A program made the position numbers and the translations under genes. Positions 1 through 64,000 of a stretch of DNA of 64,000 nt are shown piece after piece; position 1 is the stretch's first letter; each line of letters opens with the position of its first letter. The stretch is from Methanolobus sp. GTDB taxonomy: Archaea; Halobacteriota; Methanosarcinia; Methanosarcinales; Methanosarcinaceae. The notes under the pieces were generated by a model. The model worked only from the letters and a program-made list of their open reading frames with translations. It searched no databases and had not been told where the DNA came from. The DNA is taken from the NCBI RefSeq assembly GCF_016278385.1, contig NZ_JADQBY010000030.1, forward strand, positions 1 through 64,000, in the 5' to 3' direction.

Positions 1-53
1 CTTTTTAAATTATTATGTCAAAATAAAATAGGAAGTAGGTTTTCTACAGAGCC
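1..53 (-). mobile_element. End of an insertion sequence (R-type terminus), cut by the window edge
   Basis: Read on the minus strand, the segment begins at base 53 with GGCTCTGTAGAAA. Its first 39 bases match positions 43191-43229 with two mismatches. The same 13-base terminus bounds the 132-bp element at 39819-39950. The element body would extend left of the window, so transposase content cannot be seen. It stops 52 bases beyond the stop codon of the NosD-like surface protein gene. Confidence 0.6.
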
Positions 54-105
54 GATATTCCTCCATTTTAATATTGTTCAAGCACCTTTTACTAGCGGCA
101 CCTCA

Positions 106-2811
106 TCACTCCATCAGCTCTTCTTCTGAAGGGGAAGACGAGGATGAGTTTCCACTATTCTGACCATCAGTTGTTATAGCAAAACTGGTGCTGAACGTAG
201 CTGCATTTCCTGCATTGTCAACAACATACAGAACTACTGAATGGTTTTCTTCAGTCAGGTTAGTGGCACTGTACTTTGTATTTGAACCCGTGGTCATGAC
301 ATCAGTGCTGTTAGTAATGTCCATATCATCAAATGTCATGGCTATTGAACTCACATTCACGCCTGTCTGCATGTCACTGTAGCTGAAACTGATATCCATG
401 GATTCGATGGTTCCTTCAAATACAGGACCACTTGACATATTAACACCCTGAAGTACCGGAGCAACAGTATCGCTGGCTATTGCTGCATATACACCAGAGA
501 ACTGTTCAACCTGTGTGACCCAGTAATCAATGCCATCGACATTCTGGACCGTTGTTGGCAGTTCTTCCCAGACATTTGCGGTTTTATTGAAACTGTAGAT
601 AGCAACATCATCGATACCGATGCCTACCGGAAGGAGCGATTCATCAACCCTGATGGATATTGTGGCATTTGAGAGATTATTTGCCAGAGTATCATTAAGT
701 TGTACAGCCAGGAAATGAATTCCCATCTGACCACTTGACGGATCTATGAAAGTCGTCGTACTTTCGGTTACTACTATTATTTCATCAGAATCCTCAATAG
801 CATTAAAGTTAAGAATAATGTTACTTTCAGGGTCTGAGAACGTACCTGTTCCATTGAAAATAGCCACCGATGCAACATAAGCTTCAGATTCACCATTTCC
901 GATGTTTCCGGCAAGGTCCGATCCGTTCATATTGATAGTGTAAGTTCCTGTACCATTAATCTGGAAGATGCCGTTCCAGCTATCATTCATAGATTCAATA
1001 CTCACAGGCACATCATCAACAGTAAGTTCAGGATTACCCTGCAATGCTTCGGTGCTGGTGACATTCACATATGCATAGGTGTCATTGAGAATGGAGACGA
1101 CTGAAGAGATACCGGGAGCTATCCTGTCGATTATCACTATCTCAGAAAGTGTGGAATTGATATTCTTTGCCCCATCCTCGGCAACAATTGTAAGTGTGTA
1201 GTTCCCGTCATCAGGAACCGGAGATAGGTCAAATGAAGCAGTCCAGGATTCATTTTCAAAGACAGCATTTGTATCTGTTTCGAAATTGCTGAAGGCAGAT
1301 GACAGGACAAAGTCAACTGTGATTGCATTTCCATAAGTTGTCGATTCTGAAACGTTCACAAGCAGTTCTGAGTTGGCGTATACCTGCTGATCCGTATTAT
1401 TTGTTCCATTGATACTGTTTATGACCATGACCGGTGCAGTGTTATCAACTGACACCGAGATCTCCTCTGAACTTGATTGGCCAAAGACATCAGTACTTGT
1501 GAGGTTCAGACTGTAGTTTCCACTTTCAAGTATTTCGCCGGACTGTCCGGTTGCATTCCATGTGAATGTGTATTCGCCGGTGAGCAACTTATCAGTGACG
1601 TTCTCTGTGTAGACAACAGTATTATTGTAGTCCGTGATGACAAATTCGGATTTATCCAGATTGAGATCAGTGCTGTTAAGCGTTACATTAACAGGATTAT
1701 TGATGCTGATGTTGTCAGTAAACCCGACTTCCATGCTTACATATGGAGCTCCGTCATCAACAACCGTCAGGTTCTGAGTTGTTTCGGGGGACCATGCACT
1801 GTCATTGTCCTGAACCCTGAAGTTGATGGTATGATTTCCTATGGACAGAGTTGAAATTGTCAATACGGAGGTGTTACCCAGATAACCATCAATGATTGAG
1901 GTCCACTCATAATTTATTATAAAACCATCAGTGTCATTACCTGAACCGTTGAATTCAACTGAACTGCCTGCTATTGCAGGATTGGGTGAAATTGATATTA
2001 TTGATGCAACAGGGATTTCATTGATGGTTTCGTTGCTCAATAATGTAAGTGGAAGATAATCGATGTTATTGTCATCCAGAGTATAGATAAGGTCAGAGAT
2101 ACCATCTCCATTTGTATCGTTAGCTGTCTGGCTGAAACCAGTTCCATTTATTTCTGCCCAGTAGTTCCCACCAAGATAAAGCCCGCCTACTATGTTTGTA
2201 CCAGTTGTCTTTGTGATATTCCACAGATTGATATTGTCACCGACTCCGAATACAACATTATCCTTGTTATTGAGCAAATTGTTATAAATTATATTGTCGT
2301 TGGAAAATTCCAGTGAGATACCTTGAGAATTGTTCAACAATTTGTTGTTGCTCAATGTGTTGTTGTTGGACCCATTAAAATAGATTCCTTCATAGTTGTC
2401 CGACACAATGTTGTTAGTAACAACACAATTTTCAATTCCATCTAGATATATTCCATAAGCTTCGCTTGCTCCATCAATGCTAAAGCCGTTTATGTTTATT
2501 TTATCTGCATTTATAGAGAACACATCATCATTGGTGTCTGCTGCCATCACAATTGTATCTGCAGGATTTTCCGATTGCGATTTGATTGTAATGTTTGCTT
2601 GTGATACGACTATGTTCTCTTCATAGAACCCAGGATAAACCATGATTATGTCTCCATCAGTTGAAGCGTTAACAGCATCCTGTATCGAAGTAAAATTTGC
2701 TACCGAATCTATACTGTTGTTAACTGTTAGTGTGCTTGCTGATGCAGTTCCCAGAGTCACTAATAAAAAAGCTATTCCAATATAAAGTATTATATTATGT
2801 TTGATTTTCAT
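106..2811 (-). CDS. NosD-like beta-helix / PKD surface protein, probably truncated at its C-terminus
   Basis: Secreted cell-surface protein of about 901 residues. The start at 2811 is chosen because GAAGGGGGA lies just upstream and it places a clean signal peptide (MKIKHN, hydrophobic core, ASAS) at the N-terminus; the longer frame opening at 2853 adds 14 unlikely residues. Residues about 40-240 form right-handed beta-helix repeats of the NosD/CASH type with many Asn-rich turns. A PKD-like domain follows (about 275-355), then Ig-like repeats with many N-glycosylation sequons, and a segment resembling the archaeal pre-PGF region (WEELPTTV). The protein ends in Ser/Pro/Glu (SSSSSPSEEELME) with no PGF-CTERM helix. 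An insertion-sequence end lies 52 bases downstream, so loss of the anchor by rearrangement is likely. Function beyond a surface or carbohydrate-related role is unknown. Confidence 0.8.
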   Translation of the reverse strand: MKIKHNIILYIGIAFLLVTLGTASASTLTVNNSIDSVANFTSIQDAVNASTDGDIIMVYPGFYEENIVVSQANITIKSQSENPADTIVMAADTNDDVFSINADKININGFSIDGASEAYGIYLDGIENCVVTNNIVSDNYEGIYFNGSNNNTLSNNKLLNNSQGISLEFSNDNIIYNNLLNNKDNVVFGVGDNINLWNITKTTGTNIVGGLYLGGNYWAEINGTGFSQTANDTNGDGISDLIYTLDDNNIDYLPLTLLSNETINEIPVASIISISPNPAIAGSSVEFNGSGNDTDGFIINYEWTSIIDGYLGNTSVLTISTLSIGNHTINFRVQDNDSAWSPETTQNLTVVDDGAPYVSMEVGFTDNISINNPVNVTLNSTDLNLDKSEFVITDYNNTVVYTENVTDKLLTGEYTFTWNATGQSGEILESGNYSLNLTSTDVFGQSSSEEISVSVDNTAPVMVINSINGTNNTDQQVYANSELLVNVSESTTYGNAITVDFVLSSAFSNFETDTNAVFENESWTASFDLSPVPDDGNYTLTIVAEDGAKNINSTLSEIVIIDRIAPGISSVVSILNDTYAYVNVTSTEALQGNPELTVDDVPVSIESMNDSWNGIFQINGTGTYTINMNGSDLAGNIGNGESEAYVASVAIFNGTGTFSDPESNIILNFNAIEDSDEIIVVTESTTTFIDPSSGQMGIHFLAVQLNDTLANNLSNATISIRVDESLLPVGIGIDDVAIYSFNKTANVWEELPTTVQNVDGIDYWVTQVEQFSGVYAAIASDTVAPVLQGVNMSSGPVFEGTIESMDISFSYSDMQTGVNVSSIAMTFDDMDITNSTDVMTTGSNTKYSATNLTEENHSVVLYVVDNAGNAATFSTSFAITTDGQNSGNSSSSSPSEEELME

Positions 2812-3046
2812 TTTTGCTCCCCCTTCATTAGAATAATTTAGGAAACCCCACAATTATGTATACACAGCAAAGTTAGATTCCAGAAGCTATAAAGTTTTGG
2901 AATCAATGTTACTTATTATAACTACTAATGATAGTTACTAATTAGTGAAAAGTTCATTAAGTTGTAGGAGAACTTTGAATCAGTCTCTTTAAAAATAGAA
3001 GGGGAAAAAGATGTTTCATCTTTGGACTTAATTATCTTTACTTATT

Positions 3047-3343
3047 TTACTCAATCTCTATCTCCAGACCCCCGATTATTCCGGCTGCTGCATTGAATAT
3101 CAATGCCACTATCACACCACCAATGAATCCCATGATCCCATAAAATATGGGTAATGTTATGATTGCCCCCGCTCCAAAAAGTGTACTTGCAAATGCTCCA
3201 TGGTTTCCCATTATGGAACCCATTCCCAGGGATATGAGGGTTATCATAGCACCGAATATAAGTCCCAGTATTCCGTATATCGCTGCAAGGACCTTTCCAA
3301 GTGAAAATACCCCTACTTTATAGATACGTCTTGTTTCCATCAA
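3047..3343 (-). CDS. Small polytopic membrane protein, DUF3566-like
   Basis: Membrane protein of 98 residues with a short basic N-terminus (METRRIYKVG) followed by glycine-rich hydrophobic segments at about 14-40, 48-70 and 72-92. The layout is that of the DUF3566-type small membrane proteins often found in methanogens, but this assignment rests on general appearance only. The upstream region holds an AT-rich promoter (TATATATG near 3430) that could also serve the divergent ATP-grasp gene. It appears monocistronic. No function can be inferred. Confidence 0.7.
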   Translation of the reverse strand: MMETRRIYKVGVFSLGKVLAAIYGILGLIFGAMITLISLGMGSIMGNHGAFASTLFGAGAIITLPIFYGIMGFIGGVIVALIFNAAAGIIGGLEIEIE

Positions 3344-3523
3344 TAAAACCTCTTATTAGTAATCACTTTAAATGCTGTTGGGGTTGTATAAAAATATATG
3401 CGGTGAGTTTGAGAGCTAATCAGATATCCTTATATATATGTGACTGAATATATGCATCGTCATACAGATTGATGCTTTCATAAGCATATAGAACTTTAAA
3501 AAAATTTCATAGGGGTACATAGG

Positions 3524-4759
3524 ATGTATAAAAAACTGATGGTTCTTGGAGCCGCTAAATCACAGGTTCCAATAATTAAATTAGCTAAGAAACGTGGCTT
3601 TGAAATAATCGTGGTAAGCTGTAATGGCAATTATCCCGGTTTAAAATTTGCAGATAAGATTTATGAAATTGACATATGTGATAAAGAAAAAGTATTGGAA
3701 GTTGCTAAACTAGAGCAGGTTGATGGGATAGTTACAGATCAACTTGATTTTCCAGTTCCAACCATTGCTTATGTAACTGAGAAATTAGGCCTGCCAAGTA
3801 TTGGCTATGGTTGTGCCCTAAAATTCACTAATAAATACATAATGCGTAATGAAAGCATTAAATTAGGAATAAAGAGTCCTAAATACTATAAGGTTTCAAC
3901 CTTGGATGAAGCCAGGGAAAAGTCTCTGGATATTGGTTTTCCAGTGGTAATGAAACCTACAGATAGCGCTGGTAGTAGGGGTGTATCAGTAGTAAAGACT
4001 ATCACTGAACTTGAGAATAATTTCGAGTCTGCAATTGCTTACTCTACAGATAATTGCTTAATAATAGAAAAGTACATTCAGGGAGCAGATTATGGAATTT
4101 CAGGCTTTGCTTCAAATTACAAATTCACAAATTTAGTTATTGGGAAAAGACAATTATTTGATATTCCGGGCGCATTCATTCCCAGCTCAACCCTTTACAC
4201 TTCATCTCCTGACAATTGTTCGGAAGAGCAGATGTTAAAGATTAATAAAACTTTGATCGAGGGTTTTGGTTTGAAATTCGGTGTTACTCACTCTGAGTAT
4301 ATAGTTGAAGAAGGAACAGGAGATATATATTTAGTAGAATGTGCTGCCAGAGGTGCTGCTATATGTATCTCATCCCATCTGATACCTTTAGCTACGGGCA
4401 TTGATGCAAACAGTCTGTTGCTTGATGTTGCCGTGGGGAATGTAGAAGAAATTGAAATTCAAAATATAGAGAGCAATGTAGCCGGATATTTAGCGTTCAC
4501 ATTACCAAAGGGCTTTGTAAAAGATATCAGAGGTCTTGAAAAAATACAGTCAGTGCCAGGTGTCCAGAAAGTGTACATTGATCCGATCCATATCGGGATG
4601 GAAACAAAAACTGCGACAGATAAAGGTAACCGTATGGGCCCGATCATCATCAAAGGTAAAAATAAAGAACAATGCGAAAATATAATTCATGAAATAAAGT
4701 CTTTATTTGAGATCGATGTGGAAACCTCTGAAGGAATCAAAGGTATAATATGGCATTGA
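3524..4759 (+). CDS. ATP-grasp family carboxylate-amine/thiol ligase
   Basis: Soluble ligase of 411 residues. The N-terminal Rossmann-like preATP-grasp domain (LMVLGAAKSQVPIIKLAKKRG) is followed by an ATP-grasp domain whose nucleotide-binding loop is PVVMKPTDSAGSRGVS (about 141-156). Acidic metal ligands lie in the DIYLVECAARG region near 275. This fold joins an acyl-phosphate to an amine or other nucleophile, as in carbamoyl-phosphate synthetase and PurK/PurT relatives; the substrate cannot be read from sequence. It has its own promoter region and GGGG upstream of the ATG. A 10-bp inverted repeat lies about 110 bases downstream. Proximity to the polysaccharide region leaves room for a role in surface-sugar or amino-acid modification, but that is speculative. 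Confidence 0.85.
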   Translation: MYKKLMVLGAAKSQVPIIKLAKKRGFEIIVVSCNGNYPGLKFADKIYEIDICDKEKVLEVAKLEQVDGIVTDQLDFPVPTIAYVTEKLGLPSIGYGCALKFTNKYIMRNESIKLGIKSPKYYKVSTLDEAREKSLDIGFPVVMKPTDSAGSRGVSVVKTITELENNFESAIAYSTDNCLIIEKYIQGADYGISGFASNYKFTNLVIGKRQLFDIPGAFIPSSTLYTSSPDNCSEEQMLKINKTLIEGFGLKFGVTHSEYIVEEGTGDIYLVECAARGAAICISSHLIPLATGIDANSLLLDVAVGNVEEIEIQNIESNVAGYLAFTLPKGFVKDIRGLEKIQSVPGVQKVYIDPIHIGMETKTATDKGNRMGPIIIKGKNKEQCENIIHEIKSLFEIDVETSEGIKGIIWH

Positions 4760-4869
4760 AAAGATTGGTTATGTAGGAAGCCTATTTCCTCTATACATTA
4801 AATATATTTTAAAATGCATAATTCCCAAAGTGTTAGTTGGCACCAAAATTCAAAGAATGATTAGTGTTT

Positions 4870-4894
4870 TGTTCCAGATCAGAAATCTGGAACA
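4870..4894. terminator. Perfect 10-bp inverted repeat downstream of the ATP-grasp gene
   Basis: TGTTCCAGAT and ATCTGGAACA are perfect complements around a 5-base loop. A T-run precedes it rather than follows it on the plus strand, so it is not a classical intrinsic terminator. It could act as a transcript 3' end or a protein-binding palindrome. Confidence 0.35.
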
Positions 4895-4967
4895 CACTTT
4901 ATGAATTTGTTGCAAGGTCAAATCTGTCTATTTAGGAGCAATACCTGGTGGCATACTGACTATTCTT

Positions 4968-5110
4968 TCAGGCCTGTGAAAGACCTGTTATAAATCCCAG
5001 AATGGCCGTTGCAACTATCCTATAAGAATAGAGTCCTTTATCTTCTTTTTCATTAATGCACTTATAAGAAAGAAACCGAATAGTGCCAGTGCTACAGGAA
5101 TTGTATTCAT
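4968..5110 (-). pseudogene. Remnant of a small membrane protein gene (frameshifted)
   Basis: On the minus strand a frame beginning at 5110 encodes a hydrophobic helix ([20 protein letters not shown]) and then stops at 5015-5017. Shifting frame over the AAAAAG run continues a sensible sequence (EKEDKGLYSY, then RIVATAILGFITGLSQA) that stops at 4968-4970. The two halves together look like a roughly 45-residue protein with two helices broken by one frameshift. I do not recognise the family. The rest of 4760-5255 shows no other coding signal. Confidence 0.35.
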
Positions 5111-5255
5111 CCCCCTATTATGCATTATGCACCTTCAACACCCGGAAAAACGATATCTGCGTTTATAAATCCGATTACTGGAATAAACTAAAGGAAGTTA
5201 AATTCAAAATATTAGTGCGTAACCTCTACAGGCATGTCAAGGTCATATTTATTAT

Positions 5256-6182
5256 TTAATAAAGGATTTCGCTAGAGTCATTTTTTTTTGAAATTTTTTT
5301 AAATGAACTGACAACATAAGTAATAACGATTTTAGAAAATATTTTAATCAGACGAATTGGAGGTACATCTGCCATCGATCCAATAATATATCGCATTCTG
5401 AATTGATCTTCTATTTCTGTATTACCTAGTCTTGAATAATATTCAATCATCCAGAACCAGGTATTCATAGTCATGGCTTTTTGTTCGGCTCTTTTCTTCA
5501 TAGACCATATTCCGCCTTCATGAACACGATAAACAGCCGGCTCTATGTTTGGTAAATACATGCCTGATCCGTATTGTCCCAAAATGGAAAAAAGGAAAGT
5601 GTCGCCATTTTTAATGAAGAAACTTTCTGGAGGGTACTCTTTTAATAATATATCAAGATTTCTATAAAATATTGTAAGAGTAGAAATATGAACTTGACCC
5701 GTCATCATTTCATAGCTGGTATATGATCGCTGATGCTCCGGTGCTATTCTGGACTCTTTCATAAGGCCATTTTCATTTAATACAATGTCGCCGTGGTAGC
5801 AACATACTACATCCGGGTTATTTTCAAGACAATCAAATTGAATTTGTAATTTTTTTGGATCAGTCCAGTAATCGTCTCCCTCACAAGTAGCAATATATTT
5901 TCCTTTTGCTCTTTGACGATTAAACAGGGATACTTTTTTACCTTGTGAGTACTGATTTACTGTTTGATAAATTGGTTTGATCAAATCTGGATATTTTTGC
6001 TCATAAGAACGGATAATATCTGCTGTCCCATCTTTTGATGCATCATCATTTATAAGGATCTCATATTTGAAGTTAACTTCCTGCATCAGAAATCCTTCAA
6101 TTGCATCCGCTATGAATTTTTCATGGTTGTATGCAAGGCAGCAAATACTGACCATTATTTCTTCTTCTTCTTCTTCTTTCAT
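5256..6182 (-). CDS. Family 2 glycosyltransferase
   Basis: Cytoplasmic GT-A fold glycosyltransferase of 308 residues. The N-terminal motif [14 protein letters not shown] is typical of GT2 enzymes; NDDASKDGT is the nucleotide-binding acidic loop, and the DxD-like metal site is GDDYW in [14 protein letters not shown]. It would transfer a sugar from an NDP donor to a surface glycan. The annotated start is the first ATG, preceded by AAAGGTC; a second ATG nine codons later begins exactly at the conserved VSICC strand, so the glutamate-rich leader encoded by a six-fold GAA repeat may be dispensable. The gene stands apart from the main glycan locus. The sugar specificity is unknown. Confidence 0.85.
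6161..6178 (-). repeat. (GAA)6 trinucleotide microsatellite in a gene start
   Basis: Six tandem CTT units on the plus strand encode Glu residues at the extreme N-terminus of the GT2 protein. Changes in unit number keep the reading frame, so the effect would be on protein length or start-site use rather than on/off switching. Confidence 0.6.
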
Positions 6183-6263
6183 TTTTGACCTTTTTAAAGT
6201 GCGTTTTTATCAGATTAATCGTACCTTAATTACTTGTAAATATATATAGATATAACTCGCTCC

Positions 6264-6662
6264 AATGTATGCGAGTACTGCAAGAGTGACAAAAAGTGCT
6301 ATATGTATTCAATGTGGGAACAGTTTTGTAAAAACATGGCGTAGTCAGGTTACATGCTCTAGCAAATGATGTTTGCTGGACAAGACAAAACACTGGATTC
6401 ACGTTGTTCTTTGAAGCGTTGATTGTTGCTATGTCTAAAGAAATGACTGTTTCTTCTATTGCAGAGCTGGTTAATATCCATGAGGATTCTGTGTGGAGAA
6501 TTCTAATGCATTACGTTGAAGAAGCAAGATCAAAAGTAGATCAGTTTGAACTTGATACAATTGGAGTAGATGAAATATCTGTGAATTATCCAAATGCTAA
6601 GATCGTTTATGATAGGTTTCACATTATCAAAATGATGAATGATGTGATTGACATGGTTCGGA
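6264..6662 (+). pseudogene. ISL3-family transposase remnant
   Basis: The translation, crossing at least one stop (TAG near 6342), keeps hallmarks of an ISL3 transposase: an N-terminal zinc-finger relic (CEYCKSD), a helix-turn-helix region (TVSSIAELVNIHEDSVWRIL), the start of the DDE domain (IGVDEIS) and the later NAKIVYDRFHIIKMMNDV motif. The latter two are directly joined, so the core between them, including catalytic residues, is deleted. An open stretch of 93 codons remains from 6404. The 3' end at about 6660 is fused to unrelated histidine-kinase sequence. It cannot encode an active transposase. Confidence 0.8.
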
Positions 6663-6933
6663 GAAAGGCGGTTATATTGAGATAGGTGCAATGTCCGCCG
6701 GGAATGAGATTGTGATCTATGTAAAAGACACTGGTGTGGGCATTGCAAGGGAAAATCTGGATAATATATTTGAAAAGTTCTATCAGGTTGATGGTACTTC
6801 AACCCGAATGTTTGGAGGAAACGGTCTTGGTCTGTCTATAGCAAAGCATATTGTCGACCAGCATAAAGGGAAACTGTGGGTGGAATCTGAATCAGGGAAA
6901 GGAAGCACATTTTACATAAATATCCCTTATTAG
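6661..6933 (+). pseudogene. C-terminal fragment of a sensor histidine kinase
   Basis: Only the ATP-binding (HATPase_c) tail survives: EKGGYIEIGA, then DTGVGIA (G1 box), FEKFYQVD (F box) and GGNGLGLSIA (G2 box), ending KGSTFYINIPY. The sensor, HisKA domain and N box are missing. The kinase frame is open across the junction with the ISL3 remnant, which places the breakpoint near 6660. The longest ATG-initiated piece starts at 6691. It closely resembles the tail of the PAS kinase at 28917-30872. Without the phospho-acceptor histidine it is very unlikely to function. Bases 6934-7092 hold only AT-rich promoter-like sequence. Confidence 0.8.
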
Positions 6934-7092
6934 GGGAGAATGATGAAATAATTTAATTCCTTCTTTAATAAGTATTTTCATTTATTTTAATCTCTCCGAG
7001 GTTCCTATATAGTCTACATAGGTTCTACTGTTCTATGAAGACAAACTTTATAGCCCAATTCAGGTTCAATAGTTCTAGATTCCTTTTGGGTT

Positions 7093-8064
7093 GTGAAACG
7101 GATGGATACAAGAAAAGTACAGATAACAGGTAAATCCACTTATGTGCTTACCCTGCCCAAAAAATGGGCTCTTCGGTCAAAACTAGAAGCGGGTTCACAT
7201 ATTTCTATCTTTTACCAGGAGGATGGAGGTTTGCTTCTTAAACCTCCTATCTCAAAGGTTGCACAAAAAACAAAGAAATTGAAGTTTAATAAGCAATTGG
7301 AACATCTAAAAAGGGATATTGTAGGTCTGTACATAGTCGGGGATTTTCAGACAGTTGAATTAACTGGCGATAATATTTCTGATGAAGCACGCCGTGAGAT
7401 TAAGGAGCTATGTCATCGTCTAGTGGGTATGGAAGTGGTTGAAAGCAGCGATCAGAAAATAATAATTAAAAATTTTCTGGACACTGAAGATTTTACCATC
7501 GAAAAAGGTCTGAAAAGAATGTCCTCTCTTGTTTATCTTATGCTGGAAGAACTTGCATCGGTTTTTGAGGAAAATGACAGGGATATGTGTCAACATATTA
7601 TTACTCGTGATGATGATCTGGACCGTATGTTCCTTCTAGTATCAAAACAACACGTTGAACGTTTAAACCTCAAAAAACCTTCTAAACATGATAATCTAAA
7701 CCTCGTAGAATCGTTTTATTATCGTCTTGCAGCCAACGATATAGAACGCATTGGTGACCATATATCTAAAATATCATTGCATTTTTCTTATATATCGTTG
7801 CCTCATGCTGGACTTTCCATACTTGCGGATCTGTGCAGGGACTGCCAGTCTCTCTTCATGGACAGCAGCGAAGCTTTGAGGGAATCTAACAATGAACTTG
7901 CCAATGATGTTCTTGGCAGAGAGGGTATGTTCAGTGAAAAACTTATCACTGCCAGCCAACTGCCCGTAGAGGATTCCATTGAGATGATAATTGACAGTTT
8001 CAACAGGATAAAGGATTATGCTTCAAATATTGCAGAGTCTGCGATCGATCTATCACAATTATAA
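7093..8064 (+). CDS. AbrB-PhoU fusion regulator (phosphate-uptake-regulator family)
   Basis: Protein of about 320 residues with an N-terminal SpoVT/AbrB-type swapped-hairpin DNA-binding domain (RKVQITGKSTYVLTLPKKW) and C-terminal PhoU-like helical bundles (about 110-320) bearing the ERIGDH signature that marks PhoU metal-binding helices. It is probably a transcriptional regulator of phosphate or ion homeostasis. Start is either GTG at 7093 or ATG at 7102; neither has a decisive ribosome site. A second member of the same family lies at 26137-27198. The small membrane protein gene downstream overlaps its 3' end, suggesting co-expression. Confidence 0.85.
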   Translation: MKRMDTRKVQITGKSTYVLTLPKKWALRSKLEAGSHISIFYQEDGGLLLKPPISKVAQKTKKLKFNKQLEHLKRDIVGLYIVGDFQTVELTGDNISDEARREIKELCHRLVGMEVVESSDQKIIIKNFLDTEDFTIEKGLKRMSSLVYLMLEELASVFEENDRDMCQHIITRDDDLDRMFLLVSKQHVERLNLKKPSKHDNLNLVESFYYRLAANDIERIGDHISKISLHFSYISLPHAGLSILADLCRDCQSLFMDSSEALRESNNELANDVLGREGMFSEKLITASQLPVEDSIEMIIDSFNRIKDYASNIAESAIDLSQL

Positions 8065-8452
8065 GTTGATACCGCTTTTTCTTTGTATTGGTGTAATCAT
8101 AGATTATTCCCTGACGTTCTATTTTGCAGGGAGTATAGAGAACATACTGGCATATGAGTTCAGTCCAACTCTTGTATTTGCAGTGAGAAACGATATAGTT
8201 CTTCTATATCTTGCAGCGACTGTTATATTTTATTATCTGATGGGTTACACAATCCTTAAGTTTCTGGAAAAAGAGGAAATATATCCAATTGGTGTTTTTA
8301 TTATCTTGTTAATGAGCGTCACGCATGTGCTAGGAGGGCTTTCATGGTTTGTGCTAAAAGAGACGTATTCTAATGTGATTTTCATTCTTTCTATGACATC
8401 GATTATTGTTGCAATATCTGTGTTTGGGTATGAGGTTTTGAAGAGAGGGTAA
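8018..8452 (+). CDS. Small four-helix membrane protein overlapping the AbrB-PhoU gene
   Basis: Hydrophobic protein with about four membrane helices. The first possible start (ATG at 8018, with AAAGG upstream) overlaps the regulator gene by 47 bases in another frame; a TTG at 8066, just after the regulator's stop, would give a 128-residue protein beginning at the first helix and is perhaps more natural. Visible features are an Asp in the first helix (IIDYSLTF) and an ENILAYEFSP loop. This resembles DUF5658-type membrane proteins and the decayed gene at 27166-27570 next to the other AbrB-PhoU regulator. Function unknown; the linkage suggests a partner or target of the regulator. Confidence 0.65.
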   Translation: MLQILQSLRSIYHNYKLIPLFLCIGVIIDYSLTFYFAGSIENILAYEFSPTLVFAVRNDIVLLYLAATVIFYYLMGYTILKFLEKEEIYPIGVFIILLMSVTHVLGGLSWFVLKETYSNVIFILSMTSIIVAISVFGYEVLKRG

Positions 8453-8546
8453 AAAGCAGGTAGTTAAAAAAGATTTATAGGATACAGGACAGTTTGCCAT
8501 TATGGCTATATCTGTCCCTGGATTTGTTTTTATGTTGGTTCGAACT

Positions 8547-9575
8547 CTATTTATTAAGGTCCTTTTCCACCATTAACCTGACAAGATCCTCAAAGCTAAG
8601 TTCAGACTTCCAGCCTAGTTCTGTTTTGGCTTTTGTTGGGTCTCCTATCAAAAGGTCAACCTCTGCTGGTCTGTAATATACGGGATTTACATCAACAAGT
8701 ATCTTTCCAGTAGCTTTATCCTTGCCAACTTCCTGAGGTCCTTCTCCTTCCCATACAAGTTCGATTCCGGCCTCTCTGAAGGCAAGCTCTGTGAATTCCC
8801 GGACTGAATGTGTTTCACCTGTGGCAAGCACGTAATCATCCGGTTTATCAGCCTGCAACATCCTCCACATACCTTCAACATAGTCCCTCGCAAATCCCCA
8901 GTCTCTTTTAGCATCAAAATTACCAAGAGATAATTTTTCCTGCTTTCCTTTCTTTATGTTTGCAACAGCAATTGTTATCTTCCTTGTAACGAAAGTCTCA
9001 CCACGCAGGGGTGATTCATGATTGAACAGTATTCCATTGCAGGCAAACATTCCATACGCTTCCCTGTAATTCACGGTTATCCAGTAAGCATAGAGCTTGG
9101 CCACGCCATACGGACTGCGTGGATAAAATGGAGTATTCTCGTTCTGGGGAATTTCCTGGACCTTTCCGTAAAGCTCGCTCGTAGAAGCCTGGTAGAATCT
9201 TGTTTTATTCTCAAGCCCAAGGATACGGATAGCTTCAAGAATCCTGAGGGTTCCCAATCCATCTGTGTTTGCAGTGTACTCCGGGGCATCAAAGGATACC
9301 TGAACATGACTTTGTGCTGCAAGATTGTAGATCTCATCGGGTTCTATATCTTTAATCAACTTGATAATACTTGGAGAATCTGTAAGGTCACTATAATGCA
9401 GCTTTAAACGGTCAGACAGATCAGGATCACTGATCAAATAATCAATTCGACCAGTGTTGCTCAAGGATGAACGTCGTACCATCCCATGGACAATGTATCC
9501 TTTGCTTAAGAGTAAATCTGCAAGATAAGCTCCATCCTGCCCTGTAATTCCAGTAATAATTGCAATTTTTGTCAT
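8547..9575 (-). CDS. gmd: GDP-mannose 4,6-dehydratase
   Basis: Short-chain dehydrogenase/reductase of 342 residues that converts GDP-D-mannose to GDP-4-keto-6-deoxy-D-mannose, the precursor of GDP-fucose, GDP-rhamnose and related sugars. The NADP-binding glycine motif is TGITGQDG (8-15). The catalytic residues fall at the positions known from the bacterial enzyme: Thr132 and Glu134 in STSELYG, and Tyr156/Lys160 in YGVAK. The family hallmarks [17 protein letters not shown] and [10 protein letters not shown] are present. A paralogue lies immediately upstream, 27 bases away on the same strand, so the two are probably co-transcribed. It supplies activated deoxysugar to the adjacent surface-polysaccharide locus. 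Confidence 0.95.
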
Positions 9576-9602
9576 TCAATCAACCTATATAGTTTAATAA
9601 TT

Positions 9603-10613
9603 CTATTTATAGCTTAAACCCATGTCGTTTCTGACCATCATCCGGACAAGTTCTTCAAAACTTGTTTCTGGTTCCCATCCCATTTTATTATAAGCTTTTG
9701 CAGGACTGCCAACGGAAATACTTGATTCAACCGGTCTGTAAAAATCAGGACTAACTCTTACTACAATCCTTCCACACGATGCATCTTTTCCAATCTCACT
9801 TGGTCCTTTCCCTTCCCACTTGATTTTGATCCCAACTTCTTTGAAGGCAAAATTAACAAAATCTCTTACAGTATGTGCCTGTCCTGTAGCAAATATATAG
9901 TCATCCGGTTCGTTTTGCTGGAGTGTCATCCACATTCCTTTTACATAGTCGCCTGCAAATCCCCAGTCCCTTTTCGAATCCAGGTTTCCAAGGATAAGTT
10001 CTTCCTGTAAACCTTTTTTGATTCTGGCAACCGATGCTGTTATTTTTCGGGTAACAAAGGATTCGGGTCTATGGGGTGATTCATGGTTGAATAATACCCC
10101 ATTACAGGCAAAGATCCCGTAAGATTCTCTATAATTGATGTTTATCCAGTGAGCGTAGATCTTTGAAACAGCATACGGATTACATGGGTAAAAAGGAGTT
10201 TCTTCTGTTCTTTGTAATTCTGTTGTTTTCCCGAAAATCTCTCCGCTAGATGCCTGAAAAAACCGTGTTTTTTCCTGTAGACCAAGGATCCGGATTGCTT
10301 CAAGTAATCGAAGTGTTCCAAGAGAATTGATATTGGATGTATATTCCGGCCTTTCAAAAGAAGTCTTAACATTGCTTTGTGCAGCAAGATTATAAACTTC
10401 GTCAGGTGCAATTTCTTGAAATAAACTGAGGACGGATGAGAAATCACTCAGGTCATTTTCGTGATAAAATACATTTTGTTGTTCATTTTCTGATGTTAAT
10501 GCTGGTTTTTTTCTTGCAAATCCATGCACAATATATCCTTTATCCAGTAAGAACTGCAAAAGATATTTTCCATCCTGACCATTTATGCCAGTAATTAACG
10601 CAACTTTTGACAC
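9603..10613 (-). CDS. Second GDP-mannose 4,6-dehydratase paralogue
   Basis: SDR enzyme of about 336 residues, clearly homologous to the neighbouring Gmd over its full length. The start is taken as GTG at 10613 because GAGG lies a few bases upstream and the protein then begins directly with SKVALITGINGQDG. The catalytic Thr is replaced by Ser (ASSGEIFG), while the Glu and the YxxxK pair (YAVSK) are kept. FNHESPHRPESFVTRKI and RDWGFAGDYV remain. It may be a second dehydratase with different regulation, or have drifted to another GDP-sugar; a role as the 4-reductase is possible but the sequence keeps dehydratase hallmarks. It is the first gene of a two-gene unit transcribed away from the exporter operon. 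Confidence 0.88.
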   Translation of the reverse strand: MSKVALITGINGQDGKYLLQFLLDKGYIVHGFARKKPALTSENEQQNVFYHENDLSDFSSVLSLFQEIAPDEVYNLAAQSNVKTSFERPEYTSNINSLGTLRLLEAIRILGLQEKTRFFQASSGEIFGKTTELQRTEETPFYPCNPYAVSKIYAHWININYRESYGIFACNGVLFNHESPHRPESFVTRKITASVARIKKGLQEELILGNLDSKRDWGFAGDYVKGMWMTLQQNEPDDYIFATGQAHTVRDFVNFAFKEVGIKIKWEGKGPSEIGKDASCGRIVVRVSPDFYRPVESSISVGSPAKAYNKMGWEPETSFEELVRMMVRNDMGLSYK

Positions 10614-10864
10614 GTAATTCCTCTTATGATTATAATATGTTGGATATGCTCCCAAAATGAAACTTTATTTATCTCTATGTTTTAAAACACTATTCCATAT
10701 AATATTTGTCGAATAAACTGTAATTTCTATATCAGGTGGGATTATGATAACTAATATATATTTTCATATGGTGTATTCAATACGATGTGTTCCATTTCAT
10801 TAGTAATCTTTATTATTCTTGAAATGTTTTAAATCACATAAAATTGTACTAATGACGAGGGAAA

Positions 10865-11935
10865 ATGAAAGTTGCTATATTCCATGACTATTTTGGTGCT
10901 ATAGGTGGCGGTGAGAAAGTAGTAATGACTCTTGCCAGACTTCTGGATGCTGACATTATAACTACGGATACGGATGCTGTTAGCAAGATTGATTCTGAAA
11001 TAAATGTTATTTCACTTGGTAAAACAATGAAAATCCCTCCTTTGAAACAAATATCAGCAACTTACAAATTTTACACATGTGATTTCTCTGATAAATATGA
11101 CTATTTTATTTTTACCGGGAACTGGAGTCATTATGCTGCCCACAGGCACCATCCTAACATGTGGTACTGCTACACACCGGTAAGAGCCTTTTATGACCTT
11201 TATACCTCCTTTTTAGAACGACAGGATTTTATAAAGCGCTCTTTGTTCAAGCTATGGGTATATGGACATCGAAAGCTGGATCAAAAGTCGATTAAACAAG
11301 TTGACAAAATAGTCACTATATCTGTAAATGTTCAAAACCGAATAAAAGAACATCATCATAGGGAATCAGTTATAATATATCCCCCGGTTGATACTGCAAA
11401 TTATAAGTTTAAAGAGCATGGTGATTTCTGGCTGTCTGTGAATCGTATTTATCCCGAAAAACGTATCGAATTACAGATAGATGCTTTTCGGGAAATGCCT
11501 GAAGAAAGTCTCATCATTGCAGGTGGTTATGCAAAAGGGGACCATGCTGAAAAATATGCAAAAATGATTGGTAAAACCCTTCCAGATAATGTAAAGATGA
11601 TCGGGGAGATATCCGAGGATGAACTGGTTGAGCTTTATTCGACCTGTAAAGGATTTATCTGCACAGCGGTGGATGAAGATTTCGGCCTGACCCCGGTTGA
11701 AGCAATGGCAAGTGGAAAACCCGTTGTTGCGGTTAATGAAGGCGGTTTCCTGGAAACAGTTACATCAGAAACAGGTGTATTGGTAGTAGCTGATTCGCAA
11801 AGCATTGTAAAAGCAGTGAAAAAGATATCAGAAGAACCCGATATTTACAAGGAAGCTTGTATTGAACAGGCAAAAAAGTTTGATATATCGCTTTTTGAAG
11901 AGAAAATGAGAAATGTGGTAAATAATGATAGTTGA
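10865..11935 (+). CDS. Family 4 glycosyltransferase, first gene of the exporter operon
   Basis: GT-B fold retaining glycosyltransferase of 356 residues, similar in layout to mannosyl/rhamnosyltransferases of O-antigen loci. Visible motifs are the N-terminal acceptor loop ([13 protein letters not shown]), the sugar-nucleotide-binding strand ([19 protein letters not shown]) and the E-x7-E motif region ([19 protein letters not shown]). GAGGGAAA lies just ahead of the ATG. Its last 11 bases overlap the exporter permease gene, so translation is coupled. It likely adds mannose-derived residues to the polysaccharide exported by the downstream ABC transporter. Confidence 0.9.
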
Positions 11936-12704
11936 TCACTTAAAGAGTCTCTATGGTTATAGAGAATTGATTTGGCAGCTTGCATGGAGTGAGTTTAAGC
12001 TCAGATACAAAAACTCAGTTTTAGGATATTTCTGGTCGCTTTTAGAACCCTTGCTTATGCTTACTGTTCTTTATGTAGTGTTTTCTAATCTAATGAGGGT
12101 TCAGGTAGAATATTTTCAGCTCTTCCTTCTTCTTGGTATAATTCTCTGGAACTTCGTGACCAGGGCAACTACTATTGGAACGATTGCTATAATTGGAAAA
12201 GCAGATATGATCAAGAAAGTATATTTCCCACGGGATATTTTTGTAATCTCCGCATGCTTAACAGCTCTGATCATGAGTTTTTTTGAAGCTATTATTTTCA
12301 TTTTGTTTATGCTAGCATATAGAGTTCCTATATCTATTAATTTATTATATGCACCAATTCTCCTTATATTTCTTTTTGTATTGTCCCTAGGACTTTCTCT
12401 TATACTTTCTGCTCTTAATGTGTTTTTCAGGGATGTGCAGTTTATATGGCAGGTTATCTTGCAGGCAGGCTTTTTTGTAACACCTATCATTTATACAATA
12501 GATATATTTCCTGCAGATTTACAGAAAATAGTTCTACTGAATCCAGTTGCAAGAATGATTATTTCGGCACGTGATTCCATAATATACTCCTTGCCAGTTA
12601 GCACTAATGATATGGCTTTTATGTTAGCTACTTCATTTATTTTTCTTGTTGTAGGCTACATTGTTTTTTTCAGACTGGAACCCAAATTTGGGGAGGAAAT
12701 ATAA
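11925..12704 (+). CDS. wzm: ABC-2 type polysaccharide exporter permease (Wzm/TagG type)
   Basis: Integral membrane protein of 259 residues with six predicted helices. The N-terminal amphipathic segment ([26 protein letters not shown]) is the classic start of polysaccharide/teichoic acid ABC-2 permeases. It forms the membrane channel with the ATPase encoded next, which overlaps it by one base (TAATG). The pair exports a lipid-linked glycan across the cytoplasmic membrane. No anomalies were noticed. Confidence 0.92.
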
Positions 12705-13945
12705 TGCGTGTAATTGAAATTGAGCACATGTATAAGTCATTTCGTATTCCTCATGAAAAAAGAAACACATTGTTTGAATCAATGACGGGTGTTTTTAAGC
12801 CACCTTCCTATGAAACATTCAATGCCCTCAATGACATCAATTTTTCAGTTGAAGAAGGGGAAGCAATTGGTATTATCGGGGAAAACGGAAGTGGAAAAAG
12901 TACTTTATTAAAGATTATAGCTCACATACTTAATCCGACCGATGGTAACGTTAAAATTAATAAAAAAGTTACTCCTTTTCTTGAACTTGGTGTAGGTTTT
13001 CATCCCGAAATGACAGCTGTAGAGAATATAAAGACCTATGGCACGATAATGGGAATGTCTAAAAGGAACCTCAAATCAAGGACAGATGATATACTGGAAT
13101 TTGCTGGGTTAGAAAAATTCAGAGATGCCAAACTGAAAAACTTTTCATCTGGGATGCAGGTACGACTTGCATTTTCTACTGCAATTCAGACAGATCCTGA
13201 GATTCTTCTTATGGACGAGGTTCTGGCAGTGGGAGATATGGAATTCCAGCGAAAATGTCTGGATGTCCTGAATAATTATCGTAAAGAAGGAGTGACTATT
13301 GTATTTGTGTCACATGATCTGTCTTCTGTCAGGAGGTTTTGTGACAGAACTTTGCTGTTGCATAAGGGAGAGCAGGTTGCAATTGGTGAAACTGGAGATG
13401 TTATTGATAAGTATGTTTATAGTGGGGGAGAAATATCTCCTGATGTTAATGAAATAGAAAAAGATTCATCTCAAACAGACGATGATTCTAATGAAAGTGT
13501 TCGTTGGGGTAACAAAAAGGTTGAAATTACTGGTGTAAAGTTCTATGATAAATTTGGGAATGGGAGTACAAGATTTAATTCCTTTGATTCTATGAAAATC
13601 AGGATTCTTTATAAGTCTCATCAAAAAATACTTGATCCAGTGTTCGGTATTGCTCTGTATTCTGAGAATGGAGAATACTTATTCGGTACAAATACTGAAC
13701 TAAAAAAATTGTTCATAAATTACGTGGAAGGTGAAGGCTACATCGATCTCGATGTTGATAGGATTCCTATGCTTATGGGAAAGTTTCTGCTGACGGTTGC
13801 GATACATGCCCACGATCAAAAACCATATGATTGGCATGATAAGCAGTATTCATTTGACGTGATACCGTCAGGTAGAGATGCGGGACTCTTTGAAATACCA
13901 TGTCAGTGGAATTATGATAATATGGTAACAAGGGCGAGGGACTGA
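12704..13945 (+). CDS. wzt: Polysaccharide exporter ATPase with C-terminal substrate-reading domain (Wzt type)
   Basis: ABC ATPase of 413 residues. Walker A is GENGSGKST (59-67), the signature is FSSGMQVRLAF (about 145), Walker B is ILLMDEVLAVGD (about 165) and the switch histidine lies in VFVSHDLSSV. After residue about 250 a second, beta-rich domain of about 160 residues corresponds to the Wzt C-terminal domain, which in bacterial O9a-type systems binds the capped non-reducing end of the polymer. Its presence predicts a polymer with a terminal modification as export signal, consistent with the methyltransferase encoded four bases downstream. Confidence 0.92.
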   Translation: MRVIEIEHMYKSFRIPHEKRNTLFESMTGVFKPPSYETFNALNDINFSVEEGEAIGIIGENGSGKSTLLKIIAHILNPTDGNVKINKKVTPFLELGVGFHPEMTAVENIKTYGTIMGMSKRNLKSRTDDILEFAGLEKFRDAKLKNFSSGMQVRLAFSTAIQTDPEILLMDEVLAVGDMEFQRKCLDVLNNYRKEGVTIVFVSHDLSSVRRFCDRTLLLHKGEQVAIGETGDVIDKYVYSGGEISPDVNEIEKDSSQTDDDSNESVRWGNKKVEITGVKFYDKFGNGSTRFNSFDSMKIRILYKSHQKILDPVFGIALYSENGEYLFGTNTELKKLFINYVEGEGYIDLDVDRIPMLMGKFLLTVAIHAHDQKPYDWHDKQYSFDVIPSGRDAGLFEIPCQWNYDNMVTRARD

Positions 13946-13949
13946 GATT

Positions 13950-15209
13950 ATGGATACATTTGAAATACACGATGAAGAGATTGATGTTGAAAAGATTATG
14001 GCCCAGATCAGGGAGAACATTCGCAACAGAAAAGGAGAAGGTGTTTATCGCGGGAACAAGGATGAGGACACCATATATCAGTCTGAAAAATCAGTTTGTC
14101 CCAATATCAAAGTTCAGCGGGATATTGAATACATTAATGCAAATTGGGATATCCAGAATAAAAGTTATTTCATCAGTTCACATCGTCCGTTTGTAGGTCA
14201 GATTCTGGTTAAAGGAAGGGAACTGGTCCACGGGGAAGTACGAAGATATGTTGATCCAATGTTCTGGAAACAGAGTGAATTCAATGCTGGTGTCACGAGG
14301 ATAATAAACGATAACAACAATCGGTTCATTGTTTTAGATGGTCAGATAGACCAGCTTAGATTTGAGGTCAATAATGAGGTTAAAGATCAGATTCATCAGC
14401 TTCAGCATGAGTTCGATAACAGGATTAGAAGAATTGAATCTCAGATGAATAAAGACATTGAACATTTACAATCCCAAATAGATTTGATGAAGAGTTCAAA
14501 TATATATGACAATTTAGAAGCTTTGGGAATAAATTACTTCCAATTCGAGAACAATTTCCGTGGCTCTTCCGATGACATCAAAGAGCGCCAGTCGAAATTC
14601 ATTAATTACTTTAAAGGATGTTCAAATGTTCTGGATATTGGTTGTGGAAGGGGAGAGTTCCTGACATTATTGAAGGAGCAAGGCATTGGAGGAAAAGGCA
14701 TCGATGTAGATGCTGCGATGATAGGACACTGTGTTTCTAAAGGATTGGATGTGGATCAAAAAGATGCGATAATGTACCTTGAATCGTTGGATGATGAAGC
14801 ACTAGATGGTGTTTTCATTGATCAGGTAGTAGAACATCTTGAACCTGTTTATTTGATAAGATTGCTTACATTATGTGCTCATAAAATGCAACCAGGATCA
14901 TATATTATAGCAGAAACTGTAAATCCATTGTCTTTTACTTCTTTTGCTAATTTCTATATAGATCTGACTCATATCAAACCAGTGCATCCTGCAACATTGA
15001 ACTATTTGCTTGAAAGTTGTGGTTTCAAAGAAAGGGAAACCATATTTATTTCTCCTGTCCCTCAAGAAGAGCGGTTGAAAAAGATTGATCTAAGTGATTC
15101 CACAGGCTTTGAGACAAGAGAGCTCATGGAAGCATTCAATAATAACATTGAAATGCTTAACAATATACTCTATGGTGCTCAGGATTATGCAATAATAGGG
15201 CAAAGATAA
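13950..15209 (+). CDS. Coiled-coil SAM methyltransferase, candidate glycan chain terminator
   Basis: Protein of 419 residues in three parts. The N-terminal DVEKIMAQIRENIRNRKGEG motif recurs in O-antigen locus proteins. A heptad-rich coiled coil runs over about 130-185 (with FDNRIRRIESQMNKDIEHL). A class I SAM methyltransferase domain follows, with motif I VLDIGCGRGEFLTLL near 227 and the acidic IDVD loop after it. In bacterial ABC-dependent O-antigen systems a methyltransferase with a coiled coil (WbdD) caps the chain and sets its length. Here the coiled coil precedes the catalytic domain and no kinase domain is seen, so it would be a simpler or convergent form. It directly follows the Wzt-type ATPase. 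Confidence 0.85.
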   Translation: MDTFEIHDEEIDVEKIMAQIRENIRNRKGEGVYRGNKDEDTIYQSEKSVCPNIKVQRDIEYINANWDIQNKSYFISSHRPFVGQILVKGRELVHGEVRRYVDPMFWKQSEFNAGVTRIINDNNNRFIVLDGQIDQLRFEVNNEVKDQIHQLQHEFDNRIRRIESQMNKDIEHLQSQIDLMKSSNIYDNLEALGINYFQFENNFRGSSDDIKERQSKFINYFKGCSNVLDIGCGRGEFLTLLKEQGIGGKGIDVDAAMIGHCVSKGLDVDQKDAIMYLESLDDEALDGVFIDQVVEHLEPVYLIRLLTLCAHKMQPGSYIIAETVNPLSFTSFANFYIDLTHIKPVHPATLNYLLESCGFKERETIFISPVPQEERLKKIDLSDSTGFETRELMEAFNNNIEMLNNILYGAQDYAIIGQR

Positions 15210-15223
15210 TTTAGGTGTGTTGT

Positions 15224-17602
15224 ATGAAAATCGCGATAATTGCACCAAGTCCTGTGCCTTTTACTATAGGCGGAGCTGAGCTTTTGCTCAAGGGAATGGA
15301 GGATGCTATTAATAAATATAGTTCTCATCAATGTGAATTAATCAAGCTTCCTACCAAAGAAGATAGTTTCTGGAACCTTATTGAGTCTTATTATAAATTT
15401 TATCAACTAGATTTATCTCATTTTGACATGGTAATCTCGACCAAGTATCCATCATGGATGGTTAGACACAGGAATCACATTCTTTACATGATCCATCCTT
15501 TAAGAGGGTTGTACGATACATATTCTTTCTCCAACCAAAGTCAGGAAATTCCTGATAACCTCAGGATAGGACTGATCAAGGACATTGTTGATTTCATTGA
15601 TAAAAGAGGAATGGGTCATGAGGGTGTTGATGACCTGTTCACAATGCTCTTTCAACTTAAAGAAAATGAAAAGCAATATTCTAAAGAGGCTTTTCACTTT
15701 CCGGGGCCTTTCATAAGAAAAATTATACGTTTCCTTGATAGTTGTGCTTTATCACCGGATTCAATACAAAAATATTTCACGATGTCAAGAAATGTGAAGA
15801 ACAGGTCCAATTATTTCCCCTCGAATGTCCAAATTAATGTTATACACCCTCCTTCTAAACTGAATGATTTCGAATGTAAAGGTTACAAATATCTGTTTAC
15901 AGCAAGCAGGCTTGATGGTCCAAAACGGATTGATTTGCTTATTAAAGCAATGAAACTTGTTCCACATGATATTAAATTAAAGATTGCAGGAGACGGGCCT
16001 TTAAAGCAAGCCCTCATTAAATTAGCTGATGGTGATAAAAGAATAGAATTTCTTGGATTTGTAAATGAAAGTGAGTTAATCGATCATTACTCCAATGCTC
16101 TTGCAATTCTATTTGTTCCTTTTGATGAAGATTACGGATACATAACTATTGAAGGTATGATGAGCGCCAAGGCGGTTATAACTACATCCGATAGTGGAGG
16201 TCCGTTGGAATTTGTATCGGAGTCGGAAACTGGATTTGTGGTAGATCCAACACCACCAGAAATAGCAGGCGCCATTAATTATTTTGTTGATAATAGAACA
16301 GCAGCTCAAGAAATGGGACAGCTTGCAAAAGAAAAAGTGAGAACGATATCATGGGTGAATTTTGTGCATGAATTACTGGATGAATCAGTTGTTCAATATG
16401 AGGAAAAAAAGAAAATTCTCGTTTTATCGACTTATTCCTGCTATCCTCCAAGAGGTGGCGGCCAGCACAGATCATATCATATCTATTCCCGACTTGCAAA
16501 AAAATATGATGTTACTATTTGTTCAATCATTGAAACTAACAAAACATACGAGAATTTGATATTAGAAAATGGATTGAGGCAGATTTGCATACCTCAAAGT
16601 GTTGAACATGCAAAGTATCAATGGGAAGTAGAAAGTAAGACTGGTTTCAATCTCTATGATATTGTCATGATAGATTCGATTGGGAAATCAGATGATTACG
16701 TATCCAAGGTAAAGGGTTTATGTGATGTGGCTGATATCGTCATTTTTTCACAACCGTTCCTATATTCTTTGAAGAATTTTATAGACCTGAATGATAAGAT
16801 TGTAGTATATGAATCACAAAATGTAGAATATTATCTTAAAAAAGATTATGTAGGTAGCCAGTTGTCTCAAAAGGTTCTAGATATAGAGAAAGAGATTTCA
16901 GTACAAGCAGACATTGTATTTACCACCTCTTCTGAGGATAAAGACCATCTTGTGCATTTATATTGTATTGAAGACAGTAAGGTTTTTGTAGCTCCAAACG
17001 GTGTTGATACTTCTGTTATCAACATGATTAGTCAGGGACATAAACAGTTCCTAAAGAAGAGAACGGGGCTTGCTAATAAAAATGTTATTCTTTTTGTTGG
17101 AAGCTGGCATCCTCCGAACCTTGAGGCATTGAAGTTCATTGTGGATAAGCTCACAAGAAAAAATACAAATTACATTTTTGTAGTTATTGGTAGCATTAAA
17201 GATTACTATCTTCAAAAATATCATGATTTCCCGGAGAATGTCCTGGCCTTTGGTGTTGTAGATGAAGATGAAAAGTATGAATTATATAAGTTGGCAGATA
17301 TTGCTTTAAATCCAATGTTTAGCGGTTCTGGAACCAATTTGAAAATGCTTGACTATATGAGTGCAGGTATTCCTGTAGTAAGTACTACTGTTGGTGCAAG
17401 AGGTTTGGATGTTGAAGATAGAAAGCATGCTTTGATATGTGATGCTGATAACTTTAATGAAAAAATCATTGAATTAATTGAAACCGAAGAGTTGCAACTA
17501 AAGTTAAGGAAAAATGCAAGAGAGCTAGTTGAAACCAAGTATTCGTGGGATAAAATTGCTGAATCTATTATATCAAAACTTCAGGAGATAGTCGAACCTT
17601 GA
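15224..17602 (+). CDS. Tandem double family 4 glycosyltransferase
   Basis: Protein of 792 residues made of two complete GT4 modules. Module 1 (about 1-395) starts MKIAIIAPSPVPFTIGGAE and carries the E-x7-E region in YGYITIEGMMSAKAVITT. Module 2 (about 400-792) starts KILVLSTYSCYPPRGGGQHR and has FSGSGTNLKMLDYMSAG. The ATG at 15224 is preferred over GTG at 15215 because AGGTG sits eight bases ahead. Such fusions let one polypeptide add two successive, possibly different, linkages in a repeat unit. Its stop overlaps the TTG start of the next glycosyltransferase by four bases. Confidence 0.88.
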   Translation: MKIAIIAPSPVPFTIGGAELLLKGMEDAINKYSSHQCELIKLPTKEDSFWNLIESYYKFYQLDLSHFDMVISTKYPSWMVRHRNHILYMIHPLRGLYDTYSFSNQSQEIPDNLRIGLIKDIVDFIDKRGMGHEGVDDLFTMLFQLKENEKQYSKEAFHFPGPFIRKIIRFLDSCALSPDSIQKYFTMSRNVKNRSNYFPSNVQINVIHPPSKLNDFECKGYKYLFTASRLDGPKRIDLLIKAMKLVPHDIKLKIAGDGPLKQALIKLADGDKRIEFLGFVNESELIDHYSNALAILFVPFDEDYGYITIEGMMSAKAVITTSDSGGPLEFVSESETGFVVDPTPPEIAGAINYFVDNRTAAQEMGQLAKEKVRTISWVNFVHELLDESVVQYEEKKKILVLSTYSCYPPRGGGQHRSYHIYSRLAKKYDVTICSIIETNKTYENLILENGLRQICIPQSVEHAKYQWEVESKTGFNLYDIVMIDSIGKSDDYVSKVKGLCDVADIVIFSQPFLYSLKNFIDLNDKIVVYESQNVEYYLKKDYVGSQLSQKVLDIEKEISVQADIVFTTSSEDKDHLVHLYCIEDSKVFVAPNGVDTSVINMISQGHKQFLKKRTGLANKNVILFVGSWHPPNLEALKFIVDKLTRKNTNYIFVVIGSIKDYYLQKYHDFPENVLAFGVVDEDEKYELYKLADIALNPMFSGSGTNLKMLDYMSAGIPVVSTTVGARGLDVEDRKHALICDADNFNEKIIELIETEELQLKLRKNARELVETKYSWDKIAESIISKLQEIVEP

Positions 17603-18774
17603 AAATCGCATTTGTTGTTCAGAGGTATGGAGAAGAAATTGTTGGAGGTGCTGAATATTTCACCAAGCTTGTGGCTGAGCGAATGAGTAAATATCATAAT
17701 ATTGAAGTTCTCACCACATGTGCTGTAGATTATCATTCCTGGAAAAATGAATATCATCAGGGTCTTGATATTATAAATGGTATTAATGTACGTAGATTCG
17801 CTAATTCAAAAAAGAGAAATCCAAAAAAGCACATTAGTATTCAGGAAAAGGTTTTTTATTCTACACATAGCGTAGATGATGAAATTCGATGGGTAGAGGA
17901 ACAAGGGCCATATTGCCCAGAATTGATTAAGTTCATTTCTCAGAATCGTGATAAATTCGATTGCTTTGTTTTTTTTACTTTCAGGTATTATCCCTCTTAT
18001 TTTGGAACAAAGGAAGTTAGGAATAAAGCAATAATTGTTCCATTTGCAGAACATGACCCTGCTCTTGATCTTACAATCACTAAAGAGATTTTTGATGATG
18101 TGGTTGGAATTATTTACTGTACTCCTGACGAAAAAAAATTAATTGAAACAAAAGTAGGGTTAAAAGAAGATGTTATTTCTGATATTATTGGTTGTGGAAT
18201 CGAAATACCTGCGAATATAGCTTCCTGTGAAACTTTTGCAGACACAAATTATGTGGTGTACCTAGGAAGAATAGAAGGTTCTAAAGGCTGTTATCAACTG
18301 TTTGAGTATTATCAGAGATTGATTAAGGAGATGCCAGATTCTCCTTCGCTCGTGTTGGCAGGTTCGGATTCAATAGGCATACCAAAAAACGATAAAATAA
18401 AATATTTGGGTTTCATAACAGAAGATGAAAAATATTCGTTATTAAAAAATGCAAGATTTTTGGTAATGCCTTCACCGTATGAAAGTTTATCTTTGGTAAC
18501 ATTAGAGGCAATGGGTGGTGGAACTCCTGTTTTGGTAAATGGTGAATGTGAAGTGTTAAAGGGTCATTGTCTTAGAAGCAATGCAGGGTTATGGTATCAT
18601 AATTACGATGAGTTCAGAGAATGCTTTAATTTTCTATGTTCCAATATTAATATAAGGGCAAAAATGTCCGAAAATGGAATAAAATATGTTGACGAAAAAT
18701 ATTCGTGGGATGTAGTTGAAGACAAATATTTAGCAATATTAAAAAAGGTTGCCAATTTGAACTCGGAAAAGTGA
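17599..18774 (+). CDS. Family 4 glycosyltransferase with TTG start
   Basis: GT-B glycosyltransferase of 391 residues. MKIAFVVQRYGEEIVGGAEYF is the N-terminal acceptor loop, VYLGRIEGSKGC the donor-domain entry and SPYESLSLVTLEAMGGGTP the E-x7-E motif. The start codon is TTG inside the preceding gene's stop (TTGA), with CAGGAG about nine bases upstream, so translation is coupled. It belongs to the exporter operon and presumably adds a further sugar. The base composition becomes visibly more AT-rich from here to 20000, which may mark a horizontally acquired segment. Confidence 0.88.
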   Translation: MKIAFVVQRYGEEIVGGAEYFTKLVAERMSKYHNIEVLTTCAVDYHSWKNEYHQGLDIINGINVRRFANSKKRNPKKHISIQEKVFYSTHSVDDEIRWVEEQGPYCPELIKFISQNRDKFDCFVFFTFRYYPSYFGTKEVRNKAIIVPFAEHDPALDLTITKEIFDDVVGIIYCTPDEKKLIETKVGLKEDVISDIIGCGIEIPANIASCETFADTNYVVYLGRIEGSKGCYQLFEYYQRLIKEMPDSPSLVLAGSDSIGIPKNDKIKYLGFITEDEKYSLLKNARFLVMPSPYESLSLVTLEAMGGGTPVLVNGECEVLKGHCLRSNAGLWYHNYDEFRECFNFLCSNINIRAKMSENGIKYVDEKYSWDVVEDKYLAILKKVANLNSEK

Positions 18775-18902
18775 TGATTACAAAAGAACAACTTTGGTTT
18801 TACCAGTTTGATTGTTGCTTTCTTTGCAAAGATAATCGAAGAACGTTAAGATTATGAGTATTTGCATGCTAAAATTGATTTATAGTTATATAGGTATTAG
18901 AT

Positions 18903-19976
18903 ATGGATTTAAACGATTATATTAAAAAAATGCCTAATTTATATCGTTCTGTTTTGGATACTGTTCATGTTTCGGAAAATCATCCAATGTACAAAAAATA
19001 TGTTAATGACAGTATTTGGAAGTATATGTATGGTGACGAAAAAGTATCAGAACTATCGACTTACATTAATATAGATGATCTTCGAGTATTAGATATAGGG
19101 GCAGGAATAGGCGGTATTTCAGCAGCATTCGCAAAAAAAGGAGCAAACGTTACTGCAATTGATGTAGATGAGGGCTACCAATATTTGTCAAAAATTGGTT
19201 ATGAGGAGTTAGGTGTTCAAGTCATCTCTCAAATATATGATGGTGGAGAACTACCTTTTCTAAGTGAATCTTTTGATGTAGTTTGTTGTTTTAATATCTT
19301 TGAACATGTGCCTGATTTATTTTTATTATTTAGGGAAATGGAACGAGTGTTAAAACAAGGAGGGATTGTAGTGGGCCGTGCTGATTACTGCTATAATATA
19401 ACAAATATAAAAGCAGATCCTCATTATGGGATACCAGGAATTATTTTGATGCCAAGATGGTTCCGGCGTTGGGTAGTTGTTGATGTCATGAAAAGGAGCA
19501 AAGTATTAGATGATTTCACATGGGCTAAAAACTTTAAGGATATATGCAATCATTTTGGCAAAGTAAAAATGTTAACATATCCTTGGAATGATGATTTTAT
19601 TGCAATCAAATCTCCTACTAGAAATTTTGAAATTGGCACTGGAGATATCAATATTGAGAGGCAACAGGAGTGTTTTCCTTATGGTTGGTATAGGTCGGAG
19701 TTGTGGGGTGATGAAATTGTTATGTGGAGTAAAGAAAAAGCAGCTATTCAGGTTATTCCATTGGTGGATGTGAAAGAAATATCGTTTGAACTTTTTTCAT
19801 TAGAAAATAAAAGGGTCATAATTAATAACGATGTGTATTTCTTAAAACCCGGTGAATGGGAATTGATTTATGTGCAAAGTACAGAAATTAAAATTAAAAC
19901 AACAGCAACGAAAGTTAAAAATGATTTCCGAAAATTAGGCGTTGCAATTAAAAAAATCAAAATAATGTGTCCATAA
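18903..19976 (+). CDS. SAM-dependent methyltransferase of the glycan locus
   Basis: Class I methyltransferase of 357 residues. Motif I is VLDIGAGIGGISAAF (about 62-76), followed by the acidic loop IDVD and the motif IV-like region FDVVCCFNIFEHVPD. The catalytic domain ends near 200; the C-terminal 150 residues have no recognisable domain. It probably methylates a sugar or a lipid carrier. A 128-base spacer separates it from the glycosyltransferase gene, so it may have its own promoter (AT-rich, TATAGTTATATAG upstream). Exact acceptor unknown. Confidence 0.82.
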   Translation: MDLNDYIKKMPNLYRSVLDTVHVSENHPMYKKYVNDSIWKYMYGDEKVSELSTYINIDDLRVLDIGAGIGGISAAFAKKGANVTAIDVDEGYQYLSKIGYEELGVQVISQIYDGGELPFLSESFDVVCCFNIFEHVPDLFLLFREMERVLKQGGIVVGRADYCYNITNIKADPHYGIPGIILMPRWFRRWVVVDVMKRSKVLDDFTWAKNFKDICNHFGKVKMLTYPWNDDFIAIKSPTRNFEIGTGDINIERQQECFPYGWYRSELWGDEIVMWSKEKAAIQVIPLVDVKEISFELFSLENKRVIINNDVYFLKPGEWELIYVQSTEIKIKTTATKVKNDFRKLGVAIKKIKIMCP

Positions 19977-20175
19977 TAAGGAACTTTTAGCTTACAAGTT
20001 TTTTCAGCAGATTGTTTATATCAATGCATTCTTTTTTGTTTACTATGAAAAATGTGAAGAAGTCACATATATCAGAAAGTTGATTTACAGCCAGAATGGT
20101 AAACAGATGTTCTTGTTAGGAACCACTTCAGATGTCTTAATTTTTTACATATAGAAATTAGCCATTTACTAATTT

Positions 20176-22296
20176 TCATCCATCCGATTTAATATCGATG
20201 TTCTGGAAAGCCAGACTTAAACACCTGTTATCATCTGAACCTTTGACATCGTACGTATTTGAACAACCTTCTGGAACATAGAATCTAATCATATTTATTC
20301 CTTCTTCGAGGGACACATTTGTCTTTACAGTAACAAATTGCTTAGGAACAGGTGTGTCATAGATTAGGATATCATTATTATATATCTCAAGTTTCCTTGG
20401 CATATAATAGCTCATCACACTTAAATTGGTGGGAAGATTCTGCTCTTCTTTTGAATATATCAGTATTGTTGCATTATTGGAAATCCAGCGAGTTGGAACC
20501 CCATTCCAGTTTTCCATATTGTACCAGTTATCAAAAAAGAAAACTGATGCGTTAGTTTGAGATACATCTTTAAAGGTAATAGCTAAATCATCTGATGATG
20601 AAACACTTACCTTGTAAACAATGTACCTTTTGTCAGCATAAACAGGTTTAAGATTTTTAGTTGTAATCGCTTTTGTCTCATTCATACCTAGATTTATGGG
20701 GTTTTTCGCATTTACGCCGAACACATATGCATCTGTGCCATGATTCTTTGATTTTAATAAGATTAATAGTGATTCTATTTCCTTTTCGGATTTGATAATC
20801 ATATCAGCACTGCCATTGACTACAAAAGTACCATCTGTATATTCGCTTTTATCATCCAACCTATATACGAAAAGATTGTCAATTTTGTGGCCGTAATCCG
20901 AAAAAGGTAGGGTATCCATTTGTGTATACTCTATTGGTAGATATGAATATGGAAAGGTTGTCAGGTGGATTGAAGGATTGCTTGAGTTTTCAATAGGATC
21001 AAAAATAATCGGGTTTAACGTAAGAACAGCTATAAAAATAATAACTGTTGCCTTTTTGATGTCGACTTTTTTAATTAAATAAATGAACGCTGGATACAGA
21101 TAAAAATACCTGTTTCCTACAGCATCCATTCCTCCAAAATAGTTATTTCCTATAATTGCACAGAAAAAAACAATATATAAAATAATTCCTATAACGACTA
21201 AGACTTTATCTTCATTAGAACTTATGTAGTTTTTAATATTTAATTTTAGAGTAGTTCTTGAATCGCCAGAGGAAGCAAAAACAGAAATTAAAGCAAATAA
21301 AGTGAATGGATAATACCAAAACATCCCGGTAAATCTTCCAAAAAAGTAATAAAACAAATTATAAGGGACAACTTTGAGATTCTCTATATTCATTAGTGCA
21401 TCGACACGATTTTCAGTTATACTAAAACCTTGTTTTCCAGCTTCATTAATGCTGTCATATCCTTCAACAAAAGGATATTGATATGCGTAGTATAGTCTTT
21501 CTCCACCATAAAAGGATATACTCCCTGTATTCAAGAAGAAGTAACCATATGTTATGATTAAAGGAATTAAGAATACGCATAGCATGAGAGTAAAATTCTT
21601 AAATCTCTTGCAATACAATTCGTAAAGTAAAAATGGAACGAATAATAAGATGTTAGGTACTTTAGCCACAAATGCAATCCCGAACACTAACGATGCCAGA
21701 AGTAGAAGGTTCTGATTCTCACTTTTGAAATATCTCTCCCATAAAAATAAGCTGGTCATTAAGAGAAACATATTATATATCTCTGCATGTATCCAGAATA
21801 TGTAAACAAAAGCTGTAGATAATATGAAAAATAGGGCTGATACAGTTAGTGCAATTTTCTCTTCGTTTTCCTCTCTCAAATAAAGATAACCCATCAGGAT
21901 CATCGTAAAAAGCATTAAACCATTAAAGAAGAGAATTCCGTTATTCCCTAATATTTTGTAGAAAGGAGAGGCGAATAAGGCATAGGAGAATTCCTTTCCA
22001 TAATAATACTTTCCGCTTTCAGTCTTTATTAAGAAAAGCCCGGCAGGGAGTTCATCAAATCTGTTCTCCATAACTCTTTCAATATCTTCTGGCTGGTACT
22101 GTATATCAAGGTCATTCGATATACTTTGTATCTGCATGTAATAGGTCGAGGCATCTCCCCAACGATGAACAGGGGCAGTCAAGGTTATACTTGATAAGAA
22201 CAGGAATAATAATACAAGTATGATATTGATCCTGTTTAGCTTATTCCTATAAGGCATCATTGATTTCTTCTTGGTATTACTATCGTGTGGACCCAA
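20176..22296 (-). CDS. Polytopic GT39-like glycosyltransferase or glycan-locus membrane protein
   Basis: Membrane protein of 706 residues with about ten to twelve helices in the first 430 residues and a soluble extracytoplasmic C-terminal part of about 270 residues rich in beta strands and Asn. The first extracytoplasmic loop contains HRWGDASTYYMQ, an acidic loop in the position where PMT/ArnT (GT-C) enzymes have their catalytic Asp. This fits a lipid-linked sugar transferase acting outside the membrane. TTG at 22296 is the likely start because GAGGAAGC lies eight bases ahead; ATGs at codons 13-14 are alternatives. Family assignment is by topology and the loop only. Confidence 0.72.
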   Translation of the reverse strand: MGPHDSNTKKKSMMPYRNKLNRINIILVLLFLFLSSITLTAPVHRWGDASTYYMQIQSISNDLDIQYQPEDIERVMENRFDELPAGLFLIKTESGKYYYGKEFSYALFASPFYKILGNNGILFFNGLMLFTMILMGYLYLREENEEKIALTVSALFFILSTAFVYIFWIHAEIYNMFLLMTSLFLWERYFKSENQNLLLLASLVFGIAFVAKVPNILLFVPFLLYELYCKRFKNFTLMLCVFLIPLIITYGYFFLNTGSISFYGGERLYYAYQYPFVEGYDSINEAGKQGFSITENRVDALMNIENLKVVPYNLFYYFFGRFTGMFWYYPFTLFALISVFASSGDSRTTLKLNIKNYISSNEDKVLVVIGIILYIVFFCAIIGNNYFGGMDAVGNRYFYLYPAFIYLIKKVDIKKATVIIFIAVLTLNPIIFDPIENSSNPSIHLTTFPYSYLPIEYTQMDTLPFSDYGHKIDNLFVYRLDDKSEYTDGTFVVNGSADMIIKSEKEIESLLILLKSKNHGTDAYVFGVNAKNPINLGMNETKAITTKNLKPVYADKRYIVYKVSVSSSDDLAITFKDVSQTNASVFFFDNWYNMENWNGVPTRWISNNATILIYSKEEQNLPTNLSVMSYYMPRKLEIYNNDILIYDTPVPKQFVTVKTNVSLEEGINMIRFYVPEGCSNTYDVKGSDDNRCLSLAFQNIDIKSDG

Positions 22297-22537
22297 ACTG
22301 CTTCCTCTATAATTATCATTTCTTGCATTGAAGACTTGTTGTTATATAAAAGTCTTTCCAAGCTTTTTCAAACAATCATTCTAATTGTAAAGAAGCGTTT
22401 ACATATCTCCAAGGGTATGTGTTTTAATTGTTTTGATCTAATGGGTGACAATTTGAACAACATTTGCTGAATATTCTTTTATAGATTGAGAAAGCATAGC
22501 AAACAGATTTTTACGTGTAACAAATAGAGATCAGGAA

Positions 22538-23527
22538 TTGACGTCAAAAATGACCAAAAAAATAGTTTCAACATTGTTTGCGATCATAATTACAGTTGTA
22601 CTTGTAGCTGTCCTGTTTTCACAGATAAATGCTCATGATATTTTTATTGTGATCAAGGGGATAGGTCCCATCTCATTACTGATTGGTTTCATTCTATATT
22701 CATTCAGTTATGTATTCAGGTCATTGAGATTTTATTTTTTGCTAAATAAGGAAATAGGTATAAAAGACCTGTTCGAGATAATATGTGTACATAATATGGC
22801 GAACAATGTCCTTCCGGCAAGGACAGGTGAACTATCCTTTGTATACCTTCTAAAGAAGTTACATAACAGGACGATAGCTGAAGGTGTTGTGTTATTGACA
22901 ATGGCACGGGTATTTGATCTTATTGCAGTATCTCTGATGTTCTTCGTATCTGTCTATGAAATAAAATCTATGTCCACTGAAATTATGGATATAGTCTTGT
23001 TGATTGCACTTTTCATGTTCTCATTAATCATTACTTTGGTGTTATTGATATATTCTGGAACAACTTTTTCAAGGTATGTATGGAGACTTTTTGCAGCATT
23101 GAGATTAGATGATAATGATCGAGCTGTTTTCGTGTTAAGTAAAATAACCCATCTGATGGAAAACTTCGATAAGATTAAAAAATTAAGGAAAATAGTCTTC
23201 ATTGAATTGATTCTATCATCTTTAGGTGTATGGTTGTCGATGTATTTTTTTAACTATGTTCTGGTAAATGCCATGAACATTCACATGAGCTATTCTTTAG
23301 TTGTGTTTGCTACATCATTCGCAATATTTACAACAATTTTACCAATACAAGGAATCGGTGGATTCGGGACACTGGAAGGTGGATGGGTCATTGGATTTGT
23401 TGCTGCAGGTCTTACAAAGGAGGTCGCCATAAGCTCGGGGTTCAGTTATCATATTATTATCCTCGTCTACTTTTTGATCTTAGGAGGCTGGGGATCGTTG
23501 ATGCTAAAATTGAAGGACCAACGCTAA
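22538..23527 (+). CDS. UPF0104 / lysylphosphatidylglycerol synthase-like flippase-domain protein
   Basis: Integral membrane protein of about 325 residues with seven to eight helices. The conserved patterns LRFYFLL, NNVLPARTGELSFVYLL and the late PIQGIGGFGTLEGGW are typical of the UPF0104 (TIGR00374) group related to the flippase half of MprF. In archaea such proteins are often encoded beside polyprenyl-phosphate glycosyltransferases, as here. The start is TTG at 22538 or ATG at 22550; the ribosome site does not decide. It may move lipid-linked sugars or lipids between leaflets. Confidence 0.85.
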   Translation: MTSKMTKKIVSTLFAIIITVVLVAVLFSQINAHDIFIVIKGIGPISLLIGFILYSFSYVFRSLRFYFLLNKEIGIKDLFEIICVHNMANNVLPARTGELSFVYLLKKLHNRTIAEGVVLLTMARVFDLIAVSLMFFVSVYEIKSMSTEIMDIVLLIALFMFSLIITLVLLIYSGTTFSRYVWRLFAALRLDDNDRAVFVLSKITHLMENFDKIKKLRKIVFIELILSSLGVWLSMYFFNYVLVNAMNIHMSYSLVVFATSFAIFTTILPIQGIGGFGTLEGGWVIGFVAAGLTKEVAISSGFSYHIIILVYFLILGGWGSLMLKLKDQR

Positions 23528-23532
23528 TCCTC

Positions 23533-24267
23533 TTATTTCTTTTTGCAGATTGCGATTAAAGACAGGCCAATAGGGAATCTTATATTATTTTCGACGATGG
23601 CGAACCATTTTTGTAACAACTTATTTGCAGCAGCCGAAAAGTGAGATTTACTGGAATATCTGATATTCTCGTTTATCCTCTTTTTCAATATCTTTTCAAA
23701 AACAATTACGGGCAACAACCCTAAAAAGTTCCAATATCTAATATCAATTAAGTTCAGCTCCGAATTATCAACAAGGTTAGCCAGATCATTTTTGTTATAT
23801 CTTCTATAATGTCCTATCTCTTTGTCTCTTAACCCATACAAATAACTTAATGCAGGGACTGAAATTATGATTGTCCCTTCTTTTTCAACAGTGTATGCCA
23901 GATTTTTAAGTGCCTGTAGATCGTCATCGATGTGCTCGAGAACATCCAGACATATAGCAGTGCTGAATTTGTTTTCGCCTAGAACCTTCACGTCCAGCAG
24001 ATCAAGTGTGTGAACATCTGTTTTTATATTTTTGTTTTCAAGAATATTCTGTGTAAAGTTTGTTAATTCACTGGAATAATCTATCGATGTAACCTTGTAT
24101 CCTTCGTTCAATAAGTCCAATGTCATGTGGCCTGTTCCGCAACCGGCGTCCAGTACATAGTCTCCAACTATAGATTTTTTAACCAATTTACGCAAATTAT
24201 TCCATCGAAAATCAGTTTTTCCGGCTTCATGAATTTTCTCTAAATGGTTAATTAGATTCGATGCCAT
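23533..24267 (-). CDS. SAM-dependent methyltransferase coupled to a GT2 gene
   Basis: Class I methyltransferase of 244 residues with motif I VLDAGCGTGHMTLDLL (about 37-52), the acidic SIDYS loop and AICLDVLEHIDDD. The C-terminal part resembles ubiquinone/menaquinone-type methyltransferase relatives that often sit beside dolichol-phosphate-mannose synthase-like genes. It overlaps the upstream GT2 gene by 20 bases, with GAGGG ahead of the ATG, so the two are translated together. Likely acceptor: a lipid-linked or glycan intermediate. Confidence 0.85.
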   Translation of the reverse strand: MASNLINHLEKIHEAGKTDFRWNNLRKLVKKSIVGDYVLDAGCGTGHMTLDLLNEGYKVTSIDYSSELTNFTQNILENKNIKTDVHTLDLLDVKVLGENKFSTAICLDVLEHIDDDLQALKNLAYTVEKEGTIIISVPALSYLYGLRDKEIGHYRRYNKNDLANLVDNSELNLIDIRYWNFLGLLPVIVFEKILKKRINENIRYSSKSHFSAAANKLLQKWFAIVENNIRFPIGLSLIAICKKK

Positions 24268-25270
24268 TTGTACCCTCTATTATTTTTTCAATGTATATTG
24301 ATGTGTTCTCATCCTTGCTTTGTCTAAAAGTTAGCATTTCACCCAATAGTCCAATGGATATGAATTGAAATCCAATCAGCATTAATAAAACAGCTAGTAA
24401 TAACAATGGACGCTCTGAAAGTAAAATATTTTTCGTGTATTTCAATATCAATAAGTGCACTCCTATTAAAAAACCAATCGTTGATGACATAATCCCTGGA
24501 ACACCAAAAACATGGAGAGGTCTTGAAGAGTAACTAATCAAAAATTTGACCGTAATTAAGTCCAAAAATCCTTTTATGATTCTTTTAAACCCATATTTTG
24601 ATTTTCCATATTTTCGTGGATGATGCTTTACTGTTATCTCAGTGATCTTGAAACCATACCATGCTGCAAGCGCAGGTATATACCTATGCATTTCTCCGTA
24701 TAAATTGATATTATCTGTGACTTCTTTTCTGTATGCTTTGAATCCGCAGTTAAAGTCATGGAGTTCTACACCTGTGAGAATACACGTCAGTTTATTAAAG
24801 AATATTGAAGGTAATCTTTTTGTAATAGGATCATGTCTGGTATATTTCCATCCGGAAACCAGGTCATAACCATCCTCTATTTTATCAATGAATTTTGGGA
24901 TTTCCAACGGATCATCCTGTAAATCACCGTCCATTGTAATGATGATACTTCCTTTTGCATATTTAAAGGCAGCACTCAATGCTTCAGCTTTTCCAAAATT
25001 CTTCCTGAATTTAATAATTTTAACGCAGCAGTCTTTTTCCGAAAGGGTCAGTATATTTTGAAACGTGTTGTCTATTGAGCCATCATCGACAAAGATTATT
25101 TCATATCTTCTATTAATTGATAGTAAAACATATTTTAGTTGTTCATAAAGAATAGGGACACTTTTTTCCTCATTTTTTACAGGAATTACGATTGATAGTG
25201 TTTCATTTTTTGAATGAATTAAGGATGTAGAAGGGCCGTCATTATTATTTACAGGAATTGTTGTTATCAT
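24248..25270 (-). CDS. GT2 polyprenyl-phosphate glycosyltransferase with C-terminal membrane helices
   Basis: Glycosyltransferase of 340 residues. An N-terminal GT-A domain has LSIVIPVKNEEKSV, the nucleotide-binding FVDDGSIDNT, and the catalytic MDGDLQDDP loop. Two hydrophobic helices at about 265-320 anchor it in the membrane. This is the DPM1/GtrB/ArnC-like architecture that makes polyprenyl-phosphate-linked sugars for extracytoplasmic GT-C transferases, which suits the GT39-like protein at 20176-22296. It is the first gene of a two-gene unit with the methyltransferase. Confidence 0.9.
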   Translation of the reverse strand: MITTIPVNNNDGPSTSLIHSKNETLSIVIPVKNEEKSVPILYEQLKYVLLSINRRYEIIFVDDGSIDNTFQNILTLSEKDCCVKIIKFRKNFGKAEALSAAFKYAKGSIIITMDGDLQDDPLEIPKFIDKIEDGYDLVSGWKYTRHDPITKRLPSIFFNKLTCILTGVELHDFNCGFKAYRKEVTDNINLYGEMHRYIPALAAWYGFKITEITVKHHPRKYGKSKYGFKRIIKGFLDLITVKFLISYSSRPLHVFGVPGIMSSTIGFLIGVHLLILKYTKNILLSERPLLLLAVLLMLIGFQFISIGLLGEMLTFRQSKDENTSIYIEKIIEGTNGIESN

Positions 25271-25580
25271 GGTCAGAACCCGGAAATTGATATTCTCTTT
25301 TATGATTCTACTATAAGAGTACTTTCAACATAATTAAATTGAATACTTTGAATTAACGTCTTTGAATAATATCATTTAAAGTTGTTATGAAATCCAAGAA
25401 AATCATCTAATCTCTTTTAGGAGTTTTCATCTTTCAATCTTATCATAACGTGTATTAACATAATAGAATCTGTATATTTATAAGTAGCATTCGCTTAGCA
25501 ATCTTTTGAGGCAGATTCTAATAAAAAAAGCGAGCAAAGCACCAACTTCGTTCGCCAAATTCAGAATAATTTCTTTCTCA

Positions 25581-25930
25581 TCACCATTCAATATCAAAAT
25601 ATCTGTACACAACATATCCACCAGCAAGCAACACAGAAACAATACCCAGTATCACCATGATCATGAAATAACTTCTCTTGGTGCTGCTTTTTCCTACATC
25701 CTAAATTTGCTCATTTGCAACTGAATTTGCACTTGCGGTATCCACTGACTTTAACTTTTTATCAACAACAGGCTCTGTTGCTTTTGACCTGTCTTCTACG
25801 ATAACTTCCGTGAGTCTGGCTTCAGATAATATTGCAAATGTAGAGAAATCTGGCGTCTCACTCTTAAAGTACACATATTCATCGTCCTGCCCTGTAACAA
25901 TAGTGGGTAGTGCATTCCAGGTTCATTGGC
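25581..25930 (-). pseudogene. Remnant of a PGF-pre-PGF surface protein with a C-terminal anchor
   Basis: On the minus strand from about 25919 a translation reads WNALPTIVTGQDDEYVYFKS, then ETPDFSTFAILSEARL, which is recognisably the pre-anchor domain of Methanosarcinales surface proteins. It meets a TAG at 25701-25703. The same frame continues with a basic stretch and one membrane helix (STKRSYFMIMVILGIVSVLL) to a TGA at 25581-25583. Upstream of 25919 the frame is broken by further shifts and stops. So a surface-protein gene once occupied this spot and only its tail survives. The remainder of 25271-26136 shows AT-rich promoter-like sequence only. Confidence 0.6.
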
Positions 25931-26136
25931 AAATCTATATTTTCAACCTGAAAGTGATTAAAAAATATCCAACATATCTGTTTTCTTTTATCAGGATATT
26001 TTCGTACTTTCTTTGAATAACCCTTTTCTATCTTTTCGCTGAATCTATAGAAAATATTGTGAACTATAGATACTATGGAAACAAAGAATATAACCGGTAA
26101 TTTGGATATATCTACAATTATTCATACAAGGGAAGG

Positions 26137-27198
26137 ATGGGCATTTCAGTTAAAAGAAAGATTCAGTTGACAGGTGGCTCCACATACATTGTTTCCCTTC
26201 CCATCGAGTGGGTAAGGGATGGTGGACTCAGTGCAGGTGATACTGTACTTCTGAATGTAAAACCCGATCGTTCACTTGTTATAACTCCTGATCAGGATGG
26301 TCAAAAAAAGAATGTCCGTTCAAAAGTTGAAATGAGTGCATCCGCAGATAAGGAAGAAAATTTCAGAACACTTGTGGCCAATTATCTTGTTGGTTATGAT
26401 ATTATTAGAATCGTATCTCAGGGTGGATTTACTGCCTCTGAGAGGAAATACCTGAAAGAATCCGCCCGCAAACGTCTCATAGGCATAGAAATAGTTGAAG
26501 AATCAAGAACAGAAATAATACTTCAGAATCTTCTGAACTATCAGGACATATCCCTTGAAAAATCTCTGCAGAGCATGTTCCGTATTATCCATTCAATGAT
26601 AGAGGATTCGATCGTTGCTTTAAAGGAGGCTGATGTGGAACTCGCAAGGGACATTGTTCAAAGGGATAACGATGTAGATAAATTCTATCTTTTAAGTGTC
26701 AGGCAGATAAAAGCTGCCCTTGATGATTCCAACATTGCCCAGAAAATAGGTATAAGATCTTCCAAAGACTGTCTTGGATATAGTCTTATCGCCAAACTGA
26801 TGGAACGCATCGGTGACCATATTCATGGGATTGCACTTACTATTGTTCAGATGGATGGGTACAAAGACAACAATGAAGATATAATCGAAATGGGTGTCCT
26901 TTCCATGAGGCTGTTTCAAGAAGCCTTTAATTCTCTGCTTGAGATTAACACTGAGCTTGCAAATAATGTAATAAGGACATCACGGATGTCTTCTGCGCTT
27001 GGCAGCAAGATAATCCAGAAATCCGAACTTTCTGAAAATACTTATTGTCTTTACGGCGAAAAGCAAAGAAAAATCATTGAAAGCTTCCAGCGTATAGCCG
27101 AATATAGTGCAGATATTGCTGAAATGGTTATAAATATGAAAGCTACTGAGATAAAAGAGTCTCTTTCAGGAGAGACCCAGATACTCAAACAGGCTTAA
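26137..27198 (+). CDS. AbrB-PhoU fusion regulator, second copy
   Basis: Protein of 353 residues. An N-terminal AbrB-type DNA-binding domain (RKIQLTGGSTYIVSLPIEW) precedes two PhoU-like helical bundles, with MERIGDHIHGI near residue 228 and ERIAEYSADIAEM-like helices at the end (here FQRIAEYSADIAEM). AAGGGAAGG sits directly ahead of the ATG. It is a divergent paralogue of the protein at 7093-8064. Like that one it lies beside a small membrane protein gene, here decayed and on the opposite strand. A role in transcriptional control of ion or phosphate transport is inferred from family only. Confidence 0.85.
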   Translation: MGISVKRKIQLTGGSTYIVSLPIEWVRDGGLSAGDTVLLNVKPDRSLVITPDQDGQKKNVRSKVEMSASADKEENFRTLVANYLVGYDIIRIVSQGGFTASERKYLKESARKRLIGIEIVEESRTEIILQNLLNYQDISLEKSLQSMFRIIHSMIEDSIVALKEADVELARDIVQRDNDVDKFYLLSVRQIKAALDDSNIAQKIGIRSSKDCLGYSLIAKLMERIGDHIHGIALTIVQMDGYKDNNEDIIEMGVLSMRLFQEAFNSLLEINTELANNVIRTSRMSSALGSKIIQKSELSENTYCLYGEKQRKIIESFQRIAEYSADIAEMVINMKATEIKESLSGETQILKQA

Positions 27199-27570
27199 TC
27201 TGACAAATGTTACCATCAGGTTATTAATCACGAGTACAAGTCCTAAAAAGCTGATACTGACCTTTGAGAATTTCCATAGTCTTCTGGCATAGGAATGTGC
27301 TGAGCTTCTTATTGACCTGTAATTCCAGTAAACAACAGAATGATCAGGAGCTTGATTACAATGAGTGACCATATTCCGTAGTCAGACATAATTCCTGAAA
27401 GAATTCCGTTTTCTTCAAACCCGCACCCATTGCTCAGTGCATGGAATGTAGTAACAAAATCTCCTGCAATGTAACGCAGTATTATATACCTGACATCGTG
27501 CAGGAATTCATATATCTCTTTTGAAACAATTAAAATAAAAAAAGTAAATAAAAAAGTTATGAGTATCAGA
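27166..27570 (-). pseudogene. Frameshifted small membrane protein gene beside the AbrB-PhoU regulator
   Basis: On the minus strand, one frame from about 27570 encodes helices and the loop RYIAGDFVTTFHALSNGCGF, then ENGILSG, and stops at 27309-27311. The next frame, opening around 27340, continues with YRSIRSSAHSYARRLW and a further helix (VSISFLGLVLVINNLMVTF) to 27166. A single frameshift separates them. No ATG, GTG or TTG start is obvious, and the 5' part would overlap the end of dapL. The Asp-containing helix and EN-loop resemble the protein at 8018-8452 and DUF5658-type proteins. Probably non-functional. Confidence 0.55.
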
Positions 27571-28723
27571 TATTTAACTTGCTCATCCTGTCCACTGCTT
27601 CATTGATCCTCTCAACGGAGCGTGTCAGTGCAAACCTGATATAACCTTCACCGTGGCTACCAAAACCAACACCTGGTGTTGCCACAATACCTGCGGTCTC
27701 AAGCAATAATTTGGCAAATCCCATAGAATCATAACCATCCGGAACAGGTGCCCACACATAGAATGTTGCTTTAGGTGCTTTGACATCCAGTCCTACTTCG
27801 TGCAGTCCTTTTATGAGTGTATCTCTTCTTTCCTGGTAGATATTGTTCATGTCAGCAACACATTGCTGGGAGCTGGAAAGAGCAGTAATACCTGCCATCT
27901 GGATCGCATCAAAAGCCCCGGAGTCTACATTGGATTTTACTTTACCAACACCCGAGATTATTTTCTTGTTACCAACTGCAAAGGCAAGTCTCCATCCTGT
28001 CATATTGTATGTCTTTGAAAGTGAGTAAAGTTCAATTCCAACTTCCATTGCCCCATCAACACTCAGAAAACTTGGTGCCTTGTATTTATCATAGGTCATT
28101 TCAGAATAGGCATTGTCATGTATAACTACAATATCGTTATCGCGGGCAAACTGCACAACCTCTTCAAAGAACTTTTCATCAGCTGTAGCTGCTGTGGGGT
28201 TGTTTGGATAGTTAAGGAACATTAATTTTGCTTTTTCAAGCTTATCCTTTGGTATTGCATCAAGGTCAGGCAGGAAATCATTTTCATCCAGAAGTGGCAT
28301 GATGTATGGCTCTCCACCTGCAAACTGCGTTCCTATCTTATAGACAGGATAAGCAGGATCAGGGCAAAGTGCTACATCCCCAGGGTTGATGAAGGCAAGA
28401 GGAATATGTGCAATTCCTTCTTTTAAACCGATCATAGTAAGGACTTCAGATGCAGGGTCTAATTCAAGTCCTCTGGTCTCTTTGCACCAATCTGCAGCAG
28501 CTTTTCTGAAACTCATCATTCCTGTATAAGATGGATATGTGTGTGTTTCCGGATTGCGAACAGCTTCACACATTGATTCAACAATATGGTCTGGAGTTGG
28601 TTGGTCCGGGTCACCGACACCTAAATCTATAACGTCTACTCCTTTTGCTTTTACTGCTGCCTTAGACTCGTCGATTGTTGCAAATAAGTACGGGGGCAAT
28701 GAGTTGATCCTGTCTGAATACAT
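27566..28723 (-). CDS. dapL: LL-diaminopimelate aminotransferase
   Basis: Fold-type I PLP enzyme of 385 residues that converts tetrahydrodipicolinate to LL-diaminopimelate in lysine biosynthesis. The Schiff-base lysine is Lys237 in [20 protein letters not shown] (171-178) and Asp203/Tyr206 in IHDNAYSE are the cofactor-binding motifs. The opening [13 protein letters not shown]-like segment ([16 protein letters not shown]) and [12 protein letters not shown] are typical of the DapL group. AGGTGA precedes the ATG. It appears monocistronic with its own AT-rich promoter. A close relative such as another class I aminotransferase cannot be wholly excluded. Confidence 0.9.
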
Positions 28724-28893
28724 TTATTCACCTAAATTGAAGCATTTTTTGTGCCATAAGGCACTATGTATTGCATCTATTGCTTCCCCTCTATTTAATA
28801 GCATAGTATCAGGAATATTATTGCCGTCCTGCAAGTGTCTATATACAAATTTGATCTCGCAACAAAATCTATTAATAGCAATAATATATATTA

Positions 28894-28909
28894 TACTAAT
28901 ATATTAGTA
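28894..28909. promoter_or_regulatory. 16-bp perfect palindrome immediately upstream of a sensor kinase gene
   Basis: TACTAATATATTAGTA is a perfect dyad lying 7 bases before the TTG start of the downstream kinase and overlapping AT-rich promoter-like sequence. It is a candidate operator between dapL and the kinase. No other exact copy was noticed in the window. Confidence 0.4.
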
Positions 28910-28916
28910 AAACCGA

Positions 28917-30872
28917 TTGGAATGTGGTGTGGACATTACTTTGGACGAAAAACAGATTATCCTGGAAAAAAGGGACAGAGAGCTTGAATGCATTTACAGC
29001 ATCTCAGATCTTTTTGATCTGCATGTGCCTCTGAAATCCCTGCTAAAAGGTATTATACAAAGGCTGCAGCCAGCTTTTCTTTACCCGGAAGTTGCAGAGG
29101 TATGTATAGTTTTGAATGGAGATACATACAAAACAGATAAATTCGAGAAGAATATCAACTCTTTGCACAGTAATATAATAGTACATGGCACAAAAAGAGG
29201 TTCTCTTTGTGTCTCTTATTCTGAGGAACGTCCTTACCATGATATTGGTTCATTCCTGAAAGAGGAACAACGTTTATTGAATGTTATTACATCACGCCTT
29301 TGCAAGGTTATAGAGAGAAAAAATGTGGAAGAAGCTCTTTTAGATTCGGAAAAGAGATATAGGTTAATATTTGATGCTTCACCGCTGGGTATTTTTGTAG
29401 ATAACAACGGAACAATAACTCATTGCAACAGAAGTTTACTCAATATTTTTGGTGTACAGAAAGGCGACGTTGTCAATGCAGAAGTTTTAGATTACGTAAA
29501 TGATGAACGCTTAGGCCAACTTTTTTCAGGTTCCTTATCAGACAATAATTCTTTTTATGAAAATGAATACTCTGCAAGGATATCCGGCAGGGAGATTTTT
29601 TTAAGGTCGTATTATGTTCCCATCAGGTCAAAAGACAATAATATTGAAGGTGGTATCGGTCTTATTGCTGATATAACATCAAATAAAAACTCAGAAGAAG
29701 AATTACAAAACCAGAAAGAACTTCTCACAAGTACTTTCAATGCTCTTCAGGATCTGATTGTCGTTGTTGACCGGGAAATGAAAATAGTGACAAGTAACTG
29801 GAAGAGTGACATTATCTCTTCACCACAGGATAACAATCAACATCCTTTGATGTGTGATTCCTTCACCCATAATCTTTTCCCATGTGATCCATGTCCTGTT
29901 AAAGACGTTTTTTCAACAGGTAATATGAAAGAATTTGAATATACTGATTCTGTCGATAGCAGGGTAAGGGATTTCCGTATCTTCCCTGTTTATGATACAA
30001 AAGGTGATGTAGCAATGGCTGTAAGCCATATACGTGATATCACTGAGCGCAAGCAGACAGAGGAAGCATTAAAGAGTTCTACATATGAACTGGAACGTGC
30101 ATATGAAGAATTGAAGTCTCTGGATAAGCTCAAGGATGAATTTCTTTCAAACTTAAGGCATGAACTGAATACGCCTCTTACTTCTATTAAAGGGTTCAGT
30201 GAACTTTTGTACGATAGATCTCTGGGTCCTTTAAACGATAAACAGGCAAGTGCAATAGAGCGAGTAGTTATTAAAACACGTAAACTGCAGAATCTTATTG
30301 ATTCCCTGCTTTTTGTCAGCACAAGCCAGAACGGTACTATAAGGTATAATTTTGAACAAATTGAAGTCTCATCTCTCCTTAATGGTGTTGTGAATGTATT
30401 CTTTGACAAGATCAAGGAGAAAAATATGTCTATTCATATAGACTTTGCCTTTGATTCCATTTTAGTTGATGCTGACACAACATATCTTCCACAGGTTTTC
30501 CTCAATTTGATGGATAATGCAGTAAAATTCACTCCTGAGAATGGAACCATTACTCTTTCCGCCTTTAAGGAAGATAATGATGTCCATGTAGTTCTCGGAG
30601 ATACAGGTATTGGTATTTCTGAAAATGATATACAGGGTCTTTTCCAGAAATTCCACCAGATAGACAGTTCTTCAACAAGAAATTATGATGGTAATGGCCT
30701 TGGTCTTTACATAAGTAAAGTAATAGTGGAAAATCATAAAGGACGTATATGGATAGAAAGTGAAAAGGGGACCGGGACTGATGTCCATGTTCGTATCCCC
30801 TCTAAACAATCTCAGTTTTCAGACTCTTCAAGTTCACCCTCGGTATCTCGCGATAAACCCATACCAAGGTAA
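28917..30872 (+). CDS. Soluble multi-domain PAS sensor histidine kinase
   Basis: Cytoplasmic kinase of about 650 residues with no membrane helix. Residues 1-140 form a GAF-like region, followed by a PAS domain (about 145-260) and a second PAS (about 270-385) containing a Cys group (MCDSFTHNLFPCDPCP). HisKA has the phospho-acceptor His in FLSNLRHELNTPLTSIKGF (about 412). HATPase shows NLMDNAVKFTPENG (N box), DTGIGIS (G1) and GNGLGLYIS (G2). The start may be TTG at 28917 or GTG at 28929. No response regulator is adjacent. The last 61 bases overlap the convergent acetolactate decarboxylase gene. Confidence 0.9.
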   Translation: MECGVDITLDEKQIILEKRDRELECIYSISDLFDLHVPLKSLLKGIIQRLQPAFLYPEVAEVCIVLNGDTYKTDKFEKNINSLHSNIIVHGTKRGSLCVSYSEERPYHDIGSFLKEEQRLLNVITSRLCKVIERKNVEEALLDSEKRYRLIFDASPLGIFVDNNGTITHCNRSLLNIFGVQKGDVVNAEVLDYVNDERLGQLFSGSLSDNNSFYENEYSARISGREIFLRSYYVPIRSKDNNIEGGIGLIADITSNKNSEEELQNQKELLTSTFNALQDLIVVVDREMKIVTSNWKSDIISSPQDNNQHPLMCDSFTHNLFPCDPCPVKDVFSTGNMKEFEYTDSVDSRVRDFRIFPVYDTKGDVAMAVSHIRDITERKQTEEALKSSTYELERAYEELKSLDKLKDEFLSNLRHELNTPLTSIKGFSELLYDRSLGPLNDKQASAIERVVIKTRKLQNLIDSLLFVSTSQNGTIRYNFEQIEVSSLLNGVVNVFFDKIKEKNMSIHIDFAFDSILVDADTTYLPQVFLNLMDNAVKFTPENGTITLSAFKEDNDVHVVLGDTGIGISENDIQGLFQKFHQIDSSSTRNYDGNGLGLYISKVIVENHKGRIWIESEKGTGTDVHVRIPSKQSQFSDSSSSPSVSRDKPIPR

Positions 30873-31654
30873 TTCTTATTTGTTGGCAGTTCAAGGTATA
30901 TTTCATCCGTGCTGTCAATTTCTACAGTCCCTGAGCTGATTACATAGTCCAGTATGTGTCCACCTGTATTTTTCTCCTGGTTGATGAAATGAAGGTGAAA
31001 TCCCGGAACATTGATACCACTTACATAATCTGGCATCCAGTATCCCACAATTGTCCCTTCTGTGTTATTGAACTCAAAGACTGACTGGTCTTTTGTCACG
31101 TCGACAAGTCTGGGATAAGGTTTTTCCTGTGCTGCTACACTACGTGTTTTCATGTAGCTGAAATTTCCTGTGATCTTAACAGCATACATCACATTCTGGC
31201 TGGGAAGAAGTCCTTCGATATATTCTGCCATCTGCTTACTGTCTATCTGTTCATCTACGGTTCCTTGAATATCTGTTTCAAAGAAAGTGACAGCTGCAAA
31301 GGGTGATGTTTCAGTATCTCCAGCCTCATAGACATTTCCGTCTGCTTTTATCTGATAAATTACACCATCAAGTTCCAGCATTTCTCCGTCAAGATCTTCA
31401 AATGTTCCAAGTCCGAAGTCACCGTTTTCTTTCAGGTTACCGCAACTTATTTCTCCGTCATAAACACCTTCAAGCAGGGCGTTAATTGTAGAAAACTGGT
31501 ATATTGTATCAGTTTTTGTGTTCCCTGTTGGATTAATGGTTTCAGGACTATCAGCACTATATGCAGTGTTTTCTATTTCTTCACCGATACAACCACCTGC
31601 AGTGATTGAAAAGATAACAATCATTGTCAAAATATAAAATTTTACTAGTTTCAT
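30812..31654 (-). CDS. Secreted lipoprotein alpha-acetolactate decarboxylase
   Basis: About 280 residues. The enzyme family converts 2-acetolactate to acetoin and CO2. The start at 31654 is preferred because TGAGG lies five bases ahead; an ATG four codons upstream lacks such a site. The N-terminus is a lipoprotein signal with lipobox TAGGC, so the mature protein should be tethered outside the membrane. The body has IYQFSTINALLEGVYDG, the conserved YPRLVDVTKDQ and the metal site FHLHF plus GGHILDY that supplies zinc-binding histidines. It is convergent with, and overlaps by 61 bases, the sensor kinase gene. An extracellular location is odd for a step using cytoplasmic acetolactate. Confidence 0.85.
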   Translation of the reverse strand: MKLVKFYILTMIVIFSITAGGCIGEEIENTAYSADSPETINPTGNTKTDTIYQFSTINALLEGVYDGEISCGNLKENGDFGLGTFEDLDGEMLELDGVIYQIKADGNVYEAGDTETSPFAAVTFFETDIQGTVDEQIDSKQMAEYIEGLLPSQNVMYAVKITGNFSYMKTRSVAAQEKPYPRLVDVTKDQSVFEFNNTEGTIVGYWMPDYVSGINVPGFHLHFINQEKNTGGHILDYVISSGTVEIDSTDEIYLELPTNKNYLGMGLSRDTEGELEESEN

Positions 31655-31799
31655 CAAATTCCTCATGAGATAAGAATCATACTATGATATCATTATATAT
31701 TAACTATTTTATAAAAAGATACTGTGTAGTTATCGTTTAAACTTCACATTGTATAATGGGAGAAAGCTGCTACCATTAAAAAATAAAAAAAGTAAAAAT

Positions 31800-32273
31800 T
31801 TATGCTGCAGTTTCACTGATAATGTTATTGAGATTAAGAAGGATAAGCAATCTGTCATTTAGCTTTCCAACACCTTTAAGGTAGTCAGCATTTACTTTTT
31901 GTGCGATTATTTCCGGTGTCTGCTCAATGTTTGAACTTTTCAGGCGTATAACTTCACTTACTGAATCCACAACCAATCCTACGATAGTACCTTCAATATC
32001 AACGACTACAATTCGTGATTCATCTGTTATTTCCTTAGAAGACATTCCAAATCGTTTGTCAATATCCATAACAACGATTATTTTTCCTCTTAAGTTGATA
32101 AATCCTTTTATGTAATCAGGAGTTTTTGGAATCCTTGTTATTTCAGGCATTCGGATTATTTCTTGTACCTGCATTATATTAATACCGAATTCTTCAACAC
32201 CCAGGCTGAAGATCACAAGTTGTTGAAGGTCATCACCAACATTATTTACGTAACTGTCACTAACTTTAGCCAT
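31800..32273 (-). CDS. cheW: CheW-type chemotaxis coupling protein
   Basis: Single CheW domain of 157 residues: QLVIFSLGVEEFGINIMQVQEI, GFINLRGKIIVVMDI and VGLVVDSVSEVIRL are the characteristic strands. CheW bridges chemoreceptors and the CheA kinase at the membrane. It has a strong GAGGTGA ribosome site and appears to stand alone; no cheA, receptor or archaellum gene lies in the window. In such cases it may serve a chemosensory cluster elsewhere. Confidence 0.92.
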   Translation of the reverse strand: MAKVSDSYVNNVGDDLQQLVIFSLGVEEFGINIMQVQEIIRMPEITRIPKTPDYIKGFINLRGKIIVVMDIDKRFGMSSKEITDESRIVVVDIEGTIVGLVVDSVSEVIRLKSSNIEQTPEIIAQKVNADYLKGVGKLNDRLLILLNLNNIISETAA

Positions 32274-32504
32274 AGTTTCACCTCAATAAATGCGGAATTG
32301 CATTAGCACACTACAATCCTTTGATAAATAATAATTAAATTAATATATTCCAGTTACTATAAATACTTTCTCTTAGGTTGCAGAAGTTTCATTTAGTATT
32401 CCGATAACTTTCAAAAAACCGATTCTTATTTAAGTATTTAGACCAATACCACGCTGCTAATCAGGATTACTTTTCAGTTACATTTTATAATCACGAGGGT
32501 TCAC

Positions 32505-33986
32505 ATGAGCGATATTTTACGTAGAGGACGCTTATCTTCAACACCTGATGAAGATATGATAAATTTCACATCATCAATGTCTGCTGATAAATGGATATTT
32601 GAGGCTGATATCCTTGTGGACATGGCTCACACGGTCATGTTGCATGAGCAGGGAATTATAAAGGAGAAGGACTGCAGCAGCATTCTGAAAGGGCTTCTTA
32701 AAATAAAGGAAGAAGGCATTGAGGAGCTAGACCACAGTTATGAGGATATCCACATCTCACTGGAGTCCAGGCTTATAGATATGGTAGGTGAGGATACAGG
32801 AGGCAGGATGCACTCCGGGCGCTCCCGTAATGATGAGGTTGCAACCTGTATCAGGATCAGATTGCGGGATGAGTTATTGTCTTTAATGGAAGAACTTTCC
32901 GGGCTTCGTAAGACCCTGCTTGAAAAGGCTTCTGAGAACACAGAGACGCTAATGCCAGGTTTCACTCATCTTCAACATGCACAACCCACGACCTTTGCGC
33001 ATCATCTTGTTGCACATTCCGATGCCATAGGAAGGGATATTGAGCGTATAATCGGTGCATTCTCAAGGGTGAACAAGTGTCCGCTTGGTTCTGCAGCTTT
33101 TGCATCTACTGGTTTTGATCTTGATCGTGAAAGAACACGTTCTCTTCTTGGATTTGATGATGTTCTCGGAAACTCAATGGATGCGGTAAGCACACGAGAT
33201 TTCCTGATCGAATCTGCATCTGCAATGTCCAATATCATGGTAAATCTAAGCAAGATGGCAGAGGAGATAATTATCTGGTCCAGTTCGGAATTTTCTTTCG
33301 TTGAACTTGATGATATGTATTCTTCTACATCTTCCATCATGCCACAGAAGAAGAATCCGGATTCCGCCGAGCTTGTACGGGGTAAGGCTGGCACGGTTAT
33401 CGGTTCATTGATGGCTCTCCTTTCACTTTGTAAGGCGCTCCCATTAAGTTACAACCGTGATCTTCAGGAAGCAACGCCCAATATGTGGCGTGCAGTGGAA
33501 ACTACCAGAAGTGCTGTTCGTATCACTAAAGGTATGGTAGCTACCATGAAAGTGAACACTGAATCTATGGCTGAAAAGTCAGTGTTAGGGTTTACGACTG
33601 CAACAGAACTTGCCGATACCATGGTTAGGGTGGCTGGCATTCCTTTCAGGACTGCTCACCAAATTGTTGGTGTGCTTGCACGAGGAAATGGAAATCCGAA
33701 TATGGAAGAGATAGATGCAGTGGCAAAAGATGTACTTGGCGAATGTTTGAGTGACAGGGGTCTTACAGCTGAAATAGTCAAAGAGGCACTTGACCCAGTT
33801 CTCAACATCAGCAGAAGGGCTATTATAGGTGGTCCTGCGCCGGTTGAGATGAAAAGGGCAATAGAGAGCCGTCTGAAAGAACTTGAGAACACAAAGACAA
33901 GTATAACGGGCCTAAATAGCAGTATTGATAATTCATTGAAGGCTCTGTTCAGCGTTGTTGAAGCCTATACGGGAAAAGAGGCTTAA
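32505..33986 (+). CDS. argH: Argininosuccinate lyase
   Basis: Enzyme of 493 residues in the fumarase/aspartase superfamily that splits argininosuccinate into arginine and fumarate, the last step of arginine synthesis. The superfamily signature is SSIMPQKKNPDSAE (about 277-290). THLQHAQPTTFAHHL carries the catalytic-site histidine and GRMHSGRSRNDEVAT is the N-terminal substrate motif. ATG at 32505 has GAGG ahead. It appears monocistronic, with 79 bases to gatD, whose expression may be linked. Confidence 0.96.
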   Translation: MSDILRRGRLSSTPDEDMINFTSSMSADKWIFEADILVDMAHTVMLHEQGIIKEKDCSSILKGLLKIKEEGIEELDHSYEDIHISLESRLIDMVGEDTGGRMHSGRSRNDEVATCIRIRLRDELLSLMEELSGLRKTLLEKASENTETLMPGFTHLQHAQPTTFAHHLVAHSDAIGRDIERIIGAFSRVNKCPLGSAAFASTGFDLDRERTRSLLGFDDVLGNSMDAVSTRDFLIESASAMSNIMVNLSKMAEEIIIWSSSEFSFVELDDMYSSTSSIMPQKKNPDSAELVRGKAGTVIGSLMALLSLCKALPLSYNRDLQEATPNMWRAVETTRSAVRITKGMVATMKVNTESMAEKSVLGFTTATELADTMVRVAGIPFRTAHQIVGVLARGNGNPNMEEIDAVAKDVLGECLSDRGLTAEIVKEALDPVLNISRRAIIGGPAPVEMKRAIESRLKELENTKTSITGLNSSIDNSLKALFSVVEAYTGKEA

Positions 33987-34065
33987 GCAGCCATAATAAT
34001 TGAACTCTTATTAATGCATTAGAAATGAGATATGTATGATACTTAATGATAATCAAGGGATAATT

Positions 34066-35319
34066 ATGGAATTTGAAGAGGGTGACAGAGTAAAGGTCAA
34101 AAAGGCCGGTGTGGAATACGAAGGCATTGTCATGCCCAGTACTACCGGTCATATTATTATAAAGATGGTCAGTGGTTACAATGCAGGGATCGATCCTAAG
34201 GGTGCCACTGTCACGATAGTACAAAAGAAGCAGGATATGGAAGCTTCCTTTAAAGTTGCAGGTAAAGCCGAAGTAAAGGCAAAGAAAGGTCTTCCTAAGG
34301 TATCCATCCTGTCAACAGGAGGGACAATTGCCAGTAAGATAGATTACAGGACTGGTGCTGTGACCTCCCAGTTCTCGGCTGACGATATTCTGCAGGCTAT
34401 TCCTGAACTCACAGAGATCGCCAATTTCAGTGGCAAGGCAATCTACAATATTCTCTCTGAGAATATGAAGGTGGACTACTGGCAGGAGCTGTCAAGAGCT
34501 GTTGTGGAAGAGATTAAAAATGGTGCTGCTGGTATAATAATTGCTCACGGTACTGACACCATGATGTACTCTGCCGCTGCATTGTCATTTATGGTCGATA
34601 CTCCCGTTCCAATTGTATTTGTAGGTTCCCAGAGAAGTGCTGACAGACCAAGCAGTGATAATGCCATGAATGCCATATGCGCTGCAAAGGTTGCTGTGAG
34701 TGATATTGCAGAGGTTACAGTTGTTATGCACAGTGATGGTTCAGATGACAGTTGCTCTATCCACCGTGCGACCAAGGTTCGCAAGATGCACACATCCAGA
34801 AGGGATGCTTTTAGATCAATTAACTCTGATCCAATTGGTTATGTGGACTATGCTACTGGTGAAATCATCACTTCACTTTCATACGTTAAAAGAGATGAAA
34901 AGGAACTGTCACTTAGTGACTCTCTTGAACCTAAGTGTGCTCTTGTAAAATTCACTCCCGGTTCAAGTCCTGATATTCTTGGCTATTTCATTGATGCTGG
35001 ATATAAGGGCATAGTTATCGAAGGAACGGGACTTGGACACGTATCCACTGACTGGATTCCACAGATCGAGAGGGCAACATCTCAGAAGATTCCTGTGCTG
35101 ATCACTTCACAATGCCTACATGGCAGAATATGTGACAGGGTTTACGACACAGGCAGGGATATCTTAAAAGCCGGTGCCATAGAAGGTGAGGATATTCTCC
35201 CGGAAGTTGCTCTTGTAAAGATGATGTGGGTACTTGGCCAGACACAGGATTATGATGCTGTAGTTGATATGCTCAAAGAGAGTGTCAGGTGCGAGATCAA
35301 CGAGAGGAGCCTTGTGTAG
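34066..35319 (+). CDS. gatD: Glutamyl-tRNA(Gln) amidotransferase subunit D
   Basis: Archaeal GatD of about 417 residues, an asparaginase-like glutaminase that provides ammonia to GatE for making Gln-tRNA(Gln). The start at 34066 (MEFEEGD) is chosen because AAGGGA precedes it; a frame opening at 34036 adds ten residues. The N-terminal SH3-like domain (about 1-75) is followed by the asparaginase domain with [13 protein letters not shown] (catalytic Thr) and [11 protein letters not shown] (second Thr-Asp pair). The partner gatE is not next to it in this window, unlike in many methanogens where the two are adjacent. Confidence 0.95.
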
Positions 35320-35520
35320 ACCTTCAAGTTCATTTATGGCAGGATCCATTAAATCCGTTTGTAGTAATTAGGTTTATAACGAATAAATGATTGCTAAAAG
35401 GGGTTTATTCACATTCTTATTATTTATTTAACCCCATTTTAAGCATTTTATTTGGTTTAGACTCTGTAAAATATTAAAATAGTACTATGATTGTTACTAA
35501 CATGGTTAATCAGGATTGAT

Positions 35521-35740
35521 ATGACAAGATTAAGGATTATCGCAGACAATAACGGACATCTGCATAAACTTCACTGGATGCCCTGAAATTTGTGGCAACG
35601 TACTGTATGCCTTATATCAATCCTGAAGTAGTCCTCAAGCATTTTACCTTGGGCAACGCCTGTTCATGGGCAACCTATGAGATAGCATGAGCACATTACG
35701 AGAAATACAGAAACTCATTCAGGTTTGTAGAAATCTCCAT
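35521..35740 (+). pseudogene. Decayed coding relic in the gatD-surface-protein spacer
   Basis: Within the 586-base spacer 35320-35905 a short frame from ATG 35521 stops after 21 codons, while another frame reads DALKFVATYCMPYINPEVVL and continues for some 30 more codons with plausible residue use before a TGA, and then a little further. This looks like a degenerate gene or transposase tail, but I do not recognise the family. The rest of the spacer is AT-rich promoter sequence for the next gene. Confidence 0.25.
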
Positions 35741-35905
35741 ATTAACAATAAGCACAACTTTGACATACATATCTAGTCTAGTTTGCACTATCACTTGAAT
35801 GAAAAATTCTACAAAAGAACAATACAGAATATATAAGAAATGTGATACAATCTCAAAAAAAATAAGAACTATTATTTCATGTTATCAGTAATAGTCATTT
35901 GAGAG

Positions 35906-36592
35906 GTGGTAATTATTTTAAAGAATAAATTGAATACCTTAAAGTTTTGCATATGTTTAATTTGTGCAATACTGCTTGTGAGTAACACAACTTGTGCGCT
36001 AGGAAATACTTCTGTAAATGAAAGTTCTTCAAATGAAACAACAACGACAACAACTCAAGACATTGAAGAAAGCGTTGCAGGTAAATTCCGTCTTGCACCA
36101 TCTGTAAGTTTAACATCAACAAAAAATACAGTTGAGACGACTGACCCGGCACTTATTAGCTTGTCAATGATTAATCCTTCTGTTAATGATGTAAACCTGG
36201 CAGTCGATGTTATCATAAAGGCACCAAGCGGAGTATATGTCACTGCAACAAGCTTTGCAAGCAGTGGTTCTAATCAGAATATAGGGAACTTTATCGTCAG
36301 ACCCGGAGAAGAGAACCACGTAACAATTCAAATAACTTCAACAGAAATAGGTGAGAAAGCGCTGGAATCCCAGGTAATCTACTATCCAGAAGGTAATAAA
36401 GACGAGTACAGAATGCTTCAACAGACCATGTCCGTTTTTGTCGAAGAGAAATCAGAAGAAATACCTCCTGAAGCAGTGGAAGAAGAAGATGAAGAAAACG
36501 AAGACAATGGCCAGATAGTCATTCCTGGTTTCTCATTTGTTACTTCTATAGCCTGCTTATCTATCGCCTTATTCTTGTTTAGAAGAAAATAA
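35906..36592 (+). CDS. PGF-CTERM surface protein A (minimal copy)
   Basis: Secreted protein of about 228 residues. A signal peptide (hydrophobic CICLICAILLVSNTTCA) is followed by a Thr/Ser-rich linker, a roughly 115-residue beta-rich domain (FRLAPSVSLTSTKNTVETTD onward, about 61-175), an acidic linker of Glu/Asp repeats and a C-terminal sorting signal (IPGFSFVTSIACLSIALFLF, then basic). PGF-CTERM proteins are cut and lipid-anchored by archaeosortase A. GTG at 35906 is the only usual start near the signal peptide, but the GAGAGGTGG site overlaps it, so a start a few codons later (non-ATG) is possible. The central 287 bases are identical to part of surface protein B. It is followed after 20 bases by a polytopic partner gene. 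Confidence 0.82.
   Translation: MVIILKNKLNTLKFCICLICAILLVSNTTCALGNTSVNESSSNETTTTTTQDIEESVAGKFRLAPSVSLTSTKNTVETTDPALISLSMINPSVNDVNLAVDVIIKAPSGVYVTATSFASSGSNQNIGNFIVRPGEENHVTIQITSTEIGEKALESQVIYYPEGNKDEYRMLQQTMSVFVEEKSEEIPPEAVEEEDEENEDNGQIVIPGFSFVTSIACLSIALFLFRRK
36086..36372 (+). repeat. 287-bp perfect direct repeat, copy 1
   Basis: Base-for-base identical to 39019-39305 by direct comparison, with divergence starting immediately on both sides. It encodes most of the shared membrane-proximal domain of surface proteins A and B. Confidence 0.95.
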
Positions 36593-36612
36593 ATTTTGAT
36601 GATGTGATATGA

Positions 36613-37620
36613 TTGGCAAATGCAGAGATTGGTATCATTAGTCTCTTACTGATACCTTTTTATTTTTTACTTGTGATACTTTCTCTGCTAGCAATTCAAA
36701 ATATTTTAATAAGTAAAACAAATCACCATTTGACCTGTATCTCTTATAAACACCCCTGTCTTTATAGATCAATGAATTGGTGGGCAGTTTTCGTTCAAGA
36801 ATTAAGCCATGCGATAATTGCTTTTCTTACTAAGAATGAAGTAAAGGAATTCAAAGTAACTTCAAAGGGAGGACATGTTATTCATGAAAATAGTCGCAAA
36901 TCCGGATTTTTTCAGTGGTTGGCAAATCAAGCAATAAGTGCAGCACCCTCTTTAGTTCCACCCCTTTTTGCAATGTTTTTCTTCCTAAAATTTGAATATA
37001 TTAATCTGTCTGAATCATCAATTGTTTTTAACTCTCTGGAATACACATACATTTTCTCTAATTTATATCTCATGCAACTTCCAGTTTTGATCGAAACATT
37101 AGGTTCAATGATAATTAATCTGAATTTAATAGATATCAATGATCTAATAATAGTAATCATGCTAATTTTTTCATTCTCTGCTGCAACTCCAAGTTCAATC
37201 AAAAAAGAAGAATATGGAATTCAGGGAGATCTCCAATCAATTATAGAAAGATTCAGTACATACCCTATATTCACAATTTATTTTATTTTGCTGCTTGTTG
37301 TTCTTTTTTGGACACTTGTATATTTTAATATAAACCTATTAATGTTGATTATTATTTTTTTGATGCTGCTGCCAATAGTATCCCTTTACGGATTGTTATT
37401 GAATATATTATTCACAAAAATTGTATATATGGCTGACAAGGTCCCCCTTCTTGTTTCAATTGGGGCTATTTTTATTTCAATTGTCTATTACATCTATTCC
37501 CCTTATTTTCTGGCAAGGCAATCTACTACAAACATTACAAGCCTGATTTTGTTAGTATCAATTTTAAAATTAGGCAGTACAGGTAAAATAAAAAGGTTCT
37601 TCTCAGTATTATGTGAATAA
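36613..37620 (+). CDS. Polytopic membrane protein with degenerate HExxH (QELSH) motif
   Basis: Membrane protein of 335 residues with about seven helices and a TTG start preceded by GTGAT. After the first helix, the second carries FVQELSHAIIAFL (QELSH at 62-66), exactly where M50-type intramembrane metalloproteases have HELSH, followed by a GG-containing strand (KVTSKGGHVIHE). The Glu and second His are kept but the first zinc ligand is Gln. The decayed sister copy at 39517-39990 encodes HELSH at this place. Its position 20 bases after surface protein A, repeated in the second copy, suggests a dedicated partner in processing or anchoring. Family membership is inferred from the motif and topology. 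Confidence 0.7.
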   Translation: MANAEIGIISLLLIPFYFLLVILSLLAIQNILISKTNHHLTCISYKHPCLYRSMNWWAVFVQELSHAIIAFLTKNEVKEFKVTSKGGHVIHENSRKSGFFQWLANQAISAAPSLVPPLFAMFFFLKFEYINLSESSIVFNSLEYTYIFSNLYLMQLPVLIETLGSMIINLNLIDINDLIIVIMLIFSFSAATPSSIKKEEYGIQGDLQSIIERFSTYPIFTIYFILLLVVLFWTLVYFNINLLMLIIIFLMLLPIVSLYGLLLNILFTKIVYMADKVPLLVSIGAIFISIVYYIYSPYFLARQSTTNITSLILLVSILKLGSTGKIKRFFSVLCE

Positions 37621-37887
37621 ATTTGCATAATATTGGATTAAATACTTTTGAAAAATTGGTTGTTGAGGTTGATTTGGATATACTTCATCCTTGATGTTTC
37701 TTTGCATTCCCATCACAGAAACTGTAAGCTTATAGGTAATTATTGTATATTTTGAATAAAAAAAACAAATCGAAAAGCATAAATCCAGTTACATAGCAAA
37801 TCTGATATTGCTTATAACCACAAAGAATAAGATTTCAAATATACATAACTGGTTTATAAATGTAATATAAAAGATGAGTGTGTGTCA

Positions 37888-39516
37888 ATGATAGATAAAA
37901 GTAAATTGCATAAATATTCTACAGGAATACTATTGATATCTATGCTTTGTATCGTTACCATCTCCATGATTGGAACAGCAAGTGCTAATAGTGTCGCAAG
38001 TCCTACGGTCACAAAGACAGCATCGCCGAGTGATATCAATATTGCTGGCAGTGGTACAAATGAGATTACTACTGTAACAATAACAGCCACAGGAGCAGGA
38101 AACACAACTACAACGTCAGTGCCCCTTGATATTGTATTTACAATCGACAGCTCTGGAAGCATGGAGTCGAGTGATCCTTCAAATCTTCGTTTACAAGCTG
38201 CAAACGACTTTATCGACAAGATGGAACCAACCAAAGATGCAGCAGGTGTTGTCAGCTGGGACGACGATATTGATTTTACTCAGGCTTTGACCAGTAATTT
38301 TGCCGATGCAAAAAGCTCTGTAAATGGTGTGAATAGGGAGGGAAACACGGACCTTTCTATTGGTCTGGCTGAAGCAATAAATATTTTAGATGCGAATACA
38401 AAAACAGAAAAATCTGCAGAGGTAATTATCTTTCTCAGTGATGGAGAGGGAGATTATAGCCATGCAATTGCACAGAGTGCTGCTGACAAAGGATACACCA
38501 TATACAGTATTGGATTGGGAGATTCTGTTAATGTAACAAATCTAGAAGATATGAGCACCACAACTGGCGGAACATATTATTCAGCACCAACTGCAGAAAC
38601 TCTTGATGCAATTTTCAACAATATATTAACTGAGGTGACCACTTCTACTATACCACAATACGTGGACGTTATCGAAGTAACTCAGAAATATATTATTGAA
38701 GAAGGTTCTTTTAACGTTGAACCAGATAGTGTCGTTACGGATGATAGCACCGGAATTACGACAATCACCTGGAATAATATTGGTTTGATTAAAGACAACG
38801 AACCAGATTTATCTAATGATGAAAAGGTAGTCTTATCGTTCAATGCAAAGTCAGACCAGAGTGGAAGTAATCTGGGTATTGATGTTTTAGGAACTGCAAA
38901 AGTATGCTATAAGGACATTGATGGAAACAATGCAGATTGTGTGGATATCCCTCAGGCCTATATTAACGTAGAAGCAAAAACAACAACCCAAAATGTTGAA
39001 GAAACCGTAACAGATACATTCCGTCTTGCACCATCTGTAAGTTTAACATCAACAAAAAATACAGTTGAGACGACTGACCCGGCACTTATTAGCTTGTCAA
39101 TGATTAATCCTTCTGTTAATGATGTAAACCTGGCAGTCGATGTTATCATAAAGGCACCAAGCGGAGTATATGTCACTGCAACAAGCTTTGCAAGCAGTGG
39201 TTCTAATCAGAATATAGGGAACTTTATCGTCAGACCCGGAGAAGAGAACCACGTAACAATTCAAATAACTTCAACAGAAATAGGTGAGAAAGCGCTGGAA
39301 TCCCAAGTAATATACTATCCAGAAGGCAATAAAGAAGAGTACAGAATGCTTCAACAGACCATGCCATTTTTTGTCGAAGAAAAATCAGAAGAAATTACTC
39401 CTGAGCCAGTGGAAGAGGAGACAGAAAGCCAGAGCCAGATAGTCATTCCAGGCTTCTCGTTTGCAACTTCTATTGCCTGCTTAGCTATCGCATTGTTCCT
39501 GTTTAAAATAAAATAG
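37888..39516 (+). CDS. VWA-domain PGF-CTERM surface protein B
   Basis: Secreted, anchored protein of about 542 residues. The ATG at 37888 is preferred over GTG two codons earlier; GATGAG lies upstream. A signal peptide (ILLISMLCIVTISMIGTASA) is followed by a von Willebrand A domain (about 80-250) with a complete MIDAS: FTIDSSGSM, the Thr in EGNTDLSIG and the Asp in FLSDGEGD. A beta-sandwich region (about 255-365) of DUF11-like character follows, then the same 115-residue domain as in protein A, an acidic linker and PGF-CTERM (IPGFSFATSIACLAIALFLF). VWA surface proteins usually mediate metal-dependent adhesion or protein binding. Downstream lies the relic of a polytopic partner gene. Confidence 0.9.
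   Translation: MIDKSKLHKYSTGILLISMLCIVTISMIGTASANSVASPTVTKTASPSDINIAGSGTNEITTVTITATGAGNTTTTSVPLDIVFTIDSSGSMESSDPSNLRLQAANDFIDKMEPTKDAAGVVSWDDDIDFTQALTSNFADAKSSVNGVNREGNTDLSIGLAEAINILDANTKTEKSAEVIIFLSDGEGDYSHAIAQSAADKGYTIYSIGLGDSVNVTNLEDMSTTTGGTYYSAPTAETLDAIFNNILTEVTTSTIPQYVDVIEVTQKYIIEEGSFNVEPDSVVTDDSTGITTITWNNIGLIKDNEPDLSNDEKVVLSFNAKSDQSGSNLGIDVLGTAKVCYKDIDGNNADCVDIPQAYINVEAKTTTQNVEETVTDTFRLAPSVSLTSTKNTVETTDPALISLSMINPSVNDVNLAVDVIIKAPSGVYVTATSFASSGSNQNIGNFIVRPGEENHVTIQITSTEIGEKALESQVIYYPEGNKEEYRMLQQTMPFFVEEKSEEITPEPVEEETESQSQIVIPGFSFATSIACLAIALFLFKIK
39019..39305 (+). repeat. 287-bp perfect direct repeat, copy 2
   Basis: Identical to 36086-36372. It lies inside the VWA surface protein gene, 2933 bases downstream of copy 1. 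Confidence 0.95.
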
Positions 39517-39810
39517 ATTTTGATGATGCGATATTCCGGCAAATTCAAAGATTGGTATCATTAATCTTTTATTGATACCTTTCTCCTTTTTTAATATACC
39601 TTCGCTCTTATCAACTCATAATTTTGTAGTAAGAAAACAAACAAAATTTGATATGTATCTCTATAGCATCCTTTTCACTATGATCAATAATTTATAGGGC
39701 AGTTTCATTCATGAATTAAGCCATTCAATAATTACATTGGTAACTAATATTGCCCATACTTTTTGGCAAGGATATTTACTATAAACATCACAAGCCTTAT
39801 TTTATTAATA

Positions 39811-39818
39811 GTAGTTAA
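39811..39818. repeat. 8-bp target-site duplication, left copy
   Basis: GTAGTTAA, repeated exactly at 39951-39958 on the other side of the inserted element. Confidence 0.85.
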
Positions 39819-39950
39819 GGCTCTGTAGAAATCCTCCAAATTCAAACAATAATGCAAGTCAATAAAACTTCTGTATGTTGTTCTGAATGGTGATTATTTT
39901 TGTTGAATTTTAGCTATACATAGTGATTTCAATGTGTTTTCTACAGAGCC
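39819..39950. mobile_element. 132-bp MITE-like element
   Basis: It starts GGCTCTGTAGAAATCCTC and ends in the inverted TTTTCTACAGAGCC, giving 13-base perfect terminal inverted repeats (14 when the outer shared bases are considered with the A/A mismatch). An exact 8-bp duplication flanks it. No open frame of note lies inside. The two ends match solo termini elsewhere in the window (L-type near 52592-52610; R-type at 1-53 and 43191-43229), so a full-length relative must supply or have supplied transposase. The 8-bp duplication and the GGC-CTGT terminus suggest an IS6-like origin, which is inference. Confidence 0.85.
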
Positions 39951-39958
39951 GTAGTTAA
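39951..39958. repeat. 8-bp target-site duplication, right copy
   Basis: GTAGTTAA, the partner of 39811-39818. Removing one copy plus the element restores a sequence that aligns with the intact sister gene. Confidence 0.85.
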
Positions 39959-39995
39959 GGTAAAATAAAAAGAATTGATGGTTAACAACCATCAA

Positions 39996-42719
39996 TTAAC
40001 GCTTATTAACTCTTCTTAACAGAAGAACTATTAGAAGTAAACCAACAGTTGAAGTCACTCCTGTGAATCCTGGCACAGGATTAGTGAGGACTGACCCGGG
40101 AGATGGATCAACTGGATCTGTGGAAGACCTAAGTTTATCTGTCACTTCAAGTATAAGCTCGTCTCCTTGAGATTGTGGAGTTTCGCCGGAAATTGAATAA
40201 TGTACTTCTGATATGATGGAATGAGTCCCGGGTTCGTTACCCTGAATATTAAATGACATGTACTTTACTTCGTCTCCAGGTTCAACTGTATAACTGGCAG
40301 TATACATACCGGCTCCTGATTCTGCAAAAGAGCTGCCTGAAACACAGGTCCCATCTGGAGCTTTAAGTATCATTTGAACATCCATAGGGAGATTACCAAT
40401 CGGATTAAGCACACTTAAAGTGAATACTGCATAATCCCCTACACTGATAGTGTCTTTGGTAGCCTGGAATAAAACCTCTGGTCCTCTTTTTGATACAGGC
40501 AATTGTACTTCTTTAGAACTGGAGTGTACATTCATATCTTTATCATTTGCAGTGAAACTGACTACGTGGTTCCCATCACTTAGAACAGGAGTGATTGTTG
40601 AATATGAACCTGCTGATGTATAAGAATCAATTTCCTTTCCATCAAGTTTACAGATTATTTTTCCGATTCCACTGTCATCTGTAACTGAATATGATATTTT
40701 GACTTTTTCACCCTCTTCCAATATCTTATCGTCATCACCAATTACCTCCAGATTTCCAATGATAATATTCGGAGCTGTTTTATCCTCTACTTTTAGTACC
40801 ATATATTCAGTTGACGGATAACTTTCAACGTGTATCAAAGCATTTTCTTCGTAGTAACCGTTCTTTGATACTTTTAGCATAATATCTGTATTTTTGTCAA
40901 CATCGGCAGTTACAACTCCGTCAATGTCGGTAACATCCACAAATTCATCGGCTAAATATACCATTGCATTACTTAATGCTTTACCGGTCTCGTCTTTTAC
41001 ATTTACCGTAACAGGAATCTTTACATAATTCAGGTAAATCATAACGTCTCTGTATGCATCATAACCAGCATTTACTGTTTCAAATTTTGGCTCATAGCCT
41101 GACTTCTCTGCATTCAGCAAATAACTGGTTCCTTCTGTTACCTGAGTAGTTAACTTTCCACTTGAATCGGTCTGTCCGATCAAATTCCCATCTAAGTAAA
41201 TATCAGTATTTCCCAGATATGTGGAATCACTGCTATCTTTAACTGTAATCACTAAATCTAAATTATCTGAGGGTACTGCGGGTGGTATAACTGGATCACC
41301 GTCATCTCCTCCATTATTTGCATTGATTGTAACGATTGTAGATGCTGCATCTGACCACTTACCATTACTGTCCTGTACACTGAAATATATTGTATGTGTT
41401 CCGGCAGAAAGATCTGATGTGCTGAAACTTGCAGATGTACTTAATTGTCCATCGTAGCTGGAAGTCCATTTATAGGCAACAATTTTACCATTTGTAGTAG
41501 TACCGGTTCCTGAAAATGAAACAGATGTACCTTCAGTTGCAGAGTTAGGAGTAATTGAAGTTATAGTTGATTCAACAACATGATTAATTACATCGAATGA
41601 ATATTCATTGACATAGAATCCCTGTTGATCAGTTTTTGAAGAGGAAGAGGGATTTCGTATATAATTTGCAACATCTTTTTCCCTGAGGGTAGTCCTTACA
41701 TAAAATCTCAGCTCAGAAGCCCCTTCATTTACTTCTACTTTAATTGTGAGAGTTTCAGTTTGTCCACTGTCCCAATTATCATCATAAAGTTGAACAAGTG
41801 GATTAATTGCTGTTATTGTTGAACTAGTACTTGTAACAAGCGAACTTCCCACAGGGAATAATTTGTTTTGATTACTACCTGTGCCGCTTACCTCTATAAT
41901 ATCTTCATTATCAGGGAAAGAAACAGCAATGAATCCGATATTTGACGGACCACCTGTATTTTTCACGGATATTTTTATCGTGGCAACATCACCTGCATAT
42001 AGACCATAAGATGGGGCGACTACAACATTCGTAATTTCAGGGAATGGAAGAGATGGAGCTTCACTTATGAATTCAGAAGAAGGAACGAATGAATCTTCAT
42101 TTGAATCTTCATTTAAATCTTCATTTATGAATTTTGAATCAGCATTTAATGAATCGTCCTCACTCACATCGAATGAATATTCATTGACATAGAATCCCTG
42201 TTGATCAGTTTTTGAAGAGGAAGAGGGATTTCGTATATAATTTGCAACATCTTTTTCCCTGAGGGTAGTCCTTACATAAAATCTCAGCTCAGAAGCCCCT
42301 TCATTTACTTCTACTTTAATTGTGAGAGTTTCAGTTTGTCCACTGTCCCAATTATCATCATAAAGTTGAACAAGTGGATTAATTGCTGTTATTGTTGAAC
42401 TAGTACTTGTAACAAGCGAACTTCCCACAGGGAATAATTTGTTTTGATTACTACCTGTGCCGCTTACCTCTATAATATCTTCATTATCAGGGAAAGAAAC
42501 AGCAATGAATCCGATATTTGACGGACCACCTGTATTTTTCACGGATATTTTTATCGTGGCAACATCACCTGCATAGAGGTCTTGTGGTTCTACCACAACA
42601 CTTGTGATTTCTGGAAAAGGAACTGAAGTTTCGTCAGTTCCATCTGCTGCTACAGAACAATTTGTCAATACTACCAAGATAAAAAGACTACACATCCCTA
42701 ATCCAATCCAAGACCTCAT
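39996..42719 (-). CDS. Large PGF-CTERM surface protein C with internal duplicated domains
   Basis: Secreted, anchored protein of about 907 residues. The start at 42719 (MRSWIGLGMC) is supported by GGTGGT upstream; the frame opening at 42752 adds 11 residues before the signal peptide. Two copies of a beta-sandwich domain with CARDB-like look (each about 150 residues, FPEITSVVVEPQDLYAGDVA in the first) are nearly identical. A PKD-like domain, two carboxypeptidase-regulatory-like repeats, an Ig-like repeat and the membrane-proximal domain shared with proteins A and B (about 743-865) follow. It ends PVPGFTGVTSTVGLLLIVLL plus basic residues, a PGF-CTERM sorting signal. It is convergent with the A/B cluster. 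Likely an S-layer-associated or adhesive protein. Confidence 0.9.
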   Translation of the reverse strand: MRSWIGLGMCSLFILVVLTNCSVAADGTDETSVPFPEITSVVVEPQDLYAGDVATIKISVKNTGGPSNIGFIAVSFPDNEDIIEVSGTGSNQNKLFPVGSSLVTSTSSTITAINPLVQLYDDNWDSGQTETLTIKVEVNEGASELRFYVRTTLREKDVANYIRNPSSSSKTDQQGFYVNEYSFDVSEDDSLNADSKFINEDLNEDSNEDSFVPSSEFISEAPSLPFPEITNVVVAPSYGLYAGDVATIKISVKNTGGPSNIGFIAVSFPDNEDIIEVSGTGSNQNKLFPVGSSLVTSTSSTITAINPLVQLYDDNWDSGQTETLTIKVEVNEGASELRFYVRTTLREKDVANYIRNPSSSSKTDQQGFYVNEYSFDVINHVVESTITSITPNSATEGTSVSFSGTGTTTNGKIVAYKWTSSYDGQLSTSASFSTSDLSAGTHTIYFSVQDSNGKWSDAASTIVTINANNGGDDGDPVIPPAVPSDNLDLVITVKDSSDSTYLGNTDIYLDGNLIGQTDSSGKLTTQVTEGTSYLLNAEKSGYEPKFETVNAGYDAYRDVMIYLNYVKIPVTVNVKDETGKALSNAMVYLADEFVDVTDIDGVVTADVDKNTDIMLKVSKNGYYEENALIHVESYPSTEYMVLKVEDKTAPNIIIGNLEVIGDDDKILEEGEKVKISYSVTDDSGIGKIICKLDGKEIDSYTSAGSYSTITPVLSDGNHVVSFTANDKDMNVHSSSKEVQLPVSKRGPEVLFQATKDTISVGDYAVFTLSVLNPIGNLPMDVQMILKAPDGTCVSGSSFAESGAGMYTASYTVEPGDEVKYMSFNIQGNEPGTHSIISEVHYSISGETPQSQGDELILEVTDKLRSSTDPVDPSPGSVLTNPVPGFTGVTSTVGLLLIVLLLRRVNKR
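41590..41999 (-). repeat. 410-bp perfect internal repeat, downstream copy
   Basis: Identical by direct comparison to 42166-42575 (offset 576 bases). It encodes the second copy of the duplicated beta-sandwich domain in surface protein C. Confidence 0.93.
42166..42575 (-). repeat. 410-bp perfect internal repeat, upstream copy
   Basis: Identical to 41590-41999. The 166 bases between the copies encode an Asn/Asp/Glu/Ser-rich linker with a short tandem (NEDSNEDSF) and the non-duplicated start of the second domain. Confidence 0.93.
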
Positions 42720-43190
42720 ATCATAACCACCATCTATTGTTGTCTTACTCATTAAATGCGTTAGACTAATTGGATATAAAATAGCTCTATCAAATATTGG
42801 TCTTGCCAGTTAGAATATTTCATTTGTGATTTCAACACAGTTTAACTAATTCGAGGATCAAAGTTTCAATAATATTTCCAGCATAAAAGTAGACCTCCAC
42901 TATATCTCCCTTTCAATCTGGAATAAAAACACTAAAATACCCTTTTATTTGTTATGTGAATATAGGTGTCCACATTCAATTTAAACTGATGTTATTTTTA
43001 TTATTCATCCAGCCTTTGATATCAATTATATTGCTTTACAAATCCAATCTATACACCATTTTGAGTCTTAACTGTTTCAAAATAAAAGTGGAAAAAGTAG
43101 AATATAAGGTTTTCTATTTTAATTTTAAAGAGATTACAAAATTAAACATTCAATAACCCTTATGAATAATATTTAAAAAATCTAAAAAAT

Positions 43191-43229
43191 GGCTCTGTAG
43201 AAAACCTATTTCATATTTTATTTTGACAT
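43191..43229 (+). mobile_element. Solo insertion-sequence end (R-type)
   Basis: GGCTCTGTAGAAAACCTATT and the following bases match the minus strand of 1-53 over 39 positions with two mismatches. No partner terminus was seen to its right before aspS, so it is a relic. It sits upstream of the aspS promoter (TTTATATAG near 43244). The remaining spacer 42753-43190 is AT-rich; a 66-codon frame at 42956-43156 has no ribosome site and low-complexity composition. Confidence 0.55.
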
Positions 43230-43394
43230 CTTTTATCACCTTATTTATATAGTCACATACTAGTACTATAGTATACATTTAGGGACTAAAAAACGATTCA
43301 CAAACCTTTATAATGAATAAATTAGGTATTGAAGCAAATCAGTTATTTCAATTATATATTTAATTCAATGTTTAACGTCAAATAAGGTGAATAT

Positions 43395-44726
43395 ATGTCA
43401 TTAGCAAATCTCAGGACGCATTACACGTCACAGATCAACCCGGAGGAACTGGGTGACCAGAAGGTCACTGTTGCCGGATGGGTTCACGAGGTCCGTGACC
43501 TTGGTGGAATTTGTTTTGTTGTGCTCAGGGACCGTGAAGGAAGGGCTCAGATCACATTGGTGAAAAAGAAGACAGACCCGGAACTTCTGGAGAAGGCAAG
43601 GAAACTTGTAAGGGAATCTGTAGTATCAATTACAGGTACTGTAAAGCCAGAAGCAAAGGCTCCAAATGGATATGAGCTCATTCCAGATGAGATTAACCTC
43701 ATCAATGAGTCAGCTTCACCATTGCCAATGGACACAACCGGAAAGGTTGAAGCTGAGCTTGACACACGTCTTGATTCAAGGTTCATTGACCTTAGAAGGG
43801 AAAGGACCACAGCTATTTTCAGAATAAGACATGAAGTACTAAGAGCGGTCAGGAATTTCCTTACAGACAATGGATTCATTGAGACATCCAGTCCAAAAGT
43901 AGTGGCAACAGCAACAGAAGGTGGAACATCCCTTTTCCCTATCACATACTTTGACAGGGAAGCATTCCTTAACCAGAGTCCACAGCTCTTCAAGCAGATC
44001 CTGATGTCAGGCGGACTTGACAGGGTCTTTGAGATCGGTCCAATCTTCCGGGCAGAGGAGCACGACACCCGCAGGCACCTTAATGAAGCAACCTCCATAG
44101 ATATTGAGGCAAGTTTCTGTGATCATTTTGATGTAATGGAGATTCTTGAGGAAATGGTTACCTACATCTATGAACAGATAATTGAGAAGTCATCTGATTC
44201 ACTTGCGGCTCTTGGCGTCGAGTTAAAAGTACCGGCACTTCCATTCAAGAGAGTAACTTACGATGAAGCAATCGAGATCGTCAATGCGAACACTGACGAG
44301 ATGCTCAACTGGGGCGACGACCTTGGTACTGCTGCCGAGCATACTATCGGTGAACACGTATTCAAGGAAACCGGTGAATCACACTATTTCATCATTGACT
44401 GGCCAACCGAGATAAAACCATTCTATGCAATGCCTTATGAAGACAATCCTATTCTTTCAAAGGGATTCGACATGATGCACAGGACAATGGAACTCTCATC
44501 AGGTGCACAGCGTATACACATTCCAGAGCTTCTTGTAAGCAGAATTGAGTCACAGGGTCTTGACCCAGAGGGATTCGAGTTCTATCTCAAGGCTTTCAGA
44601 TACGGTATGCCACCGCATGCTGGATGGGGTATTGGGTGCGAAAGACTTGTCATGACAATGCTTGGTGTTGAAAACATCCGTGATGTTGTACTCTTCCCAA
44701 GGGACAGGCGAAGACTTTCCCCGTAA
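43395..44726 (+). CDS. aspS: Aspartyl-tRNA synthetase, archaeal type
   Basis: Class II synthetase of 443 residues that charges tRNA-Asp. An N-terminal OB-fold anticodon-binding domain ([19 protein letters not shown]) is followed by the catalytic core: motif 2 near [19 protein letters not shown] and motif 3 [15 protein letters not shown] close to the C-terminus. The bacterial insertion domain is absent, which fits the archaeal form. AAGGTGA precedes the ATG. It is probably co-transcribed with rpiA, 26 bases downstream. Whether it also charges tRNA-Asn (non-discriminating) cannot be told by eye. Confidence 0.96.
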
Positions 44727-44752
44727 TTACCAAAATAAAAGGATGAATCTTT

Positions 44753-45445
44753 ATGAAAGAAAGAAATCCAGCAGGAGAAAGTCCTGAAAAGAAAGCTGCA
44801 GGAATTGCAGCTGCCGATCTTGTAACTGATGGAATGGTAGTCGGTCTTGGTACTGGCTCCACAACTGCCTACACAATAGCCGAGCTTGGAAGGCGTGTTG
44901 ATGAAGGTCTTGACATTATTGCAGTTGTAACATCATATCAGTCAGAGATGCTTGCTATCCAGGCAGGTATTACCCTGACTTCACTTGCAGAACATCCTAA
45001 CCTTGATATTGCCATTGATGGTGCTGACCAGATTGATTCTGGTCTGAACGTTATCAAGGGCGGTGGTGCTGCGCACACCCGTGAAAAAGTTGTTTCACGT
45101 TCAGCAGAGCGCTTTGTAGTTGTAGCTGATGAATCAAAAGTCAGTGAACAATTGAATCACTATGTTCCTCTGGAAGTACTTCCATATGCAAAGGAATATG
45201 TTTCCCAACAGATTCTCAGGATTGGCGGCAAACCGGAACTCCGTCTTGCATCAAGAAAAGATGGTCCGGTTATATCTGATAATGGGAATTTCATTATCGA
45301 TGCAAGCCTTGGCGTGATCGAGAATCCTGTGGTTATATCCGCAATTCTTTCACAGATAGCTGGAATTGTGGAACACGGCATCTTTACCAATGCAGACGAG
45401 GTCTACATCGGTAAGAAAGACGGTTCCGTAGAAATAATGTCCTGA
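44753..45445 (+). CDS. rpiA: Ribose-5-phosphate isomerase A
   Basis: Enzyme of 230 residues interconverting ribose-5-phosphate and ribulose-5-phosphate. Visible motifs are [13 protein letters not shown] (phosphate-binding loop), AIDGADQID (catalytic Asp pair) and [13 protein letters not shown] (Lys). GGATGA precedes the ATG. In methanogens it supplies ribose for nucleotides from the ribulose monophosphate route. It ends nine bases before the convergent PhoU/TrkA_C gene. Confidence 0.95.
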
Positions 45446-45454
45446 TCGATTCGA

Positions 45455-46666
45455 TCAGGATTCATTTTTATTGTCAAACAGACAGGCACACATTTCAAAT
45501 AATGCTTCTTCTCCTGTGTGTGAACCTCTGGCTATGAGTATGTCTCCGGCTTTGACAACTGTTCTCTTGTTTGGTCTGTAAACCCATCTTTCTTCTCTTT
45601 TAATAGCCATTACATGGACACCGGTTTCGGTTTCCAGTTTTAACTGACCAAAGTTTTTCTCGATTATTGGTGAGCAGTCCTGAACTACAAGTTTGGTTAT
45701 AACCTCATCAGATTCCCTTACAGCTATGGTGATGATCGGGTGCAGGTCAATATCCCTCAGGACTGTATCTGCAATAGTGTAAGCAGCATTTGAGATTGCT
45801 TCTGCTGAGTTTGCAAGTTGAAGCAGTCCACGAAGGATGTTTACATCAGGGACATGTTTTGCAGTCTCAAGTACCCAGTGCTGAAGTTCATGTTTCATGG
45901 AGTCCATTTCAGCTTCAAGCGCCTTAACTTCATGTGCAATATCCTCGTTATCGAATAATAGGGCAGAATAAGCTAATCCTACGGAAAGTTCACCCATATT
46001 TTTCATTTCCACAATTATGTCAGCAGCTCTTTCAAGGTCTATCAGGAATCTCTCATGCTGCATTTCCTTTGGAATATATTTCCGACTTGTTACAAGTTCA
46101 AAGAAAAGAGTTAATCCATCGTCATGACCACGTGCAAAAAGCACATCACCTGGTCTTATACGGGTCGCATGGTTTGGATCATATATCCACTCATCATTTC
46201 TGCGAATGGCAATTATCCACATTCCTGCCTCGGTGTCCAGTTCGATGTCTTCCAGGTTCCTGCCTGCAATTTCAGATTGATCACTGACAGTCGCTCTTGT
46301 AATGGTCTCATCAGCTTCTCTCATTGCAAGTTTTAATTCCATGGGAATACCCATATCCATTAAGACAATTTTGGCAATGTCTCCTGCTGCATTGGCTATG
46401 TTCTCTGATGCACGGGCAACCTGAAGCACACCTGACATCTCCTCTGCTTCCTCAACACGTCTTGTGCTGAGCATAGCAGCTATTTTCATGTGATAGTCAA
46501 GGGTGTCCATTTTTTCTTCAAGGCGAACTACCTCTTCTGCAATGTCCTCGTCATCATAGACCATGGCTGAATAGGCAAGGTCTACCATGAGCTCGGATGT
46601 ATCCTTCATTTCAATTAGCAAATCTTTGAGGTTGCGTGGGCTATACCTTATTTCCTTTGGTCTCAT
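45455..46666 (-). CDS. PhoU / TrkA_C tandem regulator of the MgtE-like transporter
   Basis: Soluble protein of 403 residues made of two similar halves. Each has a PhoU-like helical segment (LLIEMKDTSELMVDLAYSA in the first, IVEMKNMGELSVGLAYSALL in the second) followed by a TrkA_C/RCK_C ligand-binding domain (about 125-200 and 325-395; WIIAIRRNDEWIYDPN, VHVMAIKREERWVYRPN). RCK_C domains bind small ligands and gate cation transporters. It lies directly downstream of the two MgtE-like halves on the same strand, 55 bases away, so it is probably their cytoplasmic regulator, replacing the N and CBS domains of bacterial MgtE. Confidence 0.9.
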   Translation of the reverse strand: MRPKEIRYSPRNLKDLLIEMKDTSELMVDLAYSAMVYDDEDIAEEVVRLEEKMDTLDYHMKIAAMLSTRRVEEAEEMSGVLQVARASENIANAAGDIAKIVLMDMGIPMELKLAMREADETITRATVSDQSEIAGRNLEDIELDTEAGMWIIAIRRNDEWIYDPNHATRIRPGDVLFARGHDDGLTLFFELVTSRKYIPKEMQHERFLIDLERAADIIVEMKNMGELSVGLAYSALLFDNEDIAHEVKALEAEMDSMKHELQHWVLETAKHVPDVNILRGLLQLANSAEAISNAAYTIADTVLRDIDLHPIITIAVRESDEVITKLVVQDCSPIIEKNFGQLKLETETGVHVMAIKREERWVYRPNKRTVVKAGDILIARGSHTGEEALFEMCACLFDNKNES

Positions 46667-46721
46667 ATGTTTCTACCGTTCATTGTATTCTTATTCTGTA
46701 TTTGTTTTTAATAATTTTCGT

Positions 46722-47279
46722 TTAGATTAGATTTAGAATATGCATTGTCATGAATATTCCGCTGACACCTATAAAGTCACCAAGGGTGGCGATTAATGGG
46801 ATTACTGTGTCATCGGGATCTATTCCGAATCTGTGAGATGCAAATGCGATTACAATAGTTGCTGAAAAGACTGCAATCAGTTCAAATGAGCCAGCTATGA
46901 GGCACAAAGCCATGAGGGTTATAAAGGGCATTCCAATGCCAAGTACTGCCCCGGTCATCCAGACCATGATACCCACAAAAATGCAGGCGCAAATCCCTAC
47001 AATGAGGGCTGCAAGGACACTATTGCGGACAACAGGGCTGCGGTGAAGGTGGTTACCCAGACCCATATGAAATGATGATGAAAGCCTGGCTCCAAGCATG
47101 CTTCCGGTGTCTCCGCCAATCTTGATGAGTGCAGGTATCAATACGAGTATAATTGGCATAGAAACGAGTTTATGTAGCTCTATGTTGAGTATCTGGCCTG
47201 CAAATATGGCTATTACAGAGGTGATAAGAAGTATTGGGAATCCTCTTCCAACAATGCCTCTTATTGTGTAGTAACTCAT
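46722..47279 (-). CDS. MgtE-like divalent cation transporter, second half-subunit
   Basis: Membrane protein of 185 residues with about five helices consisting only of an MgtE membrane domain: GIVGRGFPILLITSVIAIFAG, ILVLIPALIKIGGDTGSMLGARLSSSFHMG and FGIDPDDTVIPLIATLGDFIG. The last is the family's metal-site signature PxxATLGD. The cytoplasmic N and CBS domains of bacterial MgtE are missing. It overlaps the first half by four bases (ATGA). Together the halves resemble the two MgtE repeats of eukaryotic SLC41. Confidence 0.92.
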   Translation of the reverse strand: MSYYTIRGIVGRGFPILLITSVIAIFAGQILNIELHKLVSMPIILVLIPALIKIGGDTGSMLGARLSSSFHMGLGNHLHRSPVVRNSVLAALIVGICACIFVGIMVWMTGAVLGIGMPFITLMALCLIAGSFELIAVFSATIVIAFASHRFGIDPDDTVIPLIATLGDFIGVSGIFMTMHILNLI

Positions 47280-47899
47280 ATCATGAGCACCACCTTTGCA
47301 GCCATGAAGATCATTATCATTGATACAATATCACCGATGGTGGCAATGGCTGGTGTGACTACGTTATCCGGGTCAAATCCAAAACGGAACATGCCAAGTG
47401 CAAGCAGGACTGCAACAACTGCAAGAATTATCCCAGAGGTTACTCCGGCGATGACTGCTATTAATGTAAGGGTGAATACACCTGCACTTTGCAGACCAAG
47501 ACCTACAGTTACGAGGTGACCGACAATTCCGAGTATGATTGACATTATGAGGCTTAGGAGAAGGGAACCTGAAACATTATTGATAAGTTCAGGGTTGCGG
47601 TCTATTTTTGTGATAAGGCCCATGTGTATGGCACTTCCAAGGCGTGATCCAAGTGTGCAGGAAACATTTCCACGCATACCAAGTACAGCAGGTGTGATAA
47701 CTATTAATCCCGGTATTAGTTCCAGTTCATTGCTCATACCTGAAAGGATAAGTCCTGATATAACTCCTCCTATGGTGGCCATGAGCTCGAATGGCAGCGC
47801 CTCACGTACTATGGAGCGGACACTTCCGTAATCTCCTATGTATTCCTCGACGACTTCTATTTCGTAATCCTCGTCTTCATCACTTGGATCGTAAGACAT
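47276..47899 (-). CDS. MgtE-like divalent cation transporter, first half-subunit
   Basis: Membrane protein of 207 residues with an acidic N-terminal tail (SYDPSDEDEDYEIEVVEEYI) and an MgtE membrane domain: VRSIVREALPFELMATIGGV, VITPAVLGMRGNVSCTLGSRLGSAIHMG and FGFDPDNVVTPAIATIGDIVS. It is the first gene of a three-gene unit with the second half and the PhoU/TrkA_C regulator. The likely substrate is Mg2+ or another divalent ion. Confidence 0.92.
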   Translation of the reverse strand: MSYDPSDEDEDYEIEVVEEYIGDYGSVRSIVREALPFELMATIGGVISGLILSGMSNELELIPGLIVITPAVLGMRGNVSCTLGSRLGSAIHMGLITKIDRNPELINNVSGSLLLSLIMSIILGIVGHLVTVGLGLQSAGVFTLTLIAVIAGVTSGIILAVVAVLLALGMFRFGFDPDNVVTPAIATIGDIVSMIMIFMAAKVVLMI

Positions 47900-48028
47900 T
47901 ACTGCCCTATTTTGCTTTGTTAATATTTAAACACCTATCAGGATTATTTTTCCAAAAATCATATCCTTTAGTACTCAAACATAAAAGACATAAGACATGT
48001 CAACATTTGCATAAAAGAGGAATATCAC

Positions 48029-48331
48029 ATGTTAAAGCATATTGTTATGTGGAAGTTGAAGGAGAACGCTGAAGGAAAGAGCAACATTGGGAATGCTTTA
48101 CTCATGAAGGAAATGCTTGAAACTCTTAAGGGCGTAATCCCGGAAATTGAAATGATCGAAGTAGGAATCAATGAAAATCCTTCGGCTGCTGCTTACGATG
48201 TTGTTCTTTATTCCGAGTTCAGGGATGAAGAAGCACTCAGGAAATACCAGGATCATCCTGAACATGTAAAGGTTGCTGAATTTGTCGGTAAGATAAATGA
48301 TGATCGTGTTGTTGTTGATTATCATGTTTGA
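48029..48331 (+). CDS. Dabb (stress-responsive A/B barrel) domain protein
   Basis: Small soluble protein of 100 residues. LKHIVMWKLKENAEG at the start and EALRKYQDHPEHVKVAEFV in the middle are typical of the ferredoxin-like dimeric Dabb fold. GAGGA lies ahead of the ATG. Members bind small hydrophobic ligands or act in stress responses; no specific function can be assigned. It precedes two other small redox-type genes on the same strand. Confidence 0.9.
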   Translation: MLKHIVMWKLKENAEGKSNIGNALLMKEMLETLKGVIPEIEMIEVGINENPSAAAYDVVLYSEFRDEEALRKYQDHPEHVKVAEFVGKINDDRVVVDYHV

Positions 48332-48388
48332 ATTTATTAAAAAAATTATCTGTTTAATTAATAATATTCGATTGTTAGATGTGTTTGC

Positions 48389-48988
48389 ATGAATGTCTCT
48401 GTTATACTCGGATATCCTTATGAGAAGAGTTTCAACCGCGCTATTGCAAATAAGGTGCTTGATACCTTGAATGCCAATGGGTACGATGTTTATTTTCACG
48501 ACCTGCATGGGGAAGGTTTTGACCCTCTTCTTCGGGGAGAATAACTCATTACTGACCAGTCGGAAGATATGTTGGTCCAGATACATTGCTCAGAGATCGT
48601 AGGGGCAGATTGTATAATCATCCATCCAAACTGGTGGGGACAGCCGCCTGCCATACTGAAAGGATGTGTGGACCGTGTACTCAGGGAAAAGATAGCGTAC
48701 ACGTTTGCTGAGGACGATGATGGTTCAGGACTTCCAATCGGTCTTATGAAAGCAAAGGCTCCTGTCGTGTTCAATAATTCTAATACACCGGAGGAAAGGG
48801 AGAATAATGTTTTCGGTGATCCATTGGAGAGGATTTGGAAGGACTGTATTTTTGATTTCTGCGGGGTTACCAATTACAGACGCAAAATGTTCAGGACAAT
48901 TGCGGACAGTTCCGAAGAAGAGCGGCGGAACTGGCTGGATGAGGTTAAGGATATTATTTGCTTTAATTTTCCGCACATTGATGCTTAA
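48389..48988 (+). pseudogene. Flavodoxin-fold NAD(P)H:quinone reductase gene interrupted by an in-frame TAA
   Basis: From ATG 48389 the frame reads MNVSVILGYPYEKSFNRAIA and continues 51 codons to a TAA at 48542-48544. The same frame then carries on without a shift to 48988 for a total of 199 residues: WWGQPPAILKGCVDRVLREK is the family's signature FMN/dimer-interface region. Relatives usually have Glu at the stop position, so one base change (GAA to TAA) would explain it. An internal ATG at 48569 could give a 139-residue piece lacking the FMN phosphate loop. TAA is not the pyrrolysine codon. A pseudogene, or a sequencing error, is most likely. Confidence 0.75.
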
Positions 48989-49005
48989 TTTTAAGAGGTT
49001 AAGAT

Positions 49006-49467
49006 ATGAGAAGGCCTGAGAAAAAAATTGTGGATCAAAATGTGATACACAGTATCCTCAAAGAGACTATTATATGCAGGATAGGACTTTGCGATAACAA
49101 TATCCCATATGTGGTGCCAATGAATTTTGCATACCACGATAATGCACTCTATCTGCATGCAGCCAGAGCTGGAAAAAAGCTGGATATCATCAAGGCTAAT
49201 CCTCATGTCTGCTTTGAGATGGAGTATAAAGCAGAAGTATCCCTAGCATCCACAAGTTGTGGATGGAGTATGAAATATTACAGCATAATAGGCTGGGGTA
49301 ACGCTTCCATGATCACCAATTCTGCAGACAAGACTGAAGCCTTGAATCTGCTGATGGAAAAGTATGCCGGGGAGAAATCTCTCTCATATGAAGATACTAT
49401 TCTGGACAAGGTCGCGATCATCAGGGTGGAAATAACTGAAATGACTGGAAAGAGATCAGGATATTAA
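49006..49467 (+). CDS. FMN-binding pyridoxamine-5'-phosphate-oxidase-like protein (NimA type)
   Basis: Protein of 153 residues with a split-barrel flavin fold: MRRPEKKIVDQNVIHSILKE, CRIGLCDNNIPYVVPMNFAY, LYLHAARAGKKLDIIKANP and the motif CFEME. These are the features of the 5-nitroimidazole-resistance (Nim) and related flavin reductases. GAGGT precedes the ATG. It follows the interrupted quinone reductase gene by 17 bases. Substrate unknown. Confidence 0.88.
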   Translation: MRRPEKKIVDQNVIHSILKETIICRIGLCDNNIPYVVPMNFAYHDNALYLHAARAGKKLDIIKANPHVCFEMEYKAEVSLASTSCGWSMKYYSIIGWGNASMITNSADKTEALNLLMEKYAGEKSLSYEDTILDKVAIIRVEITEMTGKRSGY

Positions 49468-49547
49468 TGCCCTTTATCTGTTATTCCAGCAAAAATCAGT
49501 AAGATATTAATTTTTCATTCGGTATTTGCATATTCCATCAATAAAGG

Positions 49548-49555
49548 TTATATAC
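49548..49555 (+). promoter_or_regulatory. Archaeal TATA box for the tRNA-Val transcript
   Basis: TTATATAC with an AAAGG purine-rich stretch just before it fits an archaeal BRE/TATA promoter. Transcription would be expected to begin about 25 bases downstream, near 49573-49580. Confidence 0.55.
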
Positions 49556-49572
49556 AACTAGTTACATTAAGG

Positions 49573-49606
49573 AGTTGCTCGAGGGCGAAAGCGCCACCGA
49601 ACAACT
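49573..49606 (+). ncRNA. Structured hairpin in the tRNA-Val leader
   Basis: The segment folds as a long hairpin: AGTTG with CAACT, a C/A mismatch, TCG with CGA, an AG/AC internal loop, and GGCG with CGCC closing an AAAG loop. It lies between the TATA box and the mature tRNA (starts 49624), near the predicted transcript start. It could be a processing or stability element or a separate small RNA. Confidence 0.45.
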
Positions 49607-49623
49607 TTATTCGCAAACAATGT

Positions 49624-49700
49624 GGGCCCGTGGTCTAGCTGGTTATGACATCGCCTTTACACGGCGGGGGTCATGAGTTCGAATCTCATCGGGCCCACCA
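49624..49700 (+). tRNA. tRNA-Val (anticodon UAC), CCA encoded
   Basis: Acceptor strands GGGCCCG (49624-49630) and CGGGCCC (49690-49696) pair fully. The D arm contains CTAGCTGGTTATG. The anticodon stem TCGCC/GGCGG encloses the loop TTTACAC with anticodon TAC. The T arm is ATGAG-TTCGAAT-CTCAT. Discriminator A and CCA are encoded. No intron is present. Confidence 0.97.
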
Positions 49701-49838
49701 TACTTCTATTTCGTCTGCTGATATTGATTCTTGTAAGAGTTGGAGCTGCTTTTCTACTTACTATTTATTTATGATTTCTAAGAAAAAAACTAACATATTT
49801 TCATAAACATTTTGCACTTAAATGCAGTTCACTTATGT

Positions 49839-49973
49839 ATGAAAGATTTTGAAGACGCGCTTCTTGATTTATCTTGGAAGAATTTCCATCACATAAGAAA
49901 CGCTGCAGCAGATAAGCCTTTTAGTTTAAATGTACATATAAAGGGAAGGTTTGAGATGTGGGAAGGGTTTTAA
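49839..49973 (+). CDS. Small ORF of 44 residues
   Basis: ATG to TAA frame encoding MKDFEDALLDLSWKNFHHIR and a further 24 residues with balanced composition. No clear ribosome site precedes it. It lies in the 351-base spacer between the tRNA and the convergent monooxygenase-like gene and sits one base ahead of another small frame. No family recognised. It may be a gene fragment. Confidence 0.25.
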   Translation: MKDFEDALLDLSWKNFHHIRNAAADKPFSLNVHIKGRFEMWEGF

Positions 49974-49974
49974 C

Positions 49975-50049
49975 ATGAAGCTTGTTTGCAAAAAATGTAA
50001 TATATGGGTAACAAAACCAATAATAAAATTGGTTGATACTAATTTATAA
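49975..50049 (+). CDS. Small ORF of 24 residues with a CxxC pair
   Basis: MKLVCKKCNIWVTKPIIKLV plus four residues, with GGGAAGGG eight bases ahead of the ATG. The CKKC pair hints at a zinc-ribbon fragment. It directly follows the 44-residue frame. Coding status uncertain. Confidence 0.25.
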   Translation: MKLVCKKCNIWVTKPIIKLVDTNL

Positions 50050-50051
50050 TG

Positions 50052-50342
50052 TCACACCATTTTATTGTAAACATTGATCTCAACTTCTTTTTCAAAGCAA
50101 TCTGCCATCAAAGGAACTATTTCCTTGAAATGTTTAGAATTAAAGTGCCTTTCCAGACATTTATTATCTTCCCATTCCTCAATCATGGTCAGGATTAGTA
50201 GATTTTCTGAATCCCGATAAAGACCATATTCAATGCAGCCTTCTTCTTTCAGTGTCTCTTTGACCAATTCTTTGCTCAAACCAATATAATCTTCGACCTT
50301 TTCAGGTTTAACATAGTGTTTTGCAACAACTTTTATTGTCAT
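50052..50342 (-). CDS. Antibiotic-biosynthesis-monooxygenase (ABM) domain protein
   Basis: Protein of 96 residues with a dimeric ferredoxin-like ABM fold, seen in MTIKVVAKHYVKPEKVEDYI, ECIEYGLYRDSENLLILTMI and the late HFNSKHFKEIVPLM. Many such proteins are quinol monooxygenases or handle small reactive metabolites. AGGTGGT precedes the ATG. It lies 24 bases after the nitroreductase gene on the same strand, so the two are likely co-transcribed. Confidence 0.88.
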   Translation of the reverse strand: MTIKVVAKHYVKPEKVEDYIGLSKELVKETLKEEGCIEYGLYRDSENLLILTMIEEWEDNKCLERHFNSKHFKEIVPLMADCFEKEVEINVYNKMV

Positions 50343-50366
50343 GAAACCACCTGATACTAAAAAGAT

Positions 50367-50888
50367 TCATAATTTTTTACCGTATGAGTTGTGGTAGACC
50401 TTCTCTTCCATATACCTGTCCTGCGGGCCAGCCTTCTGTGCAGGATATCCAACAGGTACCAGTCCTAGGGGAATTATATGTTCCGGCAAATTGAAAGCTT
50501 TCCTGAAACCTTCCACCCTGTCTTCCATAGGGTGAATTCCAGTCCACACCGCACCAAGACCGAGTGCATGAGCAGCCAGCAGGAGATTCTGTATTGCAGC
50601 CGAACAGTCCTGTACCCAGAATCCCGGAGCTTTTTCCAGACTTGTATCTCCACAGACAAGAATTGCAAGTGGAGCATTGCGGGCCATGGCTGCATAAGGG
50701 CTGTATGTAGGGATCTCATCCAGTAGCTTGCGGTCGTCAATTACTATAAATGTCCACGGTTGTGCATTCACAGCTGAAGGCGCACTCATGGCAGCAGACA
50801 ATAGTTCTTTGATTGTTTCCGGTGCTATGCTTTCATCCGTATATTTTCGGATACTTCTGCGAGTGTGAATAGCTTCTAATGCGTCCAT
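50367..50888 (-). CDS. Nitroreductase-family flavoenzyme
   Basis: FMN-dependent NAD(P)H oxidoreductase of about 173 residues. The start at 50888 is chosen because AAGGAGC lies upstream and the protein then begins at the conserved MDALEAIHTRRSIRKYTDES; the frame opening at 50969 adds 27 unlike residues. SAPSAVNAQPWTFIVI is the FMN-binding motif, and GLVPVGYPA marks the C-terminal strand. Natural substrate unknown; it is the first gene of a pair with the ABM protein. Confidence 0.93.
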   Translation of the reverse strand: MDALEAIHTRRSIRKYTDESIAPETIKELLSAAMSAPSAVNAQPWTFIVIDDRKLLDEIPTYSPYAAMARNAPLAILVCGDTSLEKAPGFWVQDCSAAIQNLLLAAHALGLGAVWTGIHPMEDRVEGFRKAFNLPEHIIPLGLVPVGYPAQKAGPQDRYMEEKVYHNSYGKKL

Positions 50889-51118
50889 AGTTACAGAGCT
50901 CCTTTTATGCCTGAACACCGATGATTTAACAAAGCTCAAAAGAACTATAACAATAAATTCATGTGGCATACAGACTAAATTATTGCAACGTCATTTGTAC
51001 ATGTAAACTACTTCAAGCTATCGAACAACGGATTAATGGAGAAACAACTCCTATAATTGTTGAAAACTTTTTCTCTGCATCATCTAGTTATATCTTAAAT
51101 CATAAATATGAAATAAAT

Positions 51119-51161
51119 CCGCCTGAAAGAGGCGGTGGTTTACAGATGCATTTCATGAGGT
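51119..51161 (+). repeat. Hairpin-associated repeat, copy A
   Basis: CCGCCT-GAAAG-AGGCGG hairpin followed by GGTTTACAGATGCATTTCAT and GAGGT. The part from AGGCGG onward recurs at 52222-52264 with two substitutions and two single-base gaps. The layout of hairpin plus conserved flank resembles the end of IS200/IS605-type elements. The rest of 50889-51323 shows only AT-rich promoter-like sequence. Confidence 0.45.
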
Positions 51162-51323
51162 GCTTATCTTATGTCTGAGAGTTTAATTGATTTAAACTTG
51201 CTGAACATTTCTTATTATACTTTCACTATATAGTATCAGGGATATATACAGGAATTAATTCCAAAGGATGAAGAAAGTATCAACGAATCATTTATTCTTT
51301 GCATAAATAAGGGAGTTGTCATC

Positions 51324-52187
51324 ATGAAAATACGAGAGCTTATCAACCAGTATTGTAGCAGTACTGAAAAAAAAGGAAACGGGATTACTATCTATACAAT
51401 CAATGTTCTCGAACCTATAGAAACACCCGAATTATTCAGCTATCTGGACTTCTTGTCTGAGGAACCTCACAGGAGGATTTGGGTCAGCGACCCTTACAGG
51501 ATGATAGCAATAGAGATAGATGGCGAATTAACCGTTTACGAACACGTGAGGATGGCAAACTACAGGATACAGTTGAATGATCTCCAGGAAAAGTATGAAG
51601 AACAAAGGGAGACTGACCTGACAGAACTTGCTGATGTGTTTGCGTTCGCCGTTGATTGTCACAAGAATAGCATGAGGAAGTCAGGTACTCCATATATATC
51701 GCATCCAATGGATGTAGCATCCATCCTTCTCAAAGAGAACGTACCTCTTGAACTTGTTTTTGCAGGATTGCTCCATGACGTTGTTGAAGATACTGACATT
51801 CATATTGAAATAATATTAGGAAAATATGGCCAACAAGTTGCTGATTACGTGTACGCTGTTACCGAACCTGAAAAGCTTAGAAATCCTCCAACTGGTAACA
51901 AGGAACAAACCTGGAAAGAACGGAAGGAACACACCATACAAGAGATGGTAGGTGCTAACCGCGAAATCAAACTCCTCTCATGTGCAGACAAGCTTGCAAA
52001 TATCAGGGACCTTATCAGTGATGTAAGGATGCAAGGAGAAGGCTTTTGGGACAAGTTCAATGCACCTAAGCAAGAACAGGAATGGTACTACCGCTCAATG
52101 CTGGAATCCTTCGCGACGGGTACACAGAACATTGCAGAAACCCGTGTGTACTGTAATCTCAAGGAATGTGTGGAAGAGCTATTTTGA
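51324..52187 (+). CDS. RelA/SpoT-type HD-domain hydrolase
   Basis: Protein of 287 residues. The first 100 form an uncharacterised alpha/beta domain; residues about 105-280 form an HD domain with YISHPMDVASILL, GLLHDVVEDTD and LLSCADKLANIRDL, the metal ligands of SpoT/MESH1 (p)ppGpp hydrolases. There is no synthetase or TGS domain. GGGAG precedes the ATG. Its role in an archaeon is unclear: it may degrade alarmone-like or other pyrophosphorylated nucleotides. Two related hairpin motifs flank the gene. Confidence 0.85.
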   Translation: MKIRELINQYCSSTEKKGNGITIYTINVLEPIETPELFSYLDFLSEEPHRRIWVSDPYRMIAIEIDGELTVYEHVRMANYRIQLNDLQEKYEEQRETDLTELADVFAFAVDCHKNSMRKSGTPYISHPMDVASILLKENVPLELVFAGLLHDVVEDTDIHIEIILGKYGQQVADYVYAVTEPEKLRNPPTGNKEQTWKERKEHTIQEMVGANREIKLLSCADKLANIRDLISDVRMQGEGFWDKFNAPKQEQEWYYRSMLESFATGTQNIAETRVYCNLKECVEELF

Positions 52188-52221
52188 ATTACAATTCTTG
52201 GATCATCTTGTACTTTATTTA

Positions 52222-52264
52222 CCCTGTCCTACATAGGCGGGGTTATAGATGCACTTCATGAGGT
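52222..52264 (+). repeat. Hairpin-associated repeat, copy B
   Basis: CCCTGTC-CTACATA-GGCGGGG forms a weaker hairpin, followed by TTATAGATGCACTTCATGAG. It matches copy A at 51119-51161 from AGGCGG to GAGGT apart from two substitutions and two single-base gaps. Confidence 0.45.
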
Positions 52265-52403
52265 TGATCTAAATACACTGAATATTCAGTCAATATATTT
52301 CATTTGAACATTTCAAATGAGTTATATCATCTGAACTTTAGGTCATGTAGTTCAAACGTGATAAAAAGAAGAAACTAAGTTTAGCAGAATAAGCAAGACA
52401 AAT

Positions 52404-52610
52404 CTATAGATTATCTTTATCTGATTTAGCAGAAAATACATTAATTCTACATGCTAAGTAACTGTACGAAATCTGTAGTGTAGGAGTAGTGTCAAAAAGG
52501 AAATATTTTTGATGCCAGCAATTTTGCATTTCTTTTGTGAGGATTAGGTAGACAATGAAAGGAAAGTGAGACGTACCTCTATTTTTCCACATGAGGATTT
52601 CTACAGAGTC
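52404..52610 (-). mobile_element. Insertion-sequence remnant with an L-type terminus
   Basis: On the minus strand the terminus is GACTCTGTAGAAATCCTC (from 52610), which matches the left end of the 132-bp element at 39819 except for one base. An open frame runs inward from there to 52404 (for example WKNRGTSHFPFIVYLILTK), perhaps the start of a decayed transposase, but no family can be named. The remaining spacer 52265-52403 shows nothing else. Confidence 0.45.
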
Positions 52611-52651
52611 GAATACTCCATTTGGTTGACTGGATTTTGAATCCCTTATTT

Positions 52652-53518
52652 TCATACTTCAAAAAGTCTAATCAATATGAAAACCAACAGTCCCAAGGTT
52701 GTACCTAAATATATCCAGCGGATATATTCCCTTCCTGCACTCTTATTATTGCCAGATTTTAAAAGTCTCAAAGATGGATAAGCAATCGAAACATTCATTA
52801 TTGCAATTGGAACCAGATAAATGGCAGGCAACCACCTTAGTATAAAGGGAACAAATGTCAACAGAATAACAAAAAAGAAAATGTAACTGCTTATCCGGAG
52901 AGCCATTTTATTTCCATATTTTATTGCCAGGGAATTTGAATTGATAAGAAGATCTCCCTGCACATCCATAGAATCAGCAGCAATCTCTTCTCCCAAATCT
53001 ATCAATGCGGCAATTACAGCAAAAAGCCAGACGATATTATTAAAAGGCAATCCTACAGATACGCCACCATAAATAAATGTCGTCCCAACAGAAAAACTCA
53101 CCATCAAATTACCAGGCAAACCGCTCTTTTTATATTTTCTGTTATAGAGAAATCCAATCATCAACAAAAGAACTGAGAATAATAACACTACAATATTGAT
53201 CAGATAGCTAAGGATCAGACCAAAGAACACTAAACTAATTGCTAGCATTAAAGCTTCTGATTGAGTTACAGCGTTTGAAGGAATTGGCCGGTCGGGTGCA
53301 TTGAGTCTATCAGTCTCAACATCAAAATAATCATTTAATACTAATATTGAAGCTGAAATAAAGAATACTGACAAAAAACCAAGTGTTGTTTCAGGAATAG
53401 ATGCAAACTTTCCCAGGGCTAAGATTTGTCCCATGACAACGCATACTCCTGCTGAGAACGGGAGTTCAAATCTTAATAGCCTTAGAAGTCCTTTTATTTT
53501 TCTCATGGTAATGCACAT
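52652..53518 (-). CDS. UbiA-family prenyltransferase
   Basis: Integral membrane enzyme of about 285 residues with eight to nine helices. The first aspartate-rich motif is NDYFDVETD (about 82-90) and the second is EIAADSMDVQGD (about 175-186); they bind the prenyl diphosphate through Mg2+. The RLNAPDRPIPS loop is typical of the archaeal digeranylgeranylglyceryl-phosphate synthase subgroup, which adds the second geranylgeranyl chain to the lipid backbone, but a quinone-like substrate is possible. The start is ATG at 53518 or at 53506; neither has a strong ribosome site. The spacer 53519-53857 shows no other gene. Confidence 0.88.
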   Translation of the reverse strand: MCITMRKIKGLLRLLRFELPFSAGVCVVMGQILALGKFASIPETTLGFLSVFFISASILVLNDYFDVETDRLNAPDRPIPSNAVTQSEALMLAISLVFFGLILSYLINIVVLLFSVLLLMIGFLYNRKYKKSGLPGNLMVSFSVGTTFIYGGVSVGLPFNNIVWLFAVIAALIDLGEEIAADSMDVQGDLLINSNSLAIKYGNKMALRISSYIFFFVILLTFVPFILRWLPAIYLVPIAIMNVSIAYPSLRLLKSGNNKSAGREYIRWIYLGTTLGLLVFILIRLFEV

Positions 53519-53869
53519 TCTTTATTCATCAATCAAATACTCTTTACATTATAGAGTGTTACCAACTAAAAAACAATAATATACATGATATTACATCAGT
53601 GATGTTAAATTTCTATGGCTTTTGTTTGTGTTAATTATTTAAAAGTACTTAATTCAGATAATGAAGTACTTCCCGTGGTCAAAGTCCCTCTTCTCCGTGC
53701 GAAGCCAGCAACATCCAGTCTGTATCTTCATATATTTCCAGTTTGGGACTCAGGTTACATATAGTTTTTGAGATAGATATTTTTGCAACGAATTCAAAAT
53801 GGATGCTTTTATTAATTAATAGGTTTATTCAATAATTTAGGATTTCATTCAATGTAAAATATTATAGGG

Positions 53870-54736
53870 GCATTACCATCAAAATCACTGTGTGGTGAAA
53901 CTATTATACCTAATTACAAGTATAAACCCGGCATCTATTATCTTTCAATCTTCATCATAACCTTTGCTCTCTGGTTTGCAGGTGCATACATGAGTTTCCG
54001 TGATGATGGAAACGGACTATACATGCTTGTACTGCTGCCAGGACTAATGGCACCATTTCTCATCTCGCTTTTTATGATCTACCGCTCAAACAACGCGGAT
54101 CTTAAAAAAGATTTTATTAACAGGCTTATCAACATCAGGCTGATACACCCAAATATCTTACCTGTGTTTTTTTTACTAATGCCTCTAGTAGTCCTGCTCT
54201 CGACACTGATCTCTATTCCACTCGGAGAACCCTTGTCACAGTTCCAGTTTGCAGAAGGCTTCTCCTTCTCTGCAGGAGCTGTACCGGTATTGTTGATTCT
54301 CCTGCTTGCAGCTAGCTTTGAAGAACTCGGGTGGAGAGGTTATGCCTTTGACAGCTTGCAGAGTCGTCATACTTACTTTACAGCATCACTGATCTTCAGT
54401 GTACTATGGTCACTCTGGCATTTCCCGTTGATATTTGTCAACAACTCCTACCAGTATGAGATCTTTAATGAGAATTTCTGGTATGGCATGAACTTTTTTG
54501 TCAGCATCGTTCCAATGGGAATGATCATCAGCTGGATATGCATAAAGAACGGGAAAAGCATTATTGCTGCTATGGTCTTTCACTTTATTATCAATATGTC
54601 CCAGGAGCTGCTGGATATAACCCAGAACACAAAATGTATAGAGACTGTTGTGCTGATCTTTGTGGCAGTTCTTCTAATTGCATATGACAGGGAAATGTTC
54701 TTTTCAAGAAAACACCTTGCAGAAAGGACCGAATAA
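53870..54736 (+). CDS. CPBP-family intramembrane metalloprotease, start codon unclear
   Basis: Polytopic protease of the CAAX-protease/bacteriocin-processing (CPBP, Abi) family. The motifs are EELGWRGYAFD (EExxxR), SVLWSLWHFPLIF (FxxxH type) and MVFHFIINMSQEL (HxxxN/B type), which form the catalytic zinc-independent or metal site. The first ATG is at 53990, but the same frame is open upstream to 53858 and encodes a plausible N-terminus, ETIIPNYKYKPGIYYLSIFI, that completes the first membrane helix. No ATG, GTG or TTG lies in this extension; AGGGG at 53866-53870 suggests an unusual start just after it, or a mutated start. Substrate unknown. Confidence 0.8.
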   Translation, partial: ALPSKSLCGETIIPNYKYKPGIYYLSIFIITFALWFAGAYMSFRDDGNGLYMLVLLPGLMAPFLISLFMIYRSNNADLKKDFINRLINIRLIHPNILPVFFLLMPLVVLLSTLISIPLGEPLSQFQFAEGFSFSAGAVPVLLILLLAASFEELGWRGYAFDSLQSRHTYFTASLIFSVLWSLWHFPLIFVNNSYQYEIFNENFWYGMNFFVSIVPMGMIISWICIKNGKSIIAAMVFHFIINMSQELLDITQNTKCIETVVLIFVAVLLIAYDREMFFSRKHLAERTE

Positions 54737-54773
54737 GGTCCCTCTTTTTTTATCGAAGTAAAATGGTAATACA

Positions 54774-56066
54774 ATGACAGACAAATCACAGGACCTTTTT
54801 CCTAAATTCCTTCTGATCTGGTTCGGGCAATTTATCTCCATAATAGGTACTGGCCTTACGATTTTTGCTCTGGGAATATACGTGTATCAGCTAACAGGAA
54901 CTGCTTCCAGCTATGTTTTTATATTATTGTGTGCTTTTCTGCCGCCAATCTTACTAAAACCCTATGGAGGCATACTGGCAGATCGTCATGACAGGAGTAT
55001 AATGATGGTCTTCGGTGACCTTGGATCAACGCTGGGCCTTCTCTTCATATTCTTCATGATGCTTAAAGGTGATATTCAGCTCTGGCAAATCTATCTCGGG
55101 ATTTCTGTCAGTTCAATCTTTTCAGCCTTTCAGGAACCAGCTTACAAGGCTTTGGTTACTGATCTTCTGCCTGAGAACCAGTATGCCAAGGCAAGTGGCC
55201 TCATGCAGCTGGCAAGTTCTGCCCAGTATTTATTATCACCATTTTTAGCAGGTATATTGCTGTCTATATTTGATATAAAATACATTTTCCTGATTGATAT
55301 TTCAACTCTTGTGATAGCCAGTTCAATTGTAATCTGGGTTAGAAAAGTTCTGGGTGCTGTCCCGGTGAAGTATCATGAACAAAAGCTCATGGAAGAGTTC
55401 AAAGAAGGCATCCATGAGTTTTCACGGAATAAAGGTGTAGTCCATCTTGTAATTACCACCATGTTCATACTCTTCTTTGTGGGATTGCTTCAATCCTTGT
55501 TTATTCCGATGATGCTGAACCTGGCATCTGTCAGAGCAGTCGGTATCTCGCAATCGCTTTGTGCTTCTGGAATGATAATTGGCAGCCTTTTCATCGGTGT
55601 GTTTGGCAGCAAGAACAAACATGTAGCAATGCTGTCAGTTTCCCTGTTTCTGTCAGGCATATTCTTTGCAGGACTTGGTTTCTCGACAAATATAGTTCTG
55701 GTTACTCTGTCAGGCTTCTTGTTCTTTGCCACCCTGCCCTTCATCAATACTCCAATCGAGGTACTGATACGAAAGAATATCGACAACAATAAGCAAGGTC
55801 GTGTGTGGTCCATTATCTCCACGGTTACTTATCTTGGGTCTATCATTGCCTTTGCAGTGGCCGGTTTTCTTGCAGATGATATTTTTAATCCACTGCTGGA
55901 AACAGATGGACTTCTGGTAGAATCAGTTGGTTCTGTTATAGGCATAGGAGCAGGCAGAGGAATTGCTTTAATGTTTATTTTTTCTGGATTGATGATCTCT
56001 GTCATCGCTTTGTTCATCTGGAAAAATGAGATGATTCAAAGACTTGAAGGTGAACGGGAAAAATAA
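54774..56066 (+). CDS. Major facilitator superfamily exporter
   Basis: Membrane transporter of 430 residues with twelve helices, of the MFS_3/macrolide-efflux type. KFLLIWFGQFISIIGTGLTI opens the first helix, and GGILADRHDRSIMMVFGDLG is the loop 2-3 signature motif. It lies 37 bases after the CPBP gene on the same strand, so both may form one unit. Substrate unknown; relatives export antibiotics or peptides. Confidence 0.92.
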   Translation: MTDKSQDLFPKFLLIWFGQFISIIGTGLTIFALGIYVYQLTGTASSYVFILLCAFLPPILLKPYGGILADRHDRSIMMVFGDLGSTLGLLFIFFMMLKGDIQLWQIYLGISVSSIFSAFQEPAYKALVTDLLPENQYAKASGLMQLASSAQYLLSPFLAGILLSIFDIKYIFLIDISTLVIASSIVIWVRKVLGAVPVKYHEQKLMEEFKEGIHEFSRNKGVVHLVITTMFILFFVGLLQSLFIPMMLNLASVRAVGISQSLCASGMIIGSLFIGVFGSKNKHVAMLSVSLFLSGIFFAGLGFSTNIVLVTLSGFLFFATLPFINTPIEVLIRKNIDNNKQGRVWSIISTVTYLGSIIAFAVAGFLADDIFNPLLETDGLLVESVGSVIGIGAGRGIALMFIFSGLMISVIALFIWKNEMIQRLEGEREK

Positions 56067-56176
56067 GAACCTGACAGATTATGACGTGATTTCTCAATCC
56101 TGCTTTATTTTTACTTTAACAGTCGGCAAAGGGATTAATTTTTATAACAGTCCATGAAATAAATGATGGGATTCTG

Positions 56177-57487
56177 ATGAGTGAAAGCAAATCAATGGGA
56201 TTATGGTCAGCCACATCGATTGGCGTCGGTGCCATGGTGGGTGCAGGAATTTTCTCAATATTCGGGACAGCAACTCAGATATCCGGTAATGCAGTCTACA
56301 TATCTTTCATAATCGCGGGAGCCATTGCTCTATTAAGCACATATTCCTATGCAAAATTGGGGGTAAGATATCCTTCAGCAGGTGGTCCGGTAGAGTTTCT
56401 TATTCAGGGTTTTGGTGATGGTATATTAAGTGGTGGATTAAATCTTCTTCTATGGACAGGCTACATATTCGGACTTGCACTTTATGCAAAAGGATTTGCA
56501 CTTTATGCAATGACCTTCGTGCCTGCTGGTGCGGCAGCGATATGGTCAAATGTATTTGCTACAGCAATAATTGTAATTTTTACAGCCATTAATTTCATAG
56601 GTGCAAAAGCGGTAGGCAAATCAGAACTATTCATCGTATCAATCAAAGTAGGGATTCTTCTCCTCTTTGCCATTTCAGGGCTTTTCTTTATAAATCCAGC
56701 AAATCTGTCAGTTGCACAGTTTCCTGCAAGCTCCAACATCTTGTTTGGGGCAGGGATAGTCTTCCTTGCATACCAGGGTTTTGGACTAATAACCAATGCA
56801 GCAGAGGATATGGATGATCCTGAAAAGAATCTCCCCAGAGCTCTGTATCTGAGCGTTCTCATCGTCATATGCATCTATGTTCTTGTAAGTTTTGTAGTTG
56901 TAGGAAATCTATCAATGTCCGAAATCTCTACTACAAAGGATTATGCACTGGCTGCAGCTGCAAAGCCATTTCTGGGAGATATAGGATTCAAGATAATGGC
57001 AATAGCTGCTCTTTTTTCAACATCATCAGCTATCAACGCATCTCTTTATGGTGGTGCAAATGTAAGTTATCTCATTGCTAAGGAAGGTGAATTACCTGAA
57101 TTCTTTGAGAGGAAAGTCTGGAACAGAAGCACTGAGGGCCTGTTCATTACTTCAGGTCTCGTCATCCTGTGCACAAATCTCCTGAACCTTGAAGGAATTG
57201 GAATGCTTGCAAGTGCTTCATTATTGGTGATATATGTGGCAGTTAATACAGCTCATCTGCGTTTGTCCGGGGAGACCGGTGCGAAACGGTATTTAATATA
57301 TGCATCTTTATTCAGTACCTTGATCTTTTTTGGGATTCTCATTTATTATGAATTTCTTCACTCAGTAACAACATTGATTTTATTTGCACTGGTTTTTATA
57401 TTCTGCTTTACAGTAGAATGGACTTATAGGAAATACTCCAGAAGGACATTAAAGACCAGAACGGTATGTGATGAGGCTAATGTATGA
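56177..57487 (+). CDS. APC-family amino-acid permease, first of a tandem pair
   Basis: Membrane transporter of 436 residues with about twelve helices. The first helix has GVGAMVGAGIFSIFG, the unwound Gly-rich substrate site of APC transporters, and YAKLGVRYPSAGGPVEFLI follows. ALYGGANVSY-like residues (ASLYGGANVSYLIAKEGELP) mark helix 8. Its stop overlaps the start of a paralogue by four bases (ATGA), so the two are translated together. The substrate is probably an amino acid or related amine. Confidence 0.93.
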   Translation: MSESKSMGLWSATSIGVGAMVGAGIFSIFGTATQISGNAVYISFIIAGAIALLSTYSYAKLGVRYPSAGGPVEFLIQGFGDGILSGGLNLLLWTGYIFGLALYAKGFALYAMTFVPAGAAAIWSNVFATAIIVIFTAINFIGAKAVGKSELFIVSIKVGILLLFAISGLFFINPANLSVAQFPASSNILFGAGIVFLAYQGFGLITNAAEDMDDPEKNLPRALYLSVLIVICIYVLVSFVVVGNLSMSEISTTKDYALAAAAKPFLGDIGFKIMAIAALFSTSSAINASLYGGANVSYLIAKEGELPEFFERKVWNRSTEGLFITSGLVILCTNLLNLEGIGMLASASLLVIYVAVNTAHLRLSGETGAKRYLIYASLFSTLIFFGILIYYEFLHSVTTLILFALVFIFCFTVEWTYRKYSRRTLKTRTVCDEANV

Positions 57488-58785
57488 AAGATGCATCTTC
57501 TACAAAATCCATAGGCTACCTTTCTGCAGTTTCCATCGGTATTGGGGGCATGGTTGGAGGTGGTATCTTTGCAGTTCTTGGCCTTGCTGTAAAACTTGGC
57601 CAGGGTGGAACACCCATTGCCTTTGCATTTGCCGGTCTTGTCGCTTTGATAACTTCCTATTCATATGCAAAATTATCTATTCGCTATCCTTCCGAAGGAG
57701 GAACAGTGGAATTTTTGAATCAGGCATTTGGTTCGAGTTTGATTACGGGGGGTCTTAATGTTCTCCTGTGGCTGAGCTATGTTGTGATGCTCTCGCTCTA
57801 CGCCTATGCGTTAGGAAGTTATGGTTCCACATTTTTTCCGGTTTCTATGCAGGCAGTTTCAAAACACGTGCTTACCAGCATTATTATTGTAGCATTGACC
57901 ATGGTGAATATTATTGGTGCAAAAGTAGTTGGTAAATCCGAAGAATGGATAGTTGGCTTCAAAATTATGATTCTGCTTATCTTCATTGGAGGTGGTCTCT
58001 GGAGTTTAAAGTCACAGCCATTCCAGCTCACAACAGGCTCCAATCCGCTTCAGCTTGTAGCCAGGGGCATGATAATATTTCTGGCTTATGAAGGATTTGA
58101 ACTGATAGCAAACACAGCAAAAGATGTAAAGAATCCTTCAAAAACACTTCCCCGTGCATATTATTCTGCCGTTATCTTTGTCATTGCACTTTATATCCTG
58201 ATTGCCTATGTAACCGTTGGAAACGTATCAACAGACACCATCGTGCAGGCTCAGGACTATGCTCTTGCTGTAGCTGCAGAACCATTTTTAGGGAATTTTG
58301 GTTTCAACCTAATTGCGATTGCAGCTCTCCTATCAACAACTTCAGCCATTAACGCAACATTATACGGTGCTTCGCGTGTGAGCTTCATCATAGCCAAAGA
58401 TGGGGAATTGCCTGAGATACTGGAAGAAAAGATATGGAATCGTCCGATTGAAGGTCTGCTGATAACTTCTTTTTTAACATTAATCGTAGCAAATGTATTC
58501 AACCTGTCCAGTATTTCAATAATGGGAAGTGCAGGATTTTTGCTTATCTTTGGAGCAGTAAACGCTTCCAATGTTCGTCTTCATCAGAAGACCGAAAGCC
58601 ATAGGTGGTTATCAATAACAGGAGTAATCGTCTGTTCTATTGCACTATTGACCCTGATCTGGTATACTTTGAATAACTCGCCAAAAGATATTCTCATACT
58701 GGCCTTGATGCTAGGTTTAGCATTTGCCATCGAAGCAATTTATAGAAAGTACACCGGTAGAAGCATAAAGAAGATTCATAGTTGA
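57484..58785 (+). CDS. APC-family amino-acid permease, second of a tandem pair
   Basis: Membrane transporter of 433 residues, clearly paralogous to the preceding protein along its full length: GIGGMVGGGIFAVLG in helix 1, YAKLSIRYPSEGGTVEFLNQ, and NATLYGASRVSFIIAKDGEL. The two probably arose by tandem duplication and may form a heteromeric or substrate-divergent pair. It ends 33 bases before the convergent sensor kinase gene. Confidence 0.93.
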   Translation: MKDASSTKSIGYLSAVSIGIGGMVGGGIFAVLGLAVKLGQGGTPIAFAFAGLVALITSYSYAKLSIRYPSEGGTVEFLNQAFGSSLITGGLNVLLWLSYVVMLSLYAYALGSYGSTFFPVSMQAVSKHVLTSIIIVALTMVNIIGAKVVGKSEEWIVGFKIMILLIFIGGGLWSLKSQPFQLTTGSNPLQLVARGMIIFLAYEGFELIANTAKDVKNPSKTLPRAYYSAVIFVIALYILIAYVTVGNVSTDTIVQAQDYALAVAAEPFLGNFGFNLIAIAALLSTTSAINATLYGASRVSFIIAKDGELPEILEEKIWNRPIEGLLITSFLTLIVANVFNLSSISIMGSAGFLLIFGAVNASNVRLHQKTESHRWLSITGVIVCSIALLTLIWYTLNNSPKDILILALMLGLAFAIEAIYRKYTGRSIKKIHS

Positions 58786-58818
58786 TATGCTTTTAATCCG
58801 GCTATAGAATACCGATGC

Positions 58819-61470
58819 TCAAGTATTTCCAGGTTTGACTGGCATTTCAAATGTAAACGTACTACCCTTTCCAACTTTACTTTGAACATGGATTTTTCCT
58901 CCATGCATTTCCACATATCTCTTTACAATTGCAAGACCCAGACCTGTTCCTTCAAACTTACGGGTTAGAAAAGAATCTGCCTGTTTGAAGGGTTTGAATA
59001 TCTCTTGCTGATCATCTTTTGAAATACCAATACCATTGTCTGATATAGAAACCTGAAGCTTATTGGCGATGCATTCAGTCCTGACAATGATTTTCCCGTT
59101 CTCGGGTGTGAATTTGATTGCATTGGAAAGCAGATTATACAAAATATCTTTGACCTTTTTCCTGTCAGCATGCATTTCAATGCCACCAGTTTGAATATCA
59201 GTTTTGATATCAATATATTTCTTTTCAGCTACAGGTTGCATTGATATTACAGTTTCATCGATCAGGTCAGTTATTCTGAAATGTTTATACTCAAGTTCCA
59301 TCTTCCCGGCTTCAATTTTTGATAGATCCAGAATATCATTGATCAATTCTATTAAATGTTCACTGCTGTTAAGAACGTTGGATAGGTACCGGGATTGCTT
59401 TTCATTCAATTCACCTGGTATTTTATCATTTAACATCTGTGAAAAACCAAAAATAGAATTGAGTGGCGTACGCAGCTCATGGCTCATGTTAGCAAGAAAA
59501 TCAGATTTTGCTCTATTGGCAGTCTCTGCTGCAAGCTTGGCATGGAGCAGTGCATCTTCATACTTCTTTCTTTCAGTAATATCCCTGCATACACAAAAAG
59601 ATAGTTTTTGGCCACCAAACATGACGCCACTTGAAGTGATTTCGACATCAAGAAGAGTACCATCCTTACGACGATGTAGTGTTTCAAAGTGATCGCCTGA
59701 TTCATCAACAACCCTGATCATTTCAAGCAACTGTTCACGTGTCCATTGAGTGTCCCAATCCCAAATGTGTAAATGGAGAGCCTCCTCCTGTGAATAGCCA
59801 AGCATATCTGCATATTTCTGGTTCACCTCGTAAACCTTGCCATCCTGGTCAATGACAACTATCCCATCTGCTGATTTTTCTATAAATATACGCCGTCGAA
59901 TATCATCTTCTGCAATTTTATTTTCAGCCTGCTTTCTTTCAGTAATATCCTGAATTGTTCCAATAACCATATTTCGTTCAACAAAATACTTTGCCACCGA
60001 ATGTATTTCGCGAATCTGGCCATCATTTTGTCTTGCTATCTTAAACTGTACATCATATGGTAATTTTTTTTCCAGCAGATTTTTTAGTGCTTTGTCCAGT
60101 ATAGGCCGATATTCTGGTAAAGGTATTTCTTGTATTTCTTTGATGGTCATGTGTTTATTTTCCACGCCATATATCCTGCCGGATTCTTCTGAAATTTCCA
60201 CATCGTTGGAATTAAAGTTAAAACCCCAACTTCCAAAGCATCCTATTTTCTGTGCTGTTTGTAACTGTAATTCTCTTCTCTTTAATTCCTCATCTGCTTG
60301 CTTGCGCTGAGTGATATCCCTGCCAACTCCCAGTATTCCTATCAGTTGTCCATTTTGATCATACATAGGACATTTAATAGTCTCAAGATATTCCATGTGC
60401 CCATCATCAACATAGGTGATTTCCTCTTCATTTATGGAGGGTTTGCCAGCTTGCATTGCCTCTCTATCCTTCTTTGTGAAAAGATCTGCCAGATCCTTGT
60501 TTATAAAGTCATAGTCTGTCTTTCCGTAAATTTCTTCTTCCTTTGCACCAAAGAAGCGCTCAAATTTGGAATTGCATATCAGATAAATACCATTGACATC
60601 CTTTAGCCAGACTAGATCTGGAATAGTATCAATTAATGTGCGTAATTGACCTTTACTATCCAACAGTGACTTTTCTGTAAACCTCTGTTCGGTTATGTCT
60701 TCTCCAACACTGGTAATACTGGAAATATTGCCATCTATGTCTTTGAATGTGGTATTGTTCCATGCTATTGATCTTCGCTGACCATTCTTTGTGATAATTT
60801 CGTTTTCATGGTATGAAGGCATATCCGCAGTTTCAATAGTCTTAAGGAAGACGGCTTTTACTTCAGGGATTATTTCTTCTGGCAGGAAAATATCAAACCA
60901 ATTTTTGTTAAGGACTTCTTCTCTTTTCCATCCCGTAAGATCGAGTAAAAAATCATTGCAGAAAACGATGTTTCCGCCAGAGTCCAGTATAAGTCCTGCA
61001 AGCTGAATATTGTTGAAAATTGTATGAATTTGCTTTTCAGATTCAAGCTGATCAATTTCTGCTTTTTTCCTTTTATTGATGTTGATATGTTGTAAAATAA
61101 CGCTAGTGGGATTATTTTTAGAAAGTGGCTGAACTTTCACTAAATACCAGTGTTTTCCATCAGGACCAAGATGGGTATATTCAAACTTGAATATTTTAGT
61201 ATTGCCATTAATGACATCTCTTATTCCTTTTTCTATACTGACAGCATTATCCGGTCTTTCAGCTCTAAATTTATCCAGAGAATTCAGATAATTGATTGTA
61301 TCAGTGCATTTAAGGAGATCAAGACAACTATTTTGTGTAAAATCTTTCCAGCTTTGATTTGCATAAGAAAAGTTCCCATCTGGTGATAGTATAATGATCC
61401 CATCTTCCCATAGGTCCATTGAATCAGCTTCAAGATTGAAAACAGGTGGTTTGGTGGTTTTTGAAGACAT
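58819..61470 (-). CDS. Soluble sensor histidine kinase with five PAS domains
   Basis: Cytoplasmic kinase of 883 residues. PAS domains lie at about 18-130, 142-258, 268-385, 390-505 and 515-635, each ending in a PAC motif such as GEDITEQR, GRDITQRK or QDITERKQ. HisKA has FLANMSHELRTPLNSIFGF (phospho-acceptor His) near 660; HATPase has NLLSNAIKFTPENG, SDNGIGIS and GTGLGLAIV. It probably senses redox state or small ligands. It is encoded beside a membrane MASE1-like protein and a second, membrane-bound kinase. No response regulator is adjacent. Confidence 0.94.
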   Translation of the reverse strand: MSSKTTKPPVFNLEADSMDLWEDGIIILSPDGNFSYANQSWKDFTQNSCLDLLKCTDTINYLNSLDKFRAERPDNAVSIEKGIRDVINGNTKIFKFEYTHLGPDGKHWYLVKVQPLSKNNPTSVILQHININKRKKAEIDQLESEKQIHTIFNNIQLAGLILDSGGNIVFCNDFLLDLTGWKREEVLNKNWFDIFLPEEIIPEVKAVFLKTIETADMPSYHENEIITKNGQRRSIAWNNTTFKDIDGNISSITSVGEDITEQRFTEKSLLDSKGQLRTLIDTIPDLVWLKDVNGIYLICNSKFERFFGAKEEEIYGKTDYDFINKDLADLFTKKDREAMQAGKPSINEEEITYVDDGHMEYLETIKCPMYDQNGQLIGILGVGRDITQRKQADEELKRRELQLQTAQKIGCFGSWGFNFNSNDVEISEESGRIYGVENKHMTIKEIQEIPLPEYRPILDKALKNLLEKKLPYDVQFKIARQNDGQIREIHSVAKYFVERNMVIGTIQDITERKQAENKIAEDDIRRRIFIEKSADGIVVIDQDGKVYEVNQKYADMLGYSQEEALHLHIWDWDTQWTREQLLEMIRVVDESGDHFETLHRRKDGTLLDVEITSSGVMFGGQKLSFCVCRDITERKKYEDALLHAKLAAETANRAKSDFLANMSHELRTPLNSIFGFSQMLNDKIPGELNEKQSRYLSNVLNSSEHLIELINDILDLSKIEAGKMELEYKHFRITDLIDETVISMQPVAEKKYIDIKTDIQTGGIEMHADRKKVKDILYNLLSNAIKFTPENGKIIVRTECIANKLQVSISDNGIGISKDDQQEIFKPFKQADSFLTRKFEGTGLGLAIVKRYVEMHGGKIHVQSKVGKGSTFTFEMPVKPGNT

Positions 61471-61541
61471 ATCATGTCCTGTTAAATTTATGCATTATTT
61501 ATTTAAGACATTATATTTTAAAGTATATGATTTCTGGAAGT

Positions 61542-62135
61542 TCAAACCCAGTACCCCTGTACATAAGATTTTGTCTGCTGAATATATGGAGTGATATACC
61601 TGAGTAAAAAGGGGACTATCAGCAAAGTAGTAACAAAATTTCCCAGGAACCATCCTTGAAATGTTACAAGAAACTCTGTCCACTGTATGACTCCATTGGT
61701 TACCAACATCATTGAACCCCACAGGGCACCCACCAGATTGTTTAGTATGCAGGCAAAGACAACAAATATTGCTATATCCCTTTTTGTTCGCATTCTGATG
61801 TTCACTTTAAAAAATGCAAAAGCAGCCAGAGGTATAATTACCTGCCACAGGTCTGCAAGTGACCATGCCAGATTCAATGAGAAGGGCATATCTGCAAGTA
61901 TCCCGGCTCCGATCATGCAACCAAGATATGCTGAAAAAGCACCCCATATTCCATACCACATGGCGAATGCTATCATGAATGCTACAGCAAAATACATGCT
62001 GGAAACTCCTGGTGCAGGTGATATGGGAGAATTAACGACTGCAAATCGTGATAATAGTGAATTCGTCAATATCAAAAACAAAAATATATTCACATATCTT
62101 GAAAGTGATTCTATATTAGGCATGTGTTTTTCCAT
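61542..62135 (-). CDS. Stand-alone MASE1-like membrane sensor protein
   Basis: Membrane protein of 197 residues with about six helices: NIFLFLILTNSLLSRF, MYFAVAFMIAFAMWYGIWGA, WQVIIPLAAFAFFKVNIRM and a late GWFLGNFVTTLLIVPFLLRY. The pattern of a WYGIWGAFSAYLG loop and a GNFVTTLLIVPFLL final helix resembles MASE1, the integral sensor domain usually fused to kinases or cyclases; an ECF-transporter S component is an alternative. It is encoded 71 bases after the five-PAS kinase start on the same strand, so it may supply that soluble kinase with a membrane sensor. Confidence 0.65.
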   Translation of the reverse strand: MEKHMPNIESLSRYVNIFLFLILTNSLLSRFAVVNSPISPAPGVSSMYFAVAFMIAFAMWYGIWGAFSAYLGCMIGAGILADMPFSLNLAWSLADLWQVIIPLAAFAFFKVNIRMRTKRDIAIFVVFACILNNLVGALWGSMMLVTNGVIQWTEFLVTFQGWFLGNFVTTLLIVPFLLRYITPYIQQTKSYVQGYWV

Positions 62136-62349
62136 AAGTCTATTTTTTATTAATGTTTTTTATTAATGTATAGTATCTTTTTAATATATCTAACATTTTA
62201 CTGTCCATACATCTATATCATTCATTTTATATAATATGTACTAAGTTAATAACTTAGGCCATATTCTAATAGAACAGGCATATATTCTTCTTCCAGGTAT
62301 ACACCATATCCCAGACAAGAGGGGGGCACACAACATAAAAAGTGACTAT

Positions 62350-63768
62350 GTGGACATGGATCCTCTTCGGATCAAAGAGTGGTTCAAAAGACCGTACTCA
62401 GTGACAATAACCACTATTTTGATATTTGTATCTGTGCTCTACAATTTCTGGCTCTATACCGGAGAATGGCTTGATAGTGTTCTTGTAAATGGTCTTGTCC
62501 CCGCTGATGTTACCTTCATTAAGACATTGACATTTATTTTGATACTTCTGGTGACAAATATCATCTATATGGTCCTCAGCAGACAGGTTGCTCTTTCAAG
62601 AACAGTTGAAAACCAGAAAAACCAGCTTGTTCTGTATGAAATGAAATTCCTTGATTTCATTGATAATGTTCCGGATGTTGCTGTTCAGGGATTTGATTTG
62701 GACGGCAAGGTGCACTACTGGAATCTTGCAAGTGAGAAAATGTACGGCTATACAAAAGCTGAAGTAATGGGACAAAAAATATCGGATTTGATCATTTCTG
62801 CTGAACATGTAGATAATTTTGAGAGTATTATTGCTTACATGCAGAGAGACAGGAACTATAAACAGGCATGTGAGGCTAGTTTCTTAGCAAAGAATGGAAG
62901 GAAGTTGCCAGTATTCTCAAGCTACTCTGCTGTTCCAGTATCTGATGAAAAGCTGGAAGTATTCTCCATGGAGATCGATCTGACAGAAAGGAAGAGAATG
63001 GAACAAGATCTAAAAGATGCAAAAGAGGTTGCTGAGGCTTATAGTAATGCCAAAAGCAAATTCCTGGCAAGCATGAGCCATGAGATAAGGACACCCTTGA
63101 ACTCTATTATTGGATTCTCCGATATTCTGACAGATGACTCGTTCGAACTTTCGGGTGAAGATAAAAAAAGATATGCGCAGCACATATCTACAAGCGGAAA
63201 TCATTTACTTAGTATCATAAACGACATACTTGATATATCCAAAGCAGAGGCCGGAAAGATGGAGCTTCAATATGAGCATATTCTGCTTCCTCTGATAATT
63301 AGCGATGTAGTGGAGTCTATGACTCCTTCGATAGCTATCAGAAATATATCGATCCATACCAGTATAGAACCAGATATAGAGATAGTAGAAGTTGATTCAG
63401 GGAAATTGAAGCAGATACTTTTCAACCTTATAGGGAATGCGGTTAAGTTTGCTCGTAATGAAGGGAACATCATTGTCAGATGTGAGATTATCGGGGACAT
63501 TATATGTTTTGAAATTGAAGATGATGGTATCGGAATAAAGGAAGAGGATATTGATAAGTTATTCAAGCCATTTTCTCAGGTAGGAGATCATTCCACAAAA
63601 GATAATAAAGGTACAGGATTGGGATTATCGCTTGTCAAAGAATTGGTAGAACTTCACAAAGGTGATGTCTGGGTGAAAAGTGAATATGAGAAGTATAGTA
63701 TTTTTGGTTTCAGTATTCCTTCACATCGTCTTTCAAGAGTGGATGATCCAGCAGTACAGATCAGGTGA
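62350..63768 (+). CDS. Membrane-bound PAS sensor histidine kinase
   Basis: Kinase of about 472 residues with two N-terminal helices (about 17-37 and 52-72), a PAS domain with PAC (about 95-215; VFSMEIDLTERKRMEQD), HisKA with FLASMSHEIRTPLNSIIGF, and HATPase with NLIGNAVKFARNEG, DDGIGIKEED and GTGLGLSLV. The start is GTG at 62350 or ATG at 62356. A GAGGGGGG stretch about 25 bases upstream is too far to decide. It is divergent from the MASE1-like gene; the 214-base spacer carries AT-rich promoters for both. Confidence 0.92.
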   Translation: MDMDPLRIKEWFKRPYSVTITTILIFVSVLYNFWLYTGEWLDSVLVNGLVPADVTFIKTLTFILILLVTNIIYMVLSRQVALSRTVENQKNQLVLYEMKFLDFIDNVPDVAVQGFDLDGKVHYWNLASEKMYGYTKAEVMGQKISDLIISAEHVDNFESIIAYMQRDRNYKQACEASFLAKNGRKLPVFSSYSAVPVSDEKLEVFSMEIDLTERKRMEQDLKDAKEVAEAYSNAKSKFLASMSHEIRTPLNSIIGFSDILTDDSFELSGEDKKRYAQHISTSGNHLLSIINDILDISKAEAGKMELQYEHILLPLIISDVVESMTPSIAIRNISIHTSIEPDIEIVEVDSGKLKQILFNLIGNAVKFARNEGNIIVRCEIIGDIICFEIEDDGIGIKEEDIDKLFKPFSQVGDHSTKDNKGTGLGLSLVKELVELHKGDVWVKSEYEKYSIFGFSIPSHRLSRVDDPAVQIR

Positions 63769-63828
63769 AGAAATCAGTAAAAGCATACTCTTATTAACAT
63801 ATCTCAAAGAAAAAGAGGAACAGAGGTT

Positions 63829-64000
63829 TTAGTTCTTTTTCTTCACAAGTATTGCAATGGATGACTTTTTAGAATCACCCATAAAATCACCAGATTCCTT
63901 TTTGTTCATTGAGTGCAATAACTCCTTACTAAGTTTTGTTCTATAGGAAACAATGTATGTTTGGAGCAAATCTATAAGGGGGAGTATAGTATGAAAATCC
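63829..64000 (-). CDS. Possible gene end or small ORF at the window edge
   Basis: On the minus strand a frame is open from the window edge to a TAA at 63829-63831. It ends MNKKESGDFMGDSKKSSIAI plus LVKKKN. The ATG of that piece has AAGGAG twelve bases ahead, so a small protein of 26 residues is conceivable; the upstream continuation of the frame looks plausible too (PLIDLLQTYIVSYRTKLSKE), but conflicts with a well-formed start on the other strand at 63991. Undecided. Confidence 0.3.
   Translation of the reverse strand, partial: DFHTILPLIDLLQTYIVSYRTKLSKELLHSMNKKESGDFMGDSKKSSIAILVKKKN
63978..64000 (+). CDS. Start of the next plus-strand gene (partial)
   Basis: AAGGGGGAG is followed seven bases later by ATGAAAATC at 63991. 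This copies the start architecture of the NosD surface protein gene (GAAGGGGGA then ATGAAAATC), so a further secreted protein gene may begin here. Only three codons are visible. Confidence 0.4.

Follow-up and report, generated by a model that had tools for sequence, protein, structure and literature searches.

Is the polytopic, metalloprotease-like protein encoded directly behind a surface-protein gene of Methanolobus sp. a dedicated partner of that surface protein, and what does a glutamine in place of the first histidine of its zinc motif imply for its activity? The window that we analyzed, a stretch of 64,000 nucleotides, lies on contig C17 of a methanogen genome of 2.88 Mb from the order Methanosarcinales, the species being represented by this one genome. 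On its forward strand, an open reading frame at 35906-36592 encodes surface protein A, which has a signal-like N-terminal stretch, an Ig-like domain, and a PGF-type C-terminal tail. After a gap of 20 nt comes the polytopic gene (36613-37620, forward strand), which starts with TTG and encodes 335 amino acids, including QELSH at residues 62-66 (codons CAA GAA TTA AGC CAT at 36796-36810, codon 62 being CAA). The initial annotation of this locus had described a surface-protein gene followed by a polytopic gene, and its coordinates, the spacing, and the position of QELSH are all correct. A TTG start is also found in the closest relative of the polytopic gene, which is carried by a second genome of the genus (G005).

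The annotation had proposed that the polytopic protein is related to M50 proteases, and a profile search bears this out, since the protein scores 27.3 bits with PF13398 (Peptidase_M50B), just over the cut-off of 26. In 186 genomes of Methanosarcinales, a profile search recovered 14 full-length family members, with relatives in Methanoperedens and Methanosarcinaceae, and all 14 match PF13398 (best E value 2.4e-9). A 393-genome sample of the phylum added one more relative, which is truncated (G264). Scanning contigs with a single sequence gave no match, while scanning with the alignment gave 11 loci, and we found no close relative of the M50B protein on plasmids or viral contigs. When the profile of the window family was compared with that of one distant M50B protein, the two matched with a probability of 95% and an E value of 3e-8, with QELSH falling on HEFSH. 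The family resembles Peptidase_M50B, a member of the site-2-protease clan, in being polytopic, in having HExxH in the relatives of the window protein, and in sharing a PS...D motif and Asp206 with distant M50B proteins. Compared with the ordinary S2P proteins of the genus, however, just 34 columns near HExxH align (E value 3e-4), and the family lacks the canonical NxxPxxPMDGG motif. A sequence search against solved structures gave no match. In two AlphaFold models (pLDDT 74 and 77) the zinc motif lies in a long helix that is followed by a beta hairpin, and in Foldseek searches SpoIVFB and MjS2P come out at or close to the top, with E values of 0.18 to 0.8 and TM scores of approximately 0.2. 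Since these structural matches are not significant, it is by sequence comparison that the window protein is confirmed as a relative of the M50B metalloproteases.

The state of the zinc site can be read from the same comparisons. In an alignment of the 14 family members, His62 is present in 13, all of which have HELSH or HEFSH, and glutamine is found in the window protein only, while Glu63, His66, and Asp206 are invariant. With four distant M50B proteins (22-25% identity) added, His62 is present in 17 of 18 sequences and Glu63, His66, and Asp206 in all 18. QELSH thus aligns with the HExxH of other M50B proteins, as expected by the annotation if it lies on the active-site helix, and the window protein is alone among the 18 in lacking the histidine that the annotation had taken for a lost first zinc ligand. 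The PS...D motif of the distant M50B proteins falls on Asp206 in the joint alignment, which makes Asp206 the candidate third zinc ligand; Asp197 (in SSID) was considered for this role and ruled out, given that its column holds D, K, N, R, or S. The window protein accordingly differs from Peptidase_M50B in a single predicted zinc ligand, His62, whose loss the alignments show. On the basis of established knowledge of M50 enzymes, we infer that the QELSH protein is most likely inactive as a protease; its intact relatives are presumed to be active.

Apart from H62Q, we observed no sign that the QELSH gene is an old pseudogene under relaxed selection. Its end branch measures 1.00, compared with 1.03 for the intact G005 gene, and it differs at 9 of 69 otherwise invariant columns, compared with 6 of 66 for the G005 gene. 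The frame of 335 codons contains no stop, while base-shuffled copies average 23.5, and the differences between the window and G005 genes amount to 44, 25, and 57% at the three codon positions, which is the pattern of a coding gene. Taken together, these results indicate constraint on the gene until recent times. H62Q could be a first step of decay, taken either after or before the loss of the second copy described below, or it could be a change tolerated by a protein that needs no catalysis.

This second copy lies behind surface gene B (37882-39516, forward strand), in which a von Willebrand factor type A domain (PF00092, VWA; E value 2.5e-16) is fused to the same Ig-like domain as that of A and to a PGF-type tail. 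The annotation's report of a decayed homologue that retains HELSH held up. The remnant spans 39539-39849 on the forward strand, starting at about 39539, and is detectable as residues 2-74 (E value 1.1e-5) and 291-328 (E value 4.7e-4); it contains stops and lacks most of its middle, and it still encodes HELSH at 39709-39723 (FIHELSH at 39703-39723). A search of the genome with the polytopic protein gave three matches only, namely the intact gene and the two remnant segments. Copy B is broken by an internal deletion and by the insertion of a 132-bp MITE-like element at 39819-39950, which has 13-bp inverted ends (GGCTCTGTAGAAA) and an 8-bp direct repeat (GTAGTTAA). The element recurs in near-identical form on contigs C22 and C21 and in diverged form elsewhere in the genome.

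The surface proteins A and B are 88% identical over 178 aligned amino acids. A 288-bp tract of A (36085-36372, forward strand) is identical to 39018-39305 in B, while the DNA around it, including the flanks and the starts of the two genes, is approximately 75-90% identical. This similarity is too extensive to be due to chance. Such a block of identity amid less similar DNA is the pattern expected if the shared Ig-like domain underwent gene conversion, or else very recent copying. Through most of the C-terminal domain A and B are identical, and the domain is 74% identical to its G005 counterpart. The shared domain has no Pfam or NCBIfam match above cut-off, and no close relative of the surface protein was found in phages. 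A third surface gene, convergent with the other two (39996-42752, reverse strand), encodes a protein of 918 amino acids with a C-terminal domain and PGF-type tail like those of A and B. The annotation's identification of PGF-CTERM tails stands in part. A PGF motif, a hydrophobic stretch, and a basic end are visible by eye in the tails of A (IPGFSF...RRK) and B (IPGFSF...KIK), and PGF is invariant in an alignment of the surface-protein C-termini. However, no tail reaches the cut-off of the curated PGF-CTERM model, TIGR04126, to which the large protein scores 12.1 bits against a cut-off of 24.5 and A and B give no match. Archaeosortase A is encoded in the genome (TIGR04125, 269.9 bits against a cut-off of 75).

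Loci that are mobile and combine large and small Ig-domain surface genes with genes for membrane proteins have been described both for the VARTIG modules and for Methanosarcinales (PMC8416519), and the window resembles them in these respects. The homogenization of C-terminal Ig domains by recombination that is reported for the Methanosarcinales loci fits the 288-bp tract. Membership in the VARTIG modules is ruled out, as those are restricted to Thermococcales and have a hypervariable C-terminal domain, whereas the C-terminal domain here is homogenized. The terms M50 and metalloprotease are absent from the main text of that report.

All of these genes lie within a genomic island of about 7.9 kb between gatD and aspS (35389-43306), whose junctions were located by blastn of the flanks against four relatives. 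In G004, G002, and G005, gatD and aspS adjoin, indicating that the 7.9 kb were inserted in the window genome (G000). At both edges of the island is a near-identical 16-bp repeat, TTTATAA[C/T]GAATAAAT (35373-35388 and 43307-43322), which possibly arose by duplication on insertion. The 16-bp repeat also resembles the aspS promoter region. The G005 island has the same order of three genes as the window: a small surface protein, an M50B protein, and a convergent large surface protein. Its small surface protein is 68% identical to A over residues 13-227 of A and is encoded 16 nt upstream of the M50B gene; the M50B protein is 46% identical to that of the window and has HELSH as its zinc motif; and the large surface protein (L007 4111-7662) is 49% identical to its window counterpart over 469 amino acids. 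The G005 island has a TSUP-type gene on one side and an isocitrate-dehydrogenase-like gene on the other, a spot occupied by only about 145 bp in G002. Since the loci differ and both genomes carry an insertion, the island moves as a unit. A close surface protein and an M50B gene occur together in these two genomes only, among 27 of the genus, and with a sensitive profile one further genome matches marginally (E value 3.8e-4). By AspRS, G004 is much closer to the window genome than G005 is (98% compared with 92%), yet G004 has neither the close surface protein nor the M50B gene. The edge of the G005 island also carries a second leuA-like copy, a partial one from the 3' end (L007 3079-3677), which is about 80% identical to the leuA genes of relatives and suggests that the island came to G005 from a species in which it lies between leuA and the dehydrogenase gene. 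In another genome (G016), the gatD-aspS spacer (L096 8078-11320) has an insert of its own, about 3.2 kb long and distinct from the island; it encodes proteins that look secreted, one of which resembles a C39-type peptidase. This spacer may be an insertion hotspot.

The annotation had inferred that the surface protein and the protease-like protein form a dedicated pair. The link is real, in that it recurs in G005, but it is local: in a survey of gene neighborhoods, 2 of the 14 full-length M50B genes adjoin such a surface-protein gene, and both are in the same genus. At the other 12 full-length loci, mostly of Methanoperedens, the stretch examined contained no gene encoding the shared domain, and in Methanoperedens the M50B gene mostly precedes a gene for a 160-amino-acid protein and a kinase-like gene. 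The truncated relative in G264, which belongs to another family of the phylum, is the C-terminal half of an M50B gene (L218 6451-8043), and 9 bp separate its end from a convergent surface gene that has the shared domain. As a single case among about a dozen loci, this adjacency is suggestive but falls short of proof, because such surface genes are numerous in these archaea. The shared surface domain is present in about 79 of the 186 genomes of the order, often in adjacent genes, one small and one large; members of the M50B family are present in 14 of them. Most genomes with the surface domain thus have no M50B gene, so that a dedicated pair does not hold as a general rule; the larger conserved unit is the small and large surface proteins together, to which the protease is occasionally added as a third component. 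At loci L203-L214, distributed through Methanosarcinales, the shared domain is found in adjoining small (about 240 amino acids) and large (450-1100 amino acids) surface genes, and at L208, L209, and L212 surface-protein genes alternate with ATPase-like genes that have a GPINSGKT motif.

We know of no M50 version of a tagged surface protein paired with an intramembrane protease. Such pairs have been described for rhomboid and CPBP proteases, namely GlyGly-CTERM with rhombosortase (PMC3237569) and JDVT-CTERM with MrtJ and MYXO-CTERM with MrtX, the JDVT-CTERM and MrtJ genes being adjacent (PMC11980579). The window likewise has a surface protein with a tripartite tail next to an intramembrane protease gene, and one reading is that the M50B protein would process the tail of its neighbor for sorting or shedding, as in these systems. 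The adjacency and joint movement in two species and the truncated G264 gene speak for it. We nevertheless consider it quite improbable, given the 12 full-length members without such a neighbor, the carriers of the surface domain that mostly lack an M50B gene, and tails that resemble ordinary PGF tails in a genome that encodes archaeosortase A; the protease family also differs from those of the known pairs, and the pairing is seen in two species only. Conversely, the M50B gene could be a functionally unrelated passenger in a recombining surface-protein island. The 12 unlinked members and the recombination of Methanosarcinales surface loci (PMC8416519) agree with this reading, which is credible but doubtful, as gene order, orientation, and a spacing of 16-20 nt are retained in two species despite a 54% difference between their M50B proteins, and as the G264 gene adds a third, truncated case. 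The glutamine itself might be a sequencing or assembly error, or a variant private to the strain, in an otherwise ordinary M50B protease. A single base (CAT to CAA) separates the two states, the rest of the frame is undamaged, and one genome represents the species; but the nearby sequence gives no hint of error, and single-base errors are rare in assemblies of such quality, making this reading very improbable.

A further reading takes the QELSH protein for a folded, noncatalytic partner of surface protein A, acting as a chaperone or in quality control or anchoring. Its open frame, its constraint matching that of the intact G005 gene, the codon-position pattern, and the retention of Glu63, His66, and Asp206 are all consistent with such a pseudoprotease, and EGY3, an S2P-family pseudoprotease of plants that stabilizes a partner, provides a precedent (PMC9795235). 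EGY3, however, is a chloroplast protein conserved through plants, whereas the window case concerns one species and one residue, with HExxH kept in 13 of the 14 family members, and the dead sister copy in the same genome suggests that a function is being lost. A pseudoprotease or chaperone role is thus possible but not favored, and on balance unlikely, as it depends on one genome and as loss of function fits the sequences as well or better. There is a slim chance that the island's own M50B enzyme was dedicated to tagged proteins and that its now dead form still binds the surface protein, which would make it an archaeal S2P-type pseudoprotease that works with substrates of archaeosortase.

A recent loss of function explains the findings more simply, and we favor it over a pseudoprotease role because both copies are damaged, one in its zinc site and the other throughout the gene, while all relatives keep the site. 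With slightly better than even confidence, we propose that an island of archaeosortase-type surface proteins, comprising a small surface protein, an M50B metalloprotease, and a convergent large surface protein, travels horizontally, and that its small-protein/protease unit was duplicated in the window species. Where the island is intact, the M50B enzyme would cleave a membrane-tethered segment within the membrane, the most plausible substrate perhaps being the C-terminal helix, or a leftover signal helix, of the neighboring surface protein. This guess at the substrate is weak because 12 full-length relatives have no surface-protein neighbor. In the window species the second protease copy would have become a pseudogene, and the remaining copy would have lost His62 by one base change and be most likely catalytically dead, either through recent loss of function or, less likely, as a retained pseudoprotease. 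That the QELSH gene is not visibly decaying and that the fold search is below significance count against this explanation. The protease belongs to a known family whose pairing with surface proteins is clear in two species only, and the copy with the altered zinc site more closely resembles a broken enzyme than an established innovation. Even for Haloferax, archaeal M50 proteases are listed without a known function (PMC9263693), and an intact copy (G005) and a ligand-lost copy (the window), each 16-20 nt behind a tagged surface protein, offer a natural pair for a substrate test. If the M50B enzyme acts on no surface protein, it would be a plain decaying accessory gene.

The start codon of surface gene A is uncertain. 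The GTG at 35906 falls inside a GAGGTGG ribosome-binding site, and no well-spaced ATG, GTG, or TTG follows GAGGTGG either in surface gene A (35900-35935) or in its G005 homologue (L007 9330-9370). An ATT or ATA start is possible for both genes.
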